A DNA stretch of 64,000 nt from Capnocytophaga periodontitidis (GTDB lineage: Bacteria; Bacteroidota; Bacteroidia; Flavobacteriales; Flavobacteriaceae), in assembly GCF_016126015.1 (NCBI RefSeq), contig NZ_JAEFDB010000004.1:62001-126000 (forward strand). The letters run 5' to 3'. The position numbers and the translations under genes are program-made. The notes beneath the pieces are model-generated. The model searched no databases. It was not told the origin of the DNA and was given only the letters and a program-made list of their open reading frames with translations. Shown one piece after another: positions 1 to 64,000 of the stretch. Within the stretch, counting starts at the first letter, position 1. Each line of letters opens with the position of its first letter.

Positions 1-220
1 TGAGGTTATACTGCAATTGCAATTGGTCTTCAGGCTCTATGCGATATTGAGCCATAGGACCAAAACCAGTATTTACGCCATAGATAATTTTATCGTTGGC
101 AAATTCTTTTAGAAAGTTATAACTCTCCTCAATCAAATGTTTAGCTTCTTTGCTAATCGCTACTTGTTTTTTGTGAAAAACAATGGCTTTAAAATCTTCG
201 TAAGTACGTAGTGTTTTCAA
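1..220 (-). CDS. aromatic amino acid ammonia-lyase (histidine/tyrosine ammonia-lyase family), N-terminal fragment
   Basis: The 5' part of a gene running off the left edge; about 73 N-terminal residues are present. The translation carries the HAL/PAL-family motif YGVNTGFGPMAQYRI followed by QLQLQYNL. From memory this is very close to the N-terminus of the Flavobacterium johnsoniae tyrosine ammonia-lyase, which supplies coumarate for flexirubin/aryl-polyene pigments; ordinary HutH is the alternative and the MIO catalytic loop lies outside the window. No ATG precedes the conserved region in frame; a TTG at 220-218 is the likely start. A promoter box lies just upstream at 245-252. Family confidence is high, substrate is inference. 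Confidence 0.8.
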   Translation of the reverse strand, partial: MKTLRTYEDFKAIVFHKKQVAISKEAKHLIEESYNFLKEFANDKIIYGVNTGFGPMAQYRIEPEDQLQLQYNL

Positions 221-244
221 CTGAAAAAATTTTAATATGAGCGA

Positions 245-252
245 CAAAGGTA
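245..252 (-). promoter_or_regulatory. Bacteroidota -7 promoter box for the ammonia-lyase
   Basis: Reads TACCTTTG on the minus strand, matching the TAnnTTTG consensus, 24 bases upstream of the proposed TTG start. It is divergent from the plus-strand box at 293-300. Confidence 0.6.
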
Positions 253-292
253 GTAAATAATTGGTAAATTAGCAAATATGAGATATTTTTAC

Positions 293-300
293 TACTTTTG
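293..300 (+). promoter_or_regulatory. -7 promoter box for the 372-1849 gene pair
   Basis: TACTTTTG, a TAnnTTTG match, about 70 bases upstream of the first plus-strand gene. Confidence 0.55.
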
Positions 301-371
301 TCGCCATAGTCTGGTTTATCAGGCAACTTTTTATTTTTTTAACTTTTCAACCCTTGATGGGCATTCTTACT

Positions 372-1106
372 ATGAAACTATTGCTTCTTATGATTGTCAG
401 TTTATGCTTTTTCAGTGTAAAGGCACAGAATTTTAGATTGATAACAGATGTGCAGCAACATCAGTTGAATGGAAAAGTGAAAAATGTGAAGGAAATTATT
501 GAATATGAAGCACCTTTTTTTAGTGCTATTGATACTGTTTTCTATTCTTTTAGTAAGGATGGTTTTATAACCAAAAGCGAAACACGAACATTGCAAGGAG
601 AACCTATTAATGAAGTATTTAAAACAATTTTTGAGCGTCAAGGAGCCGTAGCAACTACTATAGTTTATAATCAAGAAGGAAAGGAGATTGATGGGAATGT
701 GGTAAAATTAAATAAAAAAGGCTTTCCTATTGAAATGGAAATGCAACTGAATGACACTGAAAAAGTAAAAGTTTATTATCACTACGATCCTAAAGATAGC
801 AAATTAACTCTTGTAGCTGATGATAAAATAATAAATGTAAAACAAGTCATTACCTATAACAAAGAGGGATTTCTGATAACTAAAGAAGTTTTTAAAGATG
901 ATGACCCTCTTCCTATAACTAAAAATGTTTACACTTATAATAGTCGAGGTTTTGCAACTACAGTTCTTTCGCAAAACGCCGACAAAAAGGAAACAAAAAT
1001 TACCTACGAGTACCAATACGACACTCACGGTAGTGCTATTGAAATAAAGAAATACGAAAACGGCAAACTCAAAAGTACCGCTAAACGCACTATTGAATAT
1101 TATTAA
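372..1106 (+). CDS. secreted protein of unknown function with repeat-like strands
   Basis: Starts with a clear signal peptide (MKLLLLMIVSLCFFSVKAQ) and has no lipobox, so it is probably periplasmic or exported. The remainder alternates short YxYxxxG-type beta strands (such as YEYQYDTHGSAIEIKKYENG), resembling the strand-turn rhythm of YD/RHS-like or MORN-like repeats, but no named domain can be assigned. An ATG at 357 would add five residues (MGILT) before the signal peptide; 372 gives the cleaner signal. It is 14 bases from the next gene, so the two are probably cotranscribed. Confidence 0.8.
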   Translation: MKLLLLMIVSLCFFSVKAQNFRLITDVQQHQLNGKVKNVKEIIEYEAPFFSAIDTVFYSFSKDGFITKSETRTLQGEPINEVFKTIFERQGAVATTIVYNQEGKEIDGNVVKLNKKGFPIEMEMQLNDTEKVKVYYHYDPKDSKLTLVADDKIINVKQVITYNKEGFLITKEVFKDDDPLPITKNVYTYNSRGFATTVLSQNADKKETKITYEYQYDTHGSAIEIKKYENGKLKSTAKRTIEYY

Positions 1107-1120
1107 GAAACACAAAAATA

Positions 1121-1849
1121 ATGGAAAACATTCTGCAAAACATCGAATTAATACAACAACGCATCGCCAAAGCCTGTGCTAAGGTAGGTCGCAAACCCGA
1201 GGAGGTAAAACTCCTCTTAGCCACCAAAACTGTAACTCCTGAACGCATCAAAATAGCACTTGAGGCAGGATATACCCTCATCGCCGAAAACAAAGTGCAG
1301 GAACTTAAAGAGAAGTACGAAGCCCTGAAAGATACCCCTCATACGAATCACTTTATCGGTCATTTGCAAACCAATAAAATCAAAGAAATATTGCGCTATG
1401 AAGTGAGTTGTGTAGAATCGGTAGATCGCCTTGATTTAGCCCAAAAACTCCACAATCGCCTCGCTAATGAGGGCAAAGAACTCGATATCTTTATCCAAGT
1501 GAATACCTCTAATGAGGAAAGTAAATTCGGTGCCGACCCTTCCGAAGTGCTCGACCTTGTAAAACAAGTGGCAACCCTGCCTACCCTCCACATCAAAGGA
1601 CTGATGACAATAGGCTTGTTTAGTGCCGAAACCGAAAAGGTGCGCGCCTGCTTTCAACTCCTCAAACGCATCCAGCAGGATATTATTGCCCTTAACCTCC
1701 CCAATGTAGACCCCAAAGAGCTTTCAATGGGAATGAGCGGTGACCTCGAAACCGCTATCGAGGAAGGCGCTACTATTGTGCGAGTAGGTACCGCTATCTT
1801 CGGTCAGCGCATCTACCCCGATAGCTACTACTGGAATGAGAAGGCGTAG
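1121..1849 (+). CDS. pyridoxal phosphate homeostasis protein, YggS/PLPBP family
   Basis: A 242-residue protein of the usual YggS length: a single alanine-racemase-like TIM barrel that binds PLP without a known catalytic activity and buffers cellular vitamin B6. The PLP lysine is K36 in LLLATKTV; other family motifs are [44 protein letters not shown] and VRVGTAIFG. The stop is followed by degenerate AGGTTTC-type heptamers. Family assignment is secure. Confidence 0.95.
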
Positions 1850-1859
1850 GGGGTCAGAG

Positions 1860-1920
1860 GATAGGTTTCAGGTGTTAGGTTTCAGGGTCTGCCCTGTCCG
1901 ACTTGTCCGCCCCGTTCGAT
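1860..1920. repeat. AGGTTTC heptamers followed by a GTCCGACTT nonamer tract
   Basis: After yggS the gap holds AGGTTTC, AGGTGTT, AGGTTTC, AGGG units and then CTGTCCGACTTGTCCG, a copy of the nonamer family seen at 8995, 11590, 45686 and 46694. No coding potential is seen. Confidence 0.6.
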
Positions 1921-1955
1921 GAGTCTCTTTACCAATTTGCTAATTTTCTAATTTT

Positions 1956-3278
1956 ATGAAACACCTTATTTTTTTAATCTTCATTTGCTGTGCCATAGCT
2001 TGTGAGCAAAAAAAGCCCTCTGGCACTACATCTCAGGAAGAGACTATCAACTTTCAGTTTGAAAAAACTCCTGCCTTATACAACTGCTTGAAAGCCCAAT
2101 TGGAAAACGGAATTTCAGTACTTGTAGACGGTTCCTTTGATGCAGAACTCTATAAATATGGTAAAAACGATTTGGAAGTTACTTTTCCTTTGGCAAAAGA
2201 AATATTGCAGAAAAAAGGCTATCAGTTTCCTACAGAACAGGAATTTATAGCACGTGTACAGAAGATTTTTGGCAGGACAATAGACCCTAAACTACCTACT
2301 TCTTTCTTGTATGTGCAAACCGAAATCCCTTGTGAGAAGCAAATTAGCTACTATAGAAATGACAAGTCGGTAGATATTACCCCTTATTCGTACTATCTCA
2401 GTAAAAAAGAACATTTTATAACCGAACTCTACGCTATTCCAGAACTGATAGACTACCAAGCGCTTTACCCCGATTTATACGCCTTAGAACAAAAAATGCC
2501 ACGCCTTCTAAAAGACAAAGATGGTGAAGAACGTTATGAAGTTTACCAATGGCAACAAATCCCCGATTTGAAAGAGCAACGAGAGAAAAATATTGATAAA
2601 TTAGTACATCGCAACAAATATCTATTCAACGATGATAAGGCTTCTTTCCAATGGCTTATAGCAAACGATGCTTATTTTATGAGTGAATTGGTGAAAAAAA
2701 TAGGTTATACTGAAGATGAAAAACTCTTGGAATGGGCAATCAAAAACACTCACTACGAAAAGGATAACCCTCAAGATTACGGCAGACTTTTTTGGACAAA
2801 AAACTGCAAGACTGGTGGCGTGAAAATACATCTGAATACCTTTAAAATTTTAAGAAACCTATATAGTACAGAAGCAATAGCCGAAATATCAAATGGTTTA
2901 GATGGTTATATCAACTATTTAGGGAACGATATGTCCGCCGATGAAGAATCTAAAAAAGAACAACTTACTGAAAATGAATACATCCAAATTTTAGCCCATA
3001 TAGCCTATTTTGCCCAACAATACGACTTAGATAACTACCGCCGAGAAGATTATCATTATAAAATCATTTATTTTCCGATGGGGCGATTGCGTTATTTTTT
3101 AAATGGAGATGACCGTTGGCTAAAGGAAAAACAGTATTTCGGTCTGCCAAAGTTTAAAGAATGGTGGGATAAAGCCGCTTATGCCGAATATTATTTATCA
3201 GAATGTGAATATGAAGGTAGTTGCGGTCCGGGTTATCAACCCTTAAGTGAAGAAGAATGGAAAAAGCAACAAAAATAA
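1956..3278 (+). CDS. lipoprotein of unknown function, 440 aa
   Basis: Begins with a lipoprotein signal (MKHLIFLIFICCAIACEQKK; lipobox Ala-Ile-Ala-Cys), so probably an outer-membrane-anchored protein. The mature part is rich in Tyr, Trp and charged residues and has no motif I recognise; it ends in a Gly/Cys-containing tail (CEYEGSCGPGYQ). Its stop overlaps the next start (TAATG at 3276-3280), implying translational coupling to the hydrolase downstream. The 5' gap contains TTTGCTAA-type repeats rather than a clear promoter. Confidence 0.8.
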   Translation: MKHLIFLIFICCAIACEQKKPSGTTSQEETINFQFEKTPALYNCLKAQLENGISVLVDGSFDAELYKYGKNDLEVTFPLAKEILQKKGYQFPTEQEFIARVQKIFGRTIDPKLPTSFLYVQTEIPCEKQISYYRNDKSVDITPYSYYLSKKEHFITELYAIPELIDYQALYPDLYALEQKMPRLLKDKDGEERYEVYQWQQIPDLKEQREKNIDKLVHRNKYLFNDDKASFQWLIANDAYFMSELVKKIGYTEDEKLLEWAIKNTHYEKDNPQDYGRLFWTKNCKTGGVKIHLNTFKILRNLYSTEAIAEISNGLDGYINYLGNDMSADEESKKEQLTENEYIQILAHIAYFAQQYDLDNYRREDYHYKIIYFPMGRLRYFLNGDDRWLKEKQYFGLPKFKEWWDKAAYAEYYLSECEYEGSCGPGYQPLSEEEWKKQQK

Positions 3279-4180
3279 TGTACATCGCCTATCACCCATT
3301 ATACAATCATCCAGTGCCCGAAAACCATCGTTTTCCAATGGAAAAGTATGCCCTCTTGCCTCAACAACTCCTCTATGAAGGCATTGCCAGCGCGACCAAC
3401 TTTCACACTCCTGAAAAAGCTACCCAAGCTACAGCTGCTTTGGTGCATACGCAACCTTACTTACACAATTTCTTACACTTAACACTTTCACATAAAGAAG
3501 CACTACCCATTGGCTTTGTACAATGTCAGCAGTTAGTAGATCGCGAACTTGCCTTAGTGCAAGGCACTGTAGAAGGCGCTTTGTGGGCATTGCGTACGAG
3601 AGAAGTCGCCTTTAATATAGCAGGGGGTACGCATCACGCTTTTTCAAACCGCGGGGAAGGCTTTTGTATGCTCAACGATCAAGCTATCGCTGCCGCTTAT
3701 TTGCTACACCACACAACGGTGAAAAAGGTACTCATTGTAGATTTAGATGTACATCAAGGCAATGGCACTGCCGAAATTTTTAGAAACACCCCCGAAGTTT
3801 TTACCTTTTCAATGCACGCAGAAGGTAATTACCCTTTTGAAAAGGAACAATCGGATAAAGATATAGCCCTACCCAATGGCACAGATGACAAAACCTATTT
3901 AGATATATTGCGCAGCGTTTTGCCGCAGCTCATAGAAACCCATCAACCTGATTTTGTGTTTTATCAAGCAGGGGTGGATGTGCTGGCAACCGATAAGTTA
4001 GGTAAGTTATCACTTACCGTAGAAGGTTGCGGTGAACGCGATCGCCTTGTTTTTGAAACGTGTCATCGGTATCAACTGCCTGTACAATGCTCAATGGGAG
4101 GAGGGTATTCCCCGCGACTCACCTCCATTCTGCGAGCACATACCCAAACCTTTGCCATAGCGAGTGGGATTTACGAATAG
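3278..4180 (+). CDS. histone deacetylase family (HDAC-like) zinc hydrolase
   Basis: An arginase/deacetylase-fold amidohydrolase of 300 residues. The active-site signature is complete: tandem His H119-H120 (IAGGTHHAF), zinc ligands D157 and H159 (VDLDVHQGNGT) and D234 (YQAGVDVLATDKLG), and a C-terminal MGGGY loop. Bacterial members remove acyl groups from lysines or small amides such as polyamines or acetoin-related substrates; the substrate here is unknown. The ATG at 3278 sits in a TAATG stop-start overlap and is preferred over the in-frame codon at 3257, which would add seven residues inside the upstream gene. Confidence 0.92.
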   Translation: MYIAYHPLYNHPVPENHRFPMEKYALLPQQLLYEGIASATNFHTPEKATQATAALVHTQPYLHNFLHLTLSHKEALPIGFVQCQQLVDRELALVQGTVEGALWALRTREVAFNIAGGTHHAFSNRGEGFCMLNDQAIAAAYLLHHTTVKKVLIVDLDVHQGNGTAEIFRNTPEVFTFSMHAEGNYPFEKEQSDKDIALPNGTDDKTYLDILRSVLPQLIETHQPDFVFYQAGVDVLATDKLGKLSLTVEGCGERDRLVFETCHRYQLPVQCSMGGGYSPRLTSILRAHTQTFAIASGIYE

Positions 4181-4212
4181 GTTTCAGGTGTCAGGGAATA
4201 GGTTTCAGGTGA

Positions 4213-4274
4213 GTCACTACACTTTCGCAAAGTCCTTAATTGCCTGTGCGGCTCGCACCTTTGATAAAGTCTAT
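4213..4274. repeat. dispersed hairpin repeat H1, copy 1
   Basis: About 62 bases beginning GTCACTACACTTT, with a central perfect stem GTGCG-gct-CGCAC and an ACTTT.GATAAAGT outer part. Nearly identical to the copy at 8824-8884 and homologous to those at 5049-5107 and 46741-46798. Intergenic and non-coding. Confidence 0.75.
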
Positions 4275-4289
4275 TAGAATAAAAAAACA

Positions 4290-4826
4290 ATGAGAACAAT
4301 CCTAATTTTATTATTGATAATTCTACATACTCAAATACAAGCACAAACTACAAGAATAGAGAATGATTTATTCGTAAAGGTTGTTACAAAATTTAAAAAA
4401 GATAAGGAATCTTTTGGAGAGTTTAAATATTTAGGGCTGTGCCATTGTATTAGCAGTGTTTTAGAAAAAGAAGAAGATTTGTTTTTTGCTGAATATATAG
4501 ATTACTACAATCGCTGTTCAGCGCTTACCCGTTTGTTAAATAAGGAAGTGCTAAAAAACACTTTTGATATTTATGAGAGTAAGTTGAAGGTTTTGAATAA
4601 TAATGCTGAAAAACTCAATCAGTGTTTTCTTTTGTATAACCAGAGAAAACTCAAACAGTGTTATATACAGACTATCAGTAACCAGAATAATTATATAGAA
4701 GATGAAGAAATTCAACTATTTATGGAAGATTACCTCAACTTAGGTCGTGTAGATATCCATAGGTTTATAGAAGGAAAAAACCTTTGGAAGTCAGAAAATA
4801 ATATTGAAAAAAGAATTAAAAAATGA
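4290..4826 (+). CDS. small secreted protein, possible divergent Tai4-like immunity protein
   Basis: A signal peptide (MRTILILLLIILHTQIQAQ) precedes a helical Cys-containing domain. The spacing of LGLCHCISSVL early and CFLLYNQRKLKQCY late recalls the CxC and MKCxDFYNS motifs of the two-domain lipoprotein at 34096-35055, which itself resembles the Tai4 family of T6SS amidase immunity proteins. This link rests on short motifs only. The stop overlaps the following start (ATGA at 4823-4826). Low-GC and AT-rich in codon use compared with the flanking housekeeping genes. Confidence 0.65.
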   Translation: MRTILILLLIILHTQIQAQTTRIENDLFVKVVTKFKKDKESFGEFKYLGLCHCISSVLEKEEDLFFAEYIDYYNRCSALTRLLNKEVLKNTFDIYESKLKVLNNNAEKLNQCFLLYNQRKLKQCYIQTISNQNNYIEDEEIQLFMEDYLNLGRVDIHRFIEGKNLWKSENNIEKRIKK

Positions 4827-5023
4827 GAAATCTTTATGTCTTAACAACATTCTTTTTCTTCCTTTCTTTAGGTTTTACCTATTCTCAAAACAAAATAGTT
4901 AAATATACTGATGAGAAAGGATGGAAACAACAAATTTTGTATTATCTTACTCCAAAGGGGAAAGAATATGCACGTGTGTATTTATCTTTAGATACACTTA
5001 CTGATAAAACGCTTGATTTATAA
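4823..5023 (+). CDS. small secreted protein, 66 aa, unknown
   Basis: Starts in a 4-base ATGA overlap with the gene before it. The signal peptide is MRNLYVLTTFFFFLSLGFTYS; about 45 mature residues follow (KIVKYTDEKGWKQQILYYLTPKGKEY). The overlap argues that it is translated. It may be a truncated version of a longer protein, since the frame ends abruptly just before an H1 repeat at 5049. Confidence 0.55.
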   Translation: MRNLYVLTTFFFFLSLGFTYSQNKIVKYTDEKGWKQQILYYLTPKGKEYARVYLSLDTLTDKTLDL

Positions 5024-5048
5024 TATGAATTAAGAATTGAAAAATTGC

Positions 5049-5107
5049 GTCACTACACTTTGCTAAAGTTTTAATTGCTCGTCGTGCTACGACCTTTGGC
5101 AAAGTGT
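5049..5107. repeat. dispersed hairpin repeat H1, copy 2, with a changed stem
   Basis: Same layout as copy 1 (GTCACTACACTTT...AAAGTTTTAATTGC) but the central stem reads GTCGT-gct-ACGAC instead of GTGCG-gct-CGCAC: three base pairs have changed together while the loop is unchanged. Confidence 0.75.
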
Positions 5108-5172
5108 GGGGTTGTATTGATAATTGTGATTGTAATAGCATGAGCTACAAATTTTATTTTAAGAGGATTATT

Positions 5173-5586
5173 ATGGCTAACAAAGTAATTTTTATATTGT
5201 TTTTTATAATTGTCGGTTGTTATTATGGTAGAGGTTATTTGATAAGACCCTATGTAAAAGGATATTTGTATTCAAAAATAGACAATGCGCCTATTCAAAA
5301 TGCATTCATTTATGTAGATAAAAAATTATTTTATGCAAAATCACCTTCAAATATAACGACTGATAGTAAAGGATATTTTTTTATCAAAGGTTATAGGGAT
5401 AACAATAGACAAACAATGAAACTAATGCAACAGTTTACTTTTTATATCAAAAGAGACACCCTGCTAAAGGTGTTTGATATTTCTAAAACAAAACAATTTC
5501 AAGAAGATATTTATGGGAAGAAAGATACTTTTGATATAGGTATAATTTATATTGAAGACTTAGAAGAGATAAGAGATAAGAGGTAA
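5173..5586 (+). CDS. small lipoprotein with carboxypeptidase-regulatory-like beta domain
   Basis: The ATG at 5173 gives MANKVIFILFFIIVGCYYG with a lipobox ending Val-Gly-Cys; the longer GTG frame from 5104 lies inside an H1 repeat and is not favoured. The mature part (VKGYLYSKIDNAPIQNAFIY ... TTDSKGYFFIKGY) has the pattern of a CarboxypepD_reg-like beta sandwich. The last residues EEIRDKR are encoded by GATAAGAG-type heptamers, so the C-terminus appears to run into an intergenic repeat. Confidence 0.7.
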   Translation: MANKVIFILFFIIVGCYYGRGYLIRPYVKGYLYSKIDNAPIQNAFIYVDKKLFYAKSPSNITTDSKGYFFIKGYRDNNRQTMKLMQQFTFYIKRDTLLKVFDISKTKQFQEDIYGKKDTFDIGIIYIEDLEEIRDKR

Positions 5587-5609
5587 GAAGGGTATAATCC
5601 ATTTATTTA

Positions 5610-6412
5610 TTGTATCTTTGCCCAAAGTTCCTGAAATCTCTCAAACACAAAATCACTAAATTTGGGAACTTTTACTTTATTATAGGAAAAAGTTTAAACA
5701 GTTTCAATGATAAAACATCTATCAGAGCCTTTTCTATTCAAAAGAAAGAACATCTATGGGAGTTTCCTCTTGCTTCTCTTGGTAAAGGTAAAGATTACAA
5801 TACAGATGAAGAATTTGACTATGAAGTAGAGCAATTTGTAGGAATATATAACAATATTCTTTGGGTTTATATAGAAAGAGGTGGATTTATTGGTTTAGAT
5901 ATTCAAACTGGGGAATTGAAACATCGTATTCTATGGATACCCAAGGGGAATTTATTAGGCAAAGTCGATAGTTATGTAGATAGTGAAGAGTTTTACATTT
6001 TTTATCGTGCAAAGTTTATTTTGGATGAAAAAAAGAAATAATTATCGGTTTAATAGCTGACAGATTTTTTGAAATAGACCTCAATAAAGAAAAAATAACT
6101 CCTATGCTATATGGTATGTGGGATAAAATGGAGAAAATGAACCTAAAGAAATATGGAGTTAGTGGGAATACAAGTCTACAAGAAGATTTATTGTATTTTT
6201 ATAATGATAAAGAATTACAATTTGGTGTTTTAGACATCAACACCAAGGAAATTATCTATGTTTCAGAGCCTATTGCAGTCGTGGAAAGAGATGATAGTTT
6301 TACTCGCCTTAGAGATTTAAAAGTCTCAGAAAATAAGGTGTATATCTTAGATAGTAATCATACCTTACATATTTTTCAGCGTGAGCAGCATCAAAAACAC
6401 CCTATTACCTAA
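5610..6412 (+). pseudogene. frameshifted beta-propeller-like protein, probable pseudogene
   Basis: Two consecutive frames belong to one protein. The first (5610-6041) ends soon after a run of seven A at 6028-6034; reading on in the next frame gives KEIIIGLIADRFFEIDLNKE and continues without a stop to 6412. The content (short WxFPLASLG, GGFIGLDIQTGEL, VLDINTKEIIYVSEP, VYILDSNHTLHIF strands) is that of a PQQ/WD-like propeller, often seen in Bacteroidota immunity-like loci. A TATCTTTG promoter box (5613-5620) overlaps the extreme 5' end and no ATG follows it in frame, so the N-terminus may also be lost. A sequencing slip in the A run is the alternative. Confidence 0.7.
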
Positions 6413-6499
6413 AACAAGATTATAGTAGCAAGTATCTGGCTCACTTTTTGATAGACTCTTTTATCTTTTAACTCTTAACTTATTAACTTATATCTAAAA

Positions 6500-8782
6500 A
6501 TGAAAGTACTCCCCTTATTAGCGCTCTTGCCCCTCTCTTTGGCTGCGCAAACCCCCATTCCTTCAGGAAATTATAAAGCTAACTCTCTTGGCAATGCTTT
6601 AGAATTGAGATTCCTCCCCAACGGCACTTACGAACTGATTGCTACCTCGGGCGAGTACGTTCTCAAAGATAAAAAAATACTTTTTCAACCTCAAACCTCT
6701 TCTTTTGTTGTTGAGAAAAAACAAAGCGACAGTCAGCAATTGCAAATCACCCTCAAAACACCGCCTCGCACGGGTGTCGATCCGCGTTATCTCTACATAG
6801 GGTATGAAAACGCCAAAGGAGAAGTGGAGTACGTATGCGTTTATAACAAAATCGATTCTTTAGAGAATATTGAAGAAAAAAAGGATAGCAATGGCGAGAC
6901 TTACTATGTGCTCGAAAGTTTTGAAGTACCCCGTACTGCTAATCTCTACTTAGTTGATGCTCACCAAGCTGCCTACAGCAAAAACAAGGAAGTAAACATC
7001 CAAAAATTCCCTATTGGCAAAGATACAAATGCTGTGGAAATCGCTGTTTTAGCAGGTGGTAATTCCTTTAACCTCAACGGGGTTTACAATCCCGACAAAC
7101 AAACTATTTCGGTTTCGGAAGGCAATAGCAGCAATGCCATTGTCTTTAGCAAACCAAACGACAAACCCAATCCTAACCAAGTACCTGTCGCTTCTAAAGA
7201 AAATGTAAGTCAATGGGCTCACTTCATCGACTTTGAAAAAGAACGCGATATCCCTCGATACGACCCCGATAAAAAAGCCAAAGAAAAAGCCAAAGCCGTA
7301 GTTTCGGTGCCTAAAAACCTCAATGCTGCCCTCGCTTCAGCCGATAAACAAAGTCGTTTAGTGGTAGTGTTCCAGCAACCCGACAACTCAAAAGCAAAAG
7401 CTGAATTTGATGATTTCTTCGCTAAATACAAAGAAGATGGTAGTGGCTACAACTACGATGATGACGATAACAGTCCGCTTTATCCTTACGAGTTCTATTT
7501 GGCTACTGCCAAAGACCTCAAAACCCTCAAAGCTAAAGGAGTTCCTGCAGGTAACCAAGTAGTTCTGTTAGACGTTGCAGGCAATGTGCTCTATTCACAA
7601 CCCGCAACCATCAGTGAGGTTGCCAGCGATGAGCTCTTTACTTCTAACGAAAATGTAGCCCGTTTCAGCACTATTGCAATGGCACGCGCGCTCGATAAAG
7701 CCTTGAGTAACCCTAAACTACCCGTAAAAGAACTGCAAAACATTTTCACCACTTTCCTCAAAAAGGACAGTCAGCGTGTGTATTTATTAGCAAAGAATCG
7801 TCCGGAACAAAAAACCGGCGATAGCAATGAGGAAGAAGCTTTTGACTATATTGCGCAAGAAGCCGAAGATTATTTCTCTAATCTCAAGAATCCCAAAGGT
7901 ATTTACCAAATGCAACTCACCCCTGATCAGGCAATCGCCCAATGGGAACGCGTGGTAAACGCTCATAAAAAGGACACTAAACTCGACCCTGAGTACGCTT
8001 TCTTGCTCTCTCTCAACAATACCGAAAGCAACTATTACTACCGCATTTTCAACGCCGAAAAACCCGCTACTACCGCCGATATAGATGCGGTTGCTTATTT
8101 GGTGAAATTCGCCGATGATATCAAAGCCTACAACAAAAAAATTGAAGGTAACGACGACAACTATATGGGCTATAACGAACGTTTGAACAAAGGAATCATA
8201 GAAGTGCGTTATGGTGAGCTCTCTAACCAACTCGACCGTATCGTTTTCAACGACAAAAAACTCTTTGAACCCGTAAAAACTGTTTATAAAGAAGGTTTGA
8301 AAAAGAAACTCTTCTCTGCCGATAACTACATCGATTTTCTCTATGAAAACAATGTAGATGAAGCAGCAGCTTACTTCGGTGAATACTACAAAAATCTATT
8401 GCAAAAGGACAGCAATCTCATCGCTGCATTAGACAAGGCTTTTTCGGAAGGCGATGATGAGAACAGTTGGAAATACTACAAAATGCGTTTTGCAAATCGC
8501 GCCAACAACATTGCTTGGAAAGTGTTTGAAGAGCACAAACAAAACCCCGATAAATTGAATGAGGCTTTCCAATGGTCGAGTTCGGCAGTACAATTAGAAC
8601 CCGAAAATTCTTATTATTTAGACACTTTTGCCCACCTCTTGTACGCACGTGGTGAAAAGCAAAAAGCCTTAGAAATACAAGAAAAAGCTGTTAAAAATCT
8701 TCCTAAAGCTGAATATGGTGGCGACGATGAAAAATCAGAGATTGAAACCAATTTTGAAAAAATGAAGAAAGGAGAGATTTAG
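6500..8782 (+). CDS. large secreted protein with thioredoxin-like middle and TPR-like C-terminus
   Basis: Signal peptide MKVLPLLALLPLSLAAQ, no lipobox. Residues about 25-125 are beta-rich (SGNYKANSLGNALELRFLPN). Residues about 270-400 resemble a thioredoxin-fold without the CxxC pair (SRLVVVFQQPDNSKAKAEFD, then GNQVVLLDVAGNVLY). From about 420 the chain is helical and ends with a clear TPR-like hairpin (AFQWSSSAVQLEPENSYYLD then FAHLLYARGEKQKALEIQEK). No catalytic residues are apparent; an envelope scaffold is a guess. It is followed by an H1 repeat and a strong terminator. Confidence 0.8.
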   Translation: MKVLPLLALLPLSLAAQTPIPSGNYKANSLGNALELRFLPNGTYELIATSGEYVLKDKKILFQPQTSSFVVEKKQSDSQQLQITLKTPPRTGVDPRYLYIGYENAKGEVEYVCVYNKIDSLENIEEKKDSNGETYYVLESFEVPRTANLYLVDAHQAAYSKNKEVNIQKFPIGKDTNAVEIAVLAGGNSFNLNGVYNPDKQTISVSEGNSSNAIVFSKPNDKPNPNQVPVASKENVSQWAHFIDFEKERDIPRYDPDKKAKEKAKAVVSVPKNLNAALASADKQSRLVVVFQQPDNSKAKAEFDDFFAKYKEDGSGYNYDDDDNSPLYPYEFYLATAKDLKTLKAKGVPAGNQVVLLDVAGNVLYSQPATISEVASDELFTSNENVARFSTIAMARALDKALSNPKLPVKELQNIFTTFLKKDSQRVYLLAKNRPEQKTGDSNEEEAFDYIAQEAEDYFSNLKNPKGIYQMQLTPDQAIAQWERVVNAHKKDTKLDPEYAFLLSLNNTESNYYYRIFNAEKPATTADIDAVAYLVKFADDIKAYNKKIEGNDDNYMGYNERLNKGIIEVRYGELSNQLDRIVFNDKKLFEPVKTVYKEGLKKKLFSADNYIDFLYENNVDEAAAYFGEYYKNLLQKDSNLIAALDKAFSEGDDENSWKYYKMRFANRANNIAWKVFEEHKQNPDKLNEAFQWSSSAVQLEPENSYYLDTFAHLLYARGEKQKALEIQEKAVKNLPKAEYGGDDEKSEIETNFEKMKKGEI

Positions 8783-8823
8783 AGGGAAGGTCTTAGGTTT
8801 CAGGTATCAGGTGTCAGAAGTTA

Positions 8824-8884
8824 GTCGCTACACTTTGGCAAAGTCCTTAATTGCCCGTGCGGCTCGCACCTTTGATAAAGTCTA
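8824..8884. repeat. dispersed hairpin repeat H1, copy 3
   Basis: Begins GTCGCTACACTTTGGC and carries the GTGCG-gct-CGCAC stem; nearly the same sequence as copy 1 at 4213. Confidence 0.75.
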
Positions 8885-8891
8885 TAAAATA

Positions 8892-8940
8892 AAAGTATCT
8901 AAAAAGTGCATTGATTCACTTTTTAGATACTTTCTTTTTT
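8892..8940 (+). terminator. intrinsic terminator after the 6500 gene
   Basis: A 17-bp perfect stem (AAAGTATCTAAAAAGTG with its complement) around an 8-base loop, followed by CTTTTTTG. Confidence 0.8.
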
Positions 8941-9132
8941 GTCACTATATTAGGTGTTAGGGGTCAGGGGTCAGGGGGTAGGAATTACAGGATACTTTTG
9001 ACAGCCTTATCTGAGTTGTCCGAGTTATCCGAGTTGTCTGACTTTGTTTAACATTGTCCGACCTCCTACAGCTTGTATTGTAACAACAAACAATAAAGCA
9101 ATATAGGAAAAGTCCCCTTCAAAAAACTGCTG

Positions 9133-9140
9133 TATCTTTG
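9133..9140 (+). promoter_or_regulatory. -7 promoter box of the AraC/GyrI regulator
   Basis: TATCTTTG, 24 bases before the ATG at 9165. It makes the earlier in-frame TTG at 9138 an unlikely start, because that codon lies inside the box. Confidence 0.65.
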
Positions 9141-9164
9141 CCCCAGAAATTCAAATTACACCCT

Positions 9165-10016
9165 ATGAAATCCATAACTCATAACGATTACACCCAGCGC
9201 ATCAACAAAGTGGCGGAATACATCAACCGTCACCTCGATGAGCCTATCGAACTGAAAACATTAGCCGATATAGCTCACTTGTCGCACTTTCACTTTTGTA
9301 GGATTTTCAAAGTGCTGAAAGGTGAATCGCCTATTGCTTTTATCGCGCGTTTGCGCATAGAAACCGCTGCCCAACTGCTGCGCTACTCTACTCTCCCTAT
9401 AGAGCAAATTGCCTTCAATATAGGCTATGAAACCCCTGCATCGCTCTCTAAAGCCTTTAAAAACCAATATGGCATTACCCCTACCGAGTACAGAACTAAT
9501 AAAGATATCTACATTATGAAAAAAGAAATCATCAACCCCGATTTGGCTCTCAAAGCTCCTAAAATAATGGAACTTGAGCCTAAAAACCTCATCTATGTAG
9601 CCCTTACCGGCGGATATGGCTCTTTAGACTACGGCAAAGCCTACGAACAATTATGGGCTGTCGTAAAATCGCAAAAGCTATTTACCAAAGGCATCGAGTC
9701 GATATGTGTATCGTACGACGACCCTAAAATTACTGAAGCCTCCCTCCAACGTTCGGAAGTAAGTTTGGCTATTCACAAACCTGCAGTTCCCGAAGGAGAG
9801 GTGAGTTGCAAAACCTTAGCTGGAGGCAAATATGCGGTCTTTTTCTATCAAGGCAGTTACAGTCAGCTTTCTGCCGTTTGCGATGCTGCAATGCGTTGGG
9901 TAGTAGAAAGTGAATACGAACTGCGCGATGAGCCTATGTTCGAGAAATACCTCAACGACGCTCGCCGCACTCCCGAAGAAAAACTAAAAACAGAAATCTA
10001 TATCCCCATTAATTAA
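9165..10016 (+). CDS. AraC-family transcriptional regulator with GyrI-like effector domain
   Basis: The N-terminal ~100 residues form two AraC helix-turn-helix motifs (IELKTLADIAHLSHFHFCRI and LPIEQIAFNIGYETPASLSK, then FKNQYGITPTEYR). Residues about 120-283 form a GyrI/BmrR-C-like ligand-binding domain (LEPKNLIYVALTGGYG ... LAGGKYAVFFYQGSYSQLS ... EIYIPIN). This layout is typical of Rob/SoxS-like regulators that sense hydrophobic compounds. Ligand and targets are unknown; the membrane protein 37 bases downstream is the obvious candidate target. Start chosen at the ATG after the promoter. Confidence 0.9.
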   Translation: MKSITHNDYTQRINKVAEYINRHLDEPIELKTLADIAHLSHFHFCRIFKVLKGESPIAFIARLRIETAAQLLRYSTLPIEQIAFNIGYETPASLSKAFKNQYGITPTEYRTNKDIYIMKKEIINPDLALKAPKIMELEPKNLIYVALTGGYGSLDYGKAYEQLWAVVKSQKLFTKGIESICVSYDDPKITEASLQRSEVSLAIHKPAVPEGEVSCKTLAGGKYAVFFYQGSYSQLSAVCDAAMRWVVESEYELRDEPMFEKYLNDARRTPEEKLKTEIYIPIN

Positions 10017-10053
10017 CGAATTTGCTAATTCTCTAATTTACTAATTTAACATT

Positions 10054-10536
10054 ATGATTCTTACAAAAACTGAAAAAACCGTAGGGATTGTTTTGGCAAT
10101 CCTCTTATTATTGCTCACACTTTCAGGGAGTGGTTATTTCTTCTTCACTTTGAAAGTAAACTTTGTGCAATTGCTTGCCTATAACGCTTGCTCACCCAGT
10201 AGCTTAGTGTATTTAGGTTGCTTTATCGCCTTTTGGCTCACCAAAAAGAGCTTTTGGCTACCCCTTGCTTTCCTGCCGATGTACTATTTCGGCACTATGG
10301 GACTCTTCACATTCACGTGGAGTGGCGCCAATATCTTTGCCCAACTGTCGCATATCACGATGACGCTCAATTTGCTATGGGCAGGCTACACCCTTTACCG
10401 CATCGGTGATTACAAAGGTTTTGCACAAGGTTTGTTGTGGGGCATACTATTATTTGTGCCTTACATCGCTTTTGTGATGTCCTACTGCCGCACCCACGCC
10501 GAGGAAATTAGTAACTTACTACAAATGACAGCTTAA
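10054..10536 (+). CDS. integral membrane protein, 160 aa, unknown
   Basis: Four predicted transmembrane helices (around residues 11-32, 45-66, 70-90 and 120-145) and almost no soluble domain. It lies 37 bases after the AraC/GyrI regulator in the same orientation, separated only by TTTGCTAA-type repeats, and is followed by a bidirectional terminator, so the two probably form one operon. No family recognised. Confidence 0.75.
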   Translation: MILTKTEKTVGIVLAILLLLLTLSGSGYFFFTLKVNFVQLLAYNACSPSSLVYLGCFIAFWLTKKSFWLPLAFLPMYYFGTMGLFTFTWSGANIFAQLSHITMTLNLLWAGYTLYRIGDYKGFAQGLLWGILLFVPYIAFVMSYCRTHAEEISNLLQMTA

Positions 10537-10638
10537 AATGCTATCGGTTTTATTAGACCTTTCTGTTCATCATCAGACTCCTCAGACTTGTCAGACTCGT
10601 CGGATAACTCTGATAAAACCGACTTTATTCAAAAGTAA

Positions 10639-10677
10639 AAAAATCCCTTGCAGTGCAAACTGCAAGGGATTTTTTTA
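10639..10677. terminator. bidirectional terminator between convergent operons
   Basis: Perfect stem AAATCCCTTGCAG...CTGCAAGGGATTT with a 6-base loop, A-run before and T-run after. It serves the plus-strand membrane gene and the minus-strand lipoprotein. Confidence 0.85.
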
Positions 10678-10704
10678 AAGTAAAGTAACTAATTTATTAA
10701 TTGA

Positions 10705-11487
10705 TTACTGTTTTTGGAAGAACATTGTAGTACCTCCAAGGCTAAGCGTAAGTGTTTGGTTGTTATTGCTAAAGCTAAAAGGGATAGGTACTTTTTGTCC
10801 GTTAGAAACGTTGTAATATTTGCCTCCTTCTTTTACATAGTCGTAGCTTTTCACTTCTCCAGCTTGACATTGTGTATTGTTCTCAGGCAGGGTATAGTAG
10901 AGCGAAAAACCTATAGAGCTCGCTACTATACTACCTGTAAAGCAAGCAGGAGTACCGGCAGGATAAGTAGTGCCTCCTGCTTCTATTTTGGTAAGTTCCC
11001 AAAGTCCTACCAAAGGATCGAGATAGCTATAGTCTACTCCTTTTTTGTGAAGGATATCTACTTCTGGAATACCTAAATTATTTGTAAAACGCAAAATAAG
11101 TTCTTTGCCTTTTATTTCGTATTTAAAAGAATTCATTTTCTGTCCTTTAGTGCCATTAGGAGAATTGCTAGCAATACTATGAATTATCTCACCATTAGAA
11201 AGGGTATAATCGTAATAGAAAGGAGTATATTTACATCCAGAACCATCCCTACGATACCATTCGAACTTCATCTGGGTATCTGAAAATGAGCGATAAGACT
11301 GCTTGGCGCAATTATCAGGAGTACTCCAACGGATATTTTTCCCATTGCCATTATAGTCTCCATACACAGTATGGTAATACCAATCCCCTTTGAGCGAAGT
11401 GCTACCTCCGCCGTTGTCGTCGTCTTTCCCGCAAGAGGAAAGGCATAATACTGTGGCAACCAATGCCGAAAAGATTAGTTTTTTCAT
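10705..11487 (-). CDS. lipocalin-like lipoprotein, tandem paralogue 1
   Basis: Lipoprotein signal MKKLIFSALVATVLCLSSCG followed by the Lys/Asp/Gly tract KDDDNGGGSTS. Two lipocalin-like beta-barrel segments are suggested by SLKGDWYYHT near residue 32 and LVGLWELTKIEAGGT near residue 158. Paralogous to the next two genes: signal sequences are nearly identical, while the mature parts differ most in this copy. It is the distal gene of three; function unknown, probably a ligand-binding envelope lipoprotein. Confidence 0.85.
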   Translation of the reverse strand: MKKLIFSALVATVLCLSSCGKDDDNGGGSTSLKGDWYYHTVYGDYNGNGKNIRWSTPDNCAKQSYRSFSDTQMKFEWYRRDGSGCKYTPFYYDYTLSNGEIIHSIASNSPNGTKGQKMNSFKYEIKGKELILRFTNNLGIPEVDILHKKGVDYSYLDPLVGLWELTKIEAGGTTYPAGTPACFTGSIVASSIGFSLYYTLPENNTQCQAGEVKSYDYVKEGGKYYNVSNGQKVPIPFSFSNNNQTLTLSLGGTTMFFQKQ

Positions 11488-11501
11488 ATAATATTTGTAT
11501 T

Positions 11502-11550
11502 ATCCTCTCTCCCGTTCCCTCTCTCCCAAGGAGAGAGGGGCAATCTGGAT
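11502..11550 (-). repeat. CT/GA-rich hairpin H3 upstream of lipoprotein gene (copy A)
   Basis: In gene orientation: CCCCTCTCTCCTTGGGAGAG, then a GGAACGGGAGAGAGG purine tract, ending about 18 bases before the ATG at 11487. Same element as at 12458, 13414, 17017, 18632 and 20262, always sense to the gene that follows. Confidence 0.8.
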
Positions 11551-11653
11551 AAGAGGGGTTAAAAAAAATGTTTGTTGTTTTTATAATTTATCAGACAAGG
11601 CGGACGTGTCAGACCAGTCAGATTCCTGAAACCTATCCCCTGAGACCTGACCC

Positions 11654-12442
11654 CTATTTTACTTTGGTAAAATAAAGGGTTACTAAGCCGTTTTGGGTTT
11701 GTTCGCTGTAGGAAAGCTTGGTGTTATTTTCTGAAAACACAAGTGCCAACTCCTCTTTGTTTTGGGGGTTGGTAATGTTATAATACTTGCCCCCCTCTTT
11801 TGCCCACTCGTAGGTATTGATAGTTTTTTGGCATTGCCCGTTTTGCTCAGGAACATTAAGATATAGTGTAAACCCTATGGAGCTACTCACTACAGTACCT
11901 TGCAAACATTCTCCTTCCTTTACAGTAGCTTCCGTTTGCCCGACAGTAGCTTTGGTCATTATCCAACGTCCTATAAAAGGGTCGAGATAGCTATAGTCTA
12001 CCCCTTTTTTGTGGAGAACTTGTATTTCTTCCTGTTGGCGATTATTTTTAAAGCGAAGGATAAGTTCCTTGTCCTTTATTTCGTATTTTATAGAGGCTGT
12101 TCCCCCTTTGTTTCCATTAGGAGAATCATTGGCAATCGTCATATTAAAAACGCCATTAGTAGCCGTATAATCGTAATACACTGGAGTGTATTTGCACTCA
12201 GGACCCTCTGAATAATACCATTCGTGCTTTATTTTTTTATCGGAAATAGACCAATAAGTTTTTTTAGCGCAATTGCCAGAAATTGCCCAGCTTTTTCCAT
12301 TACCATCGGGGTCATTATAAATGTTGTAAAGATACCAATCCCCATTGAGCGAAGTGCTTCCTCCGCCGTTGTCGTCGTCTTTCCCGCAAGAGGAAAGGCA
12401 TAATGCTGTGGCAATGAATGCCGAAAAAATTAGTTTTTTCAT
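11654..12442 (-). CDS. lipocalin-like lipoprotein, tandem paralogue 2
   Basis: 262 residues, signal MKKLIFSAFIATALCLSSCG. Two lipocalin-like segments (SLNGDWYLYN near 32, FIGRWIMTKATVG near 160). The C-terminal 60 residues are almost the same as in the neighbour at 12611-13399. Whole repeat unit, gene plus gap, is 957 bases, showing recent tandem duplication. Likely cotranscribed from the promoter at 13584-13591. Confidence 0.85.
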   Translation of the reverse strand: MKKLIFSAFIATALCLSSCGKDDDNGGGSTSLNGDWYLYNIYNDPDGNGKSWAISGNCAKKTYWSISDKKIKHEWYYSEGPECKYTPVYYDYTATNGVFNMTIANDSPNGNKGGTASIKYEIKDKELILRFKNNRQQEEIQVLHKKGVDYSYLDPFIGRWIMTKATVGQTEATVKEGECLQGTVVSSSIGFTLYLNVPEQNGQCQKTINTYEWAKEGGKYYNITNPQNKEELALVFSENNTKLSYSEQTQNGLVTLYFTKVK

Positions 12443-12457
12443 ATAATATTTGTGTTA

Positions 12458-12510
12458 TCCTCTCTCCCGTTCCCTCTCTCCTTGGGAGAGAGGGGCAATC
12501 TGGTTAAGAG
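12458..12510 (-). repeat. CT/GA-rich hairpin H3 upstream of lipoprotein gene (copy B)
   Basis: Same hairpin and purine tract as copy A, in the same position relative to the ATG at 12442. Confidence 0.8.
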
Positions 12511-12610
12511 GGGTTAAAAAATAATGTTTAATGTTGTTTATAATTTATCAGACAAGTCGGACGTGTCAGACAAGTCAGATTCCTGAAACCTATCCCCTGA
12601 GACCTGACCC

Positions 12611-13399
12611 CTATTTTACTTTGGTAAAATAAAGGGTTACTAAGCCGTTTTGGGTTTGCTCGCTGTAGGAAAGCTTGGTGTTATTCTCTGAAAAGACAAG
12701 CGGCAATTCCACTTTGTTTTGGGGGTTGGTAACATCGTAATATTTACCACCTTCCTTTATCCACTCGTAGGTATTGATAGTTTTTTGGCATTGCCCGTTT
12801 TGCTCAGGAACATTAAGATATATTGTAAACCCTATGGAGCTACTCACTACAGCACCTTGCAAACATTCTCCTTCCTTTACTATCACTTCCGTTTTTCCTA
12901 CGGTAGCTTTGGTCATTATCCAATATCCTACAAAAGGATCGAGGTAACTATAGTCTACCCCTTTTTTGCGAAGGATTTCTATTACTTCCTGTTGTTGATT
13001 ATTTTTTAAATATATAAAAAGCTCTTTCCCTTTCATTTCGTATTTTATAGAGGTTTTAGCTCCTTTTCTTACGTTAGGTGAATCATTGGCAACCGTCATA
13101 TTAAAAACGCCATTAGTAGCCGTATAATCGTAATATATAGGATAGTATTTGCACTCAGAACCTTCTAAATAATAGTATTCGTGCTTTATTTTTTTATCCG
13201 AAATAGAATAATAAGTTTTTTCAGCACAATCGTTAGAACTTGTCCAGTTCCGTCCGTTTCCATTGAGACCATTAAAATTACTGTAAAGATACCAATCCCC
13301 AGTGAGCGAAGTGCTACCTCCGCCGTTGTCGTCGTCTTTCCCGCAAGAGGAAAGGCATAATGCTGTGGCAACCAATGCCGAAAAGATTAGTTTTTTCAT
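12611..13399 (-). CDS. lipocalin-like lipoprotein, tandem paralogue 3
   Basis: 262 residues, signal MKKLIFSALVATALCLSSCG. N-terminal lipocalin-like segment SLTGDWYLYSNFN, second segment FVGYWIMTKATVG. Promoter-proximal gene of the three. Differences between the paralogues concentrate in residues about 36-150, while the signal sequence and the C-terminal half are conserved, which fits diversification of a binding face. Confidence 0.85.
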   Translation of the reverse strand: MKKLIFSALVATALCLSSCGKDDDNGGGSTSLTGDWYLYSNFNGLNGNGRNWTSSNDCAEKTYYSISDKKIKHEYYYLEGSECKYYPIYYDYTATNGVFNMTVANDSPNVRKGAKTSIKYEMKGKELFIYLKNNQQQEVIEILRKKGVDYSYLDPFVGYWIMTKATVGKTEVIVKEGECLQGAVVSSSIGFTIYLNVPEQNGQCQKTINTYEWIKEGGKYYDVTNPQNKVELPLVFSENNTKLSYSEQTQNGLVTLYFTKVK

Positions 13400-13413
13400 A
13401 TAATATTTGTGTT

Positions 13414-13465
13414 ATCCTCTCTCCCGTTCCCTCTCTCCCAAGGAGAGAGGGGCAATCTGGTTAAG
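13414..13465 (-). repeat. CT/GA-rich hairpin H3 upstream of lipoprotein gene (copy C)
   Basis: Same element as copies A and B, upstream of the ATG at 13399. Confidence 0.8.
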
Positions 13466-13583
13466 AGGGGTTAAAAAATAATGTTTAATGTTGTTTATAA
13501 TTTATTATCAGACAAGTCGGACGTGTCAGACAAGTCAGATCCCTAAAACCTATCCCCTGACCCCCTGAAACCTGACATCGGGG

Positions 13584-13591
13584 CAAAGATA
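13584..13591 (-). promoter_or_regulatory. -7 promoter box of the lipocalin-like lipoprotein cluster
   Basis: TATCTTTG on the minus strand, about 185 bases upstream of the first lipoprotein start. No equivalent box was seen in front of the second and third genes, which suggests one operon. Confidence 0.5.
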
Positions 13592-13641
13592 ACAAAAAAA
13601 TATATTTGTATCCTATTTTTTAACTTATTTTATATTTCGTC

Positions 13642-13718
13642 ATTCGTCTCTCGTCATTCATAACTCGCCCCTCGTCATTCGTCTCTCGTCATTCGTCATT
13701 CGTCTCTCGTAATTCTCT
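13642..13718. repeat. GACGAAT/GACGAGA heptamer array (complement strand)
   Basis: Eleven degenerate 7-base units reading ATTCGTC or TCTCGTC on the plus strand. Inverted relative to the 11-unit array at 41005-41081. The 518-base region 13400-13917 contains otherwise only H3, nonamers, and the two divergent promoters. Confidence 0.85.
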
Positions 13719-13836
13719 TACATTCTTTCTATATTTTTCGCTCTTGCTTTCTTTTTATTTTGTTGTTTATCAAACTGCTACATTTTTACTTATCTATATT
13801 TTCACTATCCTGTGTTTTAGTATATCTTTAACGTTT

Positions 13837-13844
13837 TATCTTTG
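13837..13844 (+). promoter_or_regulatory. -7 promoter box of the polysaccharide utilization locus
   Basis: TATCTTTG about 75 bases before susC; the leader ends with CTCTTAC, CTCTTAA, CTTTTAA heptamers directly before the ATG. Confidence 0.6.
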
Positions 13845-13917
13845 CGGCAGAATTAGGTATCAGTTGTCAGGGGACAGTTGTCAGGCACAAACTCTTACCT
13901 CTTAACTTTTAACTAAG

Positions 13918-16900
13918 ATGAAAGGAAAACAAAGAACTTTATTAAACAGTATTGGCAAGCTCACCTTGCTACTACTTTTTAGCTTGCTTTCTACCGCCCT
14001 TTCTGCCCAAAACAAAAAGATTAGCGGAAAGGTAATCGATGAAAAACACCAGCCCGTGCTGGGGGCATCGGTGGTGGTGAAAGGCACTACTAAGGGTACT
14101 ACTACCGATTTCGATGGGAATTTCACGATAGAAGTACCTGCTAAAGCCACGCTATCAGTTTCGTTTATAGGGTATCACACCCAAAATGTAGCAGTAGGCA
14201 ACCAAAACCAACTCACTATCGTGCTCAAAGAAGAACAAGAGCAGTTAGACGAGGTAGTGGTGGTAGGTTATGGTACTGTCCGCAAGAAAGACCTTACGGG
14301 GGCGGTTACTTCGGTGTCTAACAAAGCCCTCAAGGAGAAACCTATTGCCAACGCTGGGGAAGCGCTCCAAGGGCGTGCTGCTGGGGTGCAAGTAACCTCG
14401 GCGGGAAAACCTGGTGACAACGTGTCTTTTCGCATTCGCGGAATTAGTACGATTAACAACAGCGAACCGCTATTGGTTATCGATGGTGTACCTACCGACC
14501 TCGGTATCAACGCGCTCAACGTAGATGATATAGAAAATATCGATGTGCTAAAAGATGCTTCGGCAACTGCCATTTACGGCTCTCGTGGTGCCAATGGTGT
14601 GGTACTCATCTCTACCAAAAAAGGAAAAAATGGCGACGGCAAACTGTCGTTCAGCACCAATATTGCTCTCCAACAAGCCACCAACTTACCCGTGATGCTC
14701 AACGCCCGCGAGTTTGCTTCTTTTCACAACGAAATGATTGCCAACTACAACCGCACCCCTGGGGTGAGTCCGCTTTCACAACGCCCTGATTTTGCCAATC
14801 CTGAGGACTGGGGTGAAGGCACCAACTGGCTTAAAGCGCTTTTCCGCCCTGCTTTTATGCGCAACTATTCGCTTTCATACTCAGGCGGTAACGACAAGAG
14901 CAATTATTACGTATCAGCTGGGGTGTTCAACCAAGATGGGATTATCCTCAACACTTCTTACCGCCGTTATACAGTGCAGTTCAACGGTGAGTCGCGCGTA
15001 AAACCGTGGATTAAGTTTGGCAACAACCTCACCCTTAGCCACGACGAAAAGAAATCGGGCGACTACAACATCCGTATGGCAATGGCTTCTTTGCCTACAC
15101 AACCTATTTACAATGAAGATGGTAGCTACTCTGGTCCTGATTCGCCTGCCCATCAGTACAGCGATATCCGCAATGTGATAGGTACTGCCCTTATCAACGG
15201 ACAAAACACTACCAAAGGCTATAACATTTTGGGAAATATCTTTGCCGAGATTACTCCTGTGAAACATTTGGTATTCAAAACTACTGGAGGGCTCGATTTT
15301 AAATATTGGGACAATCGCAGTTTCTCACCTAAATACAACTGGAAACCTATACCCAATCCGCTCTCTAACCTCTACCAAGATGCTAACAAGAGCACTACCC
15401 TCCTATGGGATAACACACTCACCTACACCAATACTTTTGCCCAAAAGCACTTCCTCAATGTAATGGTGGGCACCAGTGCGCAAAACAATGTGTATAGCAA
15501 AATCAATGCGAGTGTGAGCAACTTCTTGAGCGACCAGCAAAACCAACTCAGCAAAGGCTTGGAAAACCCTACGGTAGGCGGTACAATGAACGATTGGGCT
15601 ATCCTCTCTTTCATCGGGCGACTCAACTATACCTATGCTGATAAGTACTTGCTCACTGCTACGGTGCGTCGCGATGGTTCTTCGCGTTTCTCCAAAGAAA
15701 ACCGCTGGGGTACTTTCCCGTCTTTCTCTTTGGCGTGGCGTGCATCAAATGAGTCTTTCTTCCCTAAAAACGACTATGTAAACGATGTGAAATTGCGCGT
15801 GGGTTACGGTATGACGGGTAATCAAGGCGGTATTGACAACTATGCTTATTTCACCAAATTGCGCACAGGGCAATATGTGTTCAACAATAATTTGGTTTCT
15901 ACCCTTTATCCTCACGTAATGCCTAACCCTAATGTGAAATGGGAAACGGTAGAGCAATTCAACGGGGGTATTGACCTCGCGCTACTCAAAAACCGCTTGA
16001 ACCTCACTTTCGATGCTTATATCAAAAACACCAGCGATATGTTGGTGCCAATGGCAGTATCGGTAAGTTCTGGTTATTCGGATATCAATGTGCCGAGTAT
16101 CAATGCCGGTAAAGTGGAAAACAAAGGGGTAGAGCTCACAGTATCATCAGTGAATGTAAATAAAAAGGACTTCCAATGGAATACTGATGTAAATGTATCG
16201 TTCAACCGCAACAAAATTGTGAAGATGAACGATGGGGTGCCTTTGTTCACTGGTTTTGAGGCGTTCCTCACCAAATTGCAAATCCTCTCCGAGGGTCACC
16301 CTGTAAATTCTTTCTATGGCTATGTAATGAACGGACTTTTCCAAAACCAAAGCGAGGTGGACAACTATGCTACCCAAGTGGAAAACGGTACCGCGCCTGG
16401 TGATGTGAAGTTCCGCGACCTCAACAACGACGGGGTCATCAATGCCGATGACCGTACTTATATCGGTAATCCGTTCCCTGAATGGACGTTCTCTATGAAC
16501 AACAACTTCAACTACAAGAATATTGATTTACAAATATTTTTACAAGGCGTAGCAGGCAACGATATCTACAATGCCAATCGTATATGGCAAGAGGGAATGT
16601 CGGTACCACAAAACCAAATTGCCAAAGTAAAAGACCGTTGGACTGGCGAGGGCACTAGCAATAGTATTCCACGTGCTATCTATGGCGACCCTAACCAAAA
16701 TGCGCGTCACTCTACCCGCTTTGTAGAAGATGGTTCGTATTTGCGCATCAAAAACGTAACTTTGGGCTATACGCTTCCTAAAGAGGTTACTCAAAAATTC
16801 CACACCGATATGTTGCGCATATATCTGTCTTGCCAAAATCTGTATACTTTCACCAAATACAGCGGTATGGATCCCGAAGTAGGCACTGGTGGCGTTGATG

Positions 16901-16956
16901 GCGGTACTTACCCTGTAACCCGCACAGTTAGCTTTGGATTAAACGTGCAGTTTTAG
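13918..16956 (+). CDS. susC: SusC/RagA-family TonB-linked outer membrane transporter
   Basis: 1012 residues, normal for the family. A long signal peptide (to about residue 31, ALSAQ) leads to a CarboxypepD_reg-like domain (ISGKVIDEKHQPVLGASVVV), the SusC signature LDEVVVVGYGTVRKKDLTGA, a plug domain (AGEALQGRAAGVQVTS, NNSEPLLVIDGVP, ATAIYGSRGANGVVLI) and a 22-strand barrel ending in aromatic VSFGLNVQF. It would import oligosaccharides in complex with the SusD lipoprotein. First gene of the PUL; substrate is deduced from the GH66 and GH97 enzymes downstream to be alpha-glucan, probably dextran. Confidence 0.96.
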   Translation: MKGKQRTLLNSIGKLTLLLLFSLLSTALSAQNKKISGKVIDEKHQPVLGASVVVKGTTKGTTTDFDGNFTIEVPAKATLSVSFIGYHTQNVAVGNQNQLTIVLKEEQEQLDEVVVVGYGTVRKKDLTGAVTSVSNKALKEKPIANAGEALQGRAAGVQVTSAGKPGDNVSFRIRGISTINNSEPLLVIDGVPTDLGINALNVDDIENIDVLKDASATAIYGSRGANGVVLISTKKGKNGDGKLSFSTNIALQQATNLPVMLNAREFASFHNEMIANYNRTPGVSPLSQRPDFANPEDWGEGTNWLKALFRPAFMRNYSLSYSGGNDKSNYYVSAGVFNQDGIILNTSYRRYTVQFNGESRVKPWIKFGNNLTLSHDEKKSGDYNIRMAMASLPTQPIYNEDGSYSGPDSPAHQYSDIRNVIGTALINGQNTTKGYNILGNIFAEITPVKHLVFKTTGGLDFKYWDNRSFSPKYNWKPIPNPLSNLYQDANKSTTLLWDNTLTYTNTFAQKHFLNVMVGTSAQNNVYSKINASVSNFLSDQQNQLSKGLENPTVGGTMNDWAILSFIGRLNYTYADKYLLTATVRRDGSSRFSKENRWGTFPSFSLAWRASNESFFPKNDYVNDVKLRVGYGMTGNQGGIDNYAYFTKLRTGQYVFNNNLVSTLYPHVMPNPNVKWETVEQFNGGIDLALLKNRLNLTFDAYIKNTSDMLVPMAVSVSSGYSDINVPSINAGKVENKGVELTVSSVNVNKKDFQWNTDVNVSFNRNKIVKMNDGVPLFTGFEAFLTKLQILSEGHPVNSFYGYVMNGLFQNQSEVDNYATQVENGTAPGDVKFRDLNNDGVINADDRTYIGNPFPEWTFSMNNNFNYKNIDLQIFLQGVAGNDIYNANRIWQEGMSVPQNQIAKVKDRWTGEGTSNSIPRAIYGDPNQNARHSTRFVEDGSYLRIKNVTLGYTLPKEVTQKFHTDMLRIYLSCQNLYTFTKYSGMDPEVGTGGVDGGTYPVTRTVSFGLNVQF

Positions 16957-17016
16957 GGGTCAGGCATCAGGTAATAAAATATAACACAATTATAAACAAA
17001 AAAAAATTACCCCTAT

Positions 17017-17070
17017 GCAGCCTTTGTGGCTTGCCCCCTCTCCTTGGGAGAGGGGGAACGGGGGAGAGGA
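17017..17070 (+). repeat. CT/GA-rich hairpin H3 upstream of susD
   Basis: CCCCCTCTCCTTGGGAGAGG followed by GGGAACGGGGGAGAGG, ending 10 bases before the susD ATG at 17080. It falls in an upstream in-frame extension that starts at 17026 and should not be read as coding. Confidence 0.8.
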
Positions 17071-17079
17071 ATTAATATT

Positions 17080-18564
17080 ATGAAAAAGATATTATACATC
17101 ACCCTATTAGCATTTCCGCTCTTCACGGCTTGCTCTAAATTCTTAGACAAGACCCCTTACGAAGATTCAAGTGCTGAAAACATAAGCGATGCGGCATCGG
17201 CAATTGCCCTTACCAATTCGGCTTATAAACCCTTGCAACGCTCTAACCTCTACAATATGCGCCTCTGGACGCTCGACATCGTAGCAGGTAACAGCATCGT
17301 AGGTGCTGGAGGTGGTAACGACGGACTCGAGACTATCACTCTTTCCAACTTCAACGCAACTGCCGATAACCCTTTGGCGCTCGAAATATGGCGCGGTTGT
17401 AACCCTGGTATTCTCTATTGCAATACGGCTCTGAAAGCTTTGCCTTCTGCCAATATCCCTGACGATATCAAAAACCGCTGTATCGGGGAAGCCAAATTCC
17501 TCCGCGCTCACTACTATTTCCTTTTGGTGCAACTCTTTGGCGATGTGCCTCTTCAGATCGACCCTAAAGAGAGTTTGACTAACAAAACGCCTTTCCGCCA
17601 AAGCAAAATGAAGATATACAACGAGGTGATTATCCCCGACCTCAAAGAGGCTTTCAACCTATTGCCTACACGCGAGCAATATAGCAATGCCGATAAAGGT
17701 CGTGCCACCAAAGGCGCTGCTGCGGGTATGCTCGCTAAAGTATACCTCACCTTGGGCAGATATAGTGAAGCCCTTGAAATGTGCAACGCTGTCGAAAACC
17801 TCGGCTATACCCTCAATCCTGATTATTCCGATTGTTTTGGCGCTGCCGAACGCAACAAAAACACTGCCGAGTCTATCTTTGAAATTCAGTATTACGGACT
17901 TACCAAAGATGATTTTTGGGGCGAAGAAAACCAAGCCTCTTGGCTCAGTACTTTTATGGGCCCTCGCAACAGTGGTTGGGTAGGGGGTGCTTATGGTTGG
18001 AATCAGCCTACACAAGAGTTTGTAGACCAATATGAGGCAGGCGACCTCCGCAAGGATAAGACGATTCTCTACGAGGGTTGCCCTAATTTTGAGGGGAATG
18101 CGTACCGCGCTTCAATGTCTAACACGGGCTACAATGTGCGCAAGTTTTTAGTGCCACTAAGTCAGTCGCCTGATTTCAACACCAACCCTGCCAACTTTGT
18201 AGCACTCCGCTTTGCCGATGTACTCCTAATGAAAGCTGAAGCCCTTAACGAGTTGGGTCGCACTACGGAAGCTGAAGTGCCTTTGTACAAAGTGCGCACC
18301 CGTGCGGGACTTACCCATCGCGCTGATATAGAGAACCTCACCCAAGCGCAAATGCGTGAGAAAATACGCCACGAACGCCGTATCGAACTCGCTTTTGAAG
18401 GACATCGTTGGTTTGATATGATTCGCTGGGACAACGGTCAGTATGCGCTGAATTTCTTGCACTCTATAGGCAAAACCAACGCCCGCGAGAAACACCTGCT
18501 CTTGCCTGTCCCTCAAAAAGACATCGATGCCAACCCCAACCTCACCCAAAACCCTGGTTGGTAA
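17080..18564 (+). CDS. susD: SusD/RagB-family nutrient-binding outer membrane lipoprotein
   Basis: 494 residues. Lipobox in MKKILYITLLAFPLFTACSK, then LDKTPYED. SusD hallmarks: TPR-like helices in the N-terminal half (AKFLRAHYYFLLVQLFGDVP, MLAKVYLTLGRYSEALEMC) and the C-terminal block VALRFADVLLMKAEALNELG ... RRIELAFEGHRWFDMIRW. The protein forms the lid of the SusC pore and binds glycan at the cell surface. The ATG at 17080 directly gives the signal peptide; the longer frame from 17026 would translate the H3 hairpin. Confidence 0.95.
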   Translation: MKKILYITLLAFPLFTACSKFLDKTPYEDSSAENISDAASAIALTNSAYKPLQRSNLYNMRLWTLDIVAGNSIVGAGGGNDGLETITLSNFNATADNPLALEIWRGCNPGILYCNTALKALPSANIPDDIKNRCIGEAKFLRAHYYFLLVQLFGDVPLQIDPKESLTNKTPFRQSKMKIYNEVIIPDLKEAFNLLPTREQYSNADKGRATKGAAAGMLAKVYLTLGRYSEALEMCNAVENLGYTLNPDYSDCFGAAERNKNTAESIFEIQYYGLTKDDFWGEENQASWLSTFMGPRNSGWVGGAYGWNQPTQEFVDQYEAGDLRKDKTILYEGCPNFEGNAYRASMSNTGYNVRKFLVPLSQSPDFNTNPANFVALRFADVLLMKAEALNELGRTTEAEVPLYKVRTRAGLTHRADIENLTQAQMREKIRHERRIELAFEGHRWFDMIRWDNGQYALNFLHSIGKTNAREKHLLLPVPQKDIDANPNLTQNPGW

Positions 18565-18571
18565 TAATAAT

Positions 18572-18592
18572 GACGAATGACGAATGACGAAT
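18572..18592. repeat. three GACGAAT heptamers in the susD-susE gap
   Basis: Three perfect 7-base units, then CTCTTAT, CTCTTAA, CTTTTAA heptamers (18601-18622) as in the susC leader. Confidence 0.8.
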
Positions 18593-18631
18593 GACAACAA
18601 CTCTTATCTCTTAACTTTTAACTAATGTTCA

Positions 18632-18699
18632 CCCTTGTCGCTTTTGCGGCTTCCCTCCCCCTCGCCTTCGGAGAGGGGGAGAACGGAGGGGGTGAGGAC
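18632..18699 (+). repeat. CT/GA-rich hairpin H3 upstream of the susE-like gene
   Basis: CCCTCCCCCTCGCCTTCGGA and GAGGGGGAGAACGGAGGGGG arms, ending with GTGAGGAC about 11 bases before the ATG. Confidence 0.8.
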
Positions 18700-18709
18700 A
18701 TAAACTAAT

Positions 18710-20149
18710 ATGAAACCATACCATTTATACATCGCCTTCCTCTTACTGCTCCTTACGGGCTGTAAAAAAGAGGACTATATGGAGCTCTTCAAAGAGGGCA
18801 AACCCTTTGAATTGAAAGCTCCTAAAGAAAATGTCGCCTTAGACGCTGCCAACCCCGAACAAGAAGCGATCAAGTTCACTTGGACGGCGGCTTCCAATCG
18901 CGGCACCAATGCCGCTATCACCTATACTTTCCAAATGGATGTGCAAGGCAACAACTTCGCGGGAGGTATCAGCGAGAATGTAGGTCGTGAAGCCTATGAG
19001 AGAGTGTATAAAAACGAAGAACTCAACACCCTCTTGCTCAATACTTTCAAGGTTGCGGCAGACACCGAAGTTACGATGGAAGTACGCATTATTGCTCAAG
19101 TAGCTTCTGGCGAGGGAATGAAACAACATACCAATGTAAAAACCATCGTTTTCAAAACGCATACCCCTATCAGCAATACGTTGTATATCATTGGTAGTGC
19201 AGCCCCTCACGGTTGGAGTGCCGATCAAGCCGAAGAGATGAAACCTGTTGAGGGTACTCCTAAAGCCTTTGCGTGGTCAGGACGATTGTCTGCTGGCGAA
19301 CTCAAGTTTATCACTACCAAAGGTCAGTTTATACCATCGTATGGCAAAGGCAGCAACAACAACGAGTTGCATTTCCGCAAAACCGATGCCGACACCAGTG
19401 ATGAGAAATTTACAATTGCCGAAAGTGGTGTCTATACTGTAAAAGTGAACCTCATCAATCTCACCATAAGCATCACCAAAGGTGAAGCGCCTGAATATAC
19501 CGAGTTGTGGTTCGTAGGTGAACCTACTGGTTGGAGCTTTAAGAAAATGACTGTAGACCCTGTCGACCCATTTGTGTTCCACTACAATGCCGATTTAGGC
19601 AACGGAGGTGAGTTCAAAATAGGTACTAAAGAAGGTGATTGGTCAGCAGTATTTTTCCGTCCGAAAGAAAATAATACTGCTGAAGGTAGCGACCTCCCTG
19701 TGAAGAAATGGGCGGGCGACCCCGATAACAAATGGAAAATTGCAGCTGGTACTTACAAGATTACGCTCAACACTCGTACGATGAAGATTGACATTGTGCC
19801 TTTCACTCCTTATGCAGGAATGTATATGATTGGTAGTGCTACCGATGCTGGTTGGGATATCAACAATCCTATTGCAATGACCGTTGATAGTGGCAATCCT
19901 AATGTCTTTACGTGGGAAGGCGACTTGAAAGCGGGCGAACTCAAATTCTCTTGCGACAAGAAAAGCGATTGGGGTGGCGACTGGTTCTTGGCTGCTAAAG
20001 CTGATAAAGCACCCGCCGGAGTGGAAGAACCGATGATTTTCAGCGCCCACGGCTCTAACCCTGATAATAAGTGGAAAATCACTGAGGCTGGCACCTACAA
20101 AATCACCCTCAACCAACTCACCCAAAAGGTGATTATTAAAAAACAATAA
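18710..20149 (+). CDS. SusE/SusF-like outer membrane starch-binding lipoprotein
   Basis: Lipobox in MKPYHLYIAFLLLLLTGCKK. Residues about 25-150 form the SusE N-terminal Ig-like domain (FELKAPKENVALDAANPEQE, IKFTWTAASNRG). Three carbohydrate-binding repeats follow, each beginning with a LYIIGSA-type strand: TLYIIGSAAPHGWS (about 162), ELWFVGEPTGWSFKK (about 264) and GMYMIGSATDAGWDINN (about 368). Two of them end in DNKWKI.AGTYKITLN. Location in the PUL after susD agrees with a surface glycan-binding role. Three domains is between SusE (two) and larger SusF-like proteins. Confidence 0.9.
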   Translation: MKPYHLYIAFLLLLLTGCKKEDYMELFKEGKPFELKAPKENVALDAANPEQEAIKFTWTAASNRGTNAAITYTFQMDVQGNNFAGGISENVGREAYERVYKNEELNTLLLNTFKVAADTEVTMEVRIIAQVASGEGMKQHTNVKTIVFKTHTPISNTLYIIGSAAPHGWSADQAEEMKPVEGTPKAFAWSGRLSAGELKFITTKGQFIPSYGKGSNNNELHFRKTDADTSDEKFTIAESGVYTVKVNLINLTISITKGEAPEYTELWFVGEPTGWSFKKMTVDPVDPFVFHYNADLGNGGEFKIGTKEGDWSAVFFRPKENNTAEGSDLPVKKWAGDPDNKWKIAAGTYKITLNTRTMKIDIVPFTPYAGMYMIGSATDAGWDINNPIAMTVDSGNPNVFTWEGDLKAGELKFSCDKKSDWGGDWFLAAKADKAPAGVEEPMIFSAHGSNPDNKWKITEAGTYKITLNQLTQKVIIKKQ

Positions 20150-20261
20150 GTTAAAAAGTCTCCACATACCCAGCTGTGTGCACTCGCTGGCTTCCCCCAA
20201 GGGGAGGGAGTTTAAGAAAGTTCAAGAACAAAACATCTTTATACGTGTTAAACAACCCTCT

Positions 20262-20327
20262 TTCCTCCCTTTTGCGGATTCCCTCCCCCTCCCTTTCGGG
20301 GAGGGGGAGAACGGAGGGGGTGAGGAT
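20262..20327 (+). repeat. CT/GA-rich hairpin H3 upstream of the GH66 gene
   Basis: CCCTCCCCCTCCCTTTCGGG and GAGGGGGAGAACGGAGGGGG, then GTGAGGA, 15 bases before the ATG at 20343. A second small palindrome, CTTCCCCCAAGGGGAGGGAG, is at 20191-20210 in the same gap. Confidence 0.8.
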
Positions 20328-20342
20328 AAAAAATCAATTAAA

Positions 20343-22082
20343 ATGAAAGCTTTATATACTCTATTCTTCGCCACTACGCTCAGCCTCTTCTCTTGCGAGA
20401 AGAACGATACGCCGAGCAACAACCCTATTACTTATGGCGAAACTTATTTGAAAATAGATATCAGCACCGATAAGGCGGTCTATACCCCTGGTAGCACGGT
20501 GCGCTTCTCCTTGGCGAGTATGCCCTCTGGTACTTACAAAGTGCGCTACTCTTATTTAGGCGAAATCATTAAAGAAGAACCTCTTACCAGCGCCTCTTGG
20601 CAATGGGTAACCCCTGCCGATGACTATCGAGGTTATTTGGTGGAAATCTACCAAGAAGCAGGCGGTAAACAAAATACTTATGGCTGTATCGCTGTGGATG
20701 TATCTTCCGATTGGACAAAATTCCCTCGCTACGGCTTCTTGTCCTCTTACGGCAAAAATGAGCCTATCGAGAAGAATATCGACTTTATGAATCGCTGTCA
20801 TATCAATGGTATTCAGTTCTACGATTGGATGTACGACCATCACAAACCGCTGGCTGGCACCCCTCAAAACCCTGCTAATGAGTGGCCAGACCTCTTCAAA
20901 CGTCCCACTTTTCTTTCTACTGTACGTGGCTATATCAGCGCTGCTCATAGCAAGGGTATGAAAGCGATGTTCTACAACTTGGCTTTTGGGGCACTCAAAA
21001 ATGCCGAAGCCGATGGGGTTGCTAAAGAGTGGTTTCTCTACAAAGACAATCAGCATAAAGAGAAAGACGCTCATATCTTAGGCGACTTTGCCCGCAGTAG
21101 TATCTACCTCACCAACCCTGGTAATACGCACTGGCAAAACTACTTAGCAGGGCGCAACAGCGATGTCTATGCCGTTTTTGATTTCGATGGCTATCATATC
21201 GACCAACTCGGAGGGCGTGGCACGGTATATGATTACAATGGCAATAGCGTAGACCTCTTGCCTCAATACGCTTCGTTTATCAATGCGATGAAAAACGCAC
21301 ATCCTAACAAACGCCTTGTGATGAACGCGGTAGGGCAATACGGTCAAACCGAAATTGCAGGTACCAATAAAGTGGATTTTCTGTATACCGAAATATGGGA
21401 CGAAAAAACCTACGACCAGTTAGCTCGCATTATCCTCGACAACTACAATCGTAGCAACAACCAACTCAAAACCGTTTTGGCTGCCTATATGGATTACGAA
21501 AAATCTAAGAATGCAGGTTTTGTAAACGAACCTGGCGTATTGCTCGCTAATGCAGTGATTTTTGCCTTTGGAGGGGCTCATTTAGAGATAGGCGAACACT
21601 ACCTCGCCAATGAGTATTTCCCTAACAAAAACCTTCAAATGAAAGCCGACCTCAAAAAAGCGCTTATCACCTACTACGATTTCTTGGTAGCTTACCAAAA
21701 CCTATTGCGCGATGGCGGTAGCTATACCTCAGCTCAAGTAACTGCCGAAAATGCAACCATAGCGGCTTGGCCTGCAGCGAAGGATAAAGTGGCGGCTCTC
21801 ACCAAAACCGTGAACGGCAAGGATATAGTGCATCTTATCAATTTCAACGGGGTAACCTCTATGGACTGGCGTGATACCAACGGTACTCAAAAGAAACCTA
21901 CCACAGTAACCGACCTTAAAACTACCGTTGCTGTAACCGCACAACCCAAAAAAGTGTGGTTCGCTACTCCCGACCTCTTTGGCGGTGCTCCCCGTGTGGT
22001 AGAATTTACCTATAACAACAACCAAATCACCTTCACCCTCCCCTCTCTCAGCTATTGGGATATGGTGGTGATAGAGTATTAA
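20343..22082 (+). CDS. GH66 dextranase-like lipoprotein (endo-alpha-1,6-glucanase or cycloisomaltooligosaccharide-forming)
   Basis: 579 residues with lipobox LFSCEKN at Cys18. An N-terminal Ig-like domain (to about 125) precedes a TIM barrel and a C-terminal beta domain. GH66 features: YGFLSSYG, INGIQFYDWMYDHHKP, MFYNLAFGA, and the nucleophile D287 in FDFDGYHIDQLGGRG with the probable acid/base E350 in DFLYTEIWDE, matching D385/E453 of Streptococcus mutans dextranase by motif. It would cut dextran outside the cell, or at the surface, for import by SusC/SusD. The ATG at 20343 gives the signal; the frame from 20178 reads through H3 and is rejected. Confidence 0.92.
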   Translation: MKALYTLFFATTLSLFSCEKNDTPSNNPITYGETYLKIDISTDKAVYTPGSTVRFSLASMPSGTYKVRYSYLGEIIKEEPLTSASWQWVTPADDYRGYLVEIYQEAGGKQNTYGCIAVDVSSDWTKFPRYGFLSSYGKNEPIEKNIDFMNRCHINGIQFYDWMYDHHKPLAGTPQNPANEWPDLFKRPTFLSTVRGYISAAHSKGMKAMFYNLAFGALKNAEADGVAKEWFLYKDNQHKEKDAHILGDFARSSIYLTNPGNTHWQNYLAGRNSDVYAVFDFDGYHIDQLGGRGTVYDYNGNSVDLLPQYASFINAMKNAHPNKRLVMNAVGQYGQTEIAGTNKVDFLYTEIWDEKTYDQLARIILDNYNRSNNQLKTVLAAYMDYEKSKNAGFVNEPGVLLANAVIFAFGGAHLEIGEHYLANEYFPNKNLQMKADLKKALITYYDFLVAYQNLLRDGGSYTSAQVTAENATIAAWPAAKDKVAALTKTVNGKDIVHLINFNGVTSMDWRDTNGTQKKPTTVTDLKTTVAVTAQPKKVWFATPDLFGGAPRVVEFTYNNNQITFTLPSLSYWDMVVIEY

Positions 22083-22089
22083 TAAAAAA

Positions 22090-22131
22090 ATTAGCAGATT
22101 AGCAAATTTTCTCATTTGCTAATCTGCTAAT
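22090..22131. terminator. long perfect hairpin between convergent genes
   Basis: An 18-bp perfect stem, ATTAGCAGATTAGCAAAT with its complement, around TTTCTC. It is built from the TTTGCTAA repeat family and is placed between the GH66 stop and the convergent lipoprotein, so a bidirectional terminator role is likely. Confidence 0.65.
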
Positions 22132-22152
22132 TAATAAATTTGCTAATTATCG

Positions 22153-22515
22153 TTATAGTTTTTCTTTCTTTAAAACCTCTAAAACAGTATAGTGAGGTAG
22201 ATATGTCTCATCTTGATAGGGTTCTCGGTTAAGAATTTTTTGTTCGCGAAGTACTTTTACAGTATAGCGATAACCCATTTCATAAGTGTCGAATTTTAAA
22301 TATTCTTTAGCGAGCCTAAAAGTATTGTTAGATTCAGTAACACTATAACATTTTGTTTTGAAGTTGCCTGCACCCATTTGAAGAGTACATTCCTCTAAAT
22401 GTCCATCAATCACAAAAGTGTGATAGCTCTTTTGAATTTCAAATTCAGGTTTTTCTTTTTTACAAGAAAGCAAAAACAACAAGGTAATAAGTGTGTAAAA
22501 AATAGTATTTTTCAT
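22153..22515 (-). CDS. small lipoprotein, DUF4377-like
   Basis: 120 residues with lipobox MKNTIFYTLITLLFLLSCKK. The mature part has conserved-looking Cys residues (HLEECTLQMG, KCYSVTES) and the DTYEMGYRYTVKVL ... YTVLEVLKKE ending, which is the pattern I associate with DUF4377 domains of HslJ-like lipoproteins. It lies inside the PUL on the opposite strand with its own promoter, so probably not part of glucan use. Confidence 0.75.
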   Translation of the reverse strand: MKNTIFYTLITLLFLLSCKKEKPEFEIQKSYHTFVIDGHLEECTLQMGAGNFKTKCYSVTESNNTFRLAKEYLKFDTYEMGYRYTVKVLREQKILNREPYQDETYLPHYTVLEVLKKEKL

Positions 22516-22539
22516 AAGGAATAGATTTTAAATTCAAGA

Positions 22540-22547
22540 CAAAGATA
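22540..22547 (-). promoter_or_regulatory. -7 promoter box of the DUF4377-like lipoprotein
   Basis: TATCTTTG on the minus strand, 25 bases upstream of the ATG. Confidence 0.6.
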
Positions 22548-22626
22548 CTGTTTTATTTCTATAAATACAAGTTTTATACTAAATTTTAATCTTTATTTTT
22601 CAGAGATTATTCCCTTCACTTTTAAG

Positions 22627-24915
<2,289 letters not shown>

Positions 24916-24940
24916 CAATTACAGTAATATAATAGTGAAA

Positions 24941-24975
24941 AAAAGCTGCTAAGCGACGTGCTTAGCAGCTTTTTA
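24941..24975 (+). terminator. intrinsic terminator of the PUL
   Basis: Perfect 14-bp stem AAAAGCTGCTAAGC with complement around GACGT, followed by a T stretch. Confidence 0.85.
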
Positions 24976-25010
24976 AATGTTAATTTTTTGTGAAAATTCT
25001 TTTTCTGTTG

Positions 25011-25018
25011 TACTTTTG
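25011..25018 (+). promoter_or_regulatory. strong plus-strand promoter facing the structured RNA locus
   Basis: TACTTTTG with a TTTG at 24987-24990, spacing 20 bases, a good -33/-7 pair. It does not precede any ORF; the RNA made would begin near 25025 and could fold TGTAAAG...CTTTACA (25048-25071). Confidence 0.55.
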
Positions 25019-25075
25019 GCACGCTGTTGAAAGTCGGCAGTGCTGGATGTAAAGCTAGCAAGGTCTTTACACAAT

Positions 25076-25218
25076 AAAAAAAAGAGATATGCAAATAAAA
25101 CTGTACTTTAAATGCAAATCCCTTATTTTAATTATTAAATTTTCTTTAAAGAAATTTAGATTATTGTAAGGTGAATGGGTGGGGGTCTGACCACCTCCGC
25201 CCTATCTCTTTTTTATTT
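25076..25218 (-). ncRNA. candidate structured small RNA, 6S-like
   Basis: A minus-strand unit with a strong promoter (25226-25233), no ORF, and ends that pair: AAAAAAGAGATA at 25214-25203 pairs with TATCTCTTTTTT at 25089-25078, followed by more T, giving a terminator-like closing stem. Inside is a GC-rich hairpin GGTGG-TCAGACCC-CCACC near the 5' end and AT-rich sequence beyond. End-to-end pairing with an open interior is the 6S RNA plan, and a flavobacterial 6S class is known, but I cannot match its consensus from memory. An opposing promoter at 25011 leaves the strand partly uncertain. Confidence 0.45.
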
Positions 25219-25225
25219 TATGGGG

Positions 25226-25233
25226 CAAAGATA
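25226..25233 (-). promoter_or_regulatory. promoter box of the candidate small RNA
   Basis: TATCTTTG on the minus strand with TTTG 20 bases upstream, inside the 33-bp direct repeat that also carries the -33 region of hicAB. Confidence 0.6.
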
Positions 25234-25239
25234 ATACAT

Positions 25240-25272
25240 TTTTTTGTAACCACCAAACAAATTTACCAATTT
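25240..25272. repeat. 33-bp direct repeat flanking hicAB, left copy
   Basis: Begins TTTTTTGTAACCACCAAACA and ends ACCAATTT; identical over 33 bases with 25956-25988, 716 bases away. The pair brackets exactly the hicAB genes. Confidence 0.9.
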
Positions 25273-25282
25273 GCCAATTATT

Positions 25283-25693
25283 TCAGAGCAATGTAATTTG
25301 AGAAAGCTCATTTCCTATAGTTCTAATACCATTTTGTATTTCTAACAATCGTTTTTCTGAGGCTTTACTTTTTCCAGAAGCGTATTTTCGCATCATTACA
25401 GGACTAATAGAAATTCTACGAGCTAACTCACTCATATTGAGCTCTGGTAATTGCTGACTAATACCATCTAATGCTATTTCATAAACAAAATCAACTCCTT
25501 TTTTATAGCGATTGACAAAATCCCAATCCTCATCTTTTTCACATTCTTCCAAGTGAAAAGCAAAGGCTTCTTGCATATTTTTTTTAAGTTCTTCAAGGCT
25601 CTTGCCTTCGGCTACAACTATGCCTTCGATGTTTTCGGTATTTCCCCAAAACACACCATTTTCTTTACGTACAGTTACTTTTATTTTTTTCAT
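25283..25693 (-). CDS. hicB: HicB-family antitoxin
   Basis: 136 residues. The N-terminal partial RNase H-like fold (VTVRKENGVFWGNTENIEGIVVAEGKSLEEL) is the HicB sequestering domain; residues about 90-130 form a helix-turn-helix (MSELARRISISPVMMRKYASGKSKAS) for operator binding. It would neutralise HicA by direct contact and repress its own promoter. Second gene of the hicA-hicB order, 44 bases after hicA. Confidence 0.9.
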   Translation of the reverse strand: MKKIKVTVRKENGVFWGNTENIEGIVVAEGKSLEELKKNMQEAFAFHLEECEKDEDWDFVNRYKKGVDFVYEIALDGISQQLPELNMSELARRISISPVMMRKYASGKSKASEKRLLEIQNGIRTIGNELSQITLL

Positions 25694-25737
25694 TTTCTTA
25701 TTATTTTCTCATCAAGAAACCCACTTAAAGCAGGGGG

Positions 25738-25920
25738 TTATTTCACCCCCATTTGCTTTAAGATGGAGTTCACTGTACCTTGTGGGAAGTCTTTTTTGGG
25801 ATGCGGTACAGTTACTTTTCCTTTTTTTGTTGGGTGTTTAAAATGATGATGACTACCCTTTACATTGTATAAGTACCACCCGTCATCTGTCAACAACCTG
25901 ATAACATCTGTGCTACTCAT
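25738..25920 (-). CDS. hicA: HicA-family mRNA interferase toxin
   Basis: 60 residues, double-stranded-RNA-binding-like fold. The catalytic His is H24 in VKGSHHHFKHP, followed by GKVTVPHPKKDFPQGTVNSILKQMG, the standard HicA pattern. It degrades mRNA when not bound by HicB. Its promoter uses a -33 region in the right 33-bp direct repeat. Confidence 0.93.
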   Translation of the reverse strand: MSSTDVIRLLTDDGWYLYNVKGSHHHFKHPTKKGKVTVPHPKKDFPQGTVNSILKQMGVK

Positions 25921-25941
25921 TGTTATATCATTTTAACGATG

Positions 25942-25949
25942 CAAAATTA
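25942..25949 (-). promoter_or_regulatory. hicAB promoter box
   Basis: TAATTTTG on the minus strand with TTTG 20 bases upstream inside the right 33-bp repeat; HicB probably binds here. Confidence 0.55.
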
Positions 25950-25955
25950 GGTAAC

Positions 25956-25988
25956 TTTTTTGTAACCACCAAACAAATTTACCAATTT
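25956..25988. repeat. 33-bp direct repeat flanking hicAB, right copy
   Basis: Identical to 25240-25272 over 33 bases; both copies continue into TTTGCTAA-like repeats with two mismatches. Confidence 0.9.
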
Positions 25989-26024
25989 ACTAATTCTCTA
26001 ATTGGCAAATTGACAAATTTTTCT

Positions 26025-26032
26025 TACTTTTG
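26025..26032 (+). promoter_or_regulatory. -7 box of the TPR-HTH regulator
   Basis: TACTTTTG, 23 bases before the ATG at 26056. Confidence 0.6.
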
Positions 26033-26055
26033 CCTCTGAAAATTAATGTTTGAAA

Positions 26056-27672
26056 ATGAAGTACAAAAGCCTTATCATAACCCTTCTACTACTCCCCTAC
26101 TGCGCTTTGGCTCAAATGGCACAAAATCAAACGCTCATTCACAACCTCACTGCACTTATCAAACAGAAAGATAACTACACCCAGCAAAAAGAACGCAAAA
26201 TAAAAGAAACTATCGACTTGCTACGAGTGCCCAATGCCTCTGTTGAACAACGTTATGCTATCAATCAACGCCTCTTCGACGAGTTTAAAACTTATATATC
26301 CGACTCGGCGGTGTACTACGTGAAAGAGAATATCCGCATCGCTGAAGAACTCCAAAAACCCGACCTCCAAAACGATTCCCGCCTCTCTCTCGCTTCTCTG
26401 TACATCATTTCGGGCAACTACTTAGATGCTGCCGACCTTCTTAAGGCTATTGATAAAGAACAACTGCAAGAACCTCAGCTCATTCAGTACTACAACTGCT
26501 ACCTCAACCTCTATAACAACTACGCTTTCAACAACCCCGATGCCAAAACCTATATCGCTAAAAGCAATGCTTACCGCGACCTCCTCCTCAATTTAGTAGA
26601 TAAGAATTCCACTCATTATATCCTCCTCTATGCCGGCGTGCTCACCGATGCCGGCAGATATGACGAAGCCGAAAAACTCCTCCTTGACCGCTTTGCCCTA
26701 ATGCACACCGATGAACACGAAAAAGCCGTATTAGGCTATGTGCTCGGCACGCTCTACAAAAAGAAAAAGAATGTCCCTAAACAAATAGAATACTTTGCTA
26801 TTTCGGCGAGTTGCGACATCAAAGATGCGATTAAAGAAAATGCCTCGATGCTCGAACTTGCCTCAGCGCTCTTTCAATTAGGCGAAGTAGAGAACGCTTA
26901 CACTTGTATCAAATCGGCGATGGAAGACGCTACTTTTTGCAACGCTCAACTGCGTTCCGATGAGGTGATGAAGATTTTCCCCATCATCGAAAAAGCCTAT
27001 CAGGAACGCATTCACAGTCAGAATACCAAACTGCGCAACGCCTTGCTGTTAGTAGGGTTGTTTGCCATTTTCCTCATCATTGCCGTAGTATTGGTTACCC
27101 GCCAAATGAAGCGCATCGCCAAAATACGCAAGGAACTCTACCACAAAAACCAAGATTTAGAGCAACTCAACGAACATCTGCGAGAGGTAGTAACCCAACT
27201 CAACGAAAGCAACGAAGTAAAAGAAGCCTATATAGGCGAGTTTTTCAACTTGTGTTCGGTATACATCAGCAAATTAGAGAAATACCAAAAAATGCTCACC
27301 AAAAAGGCAAAAGACCGCAATTGGGACGAACTCAACAAAGTGCTCCGCTCTACCGAGATGATAGAGCAAGAGCTGAAAGAGTTCTACAAGCTGTTCGACG
27401 ATATTTTCTTGCATCTATTCCCCCACTTTATCACCGAGTTCAACGCTCTATTAGCCGAAGACGAGCGTTTTGCCCCCAAACCTCACGAAATGACCCCAGA
27501 GTTGCGCATCTTTGCCCTCATCCGCTTAGGCATCACCGATAGTTCTAAAATAGCCACTTTCTTGCACTATTCCACCAATACGATTTACAACTATCGCACC
27601 CGTGTGCGCAACAAAGCTATCGTGCCGAGAGAAAATTTTGAAGAAATGGTAATGAAAATCGGGAAACGCTAA
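26056..27672 (+). CDS. membrane TPR-HTH transcriptional regulator, SusR/DUF6377-like
   Basis: 538 residues. Signal-like N-terminus (LIITLLLLPYCALAQ), then TPR-like helices to about 300 (LASLYIISGNYLDAADLLKA, LYAGVLTDAGRYDEAEKLLL), one transmembrane helix near 325-347 (ALLLVGLFAIFLIIAVVLV), a coiled coil (QDLEQLNEHLREVVTQLNES) and a C-terminal LuxR-like helix-turn-helix (LGITDSSKIATFLHYSTNTIYNYRTRVRNKA). This is the DUF6377/SusR-type layout in which the periplasmic TPR part senses a sugar. It lies just beyond the dextran PUL and is its likely activator; the intervening hicAB would be an insertion. ATG chosen after the promoter; the upstream TTG at 26050 adds two residues. Confidence 0.85.
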   Translation: MKYKSLIITLLLLPYCALAQMAQNQTLIHNLTALIKQKDNYTQQKERKIKETIDLLRVPNASVEQRYAINQRLFDEFKTYISDSAVYYVKENIRIAEELQKPDLQNDSRLSLASLYIISGNYLDAADLLKAIDKEQLQEPQLIQYYNCYLNLYNNYAFNNPDAKTYIAKSNAYRDLLLNLVDKNSTHYILLYAGVLTDAGRYDEAEKLLLDRFALMHTDEHEKAVLGYVLGTLYKKKKNVPKQIEYFAISASCDIKDAIKENASMLELASALFQLGEVENAYTCIKSAMEDATFCNAQLRSDEVMKIFPIIEKAYQERIHSQNTKLRNALLLVGLFAIFLIIAVVLVTRQMKRIAKIRKELYHKNQDLEQLNEHLREVVTQLNESNEVKEAYIGEFFNLCSVYISKLEKYQKMLTKKAKDRNWDELNKVLRSTEMIEQELKEFYKLFDDIFLHLFPHFITEFNALLAEDERFAPKPHEMTPELRIFALIRLGITDSSKIATFLHYSTNTIYNYRTRVRNKAIVPRENFEEMVMKIGKR

Positions 27673-27715
27673 CGCAAAAAACAAACTACTTTATTGCCAA
27701 TCATTTCTTTTTTTG

Positions 27716-27723
27716 TACCTTTG
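27716..27723 (+). promoter_or_regulatory. -7 box of the orphan antitoxin-like gene
   Basis: TACCTTTG, 20 bases before the ATG, nearly leaderless like the two paralogues. Confidence 0.6.
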
Positions 27724-27743
27724 TAGCGATAAAATAAAAACAA

Positions 27744-27983
27744 ATGACTTACACAATCACCATAGACAATAGTCCGCAAGCTCTATCATTTATAGAATTC
27801 GTTAAGAATCTTGATTTTGTGTCGATTACTAAAACTAAAGAAAATAGTACAAAATCAAATGTTGTACTTAATGAACAAAAAGAACTCAAAAAACGTTTTT
27901 TTAAAGCGTTAAAAGAGGCTGACGACATACGTGCTGGCAAAAAAGAAGCTATTGATTTAGACGAATTGCTCAATGAACTATAA
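27744..27983 (+). CDS. antitoxin-like small protein, paralogue of the PIN-associated antitoxin (orphan copy)
   Basis: 79 residues. The first 35 (MTYTITIDNSPQALSFIEFV then KNLDFVSITKTKE) match the N-termini of the genes at 31043-31309 and 62384-62665, the latter beside a PIN toxin. The C-terminal part is different and ends in acidic IDLDELLNEL. No toxin gene is next to it; a lipoprotein follows after 20 bases. I infer a conserved dimerisation or DNA-binding N-terminus with a variable toxin-binding tail, but no named family is recognised. Confidence 0.7.
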   Translation: MTYTITIDNSPQALSFIEFVKNLDFVSITKTKENSTKSNVVLNEQKELKKRFFKALKEADDIRAGKKEAIDLDELLNEL

Positions 27984-28003
27984 ATTCCCAAAAATTAACA
28001 CTT

Positions 28004-29098
28004 GTGAACCCCTACAACAATTATTTACATATACGCTTATTACCAATTTTATTCATCAGTTGTTGTCTATTTAGCGGCTGTGAATATTTTTCATCCTCTC
28101 CTGCCCAAGAAGAGACAAGTAAAACAGCTGATGAGATTTATACAGAAGAGAAGAATTCAGCTGAGAATATAAACTCTGAAGATGAAAAAATAGGCAATCC
28201 TATTGATTATGAAACACCCACTATCAAGAAAGTATTTGTTACCACTCGTGATGGCATTGAGTTTTACGAAGGAGCTGATGATAAAAGTACTCGTCTTGGC
28301 AAACTACCTTACGGAGAAAAAGTGGAGGTCATAGAAGAACTTATGTATTGGTACGCCATAAAGTATAACATTCAAAGGGAATACAAGACGCCTAGTGGAA
28401 ATAATGTAACTATGTGGCAATGGGAAAAAGTTTTTATAAAGCAAGTGCAAACTGGCGATATTAGCCAGATTAAACTCAATTACAAAGACCTGATTACTAC
28501 TGAAGACAAGAAACCATTAAAGAAAATAAGCATTCGCTTTGTGACTAAAGACGAATATCTCACCAAAAAAGCAAACGCTGTTGATTTTTTAGATACTACC
28601 AATGTCATCAAACCGGTAAAAGGAAAACTACGATTGCCTTGCGAAGAATGCAAACAAAAATATATTACTTATCTTGATAGTCTTCATTCTTATATGGGTG
28701 AAATACCTCCTCTAAACCAATATCTTATTAGTGCTATGTACTATGATAATTGGGGGTGTGCCTTGGTTGATAAAACCACAGGTAGAAAACTTATCTTATC
28801 TGGCTATCCTTATATCACCCCCGATAAACAGCATTTTATGACCCTTGATGATATTGATCCCGAAAAAGTTATGGAGTTTTCACTTTATAATGTTGATGAA
28901 ACAAATAAAATAAAGAAAGTATTTTCAACTACTTTTACTAAATGGATTGTTATGTATGATAAAGAGGGAAAAGTAGAAAGGTTTATGGGTAGTAATGGAA
29001 AACTATATGCCAAAGTTTTTTACGCATATATTAGTCTATTTGAAGATATAGATAAATACAACCAATATGGACAGTACATCTGTATCAGCCTTAAATAA
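28004..29098 (+). CDS. lipoprotein with SH3-like (SH3b) domain
   Basis: Starts with GTG at 28004, 20 bases after the orphan antitoxin; no ATG precedes the lipoprotein signal. The lipobox is in LFISCCLFSGCEYF. A bacterial SH3-like domain spans about residues 83-150 (IKKVFVTTRDGIEFYEGADD, KLPYGEKVEVIEELMYWYAI). A Cys pair motif LPCEECKQKY follows. Possible cell-wall-binding envelope protein or immunity lipoprotein; function unknown. Confidence 0.75.
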   Translation: MNPYNNYLHIRLLPILFISCCLFSGCEYFSSSPAQEETSKTADEIYTEEKNSAENINSEDEKIGNPIDYETPTIKKVFVTTRDGIEFYEGADDKSTRLGKLPYGEKVEVIEELMYWYAIKYNIQREYKTPSGNNVTMWQWEKVFIKQVQTGDISQIKLNYKDLITTEDKKPLKKISIRFVTKDEYLTKKANAVDFLDTTNVIKPVKGKLRLPCEECKQKYITYLDSLHSYMGEIPPLNQYLISAMYYDNWGCALVDKTTGRKLILSGYPYITPDKQHFMTLDDIDPEKVMEFSLYNVDETNKIKKVFSTTFTKWIVMYDKEGKVERFMGSNGKLYAKVFYAYISLFEDIDKYNQYGQYICISLK

Positions 29099-29123
29099 TA
29101 AATGTGACTCAATTAATAAACAA

Positions 29124-30149
29124 ATGAAAAAAATAGTAGTAACCGGTGGGTTGGGCTTTATAGGCTCTCACACTGTGGTAGAATTGCAAAACGCTGGTTT
29201 TGATGTGGTTATTATCGATAACCTTTCCAATGCCCAAGAAAACGTGTTAGAACACATTACTAAAATCACTGGCAAAAAGCCTCTCTTCGAGAAATTCGAC
29301 CTCCGCAACAAAGCCGATGTGCAAGACTTCTTCAAACGTCATCGCGATGTACAAGGACTCATACATTTCGCTGCCTCTAAAGCGGTAGGCGAGAGCGTGG
29401 AAAAACCACTTTTATACTACGAAAACAACCTCACTTCATTGATATATCTGTTGCAAGAACTCAGCAAGTTGCCCAAAGCACACTTTATTTTCAGTTCTTC
29501 TTGCACTGTATATGGTCAGGCAGACGAGTTGCCTATTACTGAGAATGCTCCTGTGAAAAAAGCCGAATCACCTTATGGTAATACGAAACAAATCAGTGAG
29601 GAGATTATTGCTGACACTTGCAAGGTTACCCCTTCGCTTAATGCGATTGCCTTGCGCTACTTTAATCCTATTGGGGCACACCCTTCGGCTGAAATAGGCG
29701 AACTGCCCTTAGGCGTACCTCAGAACTTAGTGCCTTATATCACCCAAACGGCTATAGGCTTGCGCGAAAAACTCTCCGTTTTTGGCGACGACTACCCTAC
29801 CCCCGATGGCACTTGTATTCGCGATTATATTCACGTAGTGGATTTGGCGAAAGCTCACGTAATTGCCCTCCAACGCCTATTAGAAAGCAAAAATCCCGAA
29901 AACTATGAAGTCTTCAATATAGGAACAGGTAAAGGTAGTACTGTTTTGGAAGTTATCCAAAGTTTTGAACGGGTATCGGGCAAGAAATTGAACTACCAAA
30001 TTGTAGGTAGACGTGCTGGTGATATCACCGCTGCTTATGCTAACACTGATAAGGCTAATAACGTACTCGGTTGGAAAGCCCAAAGTTCTTTGGACGATGC
30101 GATGCGTTCGGCTTGGCAATGGGAACAGAAGGTGAGAAGTAAAAAGTAA
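29124..30149 (+). CDS. galE: UDP-glucose 4-epimerase
   Basis: 341 residues, extended SDR. NAD-binding VTGGLGFIGSH at residues 6-16, catalytic triad S126 (FSSSCTVYG), Y151 and K155 (YGNTKQ), which correspond to S124/Y149/K153 of the E. coli enzyme. Interconverts UDP-glucose and UDP-galactose. The ATG at 29124 is chosen because the longer frame (29067) overlaps the lipoprotein coding end and adds unrelated residues. A terminator follows 45 bases later. Confidence 0.96.
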   Translation: MKKIVVTGGLGFIGSHTVVELQNAGFDVVIIDNLSNAQENVLEHITKITGKKPLFEKFDLRNKADVQDFFKRHRDVQGLIHFAASKAVGESVEKPLLYYENNLTSLIYLLQELSKLPKAHFIFSSSCTVYGQADELPITENAPVKKAESPYGNTKQISEEIIADTCKVTPSLNAIALRYFNPIGAHPSAEIGELPLGVPQNLVPYITQTAIGLREKLSVFGDDYPTPDGTCIRDYIHVVDLAKAHVIALQRLLESKNPENYEVFNIGTGKGSTVLEVIQSFERVSGKKLNYQIVGRRAGDITAAYANTDKANNVLGWKAQSSLDDAMRSAWQWEQKVRSKK

Positions 30150-30191
30150 AGCCCAGCAGGGACTCACAGCTGGATATGTGGTGAAAAGTTA

Positions 30192-30231
30192 AAAAATGGC
30201 TGTTCAGGCGAAGACTGAACAGCCATTTTTG
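30192..30231. terminator. terminator after galE, bidirectional
   Basis: Perfect 14-bp stem AAATGGCTGTTCAG with complement around GCGAAGA, A-run on one side and T-run on the other. Confidence 0.85.
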
Positions 30232-30232
30232 T

Positions 30233-30466
30233 TTAAAGGTTTAAATTTTTTAATTCCTGCTCTACATCAATATTGAGGATATGATAAAGCGTTTTGCGCG
30301 AAATAAAGAATTTAGGATAGATAAACTCTCGCCAAATTACCGTAATAGGGATATAACGCGCATCGTGAGCGTTGAACTCATTCATTACCGCTTGGTAGCG
30401 CAGTAGTTGGTTGCGACGGCAAGTCTCCCGACTCCCGTTGCCTTTGGATTTCATTGTTGTTTTCAT
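30233..30466 (-). CDS. small basic protein, 77 aa, unknown
   Basis: From the ATG at 30466: MKTTMKSKGNGSRETCRRN, then LLRYQAVMNEFNAHDARYIP and IYPKFFISRKTLYHILNIDV. The last segment looks like a helix-turn-helix recognition helix. It lies 7 bases after the 67-residue gene, suggesting a two-gene unit. Conserved-looking but not recognised. Confidence 0.6.
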   Translation of the reverse strand: MKTTMKSKGNGSRETCRRNQLLRYQAVMNEFNAHDARYIPITVIWREFIYPKFFISRKTLYHILNIDVEQELKNLNL

Positions 30467-30473
30467 TATACTG

Positions 30474-30677
30474 CTAATTGTTGTTGTTGTTGATAGTTCT
30501 GCCAAAGTGTTTTAGCTCTTGCAAACTTCTGCCTAAACCGCTAATATGGTGAGGCAAGAAGCGTGAGGGGCGCTGCATTTTTTTTGCTTGAGCCAATACT
30601 TCAAGGGCACGTTGCTGGTGGAGCCTATCAAAATACTCCTGCTGTGCCATTTCATTGGGTTGTATATAAGTCTTCAT
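30474..30677 (-). CDS. small protein, 67 aa, with poly-Asn tail
   Basis: MKTYIQPNEMAQQEYFDRLH, then a helical QQRALEVLAQAKKMQRPSRF segment and a TINNNNN end encoded by a GTT trinucleotide run (plus strand), which could vary in length by slippage. A TATTTTTG box lies about 100 bases upstream on the minus strand (30774-30781). Function unknown; paired with the gene downstream. Confidence 0.6.
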   Translation of the reverse strand: MKTYIQPNEMAQQEYFDRLHQQRALEVLAQAKKMQRPSRFLPHHISGLGRSLQELKHFGRTINNNNN

Positions 30678-30870
30678 TTTGTTTAAATTTACTGTTATAC
30701 AAATAGTTGTAACACATAGAGAAACACTAAAAAGGCGGTGATCTATTCATAGTTTTTACGATTTATTAACCCTGCAAAAATATAGACTTTATCTCTAAAT
30801 AACAAATATTTTTAGAGTGTTTTTCTAAAAATTTTAGAGTAGGAATGTAAGACATTCATCGTCAAGACAA

Positions 30871-30912
30871 AAAAACCTCCCCTTGCAAATCTTTTTGCAA
30901 GGGGAGGTTTTT
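30871..30912. terminator. strong bidirectional terminator
   Basis: AAAAACCTCCCCTTGCAAA with a 19-base complement and a 4-base loop. It closes the minus-strand antitoxin/PIN-remnant unit to its right. Confidence 0.85.
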
Positions 30913-30931
30913 GTTTTAAAGGAGTGTTATT

Positions 30932-31027
30932 TTAGACACTCTTTTTATAACATTTAGCTTTAAGGTCTTTTGTTGTTACACATATATCGTAGCCCATTTC
31001 TTTTAACCCTTTGATAAGTTCAAAATC
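30932..31027 (-). pseudogene. C-terminal remnant of a PIN-domain toxin
   Basis: Between the antitoxin-like gene at 31043 and the terminator the minus strand reads IFDFELIKGLKEMGYDICVT and TKDLKAKCYKKSV then stop, with a stop codon immediately upstream. This aligns with the C-terminus of the intact PIN toxin at 61925-62371 (DKLLIKGLTEKGYGHFFTST, EEL). The rest of the toxin is gone. It shows that this antitoxin family was paired with PIN toxins more than once. Confidence 0.7.
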
Positions 31028-31042
31028 AAAAATTTACAACTA

Positions 31043-31309
31043 TCATATCGTTTGTTTTTCTTTCTTTTTAGCAAGATCCTCTCTCCAACGGCGTGCAATA
31101 TTTCTGTTGGACTCTTTAGACATAGCCATTATTTCTTCACGGAATTTTATAGGAATACCATACTCATCTTCCTCAAGCTCCTCTGTAATAGGAGCTACTT
31201 CTTTAGGTTCTTTTATTTTGGTAACCTTTACAAAATCAAGACTTTTTGCATATTTTACAAAATTCATAGCTGTTGGGCTATCATTGGTAATGGTAAGGGT
31301 ATAAGGCAT
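31043..31309 (-). CDS. antitoxin-like small protein, paralogue with decayed toxin partner
   Basis: 88 residues. N-terminus MPYTLTITNDSPTAMNFVKY, AKSLDFVKVTKIKEP matches the antitoxins at 27744 and 62384; the C-terminal half (EIMAMSKESNRNIARRWRED) is different and basic. A TATATTTG box 20 bases upstream gives an almost leaderless message. Downstream lies only a PIN fragment, so the antitoxin is probably a leftover, or serves as an anti-addiction factor. Confidence 0.75.
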   Translation of the reverse strand: MPYTLTITNDSPTAMNFVKYAKSLDFVKVTKIKEPKEVAPITEELEEDEYGIPIKFREEIMAMSKESNRNIARRWREDLAKKKEKQTI

Positions 31310-31329
31310 AATATTCAGTATTTTTTTGG

Positions 31330-31337
31330 CAAATATA
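31330..31337 (-). promoter_or_regulatory. -7 box of the antitoxin-like gene
   Basis: TATATTTG on the minus strand. The following leader (GCCAAAAAAATACTGAATATT) resembles that of the antitoxin at 62665. Confidence 0.6.
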
Positions 31338-31352
31338 CAATTATTTTTGTGA

Positions 31353-32219
31353 TTAACAATCTTTTATCGCTTCAAAATACGGCTTCAATCGGTGTTTTCC
31401 TACTTTTAGAGGGGTTACCGAATCCATTGCCATTACAGTGAAAACAAACTCTATGGTACCATAAGCGCTCTTTGGCATCAAATATTTGCCTATTTTCAAA
31501 ATAAAACGTCGTAACCAGTCGGGGGAATAGGTTATTTTCACAGGTTTGTGCAACACTTCAAAAGCTAAGCGGGCAATTTCGGTATGCGTAAAGACCTCAG
31601 CACCCCCTACATTCACTTCTTTTTCAGCACTTTCTAATTGTGCCACGCACACTTCGGCTAAATCTTCGCCGTGAATGGGGTTCATTGCGTATTGTCCTTT
31701 GCCAAACAAACGCACTTTTCCCCCTTTTGCCATCTTTAAAAAGTTACCCATATCGCTGTAAAAACCGCTGGGTCGCACAATGCAATAGTCTAAGCCACTG
31801 ACTTTAAGAGCATCTACAAAACGCTCTTTGGCAGCCCCAATGGCGATATGCCGCATCATTTCACCTTTGAATACCGATACGTACACAAATTTCTGTACGC
31901 CTTCGCGCAAAGCCTCATCGAGGAGGTTTTTGTTAGCCCCATAATCCACTTGTTCGTAGGTAAGTCCGTCCTTTTGTTGGGTAATCCCTACGGTTGAAAT
32001 TACTTTGCTCACCCCTTTGCATACGCCTTGTAAGGTTTGGGGTTGGGTTACTTCGGCTTCTACCACTTCCAATAGCGGGTGCGTGAGTAGGGCGGGTGCT
32101 ATTTTTGCCTTATTGCGCACCACAATACGGGTAGGGTATTCTTTTTTTAGGAGCTCAGCCAGTATATACTGACCTAAATAGCCGGTCGCTCCTGCTAATA
32201 ATATTTTTTCTGTTTTCAT
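31353..32219 (-). CDS. NmrA-like/atypical SDR NAD(P)-binding protein
   Basis: 288 residues. Rossmann motif LLAGATGYLGQYI at residues 7-19, VISTVGITQ, and RPSGFYSDMG; the Tyr-x3-Lys pair is not obvious, as expected for atypical SDRs of the NmrA/SDR_a5 type. These act as quinone or sugar-nucleotide reductases or sensors. It is 3 bases downstream of the phosphatidyltransferase gene, so both are likely one operon. Confidence 0.85.
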   Translation of the reverse strand: MKTEKILLAGATGYLGQYILAELLKKEYPTRIVVRNKAKIAPALLTHPLLEVVEAEVTQPQTLQGVCKGVSKVISTVGITQQKDGLTYEQVDYGANKNLLDEALREGVQKFVYVSVFKGEMMRHIAIGAAKERFVDALKVSGLDYCIVRPSGFYSDMGNFLKMAKGGKVRLFGKGQYAMNPIHGEDLAEVCVAQLESAEKEVNVGGAEVFTHTEIARLAFEVLHKPVKITYSPDWLRRFILKIGKYLMPKSAYGTIEFVFTVMAMDSVTPLKVGKHRLKPYFEAIKDC

Positions 32220-32222
32220 TTG

Positions 32223-32837
32223 TTAATTAAACAACTTGTGTTTCTTAATCTCTTTTCCTTTTCTCAGCAGATAAGCGTGGTAGCTACTCGGGATATCATT
32301 CTGCCATTTGGGTAGTAACAAAATGATAAGAATGACGTCCAATTGCGAGAAAAGTCCCCAATAGACCGCCAAGAGCAAGGGGAAACCTCCGTAACCAAAG
32401 CCGATGAGCGAGATAAAAGCTACTAATAAGCATACGCCCCACAGTTTGGAAAGAAAAGCGTGTGTACAAGTTTCTTTTCCAAATCGCCAAAAGCTCACCC
32501 CGTAGCAGAGTCCTTCCATTACAAAAAGGGCAATAATTTCATACCGATAGGCAGCTATCAAAGTGGGATTGAGGTGATAACAAGCCACGCCCACGCACAG
32601 CCAGAATATCAAATCTGTTTGGCTATCCATTCGCCGCATTGCCACGGTGCAGAGCCCCATATAGCGCGCAATAATCCCATCGAAGATATCCGACAATAGT
32701 CCTAAAACGATAAAAACTACTATCCATAGTCTTGTGGTGGGTTCTTCTGCCTTATACGCCATCCACAGAATAGTAGGGGCTAATAAAAACCGAAATAATA
32801 TCAGTAGGTAGGGAGATTTTTTAAATAGTGTTTTCAT
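32223..32837 (-). CDS. CDP-alcohol phosphatidyltransferase family membrane protein
   Basis: 204 residues, about six transmembrane helices. The family motif D-x2-DG-x2-AR-x8-G-x3-D-x3-D is seen as D50, D53, G54, A57, R58, D71 and D75 (SDIFDGIIAR ... RRMDSQTD); the Gly before the last two Asp is Met67. The family transfers a phosphatidyl group from a CDP-lipid to an alcohol in phospholipid synthesis. The acceptor is unknown. Variants with Arg-Arg-x-Asp-Ser here are known to me from other Bacteroidota, so loss of activity need not follow. Confidence 0.85.
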   Translation of the reverse strand: MKTLFKKSPYLLILFRFLLAPTILWMAYKAEEPTTRLWIVVFIVLGLLSDIFDGIIARYMGLCTVAMRRMDSQTDLIFWLCVGVACYHLNPTLIAAYRYEIIALFVMEGLCYGVSFWRFGKETCTHAFLSKLWGVCLLVAFISLIGFGYGGFPLLLAVYWGLFSQLDVILIILLLPKWQNDIPSSYHAYLLRKGKEIKKHKLFN

Positions 32838-32906
32838 TATTCAAATACGATTTTTCGCCAATAGAAATCTTTTGTATTAGTATGTTGCATTTTTAAATAT
32901 TACCCT

Positions 32907-33215
32907 TTACCATAGACTTGTTTTGTATTTTTCTTTATAAAAAGTATTGAATAAGACGAAGAACTCATCCAAAGCCTTTTCTTCAGTTTCAAATTTATAG
33001 AGAAGTATATCAGCCCAGCCTCCACTACCTCCTACTTTGTATTTTTCTTGTAGCCATTCATAAAATTCTGTGTATAAGACACTAGCTTTTACATCTTCCT
33101 TGGTATCACGATAATACCAACCATCAATAAATACTTCGAGGCTGAATATACTATGTTTTCTAATGAACAGTTTAGGAATAGGTTTGATTTGCTTTATAAG
33201 TTCTATAATAGTCAT
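32907..33215 (-). CDS. small cytosolic protein, immunity-like, unknown
   Basis: 102 residues, no signal: MTIIELIKQIKPIPKLFIRK, then SLEVFIDGWYYRDTKEDVKA and a glycine turn VGGSGGWADILLYKF. The size, acidic/aromatic make-up and place at the edge of the accessory island resemble contact-dependent immunity proteins, but no family is recognised. Confidence 0.65.
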   Translation of the reverse strand: MTIIELIKQIKPIPKLFIRKHSIFSLEVFIDGWYYRDTKEDVKASVLYTEFYEWLQEKYKVGGSGGWADILLYKFETEEKALDEFFVLFNTFYKEKYKTSLW

Positions 33216-33281
33216 ATTGAAAATAGTTTTTTCTTTCTGTGTGTTATATTAGGTATAAAGTCTAAAGGATTTCTCTCACTG

Positions 33282-33361
33282 ACTCGCGCCAGCGGGGGTA
33301 ATAGAGCTACAAGCTCTTGGGATAATAGGCACGAGCTGCAAGCTCGCACCAGCGGGGGGGG
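33282..33361. repeat. GC-rich boundary repeat H2, copy 1 (double)
   Basis: GACTCGCGCCAGCGGGGG, a hairpin AGAGCT-aca-AGCTCT, then CGAGCT-gca-AGCTCG and CACCAGCGGGG. It fills the gap between two AT-rich genes and is far richer in GC than they are. Confidence 0.8.
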
Positions 33362-33379
33362 CATTATATCGTACGAACG

Positions 33380-33979
33380 TTAAATTATATCTCCCATTTC
33401 TAAAAAGATGATATTATTAAATTCTTTATCCTCACAAAATTCTTTTACACGTTCTGTGCATAATAATAGATTTGTATTCTGTAAAGTGAAGAAATCATAA
33501 TTATTGATAACCTCCTTATCAAAGAAGATTCCTTTACCTTTTTCACGAGGAATTATTTCCTCTCCTTTTAATTCTGACACTCCAATAAATTCTATTCTTC
33601 CTCTTTCTGTCTTAACTAAAGAACTTTGGGGAAGACAATCAAAATATGTAGGGCTAAAAAAGGATTTTAATGCAATGTCTTCTTGTGGTAGCCATTTCAG
33701 TCTTTTAGGATTTTTTGCTTTTAACTCTCTTTCAGTCTTATTAATCTTTACATCTACCCCCTTAATATCTTTAAAGTTTTCTTGTAAAAGATTAAAGACG
33801 GATAATTTACATATTTTAATGCCATAACAAAATGTAAAATCTCCGATTTTATTCCCATTACTACCCCAACTATCCCACCAAACATCTAGCAAATTGTTTT
33901 CTTTAATATTTTCTTTACTACTAGGTCGAAGAATAGCGTATTCTTTTTCTATGTAACTTGTAAATTTATAAACTTTCAT
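33380..33979 (-). CDS. cytosolic protein, immunity-like, unknown
   Basis: 199 residues from the ATG at 33979 (three codons further upstream is another possible start). No signal peptide. Contains LLDVWWDSWGSNGNKIGDFT, an extended middle, FFSPTYFDCLPQSSLV and a C-terminal ERVKEFCEDKEFNNIIFLEM. The general pattern recalls single-domain immunity proteins of polymorphic toxin loci; the match is too weak to name. Confidence 0.65.
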   Translation of the reverse strand: MKVYKFTSYIEKEYAILRPSSKENIKENNLLDVWWDSWGSNGNKIGDFTFCYGIKICKLSVFNLLQENFKDIKGVDVKINKTERELKAKNPKRLKWLPQEDIALKSFFSPTYFDCLPQSSLVKTERGRIEFIGVSELKGEEIIPREKGKGIFFDKEVINNYDFFTLQNTNLLLCTERVKEFCEDKEFNNIIFLEMGDII

Positions 33980-34061
33980 TCTGTACAATCTTTTTTATTT
34001 TTTGGATTATATTTATCAATATTAAATTCCCTGCAGGTCTGTATAAATTTTGCCAAAGTCT

Positions 34062-34095
34062 ATGATGAGCTGCAAGAAACGCGCCAGCGGGGGGC
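34062..34095. repeat. GC-rich boundary repeat H2, copy 2
   Basis: GATGAGCTGCAAGAAACGCG and CCAGCGGGGGGC immediately after the stop of the next gene; preceded by an H1-like TTTGCCAAAGTCTATGA end. Confidence 0.75.
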
Positions 34096-35055
34096 TTACT
34101 GTAATTCTTTTACTCTAAGAGAATCTATGTATAGTTCAAGTTTCTTACTGTTGTAAAAATCTATACATTTCATAATTGTTAGATATATTTTCCCTCTATT
34201 CTCTTCTGCAAGGTAGGTATTATATTCTTTTTTATGCCATTCCTTGACAAGATTATCAAAAGATAGGTTATTTTTTAGTAGGTTTACATCCAATCCTCCG
34301 TAATTAATATAATCCTCCCTACTTCTATCTATGAACAAAGAGTATAAATCGGGGTTTTCTTTTACAATTTGTTCATATTCGTATTCCATACAATTACAAA
34401 AAGCAATGTTTTTTAGAATTAATAGCTTGTCATCCTTATTTTTTATCTTTTTCTGTAAAAGCGGGGTGTCATAATAAATATCATCCGTTTTTGTTGCTGC
34501 TGTGCAATATTTTTCATCACTTGCTTTATATCTCTTCTCTAATACTACACGAACAGAATCTAAGTATTTTTTAAGTGCCTTACTATTGTAGAAATCTAAA
34601 CACTTCATATAAGTAGGATAGCGTTTAGGACTTCCTTTCTCTTGAAAGGTTTTATAATAGGGTTTACTTAACCAATTTTCAACGAGCTTATCAAGGGTAG
34701 GATTTGCTACTATCCACTCTATATCGAGATGCTCACTACACTGAAGATATCCTCCTGTAGTAGCATCAGGTATCAATTTGTAAGTATTGGGTTCCTTCTT
34801 TTTTATACCGAACACTTCTTGTCCAAAACATTTGCAAAAAGCTACATTTTTAAGCATCAACAAATCATCTTCTAATGTTTTATCTTTCTTCATTGTCAAT
34901 ACTTCATTGTCAATTTCTTCCTCTTGCTTTATTTCCTTTGTTTGAGCAGAAGAGGTTTTGGAGGAAGTTTCCTTTAGCAACTTCCCTTCACTATTTTGTT
35001 TATTATTACAACAAAACAAAAAACTCGATAACAATATAAATAAAAAGCATCTCAT
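34096..35055 (-). CDS. lipoprotein with two Tai4-like domains
   Basis: 319 residues. Lipobox in FLFILLSSFLFCCNNK, then a Lys/Glu linker. Two homologous units follow: KNVAFCKCFGQEVF ... YMKCLDFYNSKALKKYLDSV and KNIAFCNCMEYEYE ... IMKCIDFYNSKKLELYIDSL. The closing Met-Lys-Cys-Ile-Asp-x-Tyr-x-Ser motif is what I recall from Tai4, immunity proteins against T6SS amidase effectors. Two domains in one outer-membrane or periplasmic lipoprotein is unusual. No T6SS gene lies in the window, so it may defend against neighbours or be an orphan immunity gene. Confidence 0.7.
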   Translation of the reverse strand: MRCFLFILLSSFLFCCNNKQNSEGKLLKETSSKTSSAQTKEIKQEEEIDNEVLTMKKDKTLEDDLLMLKNVAFCKCFGQEVFGIKKKEPNTYKLIPDATTGGYLQCSEHLDIEWIVANPTLDKLVENWLSKPYYKTFQEKGSPKRYPTYMKCLDFYNSKALKKYLDSVRVVLEKRYKASDEKYCTAATKTDDIYYDTPLLQKKIKNKDDKLLILKNIAFCNCMEYEYEQIVKENPDLYSLFIDRSREDYINYGGLDVNLLKNNLSFDNLVKEWHKKEYNTYLAEENRGKIYLTIMKCIDFYNSKKLELYIDSLRVKELQ

Positions 35056-35118
35056 ATAATTTTCATTTGTTTATACTTATTAGTTTATTTTACACTGCTT
35101 GGCAGGTTGAGGGGGTAT

Positions 35119-35511
35119 TTATTTCTTAAAAGAAACAATATCTTTTTCTTCTAACCATATAGACTCATCATTAGTAGTTATTTCTCCTGTATTGGCATTT
35201 ATCCAAATACCAAAAACGGCTACCTTTTGCATAACTAAATTCTGAAAAGAATACACATAATGATCATCAATAATTAAGGTTGGAGAAAGAAGCGTTTCAT
35301 CATAATCTAAATCCTTACTTTTTTTATTATCATATAAATATTTGACATATAAATCATTAGCTTCTTGGACACTAATTTTATATTTCTTTTCTTGGACAAT
35401 TTCCTCAGAATACGGAAAAACTTTATGGTTTTTTAAGTAATTCTCACTTGGATTACAACCAAATAATAAGGTAATAAGTGATATAGTAATAATTATTCTT
35501 TGCCATTCCAT
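35119..35511 (-). CDS. small lipoprotein, unknown
   Basis: 130 residues, lipobox in IIITISLITLLFGCNPS. The mature part has YKISVQEANDLYVKYLYDN and GIWINANTGEITTNDES, which resembles a PepSY-like or YobB-like fold in which a Gly-containing hairpin closes the domain. Part of the accessory island; function unknown. Confidence 0.7.
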   Translation of the reverse strand: MEWQRIIITISLITLLFGCNPSENYLKNHKVFPYSEEIVQEKKYKISVQEANDLYVKYLYDNKKSKDLDYDETLLSPTLIIDDHYVYSFQNLVMQKVAVFGIWINANTGEITTNDESIWLEEKDIVSFKK

Positions 35512-35572
35512 AAATCTTTCGTTTTTGTTTAATTGTATTATAATGTTCTGTTGATTCTTATATTGCCCATGC

Positions 35573-35590
35573 AGATCGCGCCAGCGGGTC
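35573..35590. repeat. GC-rich boundary repeat H2, copy 3 (short)
   Basis: AGATCGCGCCAGCGGGTC in the gap between two island genes. Confidence 0.65.
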
Positions 35591-35598
35591 TGTTTGTT

Positions 35599-36246
35599 TT
35601 ACCAGTCAGGAGTGCCTGTGAGGGTATCTACTTTTTGTTTGATATACATATCACAACAAAAATCTTCTTTGTCTCTTGTCCATTTTTTATAATTAGCAGG
35701 AGGTATAGGGGTCTTTTTTCTACGAAATCTACTAAAAACATAGATTGTATCACCTCTTATCACTCCCATTCTTTCTTCATAATGAGCTGATGTTGGCGAA
35801 TAAGCTACAAATTCTTCTAATTCAACCTTGTTGGGGTTATGCATCTTATAATAACCAGCTGTCCATTGTTTTGAGGGGGCATTATATTGTAAAGAATCTT
35901 TGTAAAGGTATCCAGAAGCACAACGTCCATTAGCAAAAAAACGTAAAAATACAACATAAGGTTTTCTATAATAGTCATAACCTCTATCCTTATTTATGTA
36001 TATAGCTGTTGTATCTATATGATCTCCTTTTTGCAATCGGTAAGGAGTAGGATATGCTAACCAAAAGCAAGGATCTATAGGGCGAGCTCCATCTCCTTCT
36101 AATGAATAATAGTTTCTCCCCACAGGAATGGGACAGTGAAATAGACGTGTATTACAACTACAAATTGAAAATATTATTGTTATTATCAGGATTCCAGAAA
36201 AACTGAATAGACGGAATTGTTGGTTCTTTTTGATGTTGAATTTCAT
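35599..36246 (-). CDS. lipoprotein, unknown, 215 aa
   Basis: From the ATG at 36246 the signal is FNIKKNQQFRLFSFSG then IIFSICSCNT with a lipobox Cys. Mature sequence is rich in Tyr, Pro and Cys (FHCPIPVGRNYYSLEGDG, DPCFWLAYPTPYRLQKGD, DKEDFCCDMYIKQK). No family recognised. Between two H2 repeats. Confidence 0.65.
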   Translation of the reverse strand: MKFNIKKNQQFRLFSFSGILIITIIFSICSCNTRLFHCPIPVGRNYYSLEGDGARPIDPCFWLAYPTPYRLQKGDHIDTTAIYINKDRGYDYYRKPYVVFLRFFANGRCASGYLYKDSLQYNAPSKQWTAGYYKMHNPNKVELEEFVAYSPTSAHYEERMGVIRGDTIYVFSRFRRKKTPIPPANYKKWTRDKEDFCCDMYIKQKVDTLTGTPDW

Positions 36247-36317
36247 TATCATTAATTTTTTAAGATTCTCACTCTTTTTGCTTTTTATGTCTTTTGTATT
36301 AGGTTGGGGAGGGGATG

Positions 36318-36382
36318 ATAGGCACGAGCTGCAAGCTCGCTGAGTCCCTGCAAGCGAGTATGTGACTCACGCCAGCGGGGGT
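36318..36382. repeat. GC-rich boundary repeat H2, copy 4
   Basis: GGCACGAGCTGCAAGCTCGC with the CGAGCT-gca-AGCTCG stem, then TGAGTCCCTGCAAGCGAGTA and CACGCCAGCGGGGG. Confidence 0.8.
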
Positions 36383-36414
36383 TTTCATTGGTTTATTTTA
36401 ATTCTTTTCTCCTA

Positions 36415-37608
36415 TTATTCATTCTTAATGATGTAGGTTTTGCCCCTATCATTAAACAGTTTATAGTGCAAATTCTTATTACTATACAGCTTCAGGTGAG
36501 CAAAAACCTCCATAGTTTCTGTAGGAGTACTAAAATAAGTTGTAAGCAATTTTAGGTTAGTGTTTCTTTCTCTATAATCACTTATATTAAAAGTAACCCC
36601 ATCTATTACCAAATCGTAGTAAAAATCTTTGTTATCATAGCTCGTATATTGCGGTTGTATGCCTTTACGTTGCTCACTATCAAGCTTGGTAGACTCCCAT
36701 TCTTCAAAATTCATAAAGCTTTTTACTTTATTTTTAGAGATAAGACCTCGCAGAAAACCTTCTTCATCACGTTCTTCATATTTTCTGTTAAATGGAAGAA
36801 AAAAATAGTACCACTCGTTGTCTTTGCTAAAAATAACCTTCAAGTCATTTAACTGTCTATTCTCAGGTTCTTTTCGGTATATATAGACTTCATCATCAAT
36901 AAAAAAAGCATCAGTTGTTTGTTTCATTTCTTCAAAAAAAGCTTCACTTTCACTGTCATTCCACTCTGCCGATTCTTTTAAAAAAGTTATAGGTTTTGGT
37001 ACAGTATCACCATCAATAGCCCAAGTAAGGTATTTGTTATTACGCGTGTCAAAGTAACAACTCTTCATCACATCATTTGCGTAATATCCTTGCCTAATGT
37101 AGTATTCGGCAATGAGATTGCCATAAGTATCGTATTTATAGAGTCTTTTAGCTCCTTCTATCAAGATAAGCTCATTTTTATCATTCAAGAAAACAACAGT
37201 AGTCGTACTACCATACCCAGGACCTTCGCGTTTAGAAAGAAAGCTAATAGTCTTGCCTTGTTTATGATAAGGTGCACTACTAAACAAGTTATTATAGTTC
37301 TTGTATTTCTTTGGAGTTATCTTATCCGAATAATAATCTATGATATCATTATGAAATAAATCAAACAACGAAATAGCTGTAAATAGTACAACTGCAGCCA
37401 ACCCCCAGCGTGCCCATTTGTAATACAAACTAAAGTAGGTAAAGAACAGAAATGCTATAACGATACTCACTGCCGATGCAAGAATAAAAATATAAATAGC
37501 CCCCCACCCCCCTTCAAAAATAAACATTAGGGAGGCAATTAGCATTATAGCAAATATGATAAAAAAGACTACTATAGCAGGCTTTTCAGGATTTGGTTTT
37601 GCGTTCAT
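36415..37608 (-). CDS. membrane protein with large extracytoplasmic domain, unknown
   Basis: 397 residues with three transmembrane helices at about 12-30, 36-57 and 66-85, followed by a ~300-residue soluble domain made of short strands (ELILIEGAKRLYKYDTYGNL, TDAFFIDDEVYIYRKE). The strand pattern resembles propeller or YD-like repeats. Promoter at 37688-37695. Promoter-proximal gene of the accessory island. Confidence 0.7.
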   Translation of the reverse strand: MNAKPNPEKPAIVVFFIIFAIMLIASLMFIFEGGWGAIYIFILASAVSIVIAFLFFTYFSLYYKWARWGLAAVVLFTAISLFDLFHNDIIDYYSDKITPKKYKNYNNLFSSAPYHKQGKTISFLSKREGPGYGSTTTVVFLNDKNELILIEGAKRLYKYDTYGNLIAEYYIRQGYYANDVMKSCYFDTRNNKYLTWAIDGDTVPKPITFLKESAEWNDSESEAFFEEMKQTTDAFFIDDEVYIYRKEPENRQLNDLKVIFSKDNEWYYFFLPFNRKYEERDEEGFLRGLISKNKVKSFMNFEEWESTKLDSEQRKGIQPQYTSYDNKDFYYDLVIDGVTFNISDYRERNTNLKLLTTYFSTPTETMEVFAHLKLYSNKNLHYKLFNDRGKTYIIKNE

Positions 37609-37687
37609 ATTATTGATATTGAATATTTTGAGATGTTAGACTAAGTGCATATTAACTAATGTTAGAAAATAAGGTGTTTTTGCTCCA

Positions 37688-37695
37688 CAAAAGTA
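37688..37695 (-). promoter_or_regulatory. -7 box of the island membrane protein
   Basis: TACTTTTG on the minus strand, 80 bases upstream of the ATG at 37608. Confidence 0.5.
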
Positions 37696-37737
37696 GGTAT
37701 TTATTCACTAATAACCAAATTCTCCCCTTTTAACTCT

Positions 37738-38544
37738 TCACTCTTCACTAAAAAACAATCGCCTTTCTTTCACTAATATATAGCCCATTAGTAGGGCGAA
37801 TAAGCCTGTTTGTATCAGTTTGCTGTCGGGGTGGGTAGCGAAGATTTCGTTAGAAATATTGGCTACCAAATGAAATAATATGGCTACTAATACATTGCGC
37901 CCCGACTTGTAATACAACCAGTTGATGATAAACACAAAGGAAAACAGACTCACAAAAAAGTTAGCCGTATAAATCCACCCTTCTGCTTGTATGTTGCTCT
38001 GGTAATAATCTTTTACGAAAAACAAAGGCAAATGCCATAACCCCCAATAGACGGTAAAGATAACCGATGAGATGAAAAGCTTCCACCTACTGCGCAAAGC
38101 ATCAGTGCCGTAAGTATGCCAAGCCAATTCTTCGAGCACTGGCGCCAAACAGAGCACAAACCAAGCGTTGAAAGGCGCTGAACTGAAACTAGGCTCTCCC
38201 GAAATGTAAAACTGGTCGAGACTATGCCCTAAATCAAGCGAAAGTAGCTGTGCCACGACAATGGAAAGGGGTGGAAACAAGAGGGTAATCCAAAAATAGC
38301 GATTGGTAAGCAAATTTCTGCCAATAAAACGCGTTTTGAGGTCGGATAATAGTTCCTTATTGCGTGTAAAGAGGTAGGTAGCTACGCCCATAGGTGCTAA
38401 CAAGCCTGCCAATTCAAAAAAGCCTGTCCAAAAAGCATTAGGTGCTTTGGGTTGGTGACTCCAATAAGCCACCACAAACCAGAATACCCAAGGAATCACA
38501 AGGGAAAGGGTAAAAAACAAAATAGGGTGATTATATTTTTTCAT
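37738..38544 (-). CDS. CPBP-family intramembrane metalloprotease (CAAX/Abi type)
   Basis: 268 residues, about eight transmembrane helices. The three CPBP motifs are seen as EELAWHTYGTDAL (Glu-Glu pair), WGLWHLPLFF and LFHLVANISNE with the metal-binding His/Asn. Members cleave prenylated or membrane proteins, and in bacteria some serve in bacteriocin self-immunity. Role here unknown. The 3' end runs into CTCTTCA heptamers. Confidence 0.88.
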   Translation of the reverse strand: MKKYNHPILFFTLSLVIPWVFWFVVAYWSHQPKAPNAFWTGFFELAGLLAPMGVATYLFTRNKELLSDLKTRFIGRNLLTNRYFWITLLFPPLSIVVAQLLSLDLGHSLDQFYISGEPSFSSAPFNAWFVLCLAPVLEELAWHTYGTDALRSRWKLFISSVIFTVYWGLWHLPLFFVKDYYQSNIQAEGWIYTANFFVSLFSFVFIINWLYYKSGRNVLVAILFHLVANISNEIFATHPDSKLIQTGLFALLMGYILVKERRLFFSEE

Positions 38545-38575
38545 TTTATTTAGATAAGAGATAAGAGGTAAGAAG

Positions 38576-40915
38576 TTAGAATTCTATTTTATAACTGATA
38601 TTAGGAATCACCAAAGTAGCTTTACTGAGCTCTATCTGTCCGGTTTGGTAATTGTAATTATGGTCGATATAGATAGGCGCCCCGAGTACATTCTTCATTT
38701 GGAAAGAGAACACGCTACTGCTCTTGCGGTGGTTGATGCGGTAATTCACAGTAAGGTCGGCGTAGGTAAGAGTGCGGAATTGCTCGCTAAAAGCCCGACT
38801 TTCATCGTATATCACACGTTTTTGGGTTACCGATTGGCTTTCCAAAATCGGACTGTAACGCTCACCTCCGGTTACACTCACACGCGTATTCACATCGAGC
38901 ACCTTGCGGTTATTGGCAAAATAGAACTCTTTACCAAAGAGGGCATTCAGTACAAAACCCTTGTTATAGCGCGTATTACGCCACACATTATCCCCCGCTT
39001 TATATTCGGATTTGAAGATAGACCCCGTTATAAGGTAATAATAATTGTCACCTAAAAAGCGTTCCAAAGTAAGGTCGATACCGTAATTGCGCCCTTTAGT
39101 ATTATTCACGAGTGTTTTGTTGAGATACAACGCCCGTCGCAAATTGATAAGCGAATAGCTGGTACCCTCTTCCCCTGGTATATTCCACAGATATTGATAA
39201 TAGGCTTCGGCTTTGAAACGCAATTTATCGGTAAGCATCCAGTCGTAACCTAACACAAAATGATGTGCATCGCTCAGCTTCAAATCCTTATTCACAGCTA
39301 CGCCCCCTACTTCTATCATATACACATTCAAATCTTCGGGCTGAGAATGTTTGCCATAACCGAAACTCAAACTGTGTTTATCGGAAAGTTTCCAAGCCAA
39401 TCCTGCTCTGCTTTCAAGAGAAAGTTCTTTACTCAAACCAAAGTAGTGAGCGCGCAACCCCACGTTAGCCAAAAGTGAAGGTGATAGCTGGTATTTCAGT
39501 TGGGCATAACCTTCGGTAAGATGTGTATTACCAGCCGAATTAACGATACGCGCATAAGTGGAAGGCACATAATCCTGTGCAGCGCTGAGGTTATACTTGT
39601 AGAAAAGTTGTTTAGATGAAATCCCTACTTTTAAAGTAGCCAAAGGAGAAAACTTATGAGTGAGCGAGGTCGCCAAAGTGAGTGTTCCGTTTTGTTTTTT
39701 AAGTCGGCTGTCGGGGGTGAATACAGAAGCATCATCGGAAAGGTAATCGGTACTAATACGGTCGTCAGTACCCGAAAAAGCGAGGTGTGATTCTACAAAA
39801 CTGCGCTCGCCAGCGGTAATTTGGTGGCGCAAGCCCACAGTACCCACGTAAGTATCCCAATTGTTATTCACGCGGTCGATATCAGTTTTCCAGTCGGCAG
39901 GAGCGTTTAAAGCATCTTTATGAGTGTTGTCAATCCCTCCGATACCCCAAAGAGAGAATGTACCTGCTTTTTCAGTAGGGAAATTCAATTTAAAGGAAAG
40001 GTCTTGGTACTTAATACGCTGACCGGTTTTGTTGATTTTCAAATCGCTGAGTAATCCCAAAGTAGAATAGCGATAGTTGAAAAGATAAGAAGAACCTTTG
40101 GCACGTGAAAGGGGACCCTCAGAAGCAAAATCGAGTCCTAATATGCCCACTTGTGCCGTATGTTCATAGCGGGAAGTATTACCAGTGCGCATTTTCACAT
40201 CAAAAACAGCTGCGAGCGCATTGCCATACTCGGCAGGGAAAGCCCCTGTAAGAAAATCGGAATTGCCAATCACCTGATTGCTAAAAAGCGTCACCAGTCC
40301 GCCCCCGATGACGTTCCCCCCAGAAAAATGCTGAGGCGAAGGGATTTCCACGCCTTCCAATCGCCATTGCACGCCTTGTGGGGCATTACCGCGCACGACA
40401 ATAGAGTTATCCTGCAAGTTACCCGTAGAGACTCCTGCAAAAGCAGACGCCAAACGCGCAGGGTCACTAAGTCCGCCGGCATAGCGCTGTGTTTCCTCTA
40501 CCGAAAAGGTGCGGGCACTCACGGTAGCCATTGCATTGAGGGCTTTCTCCTTGCGGATACCTGCTACTACTTCCACACCTTCAAGCTCAGTAGCGGCTTC
40601 TTTCAGAGCGATACTAAGCACTACTTCTTTGGCTGAAGTAATGAGCACCTCTGGAATCACACGGCTCTCATAGCCTATATAAGAAATTTCCAAACTCACC
40701 CTTCCTAAGGGGAGGTTAGTAATCGAAAAATTTCCATCCTCATCGGTAGTTGTACCGATAACTGGCTGAGAGTTTTGCACCACTATGGTAGCCCCGATAA
40801 GTGGTTCGTGAGTGCTTTGGTCGTAAATAGTACCCCTAAGTGTTTGGGTAATATCTTGCGAATGTGCTACAAGCGGAAGCACTAAAAAAAGGACGATGTT
40901 CAAAAAGGTTTTCAT
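38576..40915 (-). CDS. TonB-dependent receptor with carboxypeptidase-regulatory-like domain
   Basis: 779 residues. Signal peptide to AHSQ, CarboxypepD_reg-like domain (LRGTIYDQSTHEPLIGATIV), plug domain (LASAFAGVSTGNLQDNSIVV, FLTGAFPAEYGNALAAVFDV) and a barrel ending PNISYKIEF. It lacks the SusC signature and a SusD partner. The Ala-Glu-Tyr-Gly-Asn plug type is common in Bacteroidota receptors for metals, peptides or unknown ligands. Monocistronic from the promoter at 40942. Confidence 0.9.
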   Translation of the reverse strand: MKTFLNIVLFLVLPLVAHSQDITQTLRGTIYDQSTHEPLIGATIVVQNSQPVIGTTTDEDGNFSITNLPLGRVSLEISYIGYESRVIPEVLITSAKEVVLSIALKEAATELEGVEVVAGIRKEKALNAMATVSARTFSVEETQRYAGGLSDPARLASAFAGVSTGNLQDNSIVVRGNAPQGVQWRLEGVEIPSPQHFSGGNVIGGGLVTLFSNQVIGNSDFLTGAFPAEYGNALAAVFDVKMRTGNTSRYEHTAQVGILGLDFASEGPLSRAKGSSYLFNYRYSTLGLLSDLKINKTGQRIKYQDLSFKLNFPTEKAGTFSLWGIGGIDNTHKDALNAPADWKTDIDRVNNNWDTYVGTVGLRHQITAGERSFVESHLAFSGTDDRISTDYLSDDASVFTPDSRLKKQNGTLTLATSLTHKFSPLATLKVGISSKQLFYKYNLSAAQDYVPSTYARIVNSAGNTHLTEGYAQLKYQLSPSLLANVGLRAHYFGLSKELSLESRAGLAWKLSDKHSLSFGYGKHSQPEDLNVYMIEVGGVAVNKDLKLSDAHHFVLGYDWMLTDKLRFKAEAYYQYLWNIPGEEGTSYSLINLRRALYLNKTLVNNTKGRNYGIDLTLERFLGDNYYYLITGSIFKSEYKAGDNVWRNTRYNKGFVLNALFGKEFYFANNRKVLDVNTRVSVTGGERYSPILESQSVTQKRVIYDESRAFSEQFRTLTYADLTVNYRINHRKSSSVFSFQMKNVLGAPIYIDHNYNYQTGQIELSKATLVIPNISYKIEF

Positions 40916-40941
40916 TGCGTAATACTTTTAAAATTCTGGGG

Positions 40942-40949
40942 CAAAAGTA
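40942..40949 (-). promoter_or_regulatory. -7 box of the TonB-dependent receptor
   Basis: TACTTTTG on the minus strand, 26 bases upstream of the ATG. Confidence 0.6.
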
Positions 40950-41004
40950 CAGCGCAAAAAGGGGTGCATCGCCCAAGCGTGAGGGAATGGACGCTTTTTT
41001 TAAT

Positions 41005-41081
41005 GACGAGGGACGAATGACGAGGGACGAATGACGAATGACGAGAGACGAATGACGAGAGACGAGAGACGAATGACGAGC
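41005..41081. repeat. GACGAAT/GACGAGA/GACGAGG heptamer array, 11 units
   Basis: Eleven uninterrupted 7-base units beginning GACGA, the last two bases being AT, GA or GG. Inverted copy at 13642-13718; three units at 18572-18592. Confidence 0.9.
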
Positions 41082-41204
41082 TGTATGGGCAAGAAATTTT
41101 AGCAAAGGATAATCATTTACTTTTAGCGTATGTTATATAGAAAAACCAACAATGAATAAAGAATTGCTTCTCCAAAAAGAAAAAACTATAGCTTCATTAG
41201 TTTT

Positions 41205-42002
41205 TTATAATCGGGATTTGTATTTTTTAAATATATCAGGGTTTTGTATTTCTAATTTTCTGTTTTTACTCAGTTCTAAAAACTCTTGTTCTTTATCTAT
41301 ACCAACAAATTTTCTACCTTGCAAATTAGCTGCAATACCTGTAGTTGAACTCCCTGTAAAAGGGTCTAATATCCAAGCATTAGGTGGGGTAGAAGCTAAA
41401 ATAAGTCTTGTAAGTACTGATAAGGGTTTTTGAGTAGGGTGTTTGCCACACGACTTTTCCCAAGGAGCAATCGCGGGAAAACGCCATACATCTTTCATTT
41501 GTTTATTACCATTCAATTCTTTCATTAGTTCGTAATTGAAGTAATGAGGCGTTTTTTCTTCTTTTCTTGCCCAAATGATTTGCTCAGTAGAATGGTTAAA
41601 ATACCTACAAGAAAAGTTAGGGGGTGGATTGGTTTTCTCCCAAGTGATAATATTGAGTATTTTAAAACCTAATTCTGTAAGTATTTGTCCTACTGAAAAG
41701 ATGTTATGCATCGTACCACTAATCCAAATAGTAGCGTCTTCTTTCATCACTTCGCGTACTAAAGTAAGCCATTGCCTATTAAAATCATTTACAAAAGCTA
41801 TTCCTTTTGATTTATCCCAATCTCCTTTATTAACGCTTACAATTTCCCCGTTATTTATAGTAAGTCCTCCGTTTGATAAAAAATAAGGAGGATCTGCAAA
41901 GACCATATCAAACTTGCGATGAAACTGTGGTAACAGTTCCATCGTATCTCCGTGAAGGAGGTAAAATGATTTGTCTTGAGATTTGAAATAGGGGTTAAAC
42001 AT
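41205..42002 (-). CDS. DNA adenine N6-methyltransferase, beta class (DpnA/MboC-like)
   Basis: 265 residues. Catalytic motif DPPY at 37-40 comes before the SAM motif DPFTGSSTTGIAA at 213-225, so a beta-class order. HPTQKPLSVL near 188 is motif X-like. Third gene of the restriction-modification operon, starting on the last base of the endonuclease stop. In DpnII/MboI systems the second methylase of this class also acts on single-stranded DNA; target GATC is possible but not shown. Confidence 0.9.
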   Translation of the reverse strand: MFNPYFKSQDKSFYLLHGDTMELLPQFHRKFDMVFADPPYFLSNGGLTINNGEIVSVNKGDWDKSKGIAFVNDFNRQWLTLVREVMKEDATIWISGTMHNIFSVGQILTELGFKILNIITWEKTNPPPNFSCRYFNHSTEQIIWARKEEKTPHYFNYELMKELNGNKQMKDVWRFPAIAPWEKSCGKHPTQKPLSVLTRLILASTPPNAWILDPFTGSSTTGIAANLQGRKFVGIDKEQEFLELSKNRKLEIQNPDIFKKYKSRL

Positions 42003-42523
42003 TATTCAGGAACAGGTAAACCTAATTTTATTAATGGAATATACTCAAAGAAATAATAACAATGTACACTATGAATATAGTCTAAAACATCTTTGTATTC
42101 GGGCTTTCTAAACCAATCACTTAATAGATAAATGTATTCTACTTCTATATTTGCTTTTGATAAAAGTTTTTGGTATTGTTTTCTTTTAAAATCACAAGTT
42201 TGCAATTTTTCATCTACTGACCCTGCTACTTGTTGGAATTTGCATTCAATTATGAATAATGTATTTGCTATAATTACAAATATACTATCATCGGGTAGTA
42301 ATCTTTTAGAAATTAATTGTTTCCAATCAATATCTAACTCTTTTAGGAAATCATAGAAACCGTATTTTTTAAAAATTCTTCCAACAAGTTCACCTTTATA
42401 GAAAACATTATTTTCTTTTACTTCATAACCTTTTTGAGAGTTTAGAAATTCTGCTAAATCAGTTTTACCTTCAAAAACTAAACCTGTTTTTGTATTTCCT
42501 CCTCCTCTTCCTCCGTAAATCAT
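42002..42523 (-). CDS. type II restriction endonuclease candidate, PD-(D/E)XK fold
   Basis: 173 residues between two methyltransferases, overlapping both (ATGA at 42520-42523; one base at 42002). The nuclease motif is D78-D79, then E93-C-K95 in PDDSIFVIIANTLFIIECK, with QVAGSVDEKLQTCDFKRKQY after it. An N-terminal GLVFEGKTDLAEFL segment may recognise DNA. It is much shorter than DpnII or MboI (about 280 residues), so either a minimal enzyme or a different specificity. The position makes the call, the motif supports it. Confidence 0.78.
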   Translation of the reverse strand: MIYGGRGGGNTKTGLVFEGKTDLAEFLNSQKGYEVKENNVFYKGELVGRIFKKYGFYDFLKELDIDWKQLISKRLLPDDSIFVIIANTLFIIECKFQQVAGSVDEKLQTCDFKRKQYQKLLSKANIEVEYIYLLSDWFRKPEYKDVLDYIHSVHCYYFFEYIPLIKLGLPVPE

Positions 42524-43443
42524 ATAGTTAAAAAATTATTAGTATAGTTGTTAATTAATAATTCATTTAATACTCCTCTTTTTTCAGGATTGGCATTGAT
42601 ACTTCTCTTAGCCAATACGCGTTTTATTTTAAAATCGGCATATAGTTCATCAAAAAAATGATTGTTTTCATCTTTTCCTTTTACATCTGAATTACTGAGT
42701 ATCCAATAGTGATTCAAGTTGTCTAATTTTTGGCAGAAATCTCTTAATCTAATTTGTTCGCTATCATCAAAATTGTCTTTTGCATAAGCATTGAAGTTAG
42801 AGGTCTCGCTCAAAGGTTTGTAAGGAGGGTCAAAATAAAACAAGGTGTTCCCCTCGGCATATTGAATGGTTTGCTCGAAATCTCCACAAATAATTTCCAC
42901 CTTTTGCAATGCTTTACTTACTACTAAAATGTTTTCTTTATCGCAAATCATAGGTCGTTTGTAACTCCCTATGGGTACATTGAACTCATTTTTACTATTT
43001 ACACGATATAAACCATTGAAACAAGTGCGATTTAAGAATATAAATAAGGCTGATTGGTTTAGTTTGTCTTCACTTCTGCTATTAAACAAGGCTCTTTTCT
43101 CATAATAGTATGCTTTTTTAGCCTCTTGTTGATCTTCTAAAGCGTGGTATTCTCTTTGTAAATGCTCAAGAATAGTTATTAACGGCTCAGGATTTTCGGC
43201 AATAGTGGAATAAGTATCTATCAAATCTTTGTTGATATCATTGATTATTGCTTTTTTCATATTAGGAAACTCATTGAGTAACCAAAATAGTACAGCTCCA
43301 CTCCCTACAAAAGGTTCTATATAGGTAAAGCTCTCATTATGAACAAAATTAGGTAAATTATTTTTGATTTGTTCTATGAGCTGTGTTTTACCTCCTGCCC
43401 ATTTTAAGAAAGGTTTTGCTATGTGATTTGTATTTTTTCTCAT
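42520..43443 (-). CDS. DNA adenine methyltransferase, Dam/D12 alpha class
   Basis: 307 residues. FLKWAGGKTQLIEQI (12-26) and IEPFVGSGAVLFWLL are the N-terminal SAM motifs, followed by a target-recognition region and DPPYKPLSETSNFNAY at 205. Typical of D12-class enzymes such as Dam and M.DpnII, usually GATC-specific. First gene of the M-R-M operon. Start at 43443; no clear TAnnTTTG box was found upstream, and the glutamine synthetase gene ends 23 bases before. Confidence 0.92.
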   Translation of the reverse strand: MRKNTNHIAKPFLKWAGGKTQLIEQIKNNLPNFVHNESFTYIEPFVGSGAVLFWLLNEFPNMKKAIINDINKDLIDTYSTIAENPEPLITILEHLQREYHALEDQQEAKKAYYYEKRALFNSRSEDKLNQSALFIFLNRTCFNGLYRVNSKNEFNVPIGSYKRPMICDKENILVVSKALQKVEIICGDFEQTIQYAEGNTLFYFDPPYKPLSETSNFNAYAKDNFDDSEQIRLRDFCQKLDNLNHYWILSNSDVKGKDENNHFFDELYADFKIKRVLAKRSINANPEKRGVLNELLINNYTNNFLTI

Positions 43444-43466
43444 TAATTTTTTATCTACGCTTTTGT

Positions 43467-45638
43467 TTAGTTAAACAACAATTCGCGGTATTTGGTGAGT
43501 GTCCAAAGTTCATCGTCTACCATAAGTTCGAGTTTATCGCAGTGGTAGCGTATTACCTCAAAGAAAGGTTTTACTTGCGTGCAATAAGCATCGGCTTTGG
43601 CTTCAAAATCGGGAAGGTGATTAGCGTGCTTACGCGCCTCCACCATTGCCTCTACCTGACTGTGGATCACCTTGATATGCTCGGAAATATGGCGTATGAG
43701 CTCTAATTGCTCGGCAGCGACTTCTTGATAGCTATCGCCAAATATTTCTTTTAAGCCTTTCACATTCTCAATAAGGGTGTTTTGGTAACGCACGGCTGTT
43801 GGCACCACGTGATTACGGGCAATATCGCCTAATACACGCGATTCTATCTGCACGGTTTTCACGTATTCTTCTAAGCCAATTTCATAACGCGCTAAAAGCT
43901 CTACTTTGCTGAGTACTCCTGTACTTTCAAACAAAGCCACAGCCTTCTCACTGATGTTTTCTTTGAGTGCTTCTGGTGTCGTTTTATGGTTTGACAGTCC
44001 GCGGCGGGCAGCCTCTTCCTCCCATTCTTTGCTATAACCATCGCCTTCAAAGCGTATTTTTTTACTTTCCTTAATATAGCGGCGCAACACTTTAAAAATC
44101 GCATCTTCTTTCTTCTTGCCCCCTTCTATAAGTGCATCAACTGCTTTCTTAAACTCGGTGAGTTGTTGGGCTACGATGGTACTCAATACCATTGTAGGCT
44201 TGCCACAGTTGGCTTTAGAGCCCACTGCGCGAAACTCGAACTTGTTGCCCGTAAAGGCGAAAGGCGAGGTACGATTGCGGTCGGTAGTGTCGAGGAAGAG
44301 GTCGGGTATTTTGCCTACTACGTTCAGTTTGAGTTCGGTTTTTTCCTCAGGAGATAAGTTATCGGAGGATACTTCTAAGGCGTTGAGCACTTGGGTGAGT
44401 TGTTCGCCTATAAACACCGATACAATGGCAGGTGGTGCTTCATTAGCACCTAATCGGTAATCATTAGTCGCCGATGCCACTGAGGCTCTTAACAAAGGCT
44501 CATACTCACATACTGCCTTGATAGTACAGATGAAGAAAGTGAGGAATTGCAGGTTCTTGATAGGCGTTTTGCTGGGTGCTAAGAGGTTTACGCCTGTATC
44601 GGTTACAAGCGACCAGTTATTATGCTTGCCCGACCCATTCACTCCTGCAAAGGGTTTTTCGTGGAATAGGATGACAAAGTCGTGGCGCTCGGCTACCTTG
44701 CGCATCACGTCCATTAGCAGTGAGTTTTGATCGACCGCAAGGTTGGCTTCTTCAAAGATAGGCGCCAACTCAAACTGATTAGGAGCGACCTCATTATGGC
44801 GCGTTTTGACAGGGATACCGAGCAATAGGCACTCTTGTTCCAAATCGCGCATAAAAGCCAACACACGGCTGGGAATTGCCCCTAAATAATGGTCGTCCAG
44901 CTGTTGTCCTTTCGCCGCTTGATGTCCTAAGAGGGTGCGACCAGTAATCATCAAATCGGGGCGGGTATTGGCAAGGGCTTTATCGATGAGGAAGTACTCT
45001 TGCTCACAACCTAAGGTAGTGGTTACTTTGCTCACATTTTTGTCGAAATAGCGGGCTACCTCGGTAGCTGCTTGGTCGAGAGCGCTAAGGGCTTTAAGCA
45101 GTGGCGTTTTGTTGTCTAACGCCTCGCCAGTATAGGCGATGAAGATTGTAGGAATACAAAGCACGGTGCCATATACAAAAGGCGGTGAAGAAGGATCCCA
45201 AGCGGTGTAGCCACGTGCCTCAAAAGTATTGCGAATACCACCATTGGGGAAGCTGGAAGCATCCGATTCTTGTTGTACGAGCTGTCCGCCCCTGAAGCGT
45301 TCGATAGCGCGGTCGCGAGTAACGGGCTCAAAGAAAGCGTCGTGTTTTTCGGCTGTGCCCCCTGTAAGAGGTTGGAACCAGTGGGTATAGTGGGTAGCGC
45401 CTTTGGAGATTGCCCAATCGCGCATAGCGGTCGCCACTTGGTCGGCTACACGGCGGTCGATTTTAGTACCATTATGAATGGCGTTCATTACAGCGGCAAA
45501 GGCATCGCGGGTCATCAGTTGGCGCATAGCCTCTTCGTTGAATACATTTTGGGCAAACAGTTCGGAGCGTTTGCCATTTTCGGGTACCGCCACCGGTTTG
45601 CGGTTTTGTGCGGTAGTAAGAGCGGTGAATCTTAGCAT
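43467..45638 (-). CDS. glnN: glutamine synthetase type III
   Basis: 723 residues, the usual length of the dodecameric GSIII of Bacteroidota and cyanobacteria. Motifs: ATHYTHWFQPLTGGTAEKHD, TTLGCEQEYFLIDK, RHNEVAPNQFELAPIFEEAN, NGSGKHNNWSLVTDTG. Makes glutamine from glutamate and ammonia with ATP. The start is placed at MLRFTALTTAQ (45638); the longer frame to 45668 reads through AGGTAATAGGTAAC repeats. Confidence 0.95.
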   Translation of the reverse strand: MLRFTALTTAQNRKPVAVPENGKRSELFAQNVFNEEAMRQLMTRDAFAAVMNAIHNGTKIDRRVADQVATAMRDWAISKGATHYTHWFQPLTGGTAEKHDAFFEPVTRDRAIERFRGGQLVQQESDASSFPNGGIRNTFEARGYTAWDPSSPPFVYGTVLCIPTIFIAYTGEALDNKTPLLKALSALDQAATEVARYFDKNVSKVTTTLGCEQEYFLIDKALANTRPDLMITGRTLLGHQAAKGQQLDDHYLGAIPSRVLAFMRDLEQECLLLGIPVKTRHNEVAPNQFELAPIFEEANLAVDQNSLLMDVMRKVAERHDFVILFHEKPFAGVNGSGKHNNWSLVTDTGVNLLAPSKTPIKNLQFLTFFICTIKAVCEYEPLLRASVASATNDYRLGANEAPPAIVSVFIGEQLTQVLNALEVSSDNLSPEEKTELKLNVVGKIPDLFLDTTDRNRTSPFAFTGNKFEFRAVGSKANCGKPTMVLSTIVAQQLTEFKKAVDALIEGGKKKEDAIFKVLRRYIKESKKIRFEGDGYSKEWEEEAARRGLSNHKTTPEALKENISEKAVALFESTGVLSKVELLARYEIGLEEYVKTVQIESRVLGDIARNHVVPTAVRYQNTLIENVKGLKEIFGDSYQEVAAEQLELIRHISEHIKVIHSQVEAMVEARKHANHLPDFEAKADAYCTQVKPFFEVIRYHCDKLELMVDDELWTLTKYRELLFN

Positions 45639-45685
45639 AGGTAACAGGTAATAGGTAACAAGCCACACGGGCAGTTTTATTGAAA

Positions 45686-45750
45686 AGGTCGGACAAGGCG
45701 GACTGGTCGGACTGGTCAGAGGAGGCGGACTGGTCGGACGAGGCAGACGC
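45686..45750. repeat. GTCGGACTG nonamer tract
   Basis: Units such as GTCGGACAAG, GCGGACTG, GTCGGACTG, GTCAGAGGAG repeated about seven times; the shadow translation is Ser-Asp-Gln. Related tracts are at 9011, 11590, 12545, 13508, 46694 and 47425. Confidence 0.75.
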
Positions 45751-45909
45751 AGTTTTTAATATCAACTTTGGCAATCTCGACCTTTTTCGTGAGGTCACGA
45801 AAATGATCATCTACATTGATTTGCTGTGACTTAAATATGTTGGTTTAATAATTATCTTCCCATTGAAAAAGCACATAGTTTAAACTTACAATTTCTCAAA
45901 TCTTCAGGA

Positions 45910-46680
45910 TTATTGTCTGAACTTCTTTATTTCGGCTTCGGTACAGTCAAAAAAGCAAGACATTTCTTTATCTTTTTCATCATAACAATTTTCTTGTATT
46001 ACATAGGTTATAGTTTCTGTGGTGAGGTCTTTTACCGCAAATACCCAAGCCGCTCTATCTTCTAATTGGTTATAAGCAAGTATCTTGAATTTTTTCAAGT
46101 GAAGTATATCAGTAGCATATTTCTCTACTTGCGTAGGTAATGCTCCTATATATTTAAATTTAGTTTCCACCTTCATTTTTGTTTCATGTTTATATACTAC
46201 ATCTTCCTTTATACCGGTTACTAACAAATAGTTTTTAGCCTTTTCTTGATCTTCTTTTTCATTTCTTGAAGTGCTTTTCACTAAGAAGATTTTCTTATCT
46301 GAGACTTTGTATATGTAATAATCGGCGGTATCGTTATGCAACGTTTTGTTTTTCTTTTCACAAAAACCTCTTTGTTCAAATTTTAGGGCATTCAGGCGTA
46401 CATACGAGGGAGCTATAAGCTCAAATGTTCCTGATATAGATTTGAAACAATCGTTGCCACAAGGGGCGAAGTAAAATGATTTATATTGATTTTTGTCGTT
46501 CTTTTCAAATACCGTTGCAATACCTGATATTTCATCTTCGTCTTTCGTAAGTTCAAATAAGTTGCTGTCTTCTTCTTTGAATTTACACAACCGAGAGTTA
46601 GTTATCCATTCGCCTTTTAAGGGATTTTGTGCGTATACAGAAGGCGCACATAGTAACAAAGTTATTAAAATATGTTTCAT
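45910..46680 (-). CDS. secreted protein, unknown, 256 aa
   Basis: Signal peptide MKHILITLLLCAPSVYAQ. N-terminal part (LKGEWITNSRLCKFKEEDSN) recalls a lipocalin-like Gly-x-Trp start; Cys residues are frequent (FAPCGNDCF, ENCYDEKDKEMSCFFDC). No family recognised; AT-rich composition. Confidence 0.7.
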   Translation of the reverse strand: MKHILITLLLCAPSVYAQNPLKGEWITNSRLCKFKEEDSNLFELTKDEDEISGIATVFEKNDKNQYKSFYFAPCGNDCFKSISGTFELIAPSYVRLNALKFEQRGFCEKKNKTLHNDTADYYIYKVSDKKIFLVKSTSRNEKEDQEKAKNYLLVTGIKEDVVYKHETKMKVETKFKYIGALPTQVEKYATDILHLKKFKILAYNQLEDRAAWVFAVKDLTTETITYVIQENCYDEKDKEMSCFFDCTEAEIKKFRQ

Positions 46681-46693
46681 AGTTGTTTATTTA

Positions 46694-46733
46694 TCGGACA
46701 AGTCGGACTGGTCGGACGAGGCGGACGCAGTTT
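46694..46733. repeat. GTCGGACTG nonamer tract next to H1
   Basis: CGGACAAGTCGGACTGGTCG and GACGAGGCGGACGCAG, continuing to the same GCAGTTTTTAATATCAACTTTGGCAA junction as the tract at 45686-45770, showing that the nonamers and H1 were copied together. Confidence 0.7.
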
Positions 46734-46740
46734 TTAATAT

Positions 46741-46798
46741 CAACTTTGGCAAAGGTCGTAGCACGACGAGCATATCAACTTTGCCAAAGTATAGTGAC
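46741..46798. repeat. dispersed hairpin repeat H1, copy 4 (inverted)
   Basis: Inverted copy with stem GTCGT-agc-ACGAC, the alternative stem seen at 5049. A second end (GCAAAGTGTAGTGAC) follows directly. Confidence 0.75.
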
Positions 46799-46815
46799 GC
46801 AAAGTGTAGTGACCC

Positions 46816-47397
46816 CTAACTACTAAATATCTCACTTAGGTTTATCTGCAAGTCGGGGAATTTTTGTGGGGATACTACTTCGCCTGCAAAGCGCGGTTTG
46901 AGTCCTATATAGCCATTATCTTGTAGTACAAAGATATCTAATTCCTTTTCTTCGGGGCGTAGCACCCAGTATTCTGCTACCCCTGCTTCTTCATAGATAT
47001 GCATTTTTTTGCTTAGTTCTTTTTCTACATTGCTGGGAGAAACGATTTCCAACACCCAATCAGGGGCTCCATAACAGCGTTTGCCATCGGCGAGCTTTTC
47101 GGGGTCGCACACTACACAAAGATCGGGTTGTAATACAGTATTATCTTCCCCATTAGGGTTTTTGAGCACTACATCAAAAGGCGCTGCAAAGACTTCACAC
47201 CGCTTGCCTTCTAAATAGTTGTCTATCTTAGTAGATAGTTTTCTTGACACTCTCTGGTGGTCGATAGAAGGTGCTGACATCTTGAAGAGCTTTCCTTTGA
47301 GGAGCTCTACACGTTCTTCAAACTGCCATAGCAGGTACTCTGCATAGGTATACAGCCCATTGATAGGGTCTAACTGATTGATGTTTGTTATAGTCAT
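46816..47397 (-). CDS. Uma2-family (DUF820) putative endonuclease
   Basis: 193 residues with the PD-(D/E)XK-like Uma2 core: D92 in LQPDLCVVCD, E117 in PDWVLEIVSPSN, then lysines of ELSKKMHIYEEAGVAEYWVL. The family is mostly cyanobacterial and scattered in other phyla; cellular role is unsettled. No partner gene; near repeats on both sides. Confidence 0.88.
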   Translation of the reverse strand: MTITNINQLDPINGLYTYAEYLLWQFEERVELLKGKLFKMSAPSIDHQRVSRKLSTKIDNYLEGKRCEVFAAPFDVVLKNPNGEDNTVLQPDLCVVCDPEKLADGKRCYGAPDWVLEIVSPSNVEKELSKKMHIYEEAGVAEYWVLRPEEKELDIFVLQDNGYIGLKPRFAGEVVSPQKFPDLQINLSEIFSS

Positions 47398-47455
47398 ATT
47401 TTAATTTTATTGAGTGAATGAGGGGGCGGACAAGGCGGACACTATCCCCTGACGC

Positions 47456-47869
47456 CTACAACTGCAATGTAATAGGGGCGTTGTCCTTTGATTTGAGGGT
47501 AACGGCTTTGCTGGTTTTCAAAGTGTTTTCAGTCACATCATCACCTGAAAGATTCTGCTTGTTTTGGTTGTAATAGACTACAAAATGATACACTTCACGC
47601 TCTTCAAATTTATCTACACTGAGGGTGAAAATTGCTTTTCCTTCATCGTCGGTTGCCATTGATTTGGCGTGGAAAGTGGGTTTTGAGCCACCTTTGTGTT
47701 CCCAAGCCCACTGGTCGTAGGCGTAGACTACCCAATTTTTTAGAGGAGTGCCATTGGCATCTTTTAAGTAGACGGTTACATCTACTTTACCTTCCATTTT
47801 TTTGATGTCCTCTTTGCTACAAGCTACAATAGCAAGTGCAATCAATAGTGTTAAAATTGTTCTTTTCAT
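47456..47869 (-). CDS. small lipoprotein with Ig-like domain
   Basis: 137 residues. Lipobox MKRTILTLLIALAIVACSKED. The body (VDVTVYLKDANGTPLKNWVV, TDDEGKAIFTLSVDKFEERE) is a CarboxypepD_reg/transthyretin-like beta sandwich. Probably a surface or periplasmic accessory lipoprotein. Promoter at 47919. Confidence 0.75.
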   Translation of the reverse strand: MKRTILTLLIALAIVACSKEDIKKMEGKVDVTVYLKDANGTPLKNWVVYAYDQWAWEHKGGSKPTFHAKSMATDDEGKAIFTLSVDKFEEREVYHFVVYYNQNKQNLSGDDVTENTLKTSKAVTLKSKDNAPITLQL

Positions 47870-47918
47870 TGTTTTCTTATTTAGTTGTTAGACGTTATCT
47901 GTTAGTAGTTAGACAATG

Positions 47919-47926
47919 CAAAGGTA
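47919..47926 (-). promoter_or_regulatory. -7 box of the Ig-like lipoprotein
   Basis: TACCTTTG on the minus strand, divergent from the box at 47969. Confidence 0.55.
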
Positions 47927-47968
47927 TTACATAATGAACAAAAAAGCAAGGAGATAGAAAAATATTCT

Positions 47969-47976
47969 TACCTTTG
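47969..47976 (+). promoter_or_regulatory. -7 box of the 47995-49544 operon
   Basis: TACCTTTG, 19 bases before the ATG at 47995. Confidence 0.6.
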
Positions 47977-47994
47977 CCATAAATTATGTAGTTT

Positions 47995-48372
47995 ATGAAA
48001 TTATTAGTCTTCTTATTGTTTTTATTGCCTCTGTGGGCAGAAGCGCAACTAATGGAACCTCTTGACAGATGGGGCATACGCACTGCTTACACACATACTA
48101 ACAGCAGCAAGAGTTTTGTTTTTGTAGGTACTTCACTCAATAGTATAGATGTAGATGCCAGTGGTTTGGCTGCTGCAGGTGCCGATGCTTTTTTTATCTT
48201 GCCTGTAGGGGCGGGTGTTTCGGTAAATACTGAAGCAATAACACCTCGTGTAGGGATTACACTCTTGAATACTATCGAATTTTACTGGGGATACTCCATT
48301 CCTTTTAAGGAAGATAGCTACTTTAGAGGACGCACATTTTCGGTGATTGTAAATTTGTTTAGTGGATTATGA
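47995..48372 (+). CDS. small secreted beta-rich protein, unknown
   Basis: 125 residues. Signal peptide MKLLVFLLFLLPLWAEAQ, then alternating strands ending FRGRTFSVIVNLFSGL, like a short outer-membrane barrel fragment. Overlaps the following regulator gene by ATGA (48369-48372), so the two are coupled. Confidence 0.65.
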   Translation: MKLLVFLLFLLPLWAEAQLMEPLDRWGIRTAYTHTNSSKSFVFVGTSLNSIDVDASGLAAAGADAFFILPVGAGVSVNTEAITPRVGITLLNTIEFYWGYSIPFKEDSYFRGRTFSVIVNLFSGL

Positions 48373-49544
48373 GTAGTCTTTTTGTTATTGGCATCTTTTT
48401 GTGCTTTTTCTTGGCGATACTGCTGTTTTCTAAAAAGTCTCCATCGTTGTCTGACAAGGTATTGGGGGTATGGCTTATGTGCATTGGTGTTTACTTGCTG
48501 AACTACTATCTGCACTATCTGGGTTATTGGGAGAAATACCCGCATTTGGTAGGAGTTACCCATCCTTTCCCGATGCTTTTTGCGCCTTTTCTGTATTTGT
48601 ACGTATCGGTGTGTGCGCGTGAAGACCAACGTTTTCATTGGCGCGACACTTTGCACTTCCTGCCCTTTGTAGTAGGCTATATAGCGATGTTCCCCTTTTT
48701 ATTTGGCTATTCGGCAGAAGAAAAGGCAATAACTGATAGTGCTGATTATCACAGTGATTATCAGTGGTTTTTTACCCTTTCGTTCATTGCTTTTGTGGTG
48801 GTGAGTGGGGTGTATTTTGTGTTAGCTTATCGGAAAATTAACCACTATGAGCGAGTGATAGGTGAGAATTTTGGCTATAATGAGGGGATTAGCTTGCAGT
48901 GGTTGCAGTTGCTATTGTTAGGTTTTGTGGCTATTGTAGCTGTATTGGTAACGGTGTATGTGGTGGAATATTCTTTAGAAATAGACACAGGATTTAATAT
49001 AGAAATCATAGCCTTTGCGCTGTTTATATTATTTATTTTTGCAATTGGCTTTTGGGGCATACGCTATCAGGGGATTTTTAGTGCGAGTGGTGCAGTTAAT
49101 ACAGCTGACAAGGTGGATGAGGCTGACGAGGTGGAGGAAGTAGAGATTTTTAATAATTTTGAAGAGGAAACCAAAGCGCCTGAGTATCGCAAATCGGGAT
49201 TGAAAGCTGAAGAAGCGCCCGAACTACACCAACAGCTTTTACAACTAATGCAAACTGAAAAACCTTACCTCGAGCCTAAACTCTCCTTAGCGCAATTAGC
49301 GGAAAGGTTAGGCGTACTGCCTAATCACCTATCGCAAATTATCAACCAATACGAAGAAAAGAATTTTTACGATTTTGTGAACAGCTACCGCGTGGAAGAG
49401 TTTATCGATTTGGCTAAAAAAGATACCGACAAGAGTTTTAACCTCTTAGGACTTGCTTTTGAGGCGGGGTTTAACTCTAAATCTTCTTTCAATCAGGTTT
49501 TTAAGAAATTTAAAGGAAAAACCCCAAGTGAATTTTTAAGTTGA
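48369..49544 (+). CDS. membrane-bound AraC-type regulator
   Basis: 391 residues. Seven predicted transmembrane helices in the first ~240, then a linker and an AraC helix-turn-helix domain (SLAQLAERLGVLPNHLSQII, SFNLLGLAFEAGFNSKSSFN, FKKFKGKTPSEFL). The linker TADKVDEADEVEEVE is encoded by a 9-base repeat (GCTGACAAG, GTGGATGAG, GCTGACGAG, GTGGAGGAA) that resembles the intergenic GTCGGACAAG nonamers. Such 7TM-HTH proteins are thought to sense extracellular or membrane signals. Confidence 0.88.
   Translation: MSSLFVIGIFLCFFLAILLFSKKSPSLSDKVLGVWLMCIGVYLLNYYLHYLGYWEKYPHLVGVTHPFPMLFAPFLYLYVSVCAREDQRFHWRDTLHFLPFVVGYIAMFPFLFGYSAEEKAITDSADYHSDYQWFFTLSFIAFVVVSGVYFVLAYRKINHYERVIGENFGYNEGISLQWLQLLLLGFVAIVAVLVTVYVVEYSLEIDTGFNIEIIAFALFILFIFAIGFWGIRYQGIFSASGAVNTADKVDEADEVEEVEIFNNFEEETKAPEYRKSGLKAEEAPELHQQLLQLMQTEKPYLEPKLSLAQLAERLGVLPNHLSQIINQYEEKNFYDFVNSYRVEEFIDLAKKDTDKSFNLLGLAFEAGFNSKSSFNQVFKKFKGKTPSEFLS
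49107..49142 (+). repeat. nonamer repeat inside the regulator gene
   Basis: Four 9-base units in frame, encoding the acidic linker between membrane and DNA-binding domains. Confidence 0.7.
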
Positions 49545-49577
49545 GAGGTAAAATTTGCTAATTTGCTAATTATTTTA

Positions 49578-49585
49578 TACTTTTG
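49578..49585 (+). promoter_or_regulatory. -7 box of the DAACS symporter gene
   Basis: TACTTTTG, 35 bases before the ATG at 49620. Confidence 0.6.
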
Positions 49586-49619
49586 TCGCTTTCAATTAAT
49601 TATAAAATATTAGTGAGCT

Positions 49620-50795
49620 ATGAAAATCTTCAACAATCTTCTCGTGAGGGTGATTTGTGGTATTCTTTTAGGGGTACTCCTCGGTAACTATGCACCAGAA
49701 TGGTTATACCGCATACTTCTCACTTTTCAATCATTATTTAGCAATTTTCTCAAGTTTGCTATCCCCTTGATTATGATGGGGCTCATTATGCCTTCTATCG
49801 CCGATTTAGGCAAGAATGCGGGCAAATTGTTGCTCATCACGGTAGGGATTGCTTATGCTTTTACGCTGTTTTCAGGTTTTTCTACTTATTTAGTGGGCGA
49901 GGCTATCTTCCCTTCACTCTTACAAGGCGAACAACTCGCTTCTCTTGCTGAAAACAGTGTGAAATCTGCACCTTATTTTACGATTGAAATGCCCCCACTT
50001 GCCGATGTGATGAGTGCTTTAGTTTTCTCGTTTATCATAGGGATAGGTTTATCGTTCAACGAAGAATCTAAACTCACCGATGTGATACGCGAGTTTGGCG
50101 ATATTATCAAATGGTTGATTATCAAAGCAATTATACCTATATTACCTTTCTACATCTTGTGTATTTTTGCTGAAATTACCTATAGCGGACAAGTGCTTGC
50201 TATAATGAAGGTGTTCTTCAAACTAATCGTTATCCTCTTTGTAATGCACATTTGCTTGCTCATCATTCAGTATCTTATTGCAGGGGGTATTTCGGGCAAG
50301 AATCCTTTCAAAGCCTTGGGTACAATGCTACCTGCGTATGCCACTGCTTTGGGTACTCAATCCTCGGCTGCTACCATACCTGTAACGTTGCGACAATCGC
50401 TAAAATTAGGGATTTCACAACGCATCGCAGGCTTTGTCATTCCGCTTTGCGCTACCATTCACCTATCGGGGAGTACAATGAAAATCACTGCTTGCGCCCT
50501 TGCATTGATGATGCTCCAAGGGGTACCTTACGATTTTTCTCTCTTTGCCGGCTTTATACTGATGTTAGGCGTGGTGATGATTGCTGCTCCTGGTGTTCCT
50601 GGAGGGGCAATTATGGCGACCTTAGGAGTATTGAACACTATCCTCGGTTTTGACGAGAGTATGCAAGGACTGATGGTTGCTCTCTACATCGCTATGGACA
50701 GCTTTGGCACTGCCTGCAACGTTACTGGCGATGGTGCTGTAGCACTGATTGTTGATAGAATTGCGAAGCGAGAGGACTCAGGGGATAGGGGTTAG
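49620..50795 (+). CDS. dicarboxylate/amino acid:cation symporter (DAACS family)
   Basis: 391 residues, eight helices plus two re-entrant loops. Family motifs: HP1 serine-rich TQSSAATIPVTL, TM7 GSTMK, HP2 GVPGGAIMATLG and TM8 ACNVTGDGAVALIVDR with the substrate Asp. Imports glutamate, aspartate, serine or C4-dicarboxylates with sodium or protons; the GltP-type Asn-Met-Asp of TM7 is absent, so the substrate is unclear. The last residues EDSGDRG are encoded by TCAGGGGATAGGGG, i.e. an AGGTTTC-type intergenic repeat. Confidence 0.9.
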   Translation: MKIFNNLLVRVICGILLGVLLGNYAPEWLYRILLTFQSLFSNFLKFAIPLIMMGLIMPSIADLGKNAGKLLLITVGIAYAFTLFSGFSTYLVGEAIFPSLLQGEQLASLAENSVKSAPYFTIEMPPLADVMSALVFSFIIGIGLSFNEESKLTDVIREFGDIIKWLIIKAIIPILPFYILCIFAEITYSGQVLAIMKVFFKLIVILFVMHICLLIIQYLIAGGISGKNPFKALGTMLPAYATALGTQSSAATIPVTLRQSLKLGISQRIAGFVIPLCATIHLSGSTMKITACALALMMLQGVPYDFSLFAGFILMLGVVMIAAPGVPGGAIMATLGVLNTILGFDESMQGLMVALYIAMDSFGTACNVTGDGAVALIVDRIAKREDSGDRG

Positions 50796-50884
50796 ATAAG
50801 AGGTAAGAGATAAGAGATAAAAAAGAGATAGGAATTTGGCGATTTATTTTTAGGCAAGAATAAACTCTGTCGTCAAATTCCTAT

Positions 50885-50968
50885 CATTAATCATTAACCA
50901 TTAATCATTAACCATTAATCATTAACCATTAATCATTAACCATTAATCATTAACCATTAACCATTAAT
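50885..50968. repeat. CATTAAC/CATTAAT heptamer array, 12 units
   Basis: Twelve uninterrupted 7-base units, alternating CATTAAT and CATTAAC almost perfectly (the alternation slips only at unit 11). Between convergent genes, so a transcription-end region. Confidence 0.95.
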
Positions 50969-50976
50969 CACTGCTC

Positions 50977-51696
50977 TTATTTCTTTTTGTATATTTCTTC
51001 AAAAGGCAGTCTAAAACGTTCTCCCCTAATGCCTTGCTCTTCACGCAGTCCGCAAGATACGAGCATATTCACTTCTGCTCCATAAGGCAGGTGTAATATC
51101 TTTTTTACGCGTCGGCTATCAAAGCCTTCTATAGGACAGGTGTCATAGCCTGCTTCTGCCATTGCCAGCATAAAGGTTTGCGCTACCAATCCGCAACTCT
51201 TGTGTACATTCACCCGCATATCACTTTCAGAAACGAGTTGCATCATAGGGCGAAACCAACTGCTAACTACCCCAAAAGTCTTGCGCAAAAGACCCAAAAG
51301 ACCAAAACACCTGCTAAAGAGAAAAGGCATCAGCTGGTTGTAAAACTTCTCTTGTTCCTTGATGCGCTTGGCTTGTTTCTCTGGCGGACTATTGCGCTGT
51401 ATATTACCGCGTTCAAACTCTAGAACCTTCTTGGCGTGCAGACGGTGTTTGTCTTGTCGGGCAACGAATACTACCATTTGCTGCGCTGTAGTAGCCGTTT
51501 GCTGGTCAAGGCAAGCGTGTCCTAGCTTTTTAAGCAGTTCCTTATCGGTGATGTGATATACCTCATACAACTGCATATTATAGGTGGTAGGCGCCAGAGT
51601 AGCCAATTTAAGGCACTCTTGCGCCTTCTCTTCACTAATAGGCGTAGAAGCGTAATAACGCACCGCCCTTCTAAAATCTAAAATGTCTTTTAACAT
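50977..51696 (-). CDS. nitroreductase-family flavoprotein
   Basis: 239 residues. Start FRRAVRYYASTPISEEK and ATLAPTTYNMQLYEVYHI are the FMN-binding N-terminal motifs; AEAGYDTCPIEGFD is the conserved middle-late motif. Reduces nitro compounds or quinones with NAD(P)H, or is an oxidoreductase of unknown physiological substrate. A ~45-residue insert around 125-165 (FYNQLMPFLFSRCFGLLGLL) is amphipathic and unusual. Confidence 0.88.
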   Translation of the reverse strand: MLKDILDFRRAVRYYASTPISEEKAQECLKLATLAPTTYNMQLYEVYHITDKELLKKLGHACLDQQTATTAQQMVVFVARQDKHRLHAKKVLEFERGNIQRNSPPEKQAKRIKEQEKFYNQLMPFLFSRCFGLLGLLRKTFGVVSSWFRPMMQLVSESDMRVNVHKSCGLVAQTFMLAMAEAGYDTCPIEGFDSRRVKKILHLPYGAEVNMLVSCGLREEQGIRGERFRLPFEEIYKKK

Positions 51697-51777
51697 ATTT
51701 ATAATTGATATTTGATAATTAATTTACATCACTACACTTTTAGCAAATTAGCCGATTTGTTTTTAGACAATAAAGCA

Positions 51778-54006
51778 TCAGGAAGCTGAACCAAAATCAT
51801 CTTTAAAAATAAACTCGGCAGGGACTTTTTCATTGAGAAGGAGTTCCTGCATTGCTTTGGTAAAGCTATGGGTTCCCACGATGTAATACTCACAATCGGT
51901 GAGGATGTGGAGATGCTCCTTTAAGAAATCAGCGTTGAGGCGCTTTTGGGTGGCGGTGAACACGGGCAGATAGCTATAGTTAGCCAAATTGCTGTGTTGT
52001 AATTCGCTGTGAAAAGCGGCTGAGGCTTCGGTTTTATTAGAGTAAAACACTGCTACTTCACCTGCAAATTGCTGTTGTGCTAAGGTTTTGAGCATCGGGA
52101 GTACGGGGGTAATGCCAATGCCTGAGGCGAGGAACACGATGCGTTTATTTTCTGCTTTAAGAGTGAAATTACCCATAGGGGCGAATATCGTAGCGGTATC
52201 GCCTATCGCCATTGCGGCAACGCTCTTCTTAAAACTGCTATCACTGAGGCGCATTGCGAATTGCAAAGTGTCATCTTTAGGATGAGAGACCATTGAAAGC
52301 GGACGCAAAGGTATATCCAATGCGGTATATCGAGGATTATCGAGGCGCAAAACGGCATACTGCCCTGCTTTATACTCTAAACCTTTAGGTTTTTCAAAAG
52401 TGAGCAAGATAGTATTATCAGCAATGAGGTCTTTAGCTAAGAGTTTTACACAGCGTTCATCAGTAAGCGTTGAGGGTGCGTAGTCACGCCATTTCACTTG
52501 GGTTTTCATCTTATTTGCCGTCATAAAACCGCTGTAAATCGCCCCTGAATACCCTCCCCCTGAAGGCGCCCAAGCTGAGGCAAAGTACAAGTTTTTCAGC
52601 GGTGAAGTGGTGAGCTTATCGCGTTTAGGGTAAGTTTGTTTCACCGATTGCACATAGCCATAGGGGGTGCCCTGCGGGTTTAAAGTGTATCTTTTTATCG
52701 TTTTGGCAGTCGCTACCTCATAACACTCCAAGTACTCAAGAATAGTGGGAAATTCGGCTTCTAAACGCGCTAAAAACAGCTGTGCGACCTTTTCCTTCTT
52801 CTGCTGATATTCCGCTTCGCTGAGTCCTTCCCATTCTTTGAGGTAATCAATGGCACAAATCACACCTACCGTCTTTCCCTCAGGAGCTAACTGGGCATCT
52901 ACTGCCCCATAATTCACAAAAGTAAATGATTTTTGAGCCCAATCACCTTGCGAATCGGCTTTTACATCTTTCAGTTTATAGTCTTTTTGACCCTGAATGA
53001 TGGTAGAATAGTGGTTTACGCCGAGTTTTTTCAAATCGGTATTGAAACCCAAATAAATGGTGAGCAGGGAACAGGCGAGTTCTAAAGGCGCTACCTTTTG
53101 CGCTAATTTAGAGCGATAAGGCTCGGGGAGCATCTGGGCGACTATAGGTTGGGCAGCATTGGCGACCACACTATCGGCGTAGAGCGATTTTTTAGCTGCC
53201 GCACTGTTGAATGTATCGCGATAGCTCACCCCCACCGCTTGGTTGTTTTCCACCAAAATCTCTTCTACAAATTTACCCGTAAGCACTTGTCCGCCACGTT
53301 TTTCAATAAAGCGCACCAAGTAGTTAGACAGCGACTGTGAACCCCCTTTCACGAAGTTGCCCCCTCCTTTTAAATAGCTACCTTGCGCCATTAGAAAATA
53401 CATTAGCGAGAGGTTATAAGGGTCATCGGTATAATAACCCAAATTAGCCGTGAGCACGTTTTTGAGTGCTTCATCTTTGATATTTGCATCCAGCCAATCA
53501 CCTGTGTTCATTGTAGAAGTTTTGATGATCGTAGGAATCAAGAAAGGCATCAGTGGGTAGAGCAATATATTGAGCCATTTGTTGCGGGGGAGCCGACGCA
53601 TTTCGGCATAAAGCCTATTGATGAGTTTAAAAAAGCGTTCGATTTCGGCTTTGCTATCGGGAAAATCGGCGATGAGTTTTGCTTTGGCTTCTGCCCCGTG
53701 ATGTAGAGTACACTGGAAGTTTTGCTTCTTCAAATGGTAGAATTCTGGTACTTTTAGAAATTCTACTTCATCAAACACCCCTAAAAGTTCTAAGATAGGA
53801 CGTTTAGGGTCAGTTTCGTGAAGTCCGTCGATTTCGTGCAAACCTACTTCCATCAAGTAATCTTTGCGTTTAAAAGCGGTAGCACAACCGCCAGCGATAT
53901 AGTGTTGTTCGAGCACAATTACCTTCTTACCCCAGAGAGACAAAGTAGCTCCAGCGATGAGTCCGCCCAAGCCACTGCCTATAATAATACTGTTGTAATT
54001 TTTCAT
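51778..54006 (-). CDS. fusion of CrtI/RetSat-type FAD oxidoreductase with ferredoxin-reductase-type module
   Basis: 742 residues. Residues 1-500 are a phytoene-desaturase/carotenoid-isomerase/retinol-saturase-like flavoprotein: IIGSGLGGLIAGATLSLWGK, EQHYIAGGCATAF, and the C-terminal LYFASAWAPSGGGYSGAIYS. Residues about 505-742 are a ferredoxin-NADP reductase-like unit: LRPLSMVSHP (FAD), IVFLASGIGITPVLPML (NAD(P)) and a C-terminal FKDDFG. No iron-sulfur cluster motif. The fusion would let one polypeptide draw electrons from NAD(P)H to saturate or isomerise a polyene. Substrate could be carotenoid, flexirubin or lipid. Divergent from the LuxR-type regulator via a shared palindromic promoter. 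Confidence 0.85.
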   Translation of the reverse strand: MKNYNSIIIGSGLGGLIAGATLSLWGKKVIVLEQHYIAGGCATAFKRKDYLMEVGLHEIDGLHETDPKRPILELLGVFDEVEFLKVPEFYHLKKQNFQCTLHHGAEAKAKLIADFPDSKAEIERFFKLINRLYAEMRRLPRNKWLNILLYPLMPFLIPTIIKTSTMNTGDWLDANIKDEALKNVLTANLGYYTDDPYNLSLMYFLMAQGSYLKGGGNFVKGGSQSLSNYLVRFIEKRGGQVLTGKFVEEILVENNQAVGVSYRDTFNSAAAKKSLYADSVVANAAQPIVAQMLPEPYRSKLAQKVAPLELACSLLTIYLGFNTDLKKLGVNHYSTIIQGQKDYKLKDVKADSQGDWAQKSFTFVNYGAVDAQLAPEGKTVGVICAIDYLKEWEGLSEAEYQQKKEKVAQLFLARLEAEFPTILEYLECYEVATAKTIKRYTLNPQGTPYGYVQSVKQTYPKRDKLTTSPLKNLYFASAWAPSGGGYSGAIYSGFMTANKMKTQVKWRDYAPSTLTDERCVKLLAKDLIADNTILLTFEKPKGLEYKAGQYAVLRLDNPRYTALDIPLRPLSMVSHPKDDTLQFAMRLSDSSFKKSVAAMAIGDTATIFAPMGNFTLKAENKRIVFLASGIGITPVLPMLKTLAQQQFAGEVAVFYSNKTEASAAFHSELQHSNLANYSYLPVFTATQKRLNADFLKEHLHILTDCEYYIVGTHSFTKAMQELLLNEKVPAEFIFKDDFGSAS

Positions 54007-54022
54007 ATTTGAGAAAAATTAT

Positions 54023-54041
54023 TAATTTTGGGGCAAAATTA
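54023..54041. promoter_or_regulatory. palindromic bidirectional promoter
   Basis: TAATTTTGGGGCAAAATTA: two TAnnTTTG boxes on opposite strands meet around GGG. One drives the fusion oxidoreductase leftward, the other the regulator rightward; the transcripts would overlap by a few bases at their 5' ends. Confidence 0.65.
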
Positions 54042-54093
54042 CGGCGGTTGCGCAAGTGTGGCAATACGCAAAAATAACCATTTTTAATTGACG

Positions 54094-54801
54094 ATGAGTA
54101 CCTCAGCTTCTATGAAAATCTTAGCACAGAAGTATATCCCTTATGCCGAAATGCTTGCAAAAATAGGGAATAATGCCGTTTTTATAGTAGATAAAAACAA
54201 GCATTTCTATTTTATTTCCGATAAGTTTAAACTCTTTGGTTACGACGATATTCCTCAAAACGACAGCAACGAAATACAAGATTATCCGCTAAAACGGCGC
54301 ATCCACCCCGATGATTTGGCGATGAAAGACCTCATAAATGAGAAAATTTTTGAGTTTCTATCGGCTTTGCCCAAAGAAGAGCAAATGCAGTACAAATGTA
54401 TTTACGACTACCGCGGAATGGCAAGCGATGGCACTTATAGGCGCGTAACTAACGAGAAGCAACTATTAGAAGTTACTGACGACAATTACCTCGCCTTAGG
54501 CATTATAGAAATTGCCCCTGACCAATCGGAGAATTTGCCGGTAAGGGCGCAAATGAAACACTGTATAACGGGGGAGATTATCCCTATAAAAATAGAAGAA
54601 GAGGATACTTTTGCGCTTACCCCGCGGGAGAAGGAAATACTCTCACTTGCCTCTCAAGGTTTTTCGAGCAAAGAAATAGCTGAAAAGCTCTTCATCAGCA
54701 CTTACACAGTGAATAGGCACCGACAAAATATACGGGAAAAGTTCAATGCCAAAAGCCTTATAGAAGCGATTGACATCGCGAGGAGAAAAGGGGTTTTGTA
54801 G
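54094..54801 (+). CDS. PAS-LuxR-type transcriptional regulator
   Basis: 235 residues from the ATG at 54094 (the TTG at 54088 would add two). A PAS-like sensor covers about residues 15-145 (IGNNAVFIVDKNKHFYFISD, RRIHPDDLAMKDL, YRRVTNEKQLLEVTDDNYLA) and a LuxR/GerE helix-turn-helix the last 65 (FALTPREKEILSLASQGFSS, YTVNRHRQNIREKF). Likely a cytoplasmic sensor that regulates the divergently encoded flavoprotein. Confidence 0.9.
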   Translation: MSTSASMKILAQKYIPYAEMLAKIGNNAVFIVDKNKHFYFISDKFKLFGYDDIPQNDSNEIQDYPLKRRIHPDDLAMKDLINEKIFEFLSALPKEEQMQYKCIYDYRGMASDGTYRRVTNEKQLLEVTDDNYLALGIIEIAPDQSENLPVRAQMKHCITGEIIPIKIEEEDTFALTPREKEILSLASQGFSSKEIAEKLFISTYTVNRHRQNIREKFNAKSLIEAIDIARRKGVL

Positions 54802-54806
54802 GGTAT

Positions 54807-54845
54807 TAGGTGTCAGGGGACAGGTGTCAGGTGTTAGGGGATAGA
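54807..54845. repeat. AGGTGTC heptamer tract
   Basis: AGGTGTC, AGGGGAC, AGGTGTC, AGGTGTT, AGGGGAT: five 7-base units directly after the regulator's stop. Confidence 0.8.
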
Positions 54846-54848
54846 TAT

Positions 54849-54892
54849 AAAAAAACTTCCCTTTGTTTTTAGATAAAGAGAAGTTTTTTATT
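54849..54892. terminator. terminator between regulator and convergent lipoprotein
   Basis: AAAAAACTTC...GAAGTTTTTT stem with further CTTT/AAAG pairing; T-run on the plus strand, A-run mirrored. Confidence 0.7.
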
Positions 54893-54904
54893 TACTAATT
54901 AGAA

Positions 54905-55504
54905 TTATTGTGCTCTTTCAGCACGACCACTTTTGCTTTTAAAAATGCGTACTGTTCCTTCAGGAGATTTACTACTAGCTACTTTAACATAGTTAGCCCA
55001 TTGAAATCCATTTATAGCACCTTCAGTAAATTCACCTGAAAGGGCAACTAAATCTCTTTCTTTGTTGAGAAAGAAAATAGTAAACTTATTACCTTCTCCT
55101 GAGATAACCGCATTTACACCATTAGCAGCATAAGTTCCTCCAGCGTGATTTCTATAGTCTACTTTTAGCTTAGAGCCGTTTTGCTCATAGAATCTATAGT
55201 AGAATCCATCAAAAGCTGCTGATTTTAGAGGATCATTATCACCAAGGCTAGTATGGGTAAGCTGTACTTCTCCAGAGGTAAAATAACCTTCAACTCTTGG
55301 AGGGGTTGTGCCACCATAGATAGTAGCTTTATTAGCTGCCATTTTTTGGATAGTTTCCTTAGAAGCAACGGCTGTTACCTCAGAAGAGAAATTATTATTT
55401 ACAATTCCACCATTGCCTCCTTTATCATCATCGGATTTTGAGCAGGAAGTCATTACAAATAGTGCACATACCACTGTGCAAAGTGCGTAGATTGTTCTTT
55501 TCAT
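54905..55504 (-). CDS. lipoprotein, SKSDDD family member 1
   Basis: 199 residues. Lipobox MKRTIYALCTVVCALFVMTSCSKSDDD. Related to the genes at 56323 and 57062: all have a NxxTIxxGTxPPxxEGxF segment, FYxxxGxKLKxDY, a GxGxxISGxGxKFT segment and a SGExTxxGI.xFQWA segment. Function unknown; a surface beta-rich domain is likely. Confidence 0.8.
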   Translation of the reverse strand: MKRTIYALCTVVCALFVMTSCSKSDDDKGGNGGIVNNNFSSEVTAVASKETIQKMAANKATIYGGTTPPRVEGYFTSGEVQLTHTSLGDNDPLKSAAFDGFYYRFYEQNGSKLKVDYRNHAGGTYAANGVNAVISGEGNKFTIFFLNKERDLVALSGEFTEGAINGFQWANYVKVASSKSPEGTVRIFKSKSGRAERAQ

Positions 55505-55530
55505 TTTTGTTTTTTTAAAAAAATCGGAGG

Positions 55531-55538
55531 CAAATGTA
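55531..55538 (-). promoter_or_regulatory. -7 box of lipoprotein family member 1
   Basis: TACATTTG on the minus strand, 27 bases upstream of the ATG; the same box and context (GGAGGCAAATGTACAAT on the plus strand) are found before member 2. Confidence 0.6.
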
Positions 55539-55724
55539 CAATTTCCAATACAATACTTCCAAATCTTTTAACAACAATTTAACAGAAAGTGTTGCTACTG
55601 CCAAAGTGCCGAAATATAATCGATATAGGATTATTTTCACTCAAAAGTTACTTTTTTTTTGATAAGAAAACATCCAATGTTGTAAAAAACTAACTGATGA
55701 ATTGCCTAATTGACAAATAGTTCT

Positions 55725-55732
55725 TACTTTTG
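55725..55732 (+). promoter_or_regulatory. -7 box of the lipocalin-like lipoprotein at 55762
   Basis: TACTTTTG, 30 bases before the ATG. Confidence 0.6.
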
Positions 55733-55761
55733 TACTTTCTAACTAAAAATTCACAACGGAT

Positions 55762-56274
55762 ATGAAAAAAATTTTATTAGGTGCTTTTATAGCACTCACA
55801 ACACTTGTAACTTCTTGTGGAAGCAAGGATAATGACGCACCCGCACCTCCTGAAAAATCTCCTAAAATTATAAAGGATAATGACATACCAACACCTCCTC
55901 AAAAATCTCCTGAAATTATAGGAGTGTGGCAAATGGAATCGTCTACCATAGATGGGAAACGAATTTCAGTCTCAGAATGTACAATAAAAGAAACGGTTGT
56001 TTTTACTGAAAAGACAATAGAACTTCTTTCGTTTAAGAAGAGAAATGGCAATTGCGGCTATGAAAAGCAAGAGCTCTTGCCTTATACACTTTCAGGGAAT
56101 ACCTTTACAACCAAAAATGGCACTACTACTTTTACCATTACTGAGGGTAAACTTATGATAGAGGGTGCCTATATAGATGTAGATGGAAACAAAAAACCTT
56201 CTACCACTACCTATAAAAGAATTACCGAAAAAGAATTGGCAGCCCTTAGAGCAATGGAGTATAAGGCTCCTTAA
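55762..56274 (+). CDS. lipocalin-like lipoprotein with duplicated Pro-rich linker
   Basis: 170 residues. Lipobox LGAFIALTTLVTSCGSK. A linker of two similar units, DNDAPAPPEKSPKIIK and DNDIPTPPQKSPEIIG, leads to a lipocalin-like domain (GVWQMESSTIDGKRISVSEC, TLSGNTFTTKNGTTTFTITE). A recent in-frame linker duplication is likely. Function unknown. Confidence 0.8.
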   Translation: MKKILLGAFIALTTLVTSCGSKDNDAPAPPEKSPKIIKDNDIPTPPQKSPEIIGVWQMESSTIDGKRISVSECTIKETVVFTEKTIELLSFKKRNGNCGYEKQELLPYTLSGNTFTTKNGTTTFTITEGKLMIEGAYIDVDGNKKPSTTTYKRITEKELAALRAMEYKAP

Positions 56275-56278
56275 CAAA

Positions 56279-56313
56279 TAAAAAAACTTCTCATGATGAG
56301 AAGTTTTTTTATT
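56279..56313. terminator. bidirectional terminator
   Basis: AAAAAACTTCTCA-tga-TGAGAAGTTTTTTT, a near-perfect palindrome between convergent lipoprotein genes. Confidence 0.85.
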
Positions 56314-56322
56314 TGTTGTTTA

Positions 56323-56988
56323 TTAGTCGCCGTAAGGGAACTCTTTCTTCTTTGTTGCTAATTTGCTCGTATCAACCCAAATACGCATACCGCCTATAGG
56401 CATCAACTTATTCAAGGTGTCATCTTTCTTGTCAACCAAACAAAGCGCCCATTGAAAATCTTTCACGCCATTTGCTGTCATCTCTCCCGAATACACGGCT
56501 ACCTGTGTGTAAGTAGCCCCCAAAAGAGACCCCGTTAGCTGCAGATAAGCGGTGAACTTACTGCCTGACCCCGAAATGATTACGCCTTTGCCTGAGGCTC
56601 TATCATCACTTAGAAGGCTTTCGTGTACATAATCAGCTTTTAGCTTTGTTCCTTTTTGGTTGTAAAACTTATAGCGATAGCCTTCAATCTGTTTCCCTAT
56701 CGGATAACCATTGTCTTCTGAACTTATGTAGGTCAGTTCCAATATGCCCGTAGCAAAAATACCTTCGATATTAGGCGGGTTAGTCCCCTCGTTGATGGTC
56801 ATTCCGTTGGCAGCCATTTCTCCTATAAACTTCTCAGGAATGATAGCTTTAGCTTCCTTAGGAATATTGAAATTACTAGTTTTTACTTGTTTTTTCTCTT
56901 CTCCATTATTGTCATCAGATTTAGAACATCCGATAATGGTAAGCAGGGCAAATACGCCTGCGCAAAATGTGTAAATTGTTTTTTTCAT
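56323..56988 (-). CDS. lipoprotein, SKSDDD family member 2
   Basis: 221 residues. Lipobox TFCAGVFALLTIIGCSKSDD. Shares with member 3 the stretches FNIPKEAKAI, MAANGMTINEGTNPPNIEG, GYRYKFYNQKGTKLKADY and IISGSGSKFTAYL. Members 2 and 3 are close paralogues, member 1 is more distant. Unknown function. Confidence 0.8.
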   Translation of the reverse strand: MKKTIYTFCAGVFALLTIIGCSKSDDNNGEEKKQVKTSNFNIPKEAKAIIPEKFIGEMAANGMTINEGTNPPNIEGIFATGILELTYISSEDNGYPIGKQIEGYRYKFYNQKGTKLKADYVHESLLSDDRASGKGVIISGSGSKFTAYLQLTGSLLGATYTQVAVYSGEMTANGVKDFQWALCLVDKKDDTLNKLMPIGGMRIWVDTSKLATKKKEFPYGD

Positions 56989-57014
56989 TTTTATTTTTGT
57001 TTAAAAATTGGAGG

Positions 57015-57022
57015 CAAATGTA
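57015..57022 (-). promoter_or_regulatory. -7 box of lipoprotein family member 2
   Basis: TACATTTG on the minus strand, same context as before member 1. Confidence 0.6.
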
Positions 57023-57061
57023 CAATATTCAATACAACACCTCCCTATATCTCTTTGATAT

Positions 57062-57724
57062 TTAATATGTTGTTTGCTTTTGAGCAATACTTTCGTAGTG
57101 AGTGAAAATGCGATAGGTACCTACCTTCATTATTTTATTGTTACTGTCATCTTTTTGAGTAACTGTTAGCACATAAACCAAATTCTTAATACCTTGAGAT
57201 GTGAGTTCCCCTGAAATTAGAGTTATATCGTTATTCTTTACACCTTCTGTATTAGCAGCGTGGCTTAGGAAAACGGTGAACTTGTTACCGCTACCTGAAA
57301 TGATAGCACCAGAGCCTGTAGCTGTGTCAAACACGCCAAATTTCAGTACTTTGTAATTCGATTTTACCTTTACTCCTTGTTGATCATAAAACTTATATTT
57401 ATAATCGGCAGCTGGTTGTCCTTTGGTAAAGTAATGATCGTCGGGGTCACTGGTGTAAAGGAATTTGAGGTTGTCGAGCAAATAGATACCCTCGATATTA
57501 GGCGGGTTAGTTCCTTCGTGAATGGTCATTCCGTTAGCAACCATTTCGGTAAGAGTTTTGTCGGGCAAAATGGCTTTAGCTTCCTTAGGAATATTGAAGT
57601 TTGTAACTTCGATATCATTTTTGTCCTTGTTCTTTTTGCTGTCGTTGTCGTCGGATTTAGAGCAACCAATAATGGTAAGCAGCGCAAATACGCCTGTACA
57701 AAGTGTGTAAATTGTCTTTTTCAT
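57062..57724 (-). CDS. lipoprotein, SKSDDD family member 3
   Basis: 220 residues. Lipobox TLCTGVFALLTIIGCSKSDD, then DSKKNKDKND. Key family stretches: FNIPKEAKAILPDKTL, MVANGMTIHEGTNPPNIEG, YKYKFYDQQGVKVKSNY, GSGAIISGSGNKFTVFL, ISGELTSQGIKNL. No clear promoter was seen; upstream are AGGTTTC units and an H1-like end. Confidence 0.8.
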   Translation of the reverse strand: MKKTIYTLCTGVFALLTIIGCSKSDDNDSKKNKDKNDIEVTNFNIPKEAKAILPDKTLTEMVANGMTIHEGTNPPNIEGIYLLDNLKFLYTSDPDDHYFTKGQPAADYKYKFYDQQGVKVKSNYKVLKFGVFDTATGSGAIISGSGNKFTVFLSHAANTEGVKNNDITLISGELTSQGIKNLVYVLTVTQKDDSNNKIMKVGTYRIFTHYESIAQKQTTY

Positions 57725-57819
57725 TTTTATTATTGTTTTTAGGTTTCAGGGGGTAGGGACTTTGCCAAAGTGTGGCGACACTACTCATTTGCTAATTTTC
57801 AAATTTGCTAATTAGCAAA

Positions 57820-58116
57820 TTACTTAACTGTTTCTTGTAGTTGTTGCAATCTCTGTTCTTCTCTATCTTTTTGAATACCTTTGGAAATCATAAGAGCGAG
57901 AATTCCTATTAAAAAGAAAGTAATAGCACTAGCAATAGCAGAAAAGGTATATCTCTTCCTGATCACAGGGTCTTTATCAGTAAAGGCTCTATAGGTAGCA
58001 TATAAAGGAATGCTTAAAATAAGAATTGCATAGAAAAATCCTGCTATCACTAATAAGAAAATTCCTATAGCAGAGAGTGCATTATAAAAAAGCAATGAAT
58101 ATCTAAAAAATCGCAT
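57820..58116 (-). CDS. small membrane protein, unknown
   Basis: 98 residues with two long hydrophobic helices (about 12-38 and 57-80), separated by a basic loop (RAFTDKDPVIRKRYTF) and ending in a charged coil (QKDREEQRLQQLQET). No family recognised. Confidence 0.65.
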   Translation of the reverse strand: MRFFRYSLLFYNALSAIGIFLLVIAGFFYAILILSIPLYATYRAFTDKDPVIRKRYTFSAIASAITFFLIGILALMISKGIQKDREEQRLQQLQETVK

Positions 58117-58210
58117 AATAATTAGATTTTAGGTTTCAGGGATTAGTGTAATTATAGACTTTGACAAAGTGTAGTGATACTACTCATTTGCTAATTTTCA
58201 TATTTGTTAA

Positions 58211-60793
58211 TTAGCTAATTCGCTTACGCATTTCGTTGAGTTTCATCAGTGCCTCTACGGGGGTGAGGGTGTTGATGTCGAGACTGAGTAAATCTTCTTT
58301 TAGGGCTTCTAAAAGTGGATCGTTCATATCAAAGAAGCTCAATTGCATTTCTTTTTGGGCGTTTTTAACCACTTTGGCAGTGGGTACTACATTATGACTC
58401 TCCTCGAGCTTTTTGAGCATTTTATTCGCCTTCTGAATCACATATTGAGGCATTCCCGCCATCTTCGCTACGTGTATCCCAAAACTGTGCGCTGAACCAC
58501 CCTCGGTGAGTTTGCGCAAGAAAAGTACGCTGTCTTTGGTTTCTTTTACCGATACATTGTAATTCTTGATGCGCTCGAACTGCTCACTCATCTCGTTGAG
58601 TTCGTGATAGTGGGTCGCAAAAAGAGTTTTGGCTTTGCTGGGGTGTTCGTGCAAATATTCGGCGATTGCCCACGCTATGGAAATACCATCGTAAGTGCTC
58701 GTACCACGCCCGATTTCGTCTAAGAGCACTAAACTTCTATCGGAGATGTTGTTCAAAATGAGGGCTGCCTCGTTCATCTCGACCATAAAAGTAGATTCGC
58801 CCATAGAAATGTTATCGCTTGCGCCTACACGGGTGAATATCTTATCGACGATACCTAATTGAGCAGTAGCAGCAGGCACAAAACTGCCTATCTGTGCCAA
58901 GAGTACTATCAGGGCGGTTTGTCGCAAAATAGCTGATTTACCCGACATATTAGGTCCGGTAATCATTATGATTTGCTGGCGTTCACGGTCTAAATACACA
59001 TCGTTGGCAATGTAGGGCGTACCAACGGGCAGTTGCTTTTCAATCACAGGGTGGCGACCATCCTTAATGTCAATGGCGTACCCCTCGTTCATCTCGGGGC
59101 GGTGATAGTTGTTTTCCATCGCCAAAGTAGCAAAACCACAGAGACAATCCAGCTGACCGATAAGCGTAGCGTTCGTCTGCACCTGACCGATATACTCACT
59201 GATAAAAGCAATCAGTTCGGCGTATAGCGATTGCTCTAATTGAGCGATTTTTTCTTCAGCACCTAATATTTTAGCTTCGTATTCTTTGAGTTCTCCGGTG
59301 ATATAACGCTCCGCATTCACAAGGGTTTGCTTGCGTATCCAATCAGGCGGGACTTTATCTTTATGAGTGTTGCGCACTTCGATATAGTAGCCAAACACGT
59401 TGTTGCTATCTATTTTTAGAGAAGGAATACCCGTGCGTTGGCTTTCGCGCAAGAGCAAATCGTCTAAATAACTTTTGTCCGAATGCGAGAGTCTGCGCAG
59501 TTCGTCCAATTCTGCCGAAAAACCTTTGGCGATAGCATTACCTTTGGCTATGTTCACTGGGGCATCTTCATTGAGTGTTTCGGCGATGCGCGCACTGAGT
59601 TGTTCGCAACTGTGGAGTTTATCGCCCAAAAGGGTAAGCGATTCATTGGCAGAAGCCAAACACAACTGTTTTATCAGGGGGATATGTTCCAAAGAAGCGC
59701 GCAATTGCACTACTTCCCGCGGATTGATTTTCAGGGTAGCGACCTTAGAAATCAGTCGTTCGATGTCGCCCATACGGCTGAGGGCTGTTTTCACCTGCTC
59801 TAATACATCGATGTGTTTCAAAAAGTAATCGACCACCTCGTGACGCTGACGGATTTTGTCTAACTTCTTCAGCGGTAACGCCAACCAGCGTTTGAGGGTA
59901 CGACTGCCCATAGGCGACAGCGTTTTATCAATCACATCGAGCAAACTCACCGAGGGGGTGGTATTGCCCACATAGAGTTCCAAATTGCGAATGGTGAACT
60001 TGTCGAGCCATACATAAGCCTCTTCGGCGATGCGCTGAATGGCAGTAATGTGTTGGAGTTGGTGGTGTTGGGTTTCGGATAAGTAGTAGAGGATAGCCCC
60101 TGCGGTAAGAATCGCTTCGGTGAGTTCGTCTATGCCAAAGCCTTTGAGAGAGTTGGTTTGAAAGTGTTTGGTGAGTACCTGCTGGGCATAATCATCTTTA
60201 AAGACCCAATCTTCCAAGTAGAAACAGTGGAAGTCGTCGCCAAAATGCTCAGCAAATTCCTTTTTTTGGTGTTTAGCAACGAGCAGTTCGCTAGGGCGGA
60301 AGTTCTGCAAGAGCTTATCGATATAGGTTTTATCGCCTTGTGCTACCAAGAACTCACCGGTAGAAACATCGAGAAAAGCAGCACCGCAGCCTTGTTTGCC
60401 CAACCATACCGAGGCTAAGAAGTTGTTGCTTTTGCTTTGCAATATATCGTCGTTGAGGGCAACTCCTGGGGTAACGAGTTCGGTAACACCTCGTTTTACG
60501 ATGCCTTTCACGAGTTTAGGGTCTTCCAGCTGGTCGCATATTGCCACGCGGTAGCCCGCTTTTACGAGTTTGGGGAGATAGGTATTGATAGAATGGTAAG
60601 GAAAACCCGCCAATTCACTGCGCTCGGTGCCGTTGTTGCGGTTGGTGAGCACAATGTCGAGGGTATGAGCGGCTTTTACGGCATCTTCGCCAAAAGTTTC
60701 GTAGAAATCGCCTACCCTAAACAGCAGTAAAGCATCAGGATATTTGCTTTTTATCTGATTGTACTGCTTCATTAGTGGGGTTTCTTTTGCCAT
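58211..60793 (-). CDS. mutS: DNA mismatch repair protein MutS
   Basis: 860 residues, normal length. Mismatch-binding domain I at the N-terminus ([20 protein letters not shown], with the Phe-x-Glu motif F31-Y-E), connector, lever/clamp and the ABC-type ATPase: Walker [11 protein letters not shown] near residue 615, Walker [22 protein letters not shown]-loop [12 protein letters not shown]. Recognises mismatches and starts repair with MutL. Promoter TACCTTTG 36 bases upstream. It reads alone, between repeats. Confidence 0.97.
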
Positions 60794-60828
60794 ATATTTT
60801 AGTGAAAAGTGAAAAAGTTTTGAAAGGG

Positions 60829-60836
60829 CAAAGGTA
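60829..60836 (-). promoter_or_regulatory. -7 box of mutS
   Basis: TACCTTTG on the minus strand. Confidence 0.6.
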
Positions 60837-60870
60837 CGTATTATTTGATAATTATCAAATTGATGATATA

Positions 60871-60905
60871 AAAAAACAAGGTGTCACAAACACCTTGTTT
60901 TTTTA
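60871..60905 (-). terminator. terminator downstream of aquaporin gene
   Basis: AAAAAACAAGGTGT-cacaa-ACACCTTGTTTTTTT; T-runs on both strands. Confidence 0.85.
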
Positions 60906-60922
60906 TAAATCCCAAACAATTC

Positions 60923-61594
60923 TTATTTTTTGGTTTCAATCACTTTCCAAATACCTGCAGCGCAACAAGCACCAATAAATGGACCTACAATGAAAATCCA
61001 AAGATGTTCTAAAGCAGAGCCACCAGCATAGAGAGCTGGAGCAATACTACGCGCAGGATTCACTGAAGTTCCTGTATAACGAATACAAGCCAAGTGGATA
61101 AGTACTAAACCTAAACCAATAGCTAAGCCAGCAAATTTGTTGGTTTCACCATTTTCTTTTGATGTTGCTCCTAAAACGATGAGCACAAACACGCAAGTGA
61201 AAATAATCTCTGCCAACAAACCGCCTAAAACAGTTACATTTGCATCCTGCAAATCATTAGCACCAGTGCCTGTTAAACCTGCATTAGAGGTCAAAACAAA
61301 CAAAAGCGTTGAACCAATTAGCGCTCCAATAACCTGCGAGATCATATACCCCACAGCATCCTTGCCATTCATTCTTCCTGAAAGGAATACCCCCAACGTA
61401 ATCGCTGGATTGATATGGCATCCTGAAACACCTCCTATGGTATAAGCCATTGCTACAACCGATAAACCAAAAGCTAACGCTGTACCAATTACTGTTGAAG
61501 GATCAGCATTTGTGCAACCTAAGCTCACAGCTACACCGCATCCCATTAAAACGAGCACCATAGTGCCAAACATTTCTGCTAAATACTTTTTCAT
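60923..61594 (-). CDS. aqpZ: aquaporin Z-type water channel
   Basis: 223 residues, six helices. Two NPA boxes at 62-64 (GCHINPAITLG) and 179-181 (TSVNPARSIAP). The selectivity filter F42, H167 and R182 corresponds to the water-specific AqpZ type, not the glycerol facilitators. Monocistronic between promoter (61634) and terminator. Confidence 0.95.
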   Translation of the reverse strand: MKKYLAEMFGTMVLVLMGCGVAVSLGCTNADPSTVIGTALAFGLSVVAMAYTIGGVSGCHINPAITLGVFLSGRMNGKDAVGYMISQVIGALIGSTLLFVLTSNAGLTGTGANDLQDANVTVLGGLLAEIIFTCVFVLIVLGATSKENGETNKFAGLAIGLGLVLIHLACIRYTGTSVNPARSIAPALYAGGSALEHLWIFIVGPFIGACCAAGIWKVIETKK

Positions 61595-61622
61595 ATTTCT
61601 TTTTTTTAACTAAACGTATTTA

Positions 61623-61901
61623 TTATTTAATGACAAAGGTATAAAAAATACATAGAAAAACAATTTTTCTTATCAAAAAAAGTCTTACTATTAGAATTTG
61701 CTTTGTCCAAAAAGTTTTTTCACTATCCATCGCAACCCTATATATAGGGCAGTAAGGTGAGAATATCCAAGCGAGAATAGTGCGAAGATGTATTTTCTCG
61801 TCCATCCTATCAAAAAAGCGGCTAAACAATATGCCAATGAAAAGCAGCGGAAGCAACAAAACACACAGCATATCCTTTATGTGAGAGGAGAGTTTCTTCA
61901 A
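61623..61901 (-). CDS. doubtful small ORF with hydrophobic segments
   Basis: 92 codons (MKKLSSHIKDMLCVLLLPLL ... FWTKQILIVRLFLIRKIVFL). It lies 23 bases after the PIN toxin gene in the same direction, but its 3' end crosses the aqpZ promoter box and no family is recognised. It may be a real toxin-operon tail or a chance frame. Confidence 0.3.
   Translation of the reverse strand: MKKLSSHIKDMLCVLLLPLLFIGILFSRFFDRMDEKIHLRTILAWIFSPYCPIYRVAMDSEKTFWTKQILIVRLFLIRKIVFLCIFYTFVIK
61634..61641 (-). promoter_or_regulatory. -7 box of aqpZ
   Basis: TACCTTTG on the minus strand, 39 bases upstream of the ATG. Confidence 0.6.
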
Positions 61902-61924
61902 CTGAAATAAGTAAATTAGAGGTT

Positions 61925-62371
61925 TTATTTTTTGTAGAGATGTTCGCTCAATTCTTCTGTAGAGGTAAAGAAATGTCCGTAACCTTTTTCGGTAAGACCC
62001 TTTATAAGAAGTTTGTCAGAAGTCCATATTTTGTGTTTGATTTGCAGATGAAGAGCAATAAAGTGCATATCATTCTCATCTACATCAGCGACTATTTTTT
62101 CAGCTTTTGCTACATAGGTTTTTTGCAAATCTTCTTCTTTTACAATGGTAATGCCTTCTAATAGTTTTTTAAAATCAGCTAATAGTTCTTTTTTTGTTTT
62201 CTGATTTTTAAAACGTTTTACCAAATCAGGAATATGCTCGGTTACTTCAGTAATGAGATAGTCAGGCACTATATATTGTATTTTCTTCCTTTCAGCCAAT
62301 ATTAAAGCTTTATGACCAGAGGGGTTTATAAGAGCACTCATAAAAATGTTACTGTCGGCAATGATAATCAT
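61925..62371 (-). CDS. PIN-domain toxin
   Basis: 148 residues. PIN acidic residues: D6 (IIIADSNIFMSAL), E42/E45 (LITEVTEHIPDL), D101 (DVDENDMHFIALHL) and D119 (IWTSDKLLIKGL). The fold is a metal-dependent ribonuclease, as in VapC-like toxins that cut tRNA or mRNA. Twelve bases downstream of the antitoxin gene. The C-terminus (KGLTEKGYGHFFTSTEEL) matches the remnant at 30932-31027. All catalytic residues are present, so the toxin is probably active. Confidence 0.88.
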   Translation of the reverse strand: MIIIADSNIFMSALINPSGHKALILAERKKIQYIVPDYLITEVTEHIPDLVKRFKNQKTKKELLADFKKLLEGITIVKEEDLQKTYVAKAEKIVADVDENDMHFIALHLQIKHKIWTSDKLLIKGLTEKGYGHFFTSTEELSEHLYKK

Positions 62372-62383
62372 AATTAAAAGTTT

Positions 62384-62665
62384 TTATAGGTTAAAACGTT
62401 CTCTTAATCGTTGAGATACTTTCTTATTTATCTTTTTAGAGATTGTCATCACAAATGCGTAATCCTCAGGGGTCATTTCTTCTTCTTTAGCAGCTTCTAC
62501 GATTTCCTCAGGGGTCATTTTTAATACTTTAGAAGCATCCAATACTTCCTGAGAGTACTTAGGTTCTTTTTGCTTTGTAACTTTTACAAAATCAAGTGTT
62601 TTAAGATATCTCACAAGGTGTAGTGCTTGTGGATTGTTATCGGTAATGGTAATTGTATAAGGCAT
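62384..62665 (-). CDS. antitoxin of the PIN toxin, MPYTITI family
   Basis: 93 residues from the ATG at 62665; seven more codons upstream would overlap the leader and are rejected because the paralogue at 31309 starts at the same MPYT. N-terminus MPYTITITDNNPQALHLVRY, LKTLDFVKVTKQKEP is shared with 31043 and 27744; the C-terminal half (MTPEEIVEAAKEEEMTPEDY, KKVSQRLRERF) is acidic then basic. It would bind and inhibit the PIN toxin. I do not recognise it as VapB, Phd, RelB or MazE. Confidence 0.8.
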   Translation of the reverse strand: MPYTITITDNNPQALHLVRYLKTLDFVKVTKQKEPKYSQEVLDASKVLKMTPEEIVEAAKEEEMTPEDYAFVMTISKKINKKVSQRLRERFNL

Positions 62666-62683
62666 AATATTTTCTATTTTTGG

Positions 62684-62691
62684 CAAAGGTA
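62684..62691 (-). promoter_or_regulatory. -7 box of the PIN toxin-antitoxin operon
   Basis: TACCTTTG on the minus strand, 19 bases upstream of the ATG; the leader GCCAAAAATAGAAAATATT matches the leader of the paralogue at 31309. Confidence 0.65.
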
Positions 62692-62797
62692 CAAGATAAT
62701 TAGCATATAAGCAAATAAAAAAACTGTCCGAAAAGTTTTATTTGTAAGGGCGTTTGCAAAACGCCCGTACATCATAACATAATTCAAAAATAACAGA

Positions 62798-64000
62798 TTA
62801 CTTGTCCATTCGCACGATGCGTGGCTGGAAAGTACCGATGATATCTACTAAATCGCTTTGGGAAGCCATTACAGTTTCTATGTTTTTATAGGCCATAGGA
62901 GCTTCTTCGGCATTGCCCCCAATGAGGGTAATATCTTTGGCTTTGAGGGCTTTTTTGATATCGGAATTGGTAAAGCGGTTCTTGCTCTCATTGCGCGAGA
63001 AAGCGCGCCCTGCTCCGTGTGAAGCCGAATTGAAACTTTCGGCATTGCCCTTGCCTCGCACAATATAGCCGGCATCGGTCATTGAGGCAGGGATAATACC
63101 CAATACTCCCTCGCCAGCAGGGGTAGCCCCTTTGCGGTGTACAACTACCTCCTTGCCATCGTGAATTTCTTTCCACGCAAAATTGTGGTGGTTCTCGATA
63201 CGCGCCCTCAATCGTCCACCCACGGCGCGAATAAGTCGGCGGTGGATATCATCGTGGCAGGCAGAAGCGTAATCGCCTGCGAGGTTCATAGCCGTCCAAT
63301 ACTCTAACCCTAAGTGAGTGCTGAGGTCGAGCCACGCAAACTGTTGGGCTTCTTTGGGTAGCGGACATTGTTCGGCTGCCACGCGCACGTAATACTGAGC
63401 AATTTCAGCACCAAAACCACGCGAACCGCTATGCGAAAGAATACCGAGGTATTTTCCTTTGGGTAAGCCTATTTGTGGGTCGTCTGCCAAAAGTTCTACC
63501 TCGCCAAATTCTACAAAGTGATTGCCACTACCTGAAGTACCCATCTGCTTGATTGCCTTATCTTTCAATCGCTTGAGAATAGGAATCAGTGAAAAAGTAT
63601 CGCGCTCGAAAATCTCGTGGTCTACGTGTGATTTGTGGGTTTCGTACATACCGAACTTCGTATGTTCCACAAGGGCTTTCTCGTACTTATCACGCGCCCC
63701 CGAAAGGTAGGATACAGGGATATCCAAGATGCTGAGGCACATACGGCAACCGATGTCCAAGCCTACCCCATAAGGAATCACGGCATTCTCCACCGCCAGC
63801 ACGCCCCCTATGGGCAAACCATAGCCACTATGGGCATCGGGCATTAAGGCACCGCCAACCGAAATAGGGAGTTTGAGAGCCGTGTAGAGTTGCGTTTTTG
63901 CCTCTTCGGTGATGTCGTCGCCAAAGATGTGATAAGGGGCACGGGTAGCGTTGAGCTGTCGTTTTTCGGTTTTAGTAGACGAAAGCAGCGCTTCGGCTAT
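62798..64000 (-). CDS. rtcB: RtcB-family RNA-splicing ligase, cut by the right edge
   Basis: About 400 codons are present; the frame is open to base 64000 (KTEKRQLNATRAPYHIFGDD, LKLPISVGGALMPDAHSGYG), so the N-terminus lies outside. RtcB features: PDAHSGYGLPIGGVLA, the Mn-binding Cys in VGLDIGCRM, TSGSGNHFVEFGE, LSHSGSRGFG, ENHHNFAW, RKGATPAGEG, and the guanylylated His in SASHGAGRAFSR. Joins RNA 2',3'-cyclic phosphate and 5'-OH ends using GTP. Often in repair of RNAs cut by toxins; a toxin-antitoxin pair is 130 bases downstream, but a link is speculation. Confidence 0.95.
   Translation of the reverse strand: MAEALLSSTKTEKRQLNATRAPYHIFGDDITEEAKTQLYTALKLPISVGGALMPDAHSGYGLPIGGVLAVENAVIPYGVGLDIGCRMCLSILDIPVSYLSGARDKYEKALVEHTKFGMYETHKSHVDHEIFERDTFSLIPILKRLKDKAIKQMGTSGSGNHFVEFGEVELLADDPQIGLPKGKYLGILSHSGSRGFGAEIAQYYVRVAAEQCPLPKEAQQFAWLDLSTHLGLEYWTAMNLAGDYASACHDDIHRRLIRAVGGRLRARIENHHNFAWKEIHDGKEVVVHRKGATPAGEGVLGIIPASMTDAGYIVRGKGNAESFNSASHGAGRAFSRNESKNRFTNSDIKKALKAKDITLIGGNAEEAPMAYKNIETVMASQSDLVDIIGTFQPRIVRMDK

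Follow-up and report, generated by a model that had tools for sequence, protein, structure and literature searches.

Six genes in the window (the whole 64-kb stretch of Capnocytophaga periodontitidis DNA analysed here) are each preceded by a dispersed repeat with a three-strand anatomy, and across genomes the third strand of this repeat covaries with its stem, its copies are gained or lost between relatives, and in three related genomes it sits in the sense orientation and close to start codons. The reading that I find probable, though far from certain, is a DNA repeat of the BoxC type which, within one clade, now appears to serve as a directional 5'-leader element. The repeat would belong in kind with the BoxC/PIT/TM elements, as a class II (purine-motif) intrastrand triplex motif, and the finding of no Y1 transposase leads me to infer that its copies spread and were lost by DNA processes, be it slippage, recombination or a mobiliser since gone. 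Copies would be kept chiefly at sites that make the triplex-competent strand the non-template one and leave some 15 nt or more between the end of the hairpin and the start codon. At such sites transcription would place a GC-rich hairpin in the 5' leader, and the cistron behind it would probably be modestly affected. No function has been assigned to BoxC-type repeats in the decades that they have been known, and their positions in E. coli offer no clear clue. A clade with mostly sense, start-adjacent copies would provide natural constructs that separate triplex, hairpin and orientation.

Anatomy of the six window elements

An earlier note on this DNA had described a hairpin 10-22 bases before the start codons of three lipocalin-like genes, a SusD, a SusE-like and a GH66 gene, always sense to the gene, and all six places and orientations were borne out by direct reading, by a covariance model (R1, whose seven training sequences comprise three window copies and four other copies of the C. 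periodontitidis genome) and by a triplex scan; the tail ends 10-17 nt before the ATG in all six, and Pfam assigns the downstream proteins to Lipocalin_4 (three times), SusD_RagB, SusE/SusF and Glyco_hydro_66. On the minus strand, R1 matches at 11504-11554, 12459-12509 and 13416-13466 each stand 16 nt, from tail end to ATG, before the lipocalin-like genes at 10705-11487, 11654-12442 and 12611-13399, with triplex cores at 11504-11539 (reading CCCTCTCTCC-TTG-GGAGAGAGGG-AAC-GGGAGAGAGG), 12459-12494 and 13416-13451. On the plus strand, the match at 17020-17069 lies 10 nt before susD (17080-18564) and has its core, CCCCCTCTCC-TTG-GGAGAGGGGG-AAC-GGGGGAGAGG, at 17034-17069; that at 18640-18697 lies 12 nt before the susE-like gene (18710-20149; core 18655-18697, stem of 12 nt, one bad triplet), and that at 20268-20325 lies 17 nt before the GH66 gene (20343-22082; core 20283-20324, stem of 11 nt, one bad triplet).

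The single element sequence proposed earlier gives way to one architecture with three stem variants, namely CCCCCTCTCC, CCCTCTCTCC, and CTCCCCCTC followed by GCC or CC, and the hairpin pattern of that proposal, allowing up to three mismatches, matches four of the six sites (those at 18640 and 20268 being the exceptions; 0.00 expected from shuffles), while R1 recovers all six. The loop is inverted, to CAA in place of TTG, in the minus-strand copy at 12459. Many copies in the C. periodontitidis genome are also preceded by a tag near CTTTTNCGG[AC]TTG. What the hairpin description left aside is that the tail repeats the purine arm in mirror image, as in GGAGAGAGGG-AAC-GGGAGAGAGG of the lipocalin copies and GGAGAGGGGG-AAC-GGGGGAGAGG of the susD copy, so that hairpin and tail together make one class II intrastrand-triplex motif.

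The published ITxF rules for this class (a pyrimidine stem, a loop of 1-6, the complementary purine stem, a second loop of 1-6 and a third strand forming C-G-G, T-A-A or T-A-T triplets with at most one mismatch) describe all six window elements, and a scan with these rules (stem of at least 8, G/C above 50%) returned the six sites, no other in the 64-kb window and none in the shuffled window. The same scan returned no triplex motif in 20 further 20-kb stretches of the C. periodontitidis genome, which were hand-picked once the R1 positions were known and contain 0 of the 27 full-length R1 matches, so this zero adds nothing to R1 there and gives no genome density. An intrinsic terminator was rejected on direct reading, since no T run follows the hairpin and AACGGGAGAGAGG, AACGGGGGAGAGG or AACGGAGGGGGTGAGG stands there instead in the six copies, and a search for G-quadruplexes (four runs of at least three G, loops 1-7) had no match on either strand of the window.

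Covariation of the third strand

Among 118 R1 matches, 50 from the C. periodontitidis genome and 68 from six others, 76 reach seven or more triplets with no more than one bad, a level that none of 590 shuffled sequences attains. The model that gathered these matches covers the tail as well and was trained on copies close to starts, which biases the triplex-passing share and the subtype mix. Reverse-strand partial matches are excluded from this count, to which genome G017 contributes 20 matches, with L131, L135, L138, L139, L140 and further G017 matches set aside. Over 27 distinct combinations the third strand agrees with the stem at 0.926, where permutations average 0.684 and none of 20000 comes as high, and with swapped tails and the register re-optimised the comparison stands at 0.957 against 0.867 over 52 distinct combinations (0 of 5000 as high), both tests being permutations that ignore relatedness and shared ancestry. 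Opposite G the third strand carries G 156 times, A 9 times, C twice and T never; opposite A it carries A 29 times, T 15 times and G 4 times; and opposite C there is a single T. In other copies of the C. periodontitidis genome an A in the arm is matched by a T in the tail, for example in GGAAGGGGG-AAC-GGGGGTTAG. Changes in the third strand thus follow those in the stem according to the triplex code, which here is the purine-motif code given in PMC4666352, and an RNA hairpin would not require that; this is sequence evidence that a triplex pattern, beyond the hairpin alone, is maintained or copied. The possibility that the tail is a direct repeat pairing with the pyrimidine arm was tried and found weak (0.738 against 0.719, with 109 of 5000 permutations as high).

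This covariation bears directly on the interpretation first offered for the hairpin, a cis-acting 5'-UTR RNA structure setting the translation or stability of single cistrons within the polysaccharide utilization locus (PUL) and other operons, which I consider unlikely although it accounts for several observations: RNA folding in all six leaders (z from -2.35 to -5.03), the strong bias towards sense, start-proximal copies described below for three genomes, the lipoproteins behind many start-proximal C. periodontitidis copies, and a short copy before a tsf-like gene that three genomes carry in identical form (three others lack it). The tail, however, obeys the code of a DNA triplex, and RNA is said to form no purine-motif triplexes (PMC4666352); copies also lie inside ORFs and antisense; and over 10600-21000 no Rfam family reaches its gathering score, with 11 sub-threshold matches. 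The stem mismatches, 12 G.T, 4 A.C and 4 other, with several sharing ancestry, could be a sign of RNA-level constraint. Some orthologous copies carry uncompensated mismatches (before the thyA-like gene in G018 and before SusE in G010), which speaks against a strictly conserved RNA structure. The original pair of ideas, a 5'-UTR element or a mobile hairpin, is partly supported: the sense start-proximal bias in three genomes is upheld, and the covariation of a third strand is what an RNA hairpin leaves unexplained. For the DNA itself, Holder et al. found nothing in support of a stable triplex in vivo (PMC4666352).

Placement at start codons and the genes behind

The C. periodontitidis genome (3.23 Mb, 55 contigs, completeness 99.62) contains at least 27 full-length R1 matches at E<=0.0011, with at most 150 of 376 candidates scored, so that weak copies may be missed. 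Good triplex motifs (at least seven triplets, at most two bad) make up 19 of the 50 examined matches, that is, a copy number by R1 of about 19 in 3.23 Mb; two lie inside ORFs, one is intergenic and antisense to both neighbours, and 16 are sense to the next gene, 11 of them 7-23 nt and five 84-160 nt upstream of its start. Eleven of the 17 intergenic copies are therefore in sense and no more than 40 nt from a start, where 2.5 would be expected if copies were placed and oriented at random within the same gaps (P ~2e-6); counting the lipocalin paralogues once leaves 8 of 14 (expected 2.1, P ~2e-4), and a 60-nt limit weakens the bias (8 of 14, expected 3.1, P 0.003). The same placement is found for 12 of 16 intergenic triplex copies in G018 (expected 3.1) and 7 of 10 in G010 (expected 1.7), and these two genomes and that of C. 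periodontitidis are related and share loci, so the three are not independent. No antisense triplex copy lies within 40 nt of a start among those analysed in seven genomes, and the nearest antisense C. periodontitidis copy (L014) is 43 nt away.

Random orientation with no enrichment near starts was the outcome that would have told against the earlier proposal, and the opposite is seen in C. periodontitidis, G018 and G010; other genomes are different, with no excess in G017 (2 of 20 analysed copies sense and start-proximal, expected 1.3), G001 (1 of 6) or G013 (1 of 4), and 2 of 2 copies so placed in G009. Matches in G003, G004, G011, G014, G015 and G016 stand outside this position analysis, in which genes were called by a longest-ORF rule (at least 80 aa) and the start was moved past the element at L047, L094 and L104. 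Orientation is less marked among the short copies, those with five triplets: in C. periodontitidis 7 of 15 lie in sense no more than 40 nt from a start (3.5 expected, P 0.03), and three lie antisense within that distance of one. GC skew over 20 stretches of G010, which bears on a replication-strand bias, was too noisy for placing origin or terminus.

Could the G-rich tail simply be a Shine-Dalgarno sequence carried along by the repeat? The segment GGGGGTGA might pair with the anti-SD sequence of 16S rRNA, and the explanation is nonetheless very improbable: among 30 copies in three genomes the spacing from match end to ATG ranges over 3-36 nt, which is too broad. Ribosomes of the Bacteroidia are, moreover, described as not recognising SD sequences (PMC9976891).

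Behind the elements (triplex and short copies together, distinct sense loci within 40 nt), C. periodontitidis has 15 loci with nine lipoproteins and 12 signal-like N-termini, G018 has 13 with four and seven, and G010 has seven with five and seven, against 27 lipoproteins and 113 signal-like N-termini in 338 sampled background genes; lipoproteins were called by a crude rule, with GH66 added by hand and L032 and L047 dropped beforehand. The suggested enrichment of lipoprotein genes is thus visible in C. periodontitidis and shrinks to 4 of 13 in G018, and the C. periodontitidis excess rests largely on PUL-type genes (susD, susE and GH66 of the window and, by reading, the SusD-like pair at L050). 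Within the window the claim that other lipoproteins lack the element agrees with the crude lipobox rule, which flags 15 genes, 10 of them element-free, and misses the element-bearing GH66. A link with lipoproteins fails as a genome-wide rule, and with it a lipoprotein-specific RNA switch, because family copies also precede thyA-like, tsf-like, riboflavin-synthase-like, ABC-transporter-like and patatin-like genes (names beyond the seven window proteins being readings of N-termini).

Turnover and relation to known repeats

At a PUL DNA identity of about 94% between the compared genomes, the elements themselves come and go. The susD element is present in C. periodontitidis and G010 and absent in G018, where the susD leader holds a different, AATTGTTAATT-rich sequence instead, a gap that again sits poorly with an RNA regulator of that cistron; the susE element is found in all three genomes; and the GH66 element has one stem variant in two of them and another in G018. 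The element of a HlyD-like lipoprotein gene is missing at the corresponding place in G010, G018 and G013, the C. periodontitidis copies L014, L017, L020 and L025 are unseen at the corresponding place in G018, L029 has a different hairpin variant in G018 and G010, and before the gene at 22729 C. periodontitidis has another inverted repeat where G010 has a triplex element (L022 and L027 stand outside this comparison of orthologous sites). In 15 pairs with a shared element, the element is 94% identical, like the coding start, a figure inflated by the need to recognise both copies, and the 50 nt upstream are 69% identical; element-free control genes show the same upstream divergence in four of eight cases (67% overall). 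The upstream divergence is hence not specific to the element, an element acting as a recombination breakpoint was rejected, and the comparison with control genes lends no support to extra purifying selection on the element.

A repeat that recombines or moves and is retained at the start-proximal site would fit, and the element may also act in cis on expression. More speculatively, and I would call this idea doubtful though worth stating, the C. ochracea/C. sputigena group may have taken over a triplex repeat as a directional leader module, with sense placement keeping the triplex-competent strand non-template, so that this strand could fold behind RNA polymerase and tune the downstream cistron, and with the start-codon slot swapped between repeat types, thereby retuning the expression of surface lipoproteins.

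Missing copies at the corresponding sites of relatives would also be expected if a tyrosine (Y1/RAYT) transposase moved the repeat as a mobile element like REP/REPIN, one simply tolerated at this site, and the repeat shares with REPs (PMC3733652) a short palindrome with an unpaired tail, dispersed copies and, in G017, inverted pairs with a conserved spacer; G017 also has a Y1 transposase and the most matches among 20 genomes. REPs lie mainly downstream of coding regions (PMC3733652), whereas the element described here is mainly upstream. No match to PF01797 was found in C. periodontitidis, G018 or G010, only two of the 20 genus genomes have one, and both genus Y1 genes are without an R1 match in the surrounding 2.3 and 3.2 kb. 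An ORF with an MPNHxH-like motif, presumably a mark of Y1/RAYT proteins, occurs in only 2 of 97 stretches that share a 22-mer with the element (see below). This explanation also leaves the start-codon bias unaccounted for, and I regard it as quite improbable. By eye, the alignment of copies has no GTAG or CGTC tag before the hairpin; GTAG does occur in the 3' tail of some copies (GGGGGTAGGC). Pairing in C. periodontitidis is confined to L045 and L015, where a strong copy has a weak, partial partner in the opposite orientation nearby.

The likeness to BoxC/PIT/TM_ECO, of which CCCTCTCCCTGTGGGAGAGGGCCGGGGTGAGGGC is an E. coli example (PMC4666352, Holder et al. 2015), is closer. These repeats likewise have a pyrimidine arm, a purine arm and a mirror third strand with G.G-C and A/T.A-T triplets, and shared features extend to a GGGGTGAGG-type third strand in many Capnocytophaga copies, copy numbers of a few tens in each genome (E. 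coli MG1655 has 23), the pairing of inverted copies in certain genomes and a presence that differs among relatives (PMC4666352). The exact TM_ECO pattern, CCCTCNCCCN3-6GGGNGAGGGN3GGGNGAGGG, has no match in the window, and the Capnocytophaga element is thus a relative in kind and not TM_ECO itself: unlike BoxC, it has the stems CCCCCTCTCC, CCCTCTCTCC and CTCCCCCTC.., a second loop that is mostly AAC, and a 5' tag. Two of the 19 triplex copies of C. periodontitidis lie inside ORFs under the longest-ORF rule, whereas TM_ECO/BoxC in E. coli is reported as always intergenic (PMC4666352). According to the same source, E. coli BoxC is commoner upstream than downstream of ORFs and has neither strand bias nor distance trend, in contrast to three related Capnocytophaga genomes whose intergenic copies mostly lie in sense no more than 40 nt from starts, a placement that consequently does not follow from class membership. 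The titles and abstract openings listed on REPs in Bacteroidetes and flavobacteria, Capnocytophaga repeats and transcription starts, intrastrand triplexes and GGGGTGAGG do not describe start-proximal sense placement of such repeats, and the words Capnocytophaga and Bacteroidetes are absent from the main text of PMC4666352.

Beyond these genomes, R1 matches at E<=0.01 occur in 13 of the 20 genus genomes and, under stricter filters (E<=0.001), in five of 199 family genomes drawn, two of which are Capnocytophaga and the other three of which hold one or two weak matches each. The exact 22-mer GAGAGGGGGAACGGGGGWGAGG, purine arm plus tail, is found in 97 stretches of the species collection. Among the 80 of these that were listed, most are Gallionella/Sideroxydans/Nitrosomonadales and other Proteobacteria, with Gemmatimonadetes, Chloroflexi and three Capnocytophaga records as well, and the few Bacteroidota among them indicate that the core motif spread or arose repeatedly. 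In other phyla the purine tract belongs to G/C-rich palindromes and the 22-mer is flanked by other repeats or by a long palindrome, and its sharing across phyla may possibly reflect convergence on the triplex code.

Variants of the triplex element in its own genome

The triplex element, a hairpin followed by a mirror purine tail, carries the loop CAA at 12459-12494, whereas at 11504-11539 and 13416-13451 the loop is TTG, and these lipocalin leaders that differ by an inverted hairpin loop are near-identical paralogues. A further subtype, in which the tail reads TAGG or TTAGG, is present at five loci of the same genome (L017, L020, L021, L025 and, at 1404-1452, L012), where it lies 84-160 nt upstream of starts, and part of these copies share a AATATTAGATGTTTTCTC-like 5' flank. 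As judged by eye, promoter-like TAnnTTTG sequences lie immediately below L017, L020 and L025, and no copy was seen at the corresponding sites of the Capnocytophaga genome G018 for these same three loci.

Other repeats near the sus genes and the gene at 22729

Simple repeats of CGTCATT/AATGACG precede the starts of susC and susE (13620-13700 and 18568-18600), and the gap between susE and GH66 holds another short repeat (20162-20213), separate from the triplex element, with further matches at C1:39604 of the same genome (95%) and at C1:28767 of G009 (90%), a congener. An inverted repeat with ends GAATTGTCCCC and GGGGACAATCC (22618-22700) immediately precedes the gene at 22729; in another Capnocytophaga genome, G010, a triplex element takes up the corresponding slot, 8 nt ahead of the start.

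Arrangements in other genomes

In the Capnocytophaga genome G017 (L123-L142), the 20 element matches analysed showed no excess close to gene starts; there, the hairpin occurs in composite inverted pairs with a conserved spacer, an arrangement that resembles REPINs. Farther afield, among records containing the exact 22-mer of purine arm and tail (L168-L264), inspection by eye placed it inside a multi-hairpin repeat of about 130 bp in many Gallionellaceae-type records and inside a long palindrome in some from Chloroflexi.
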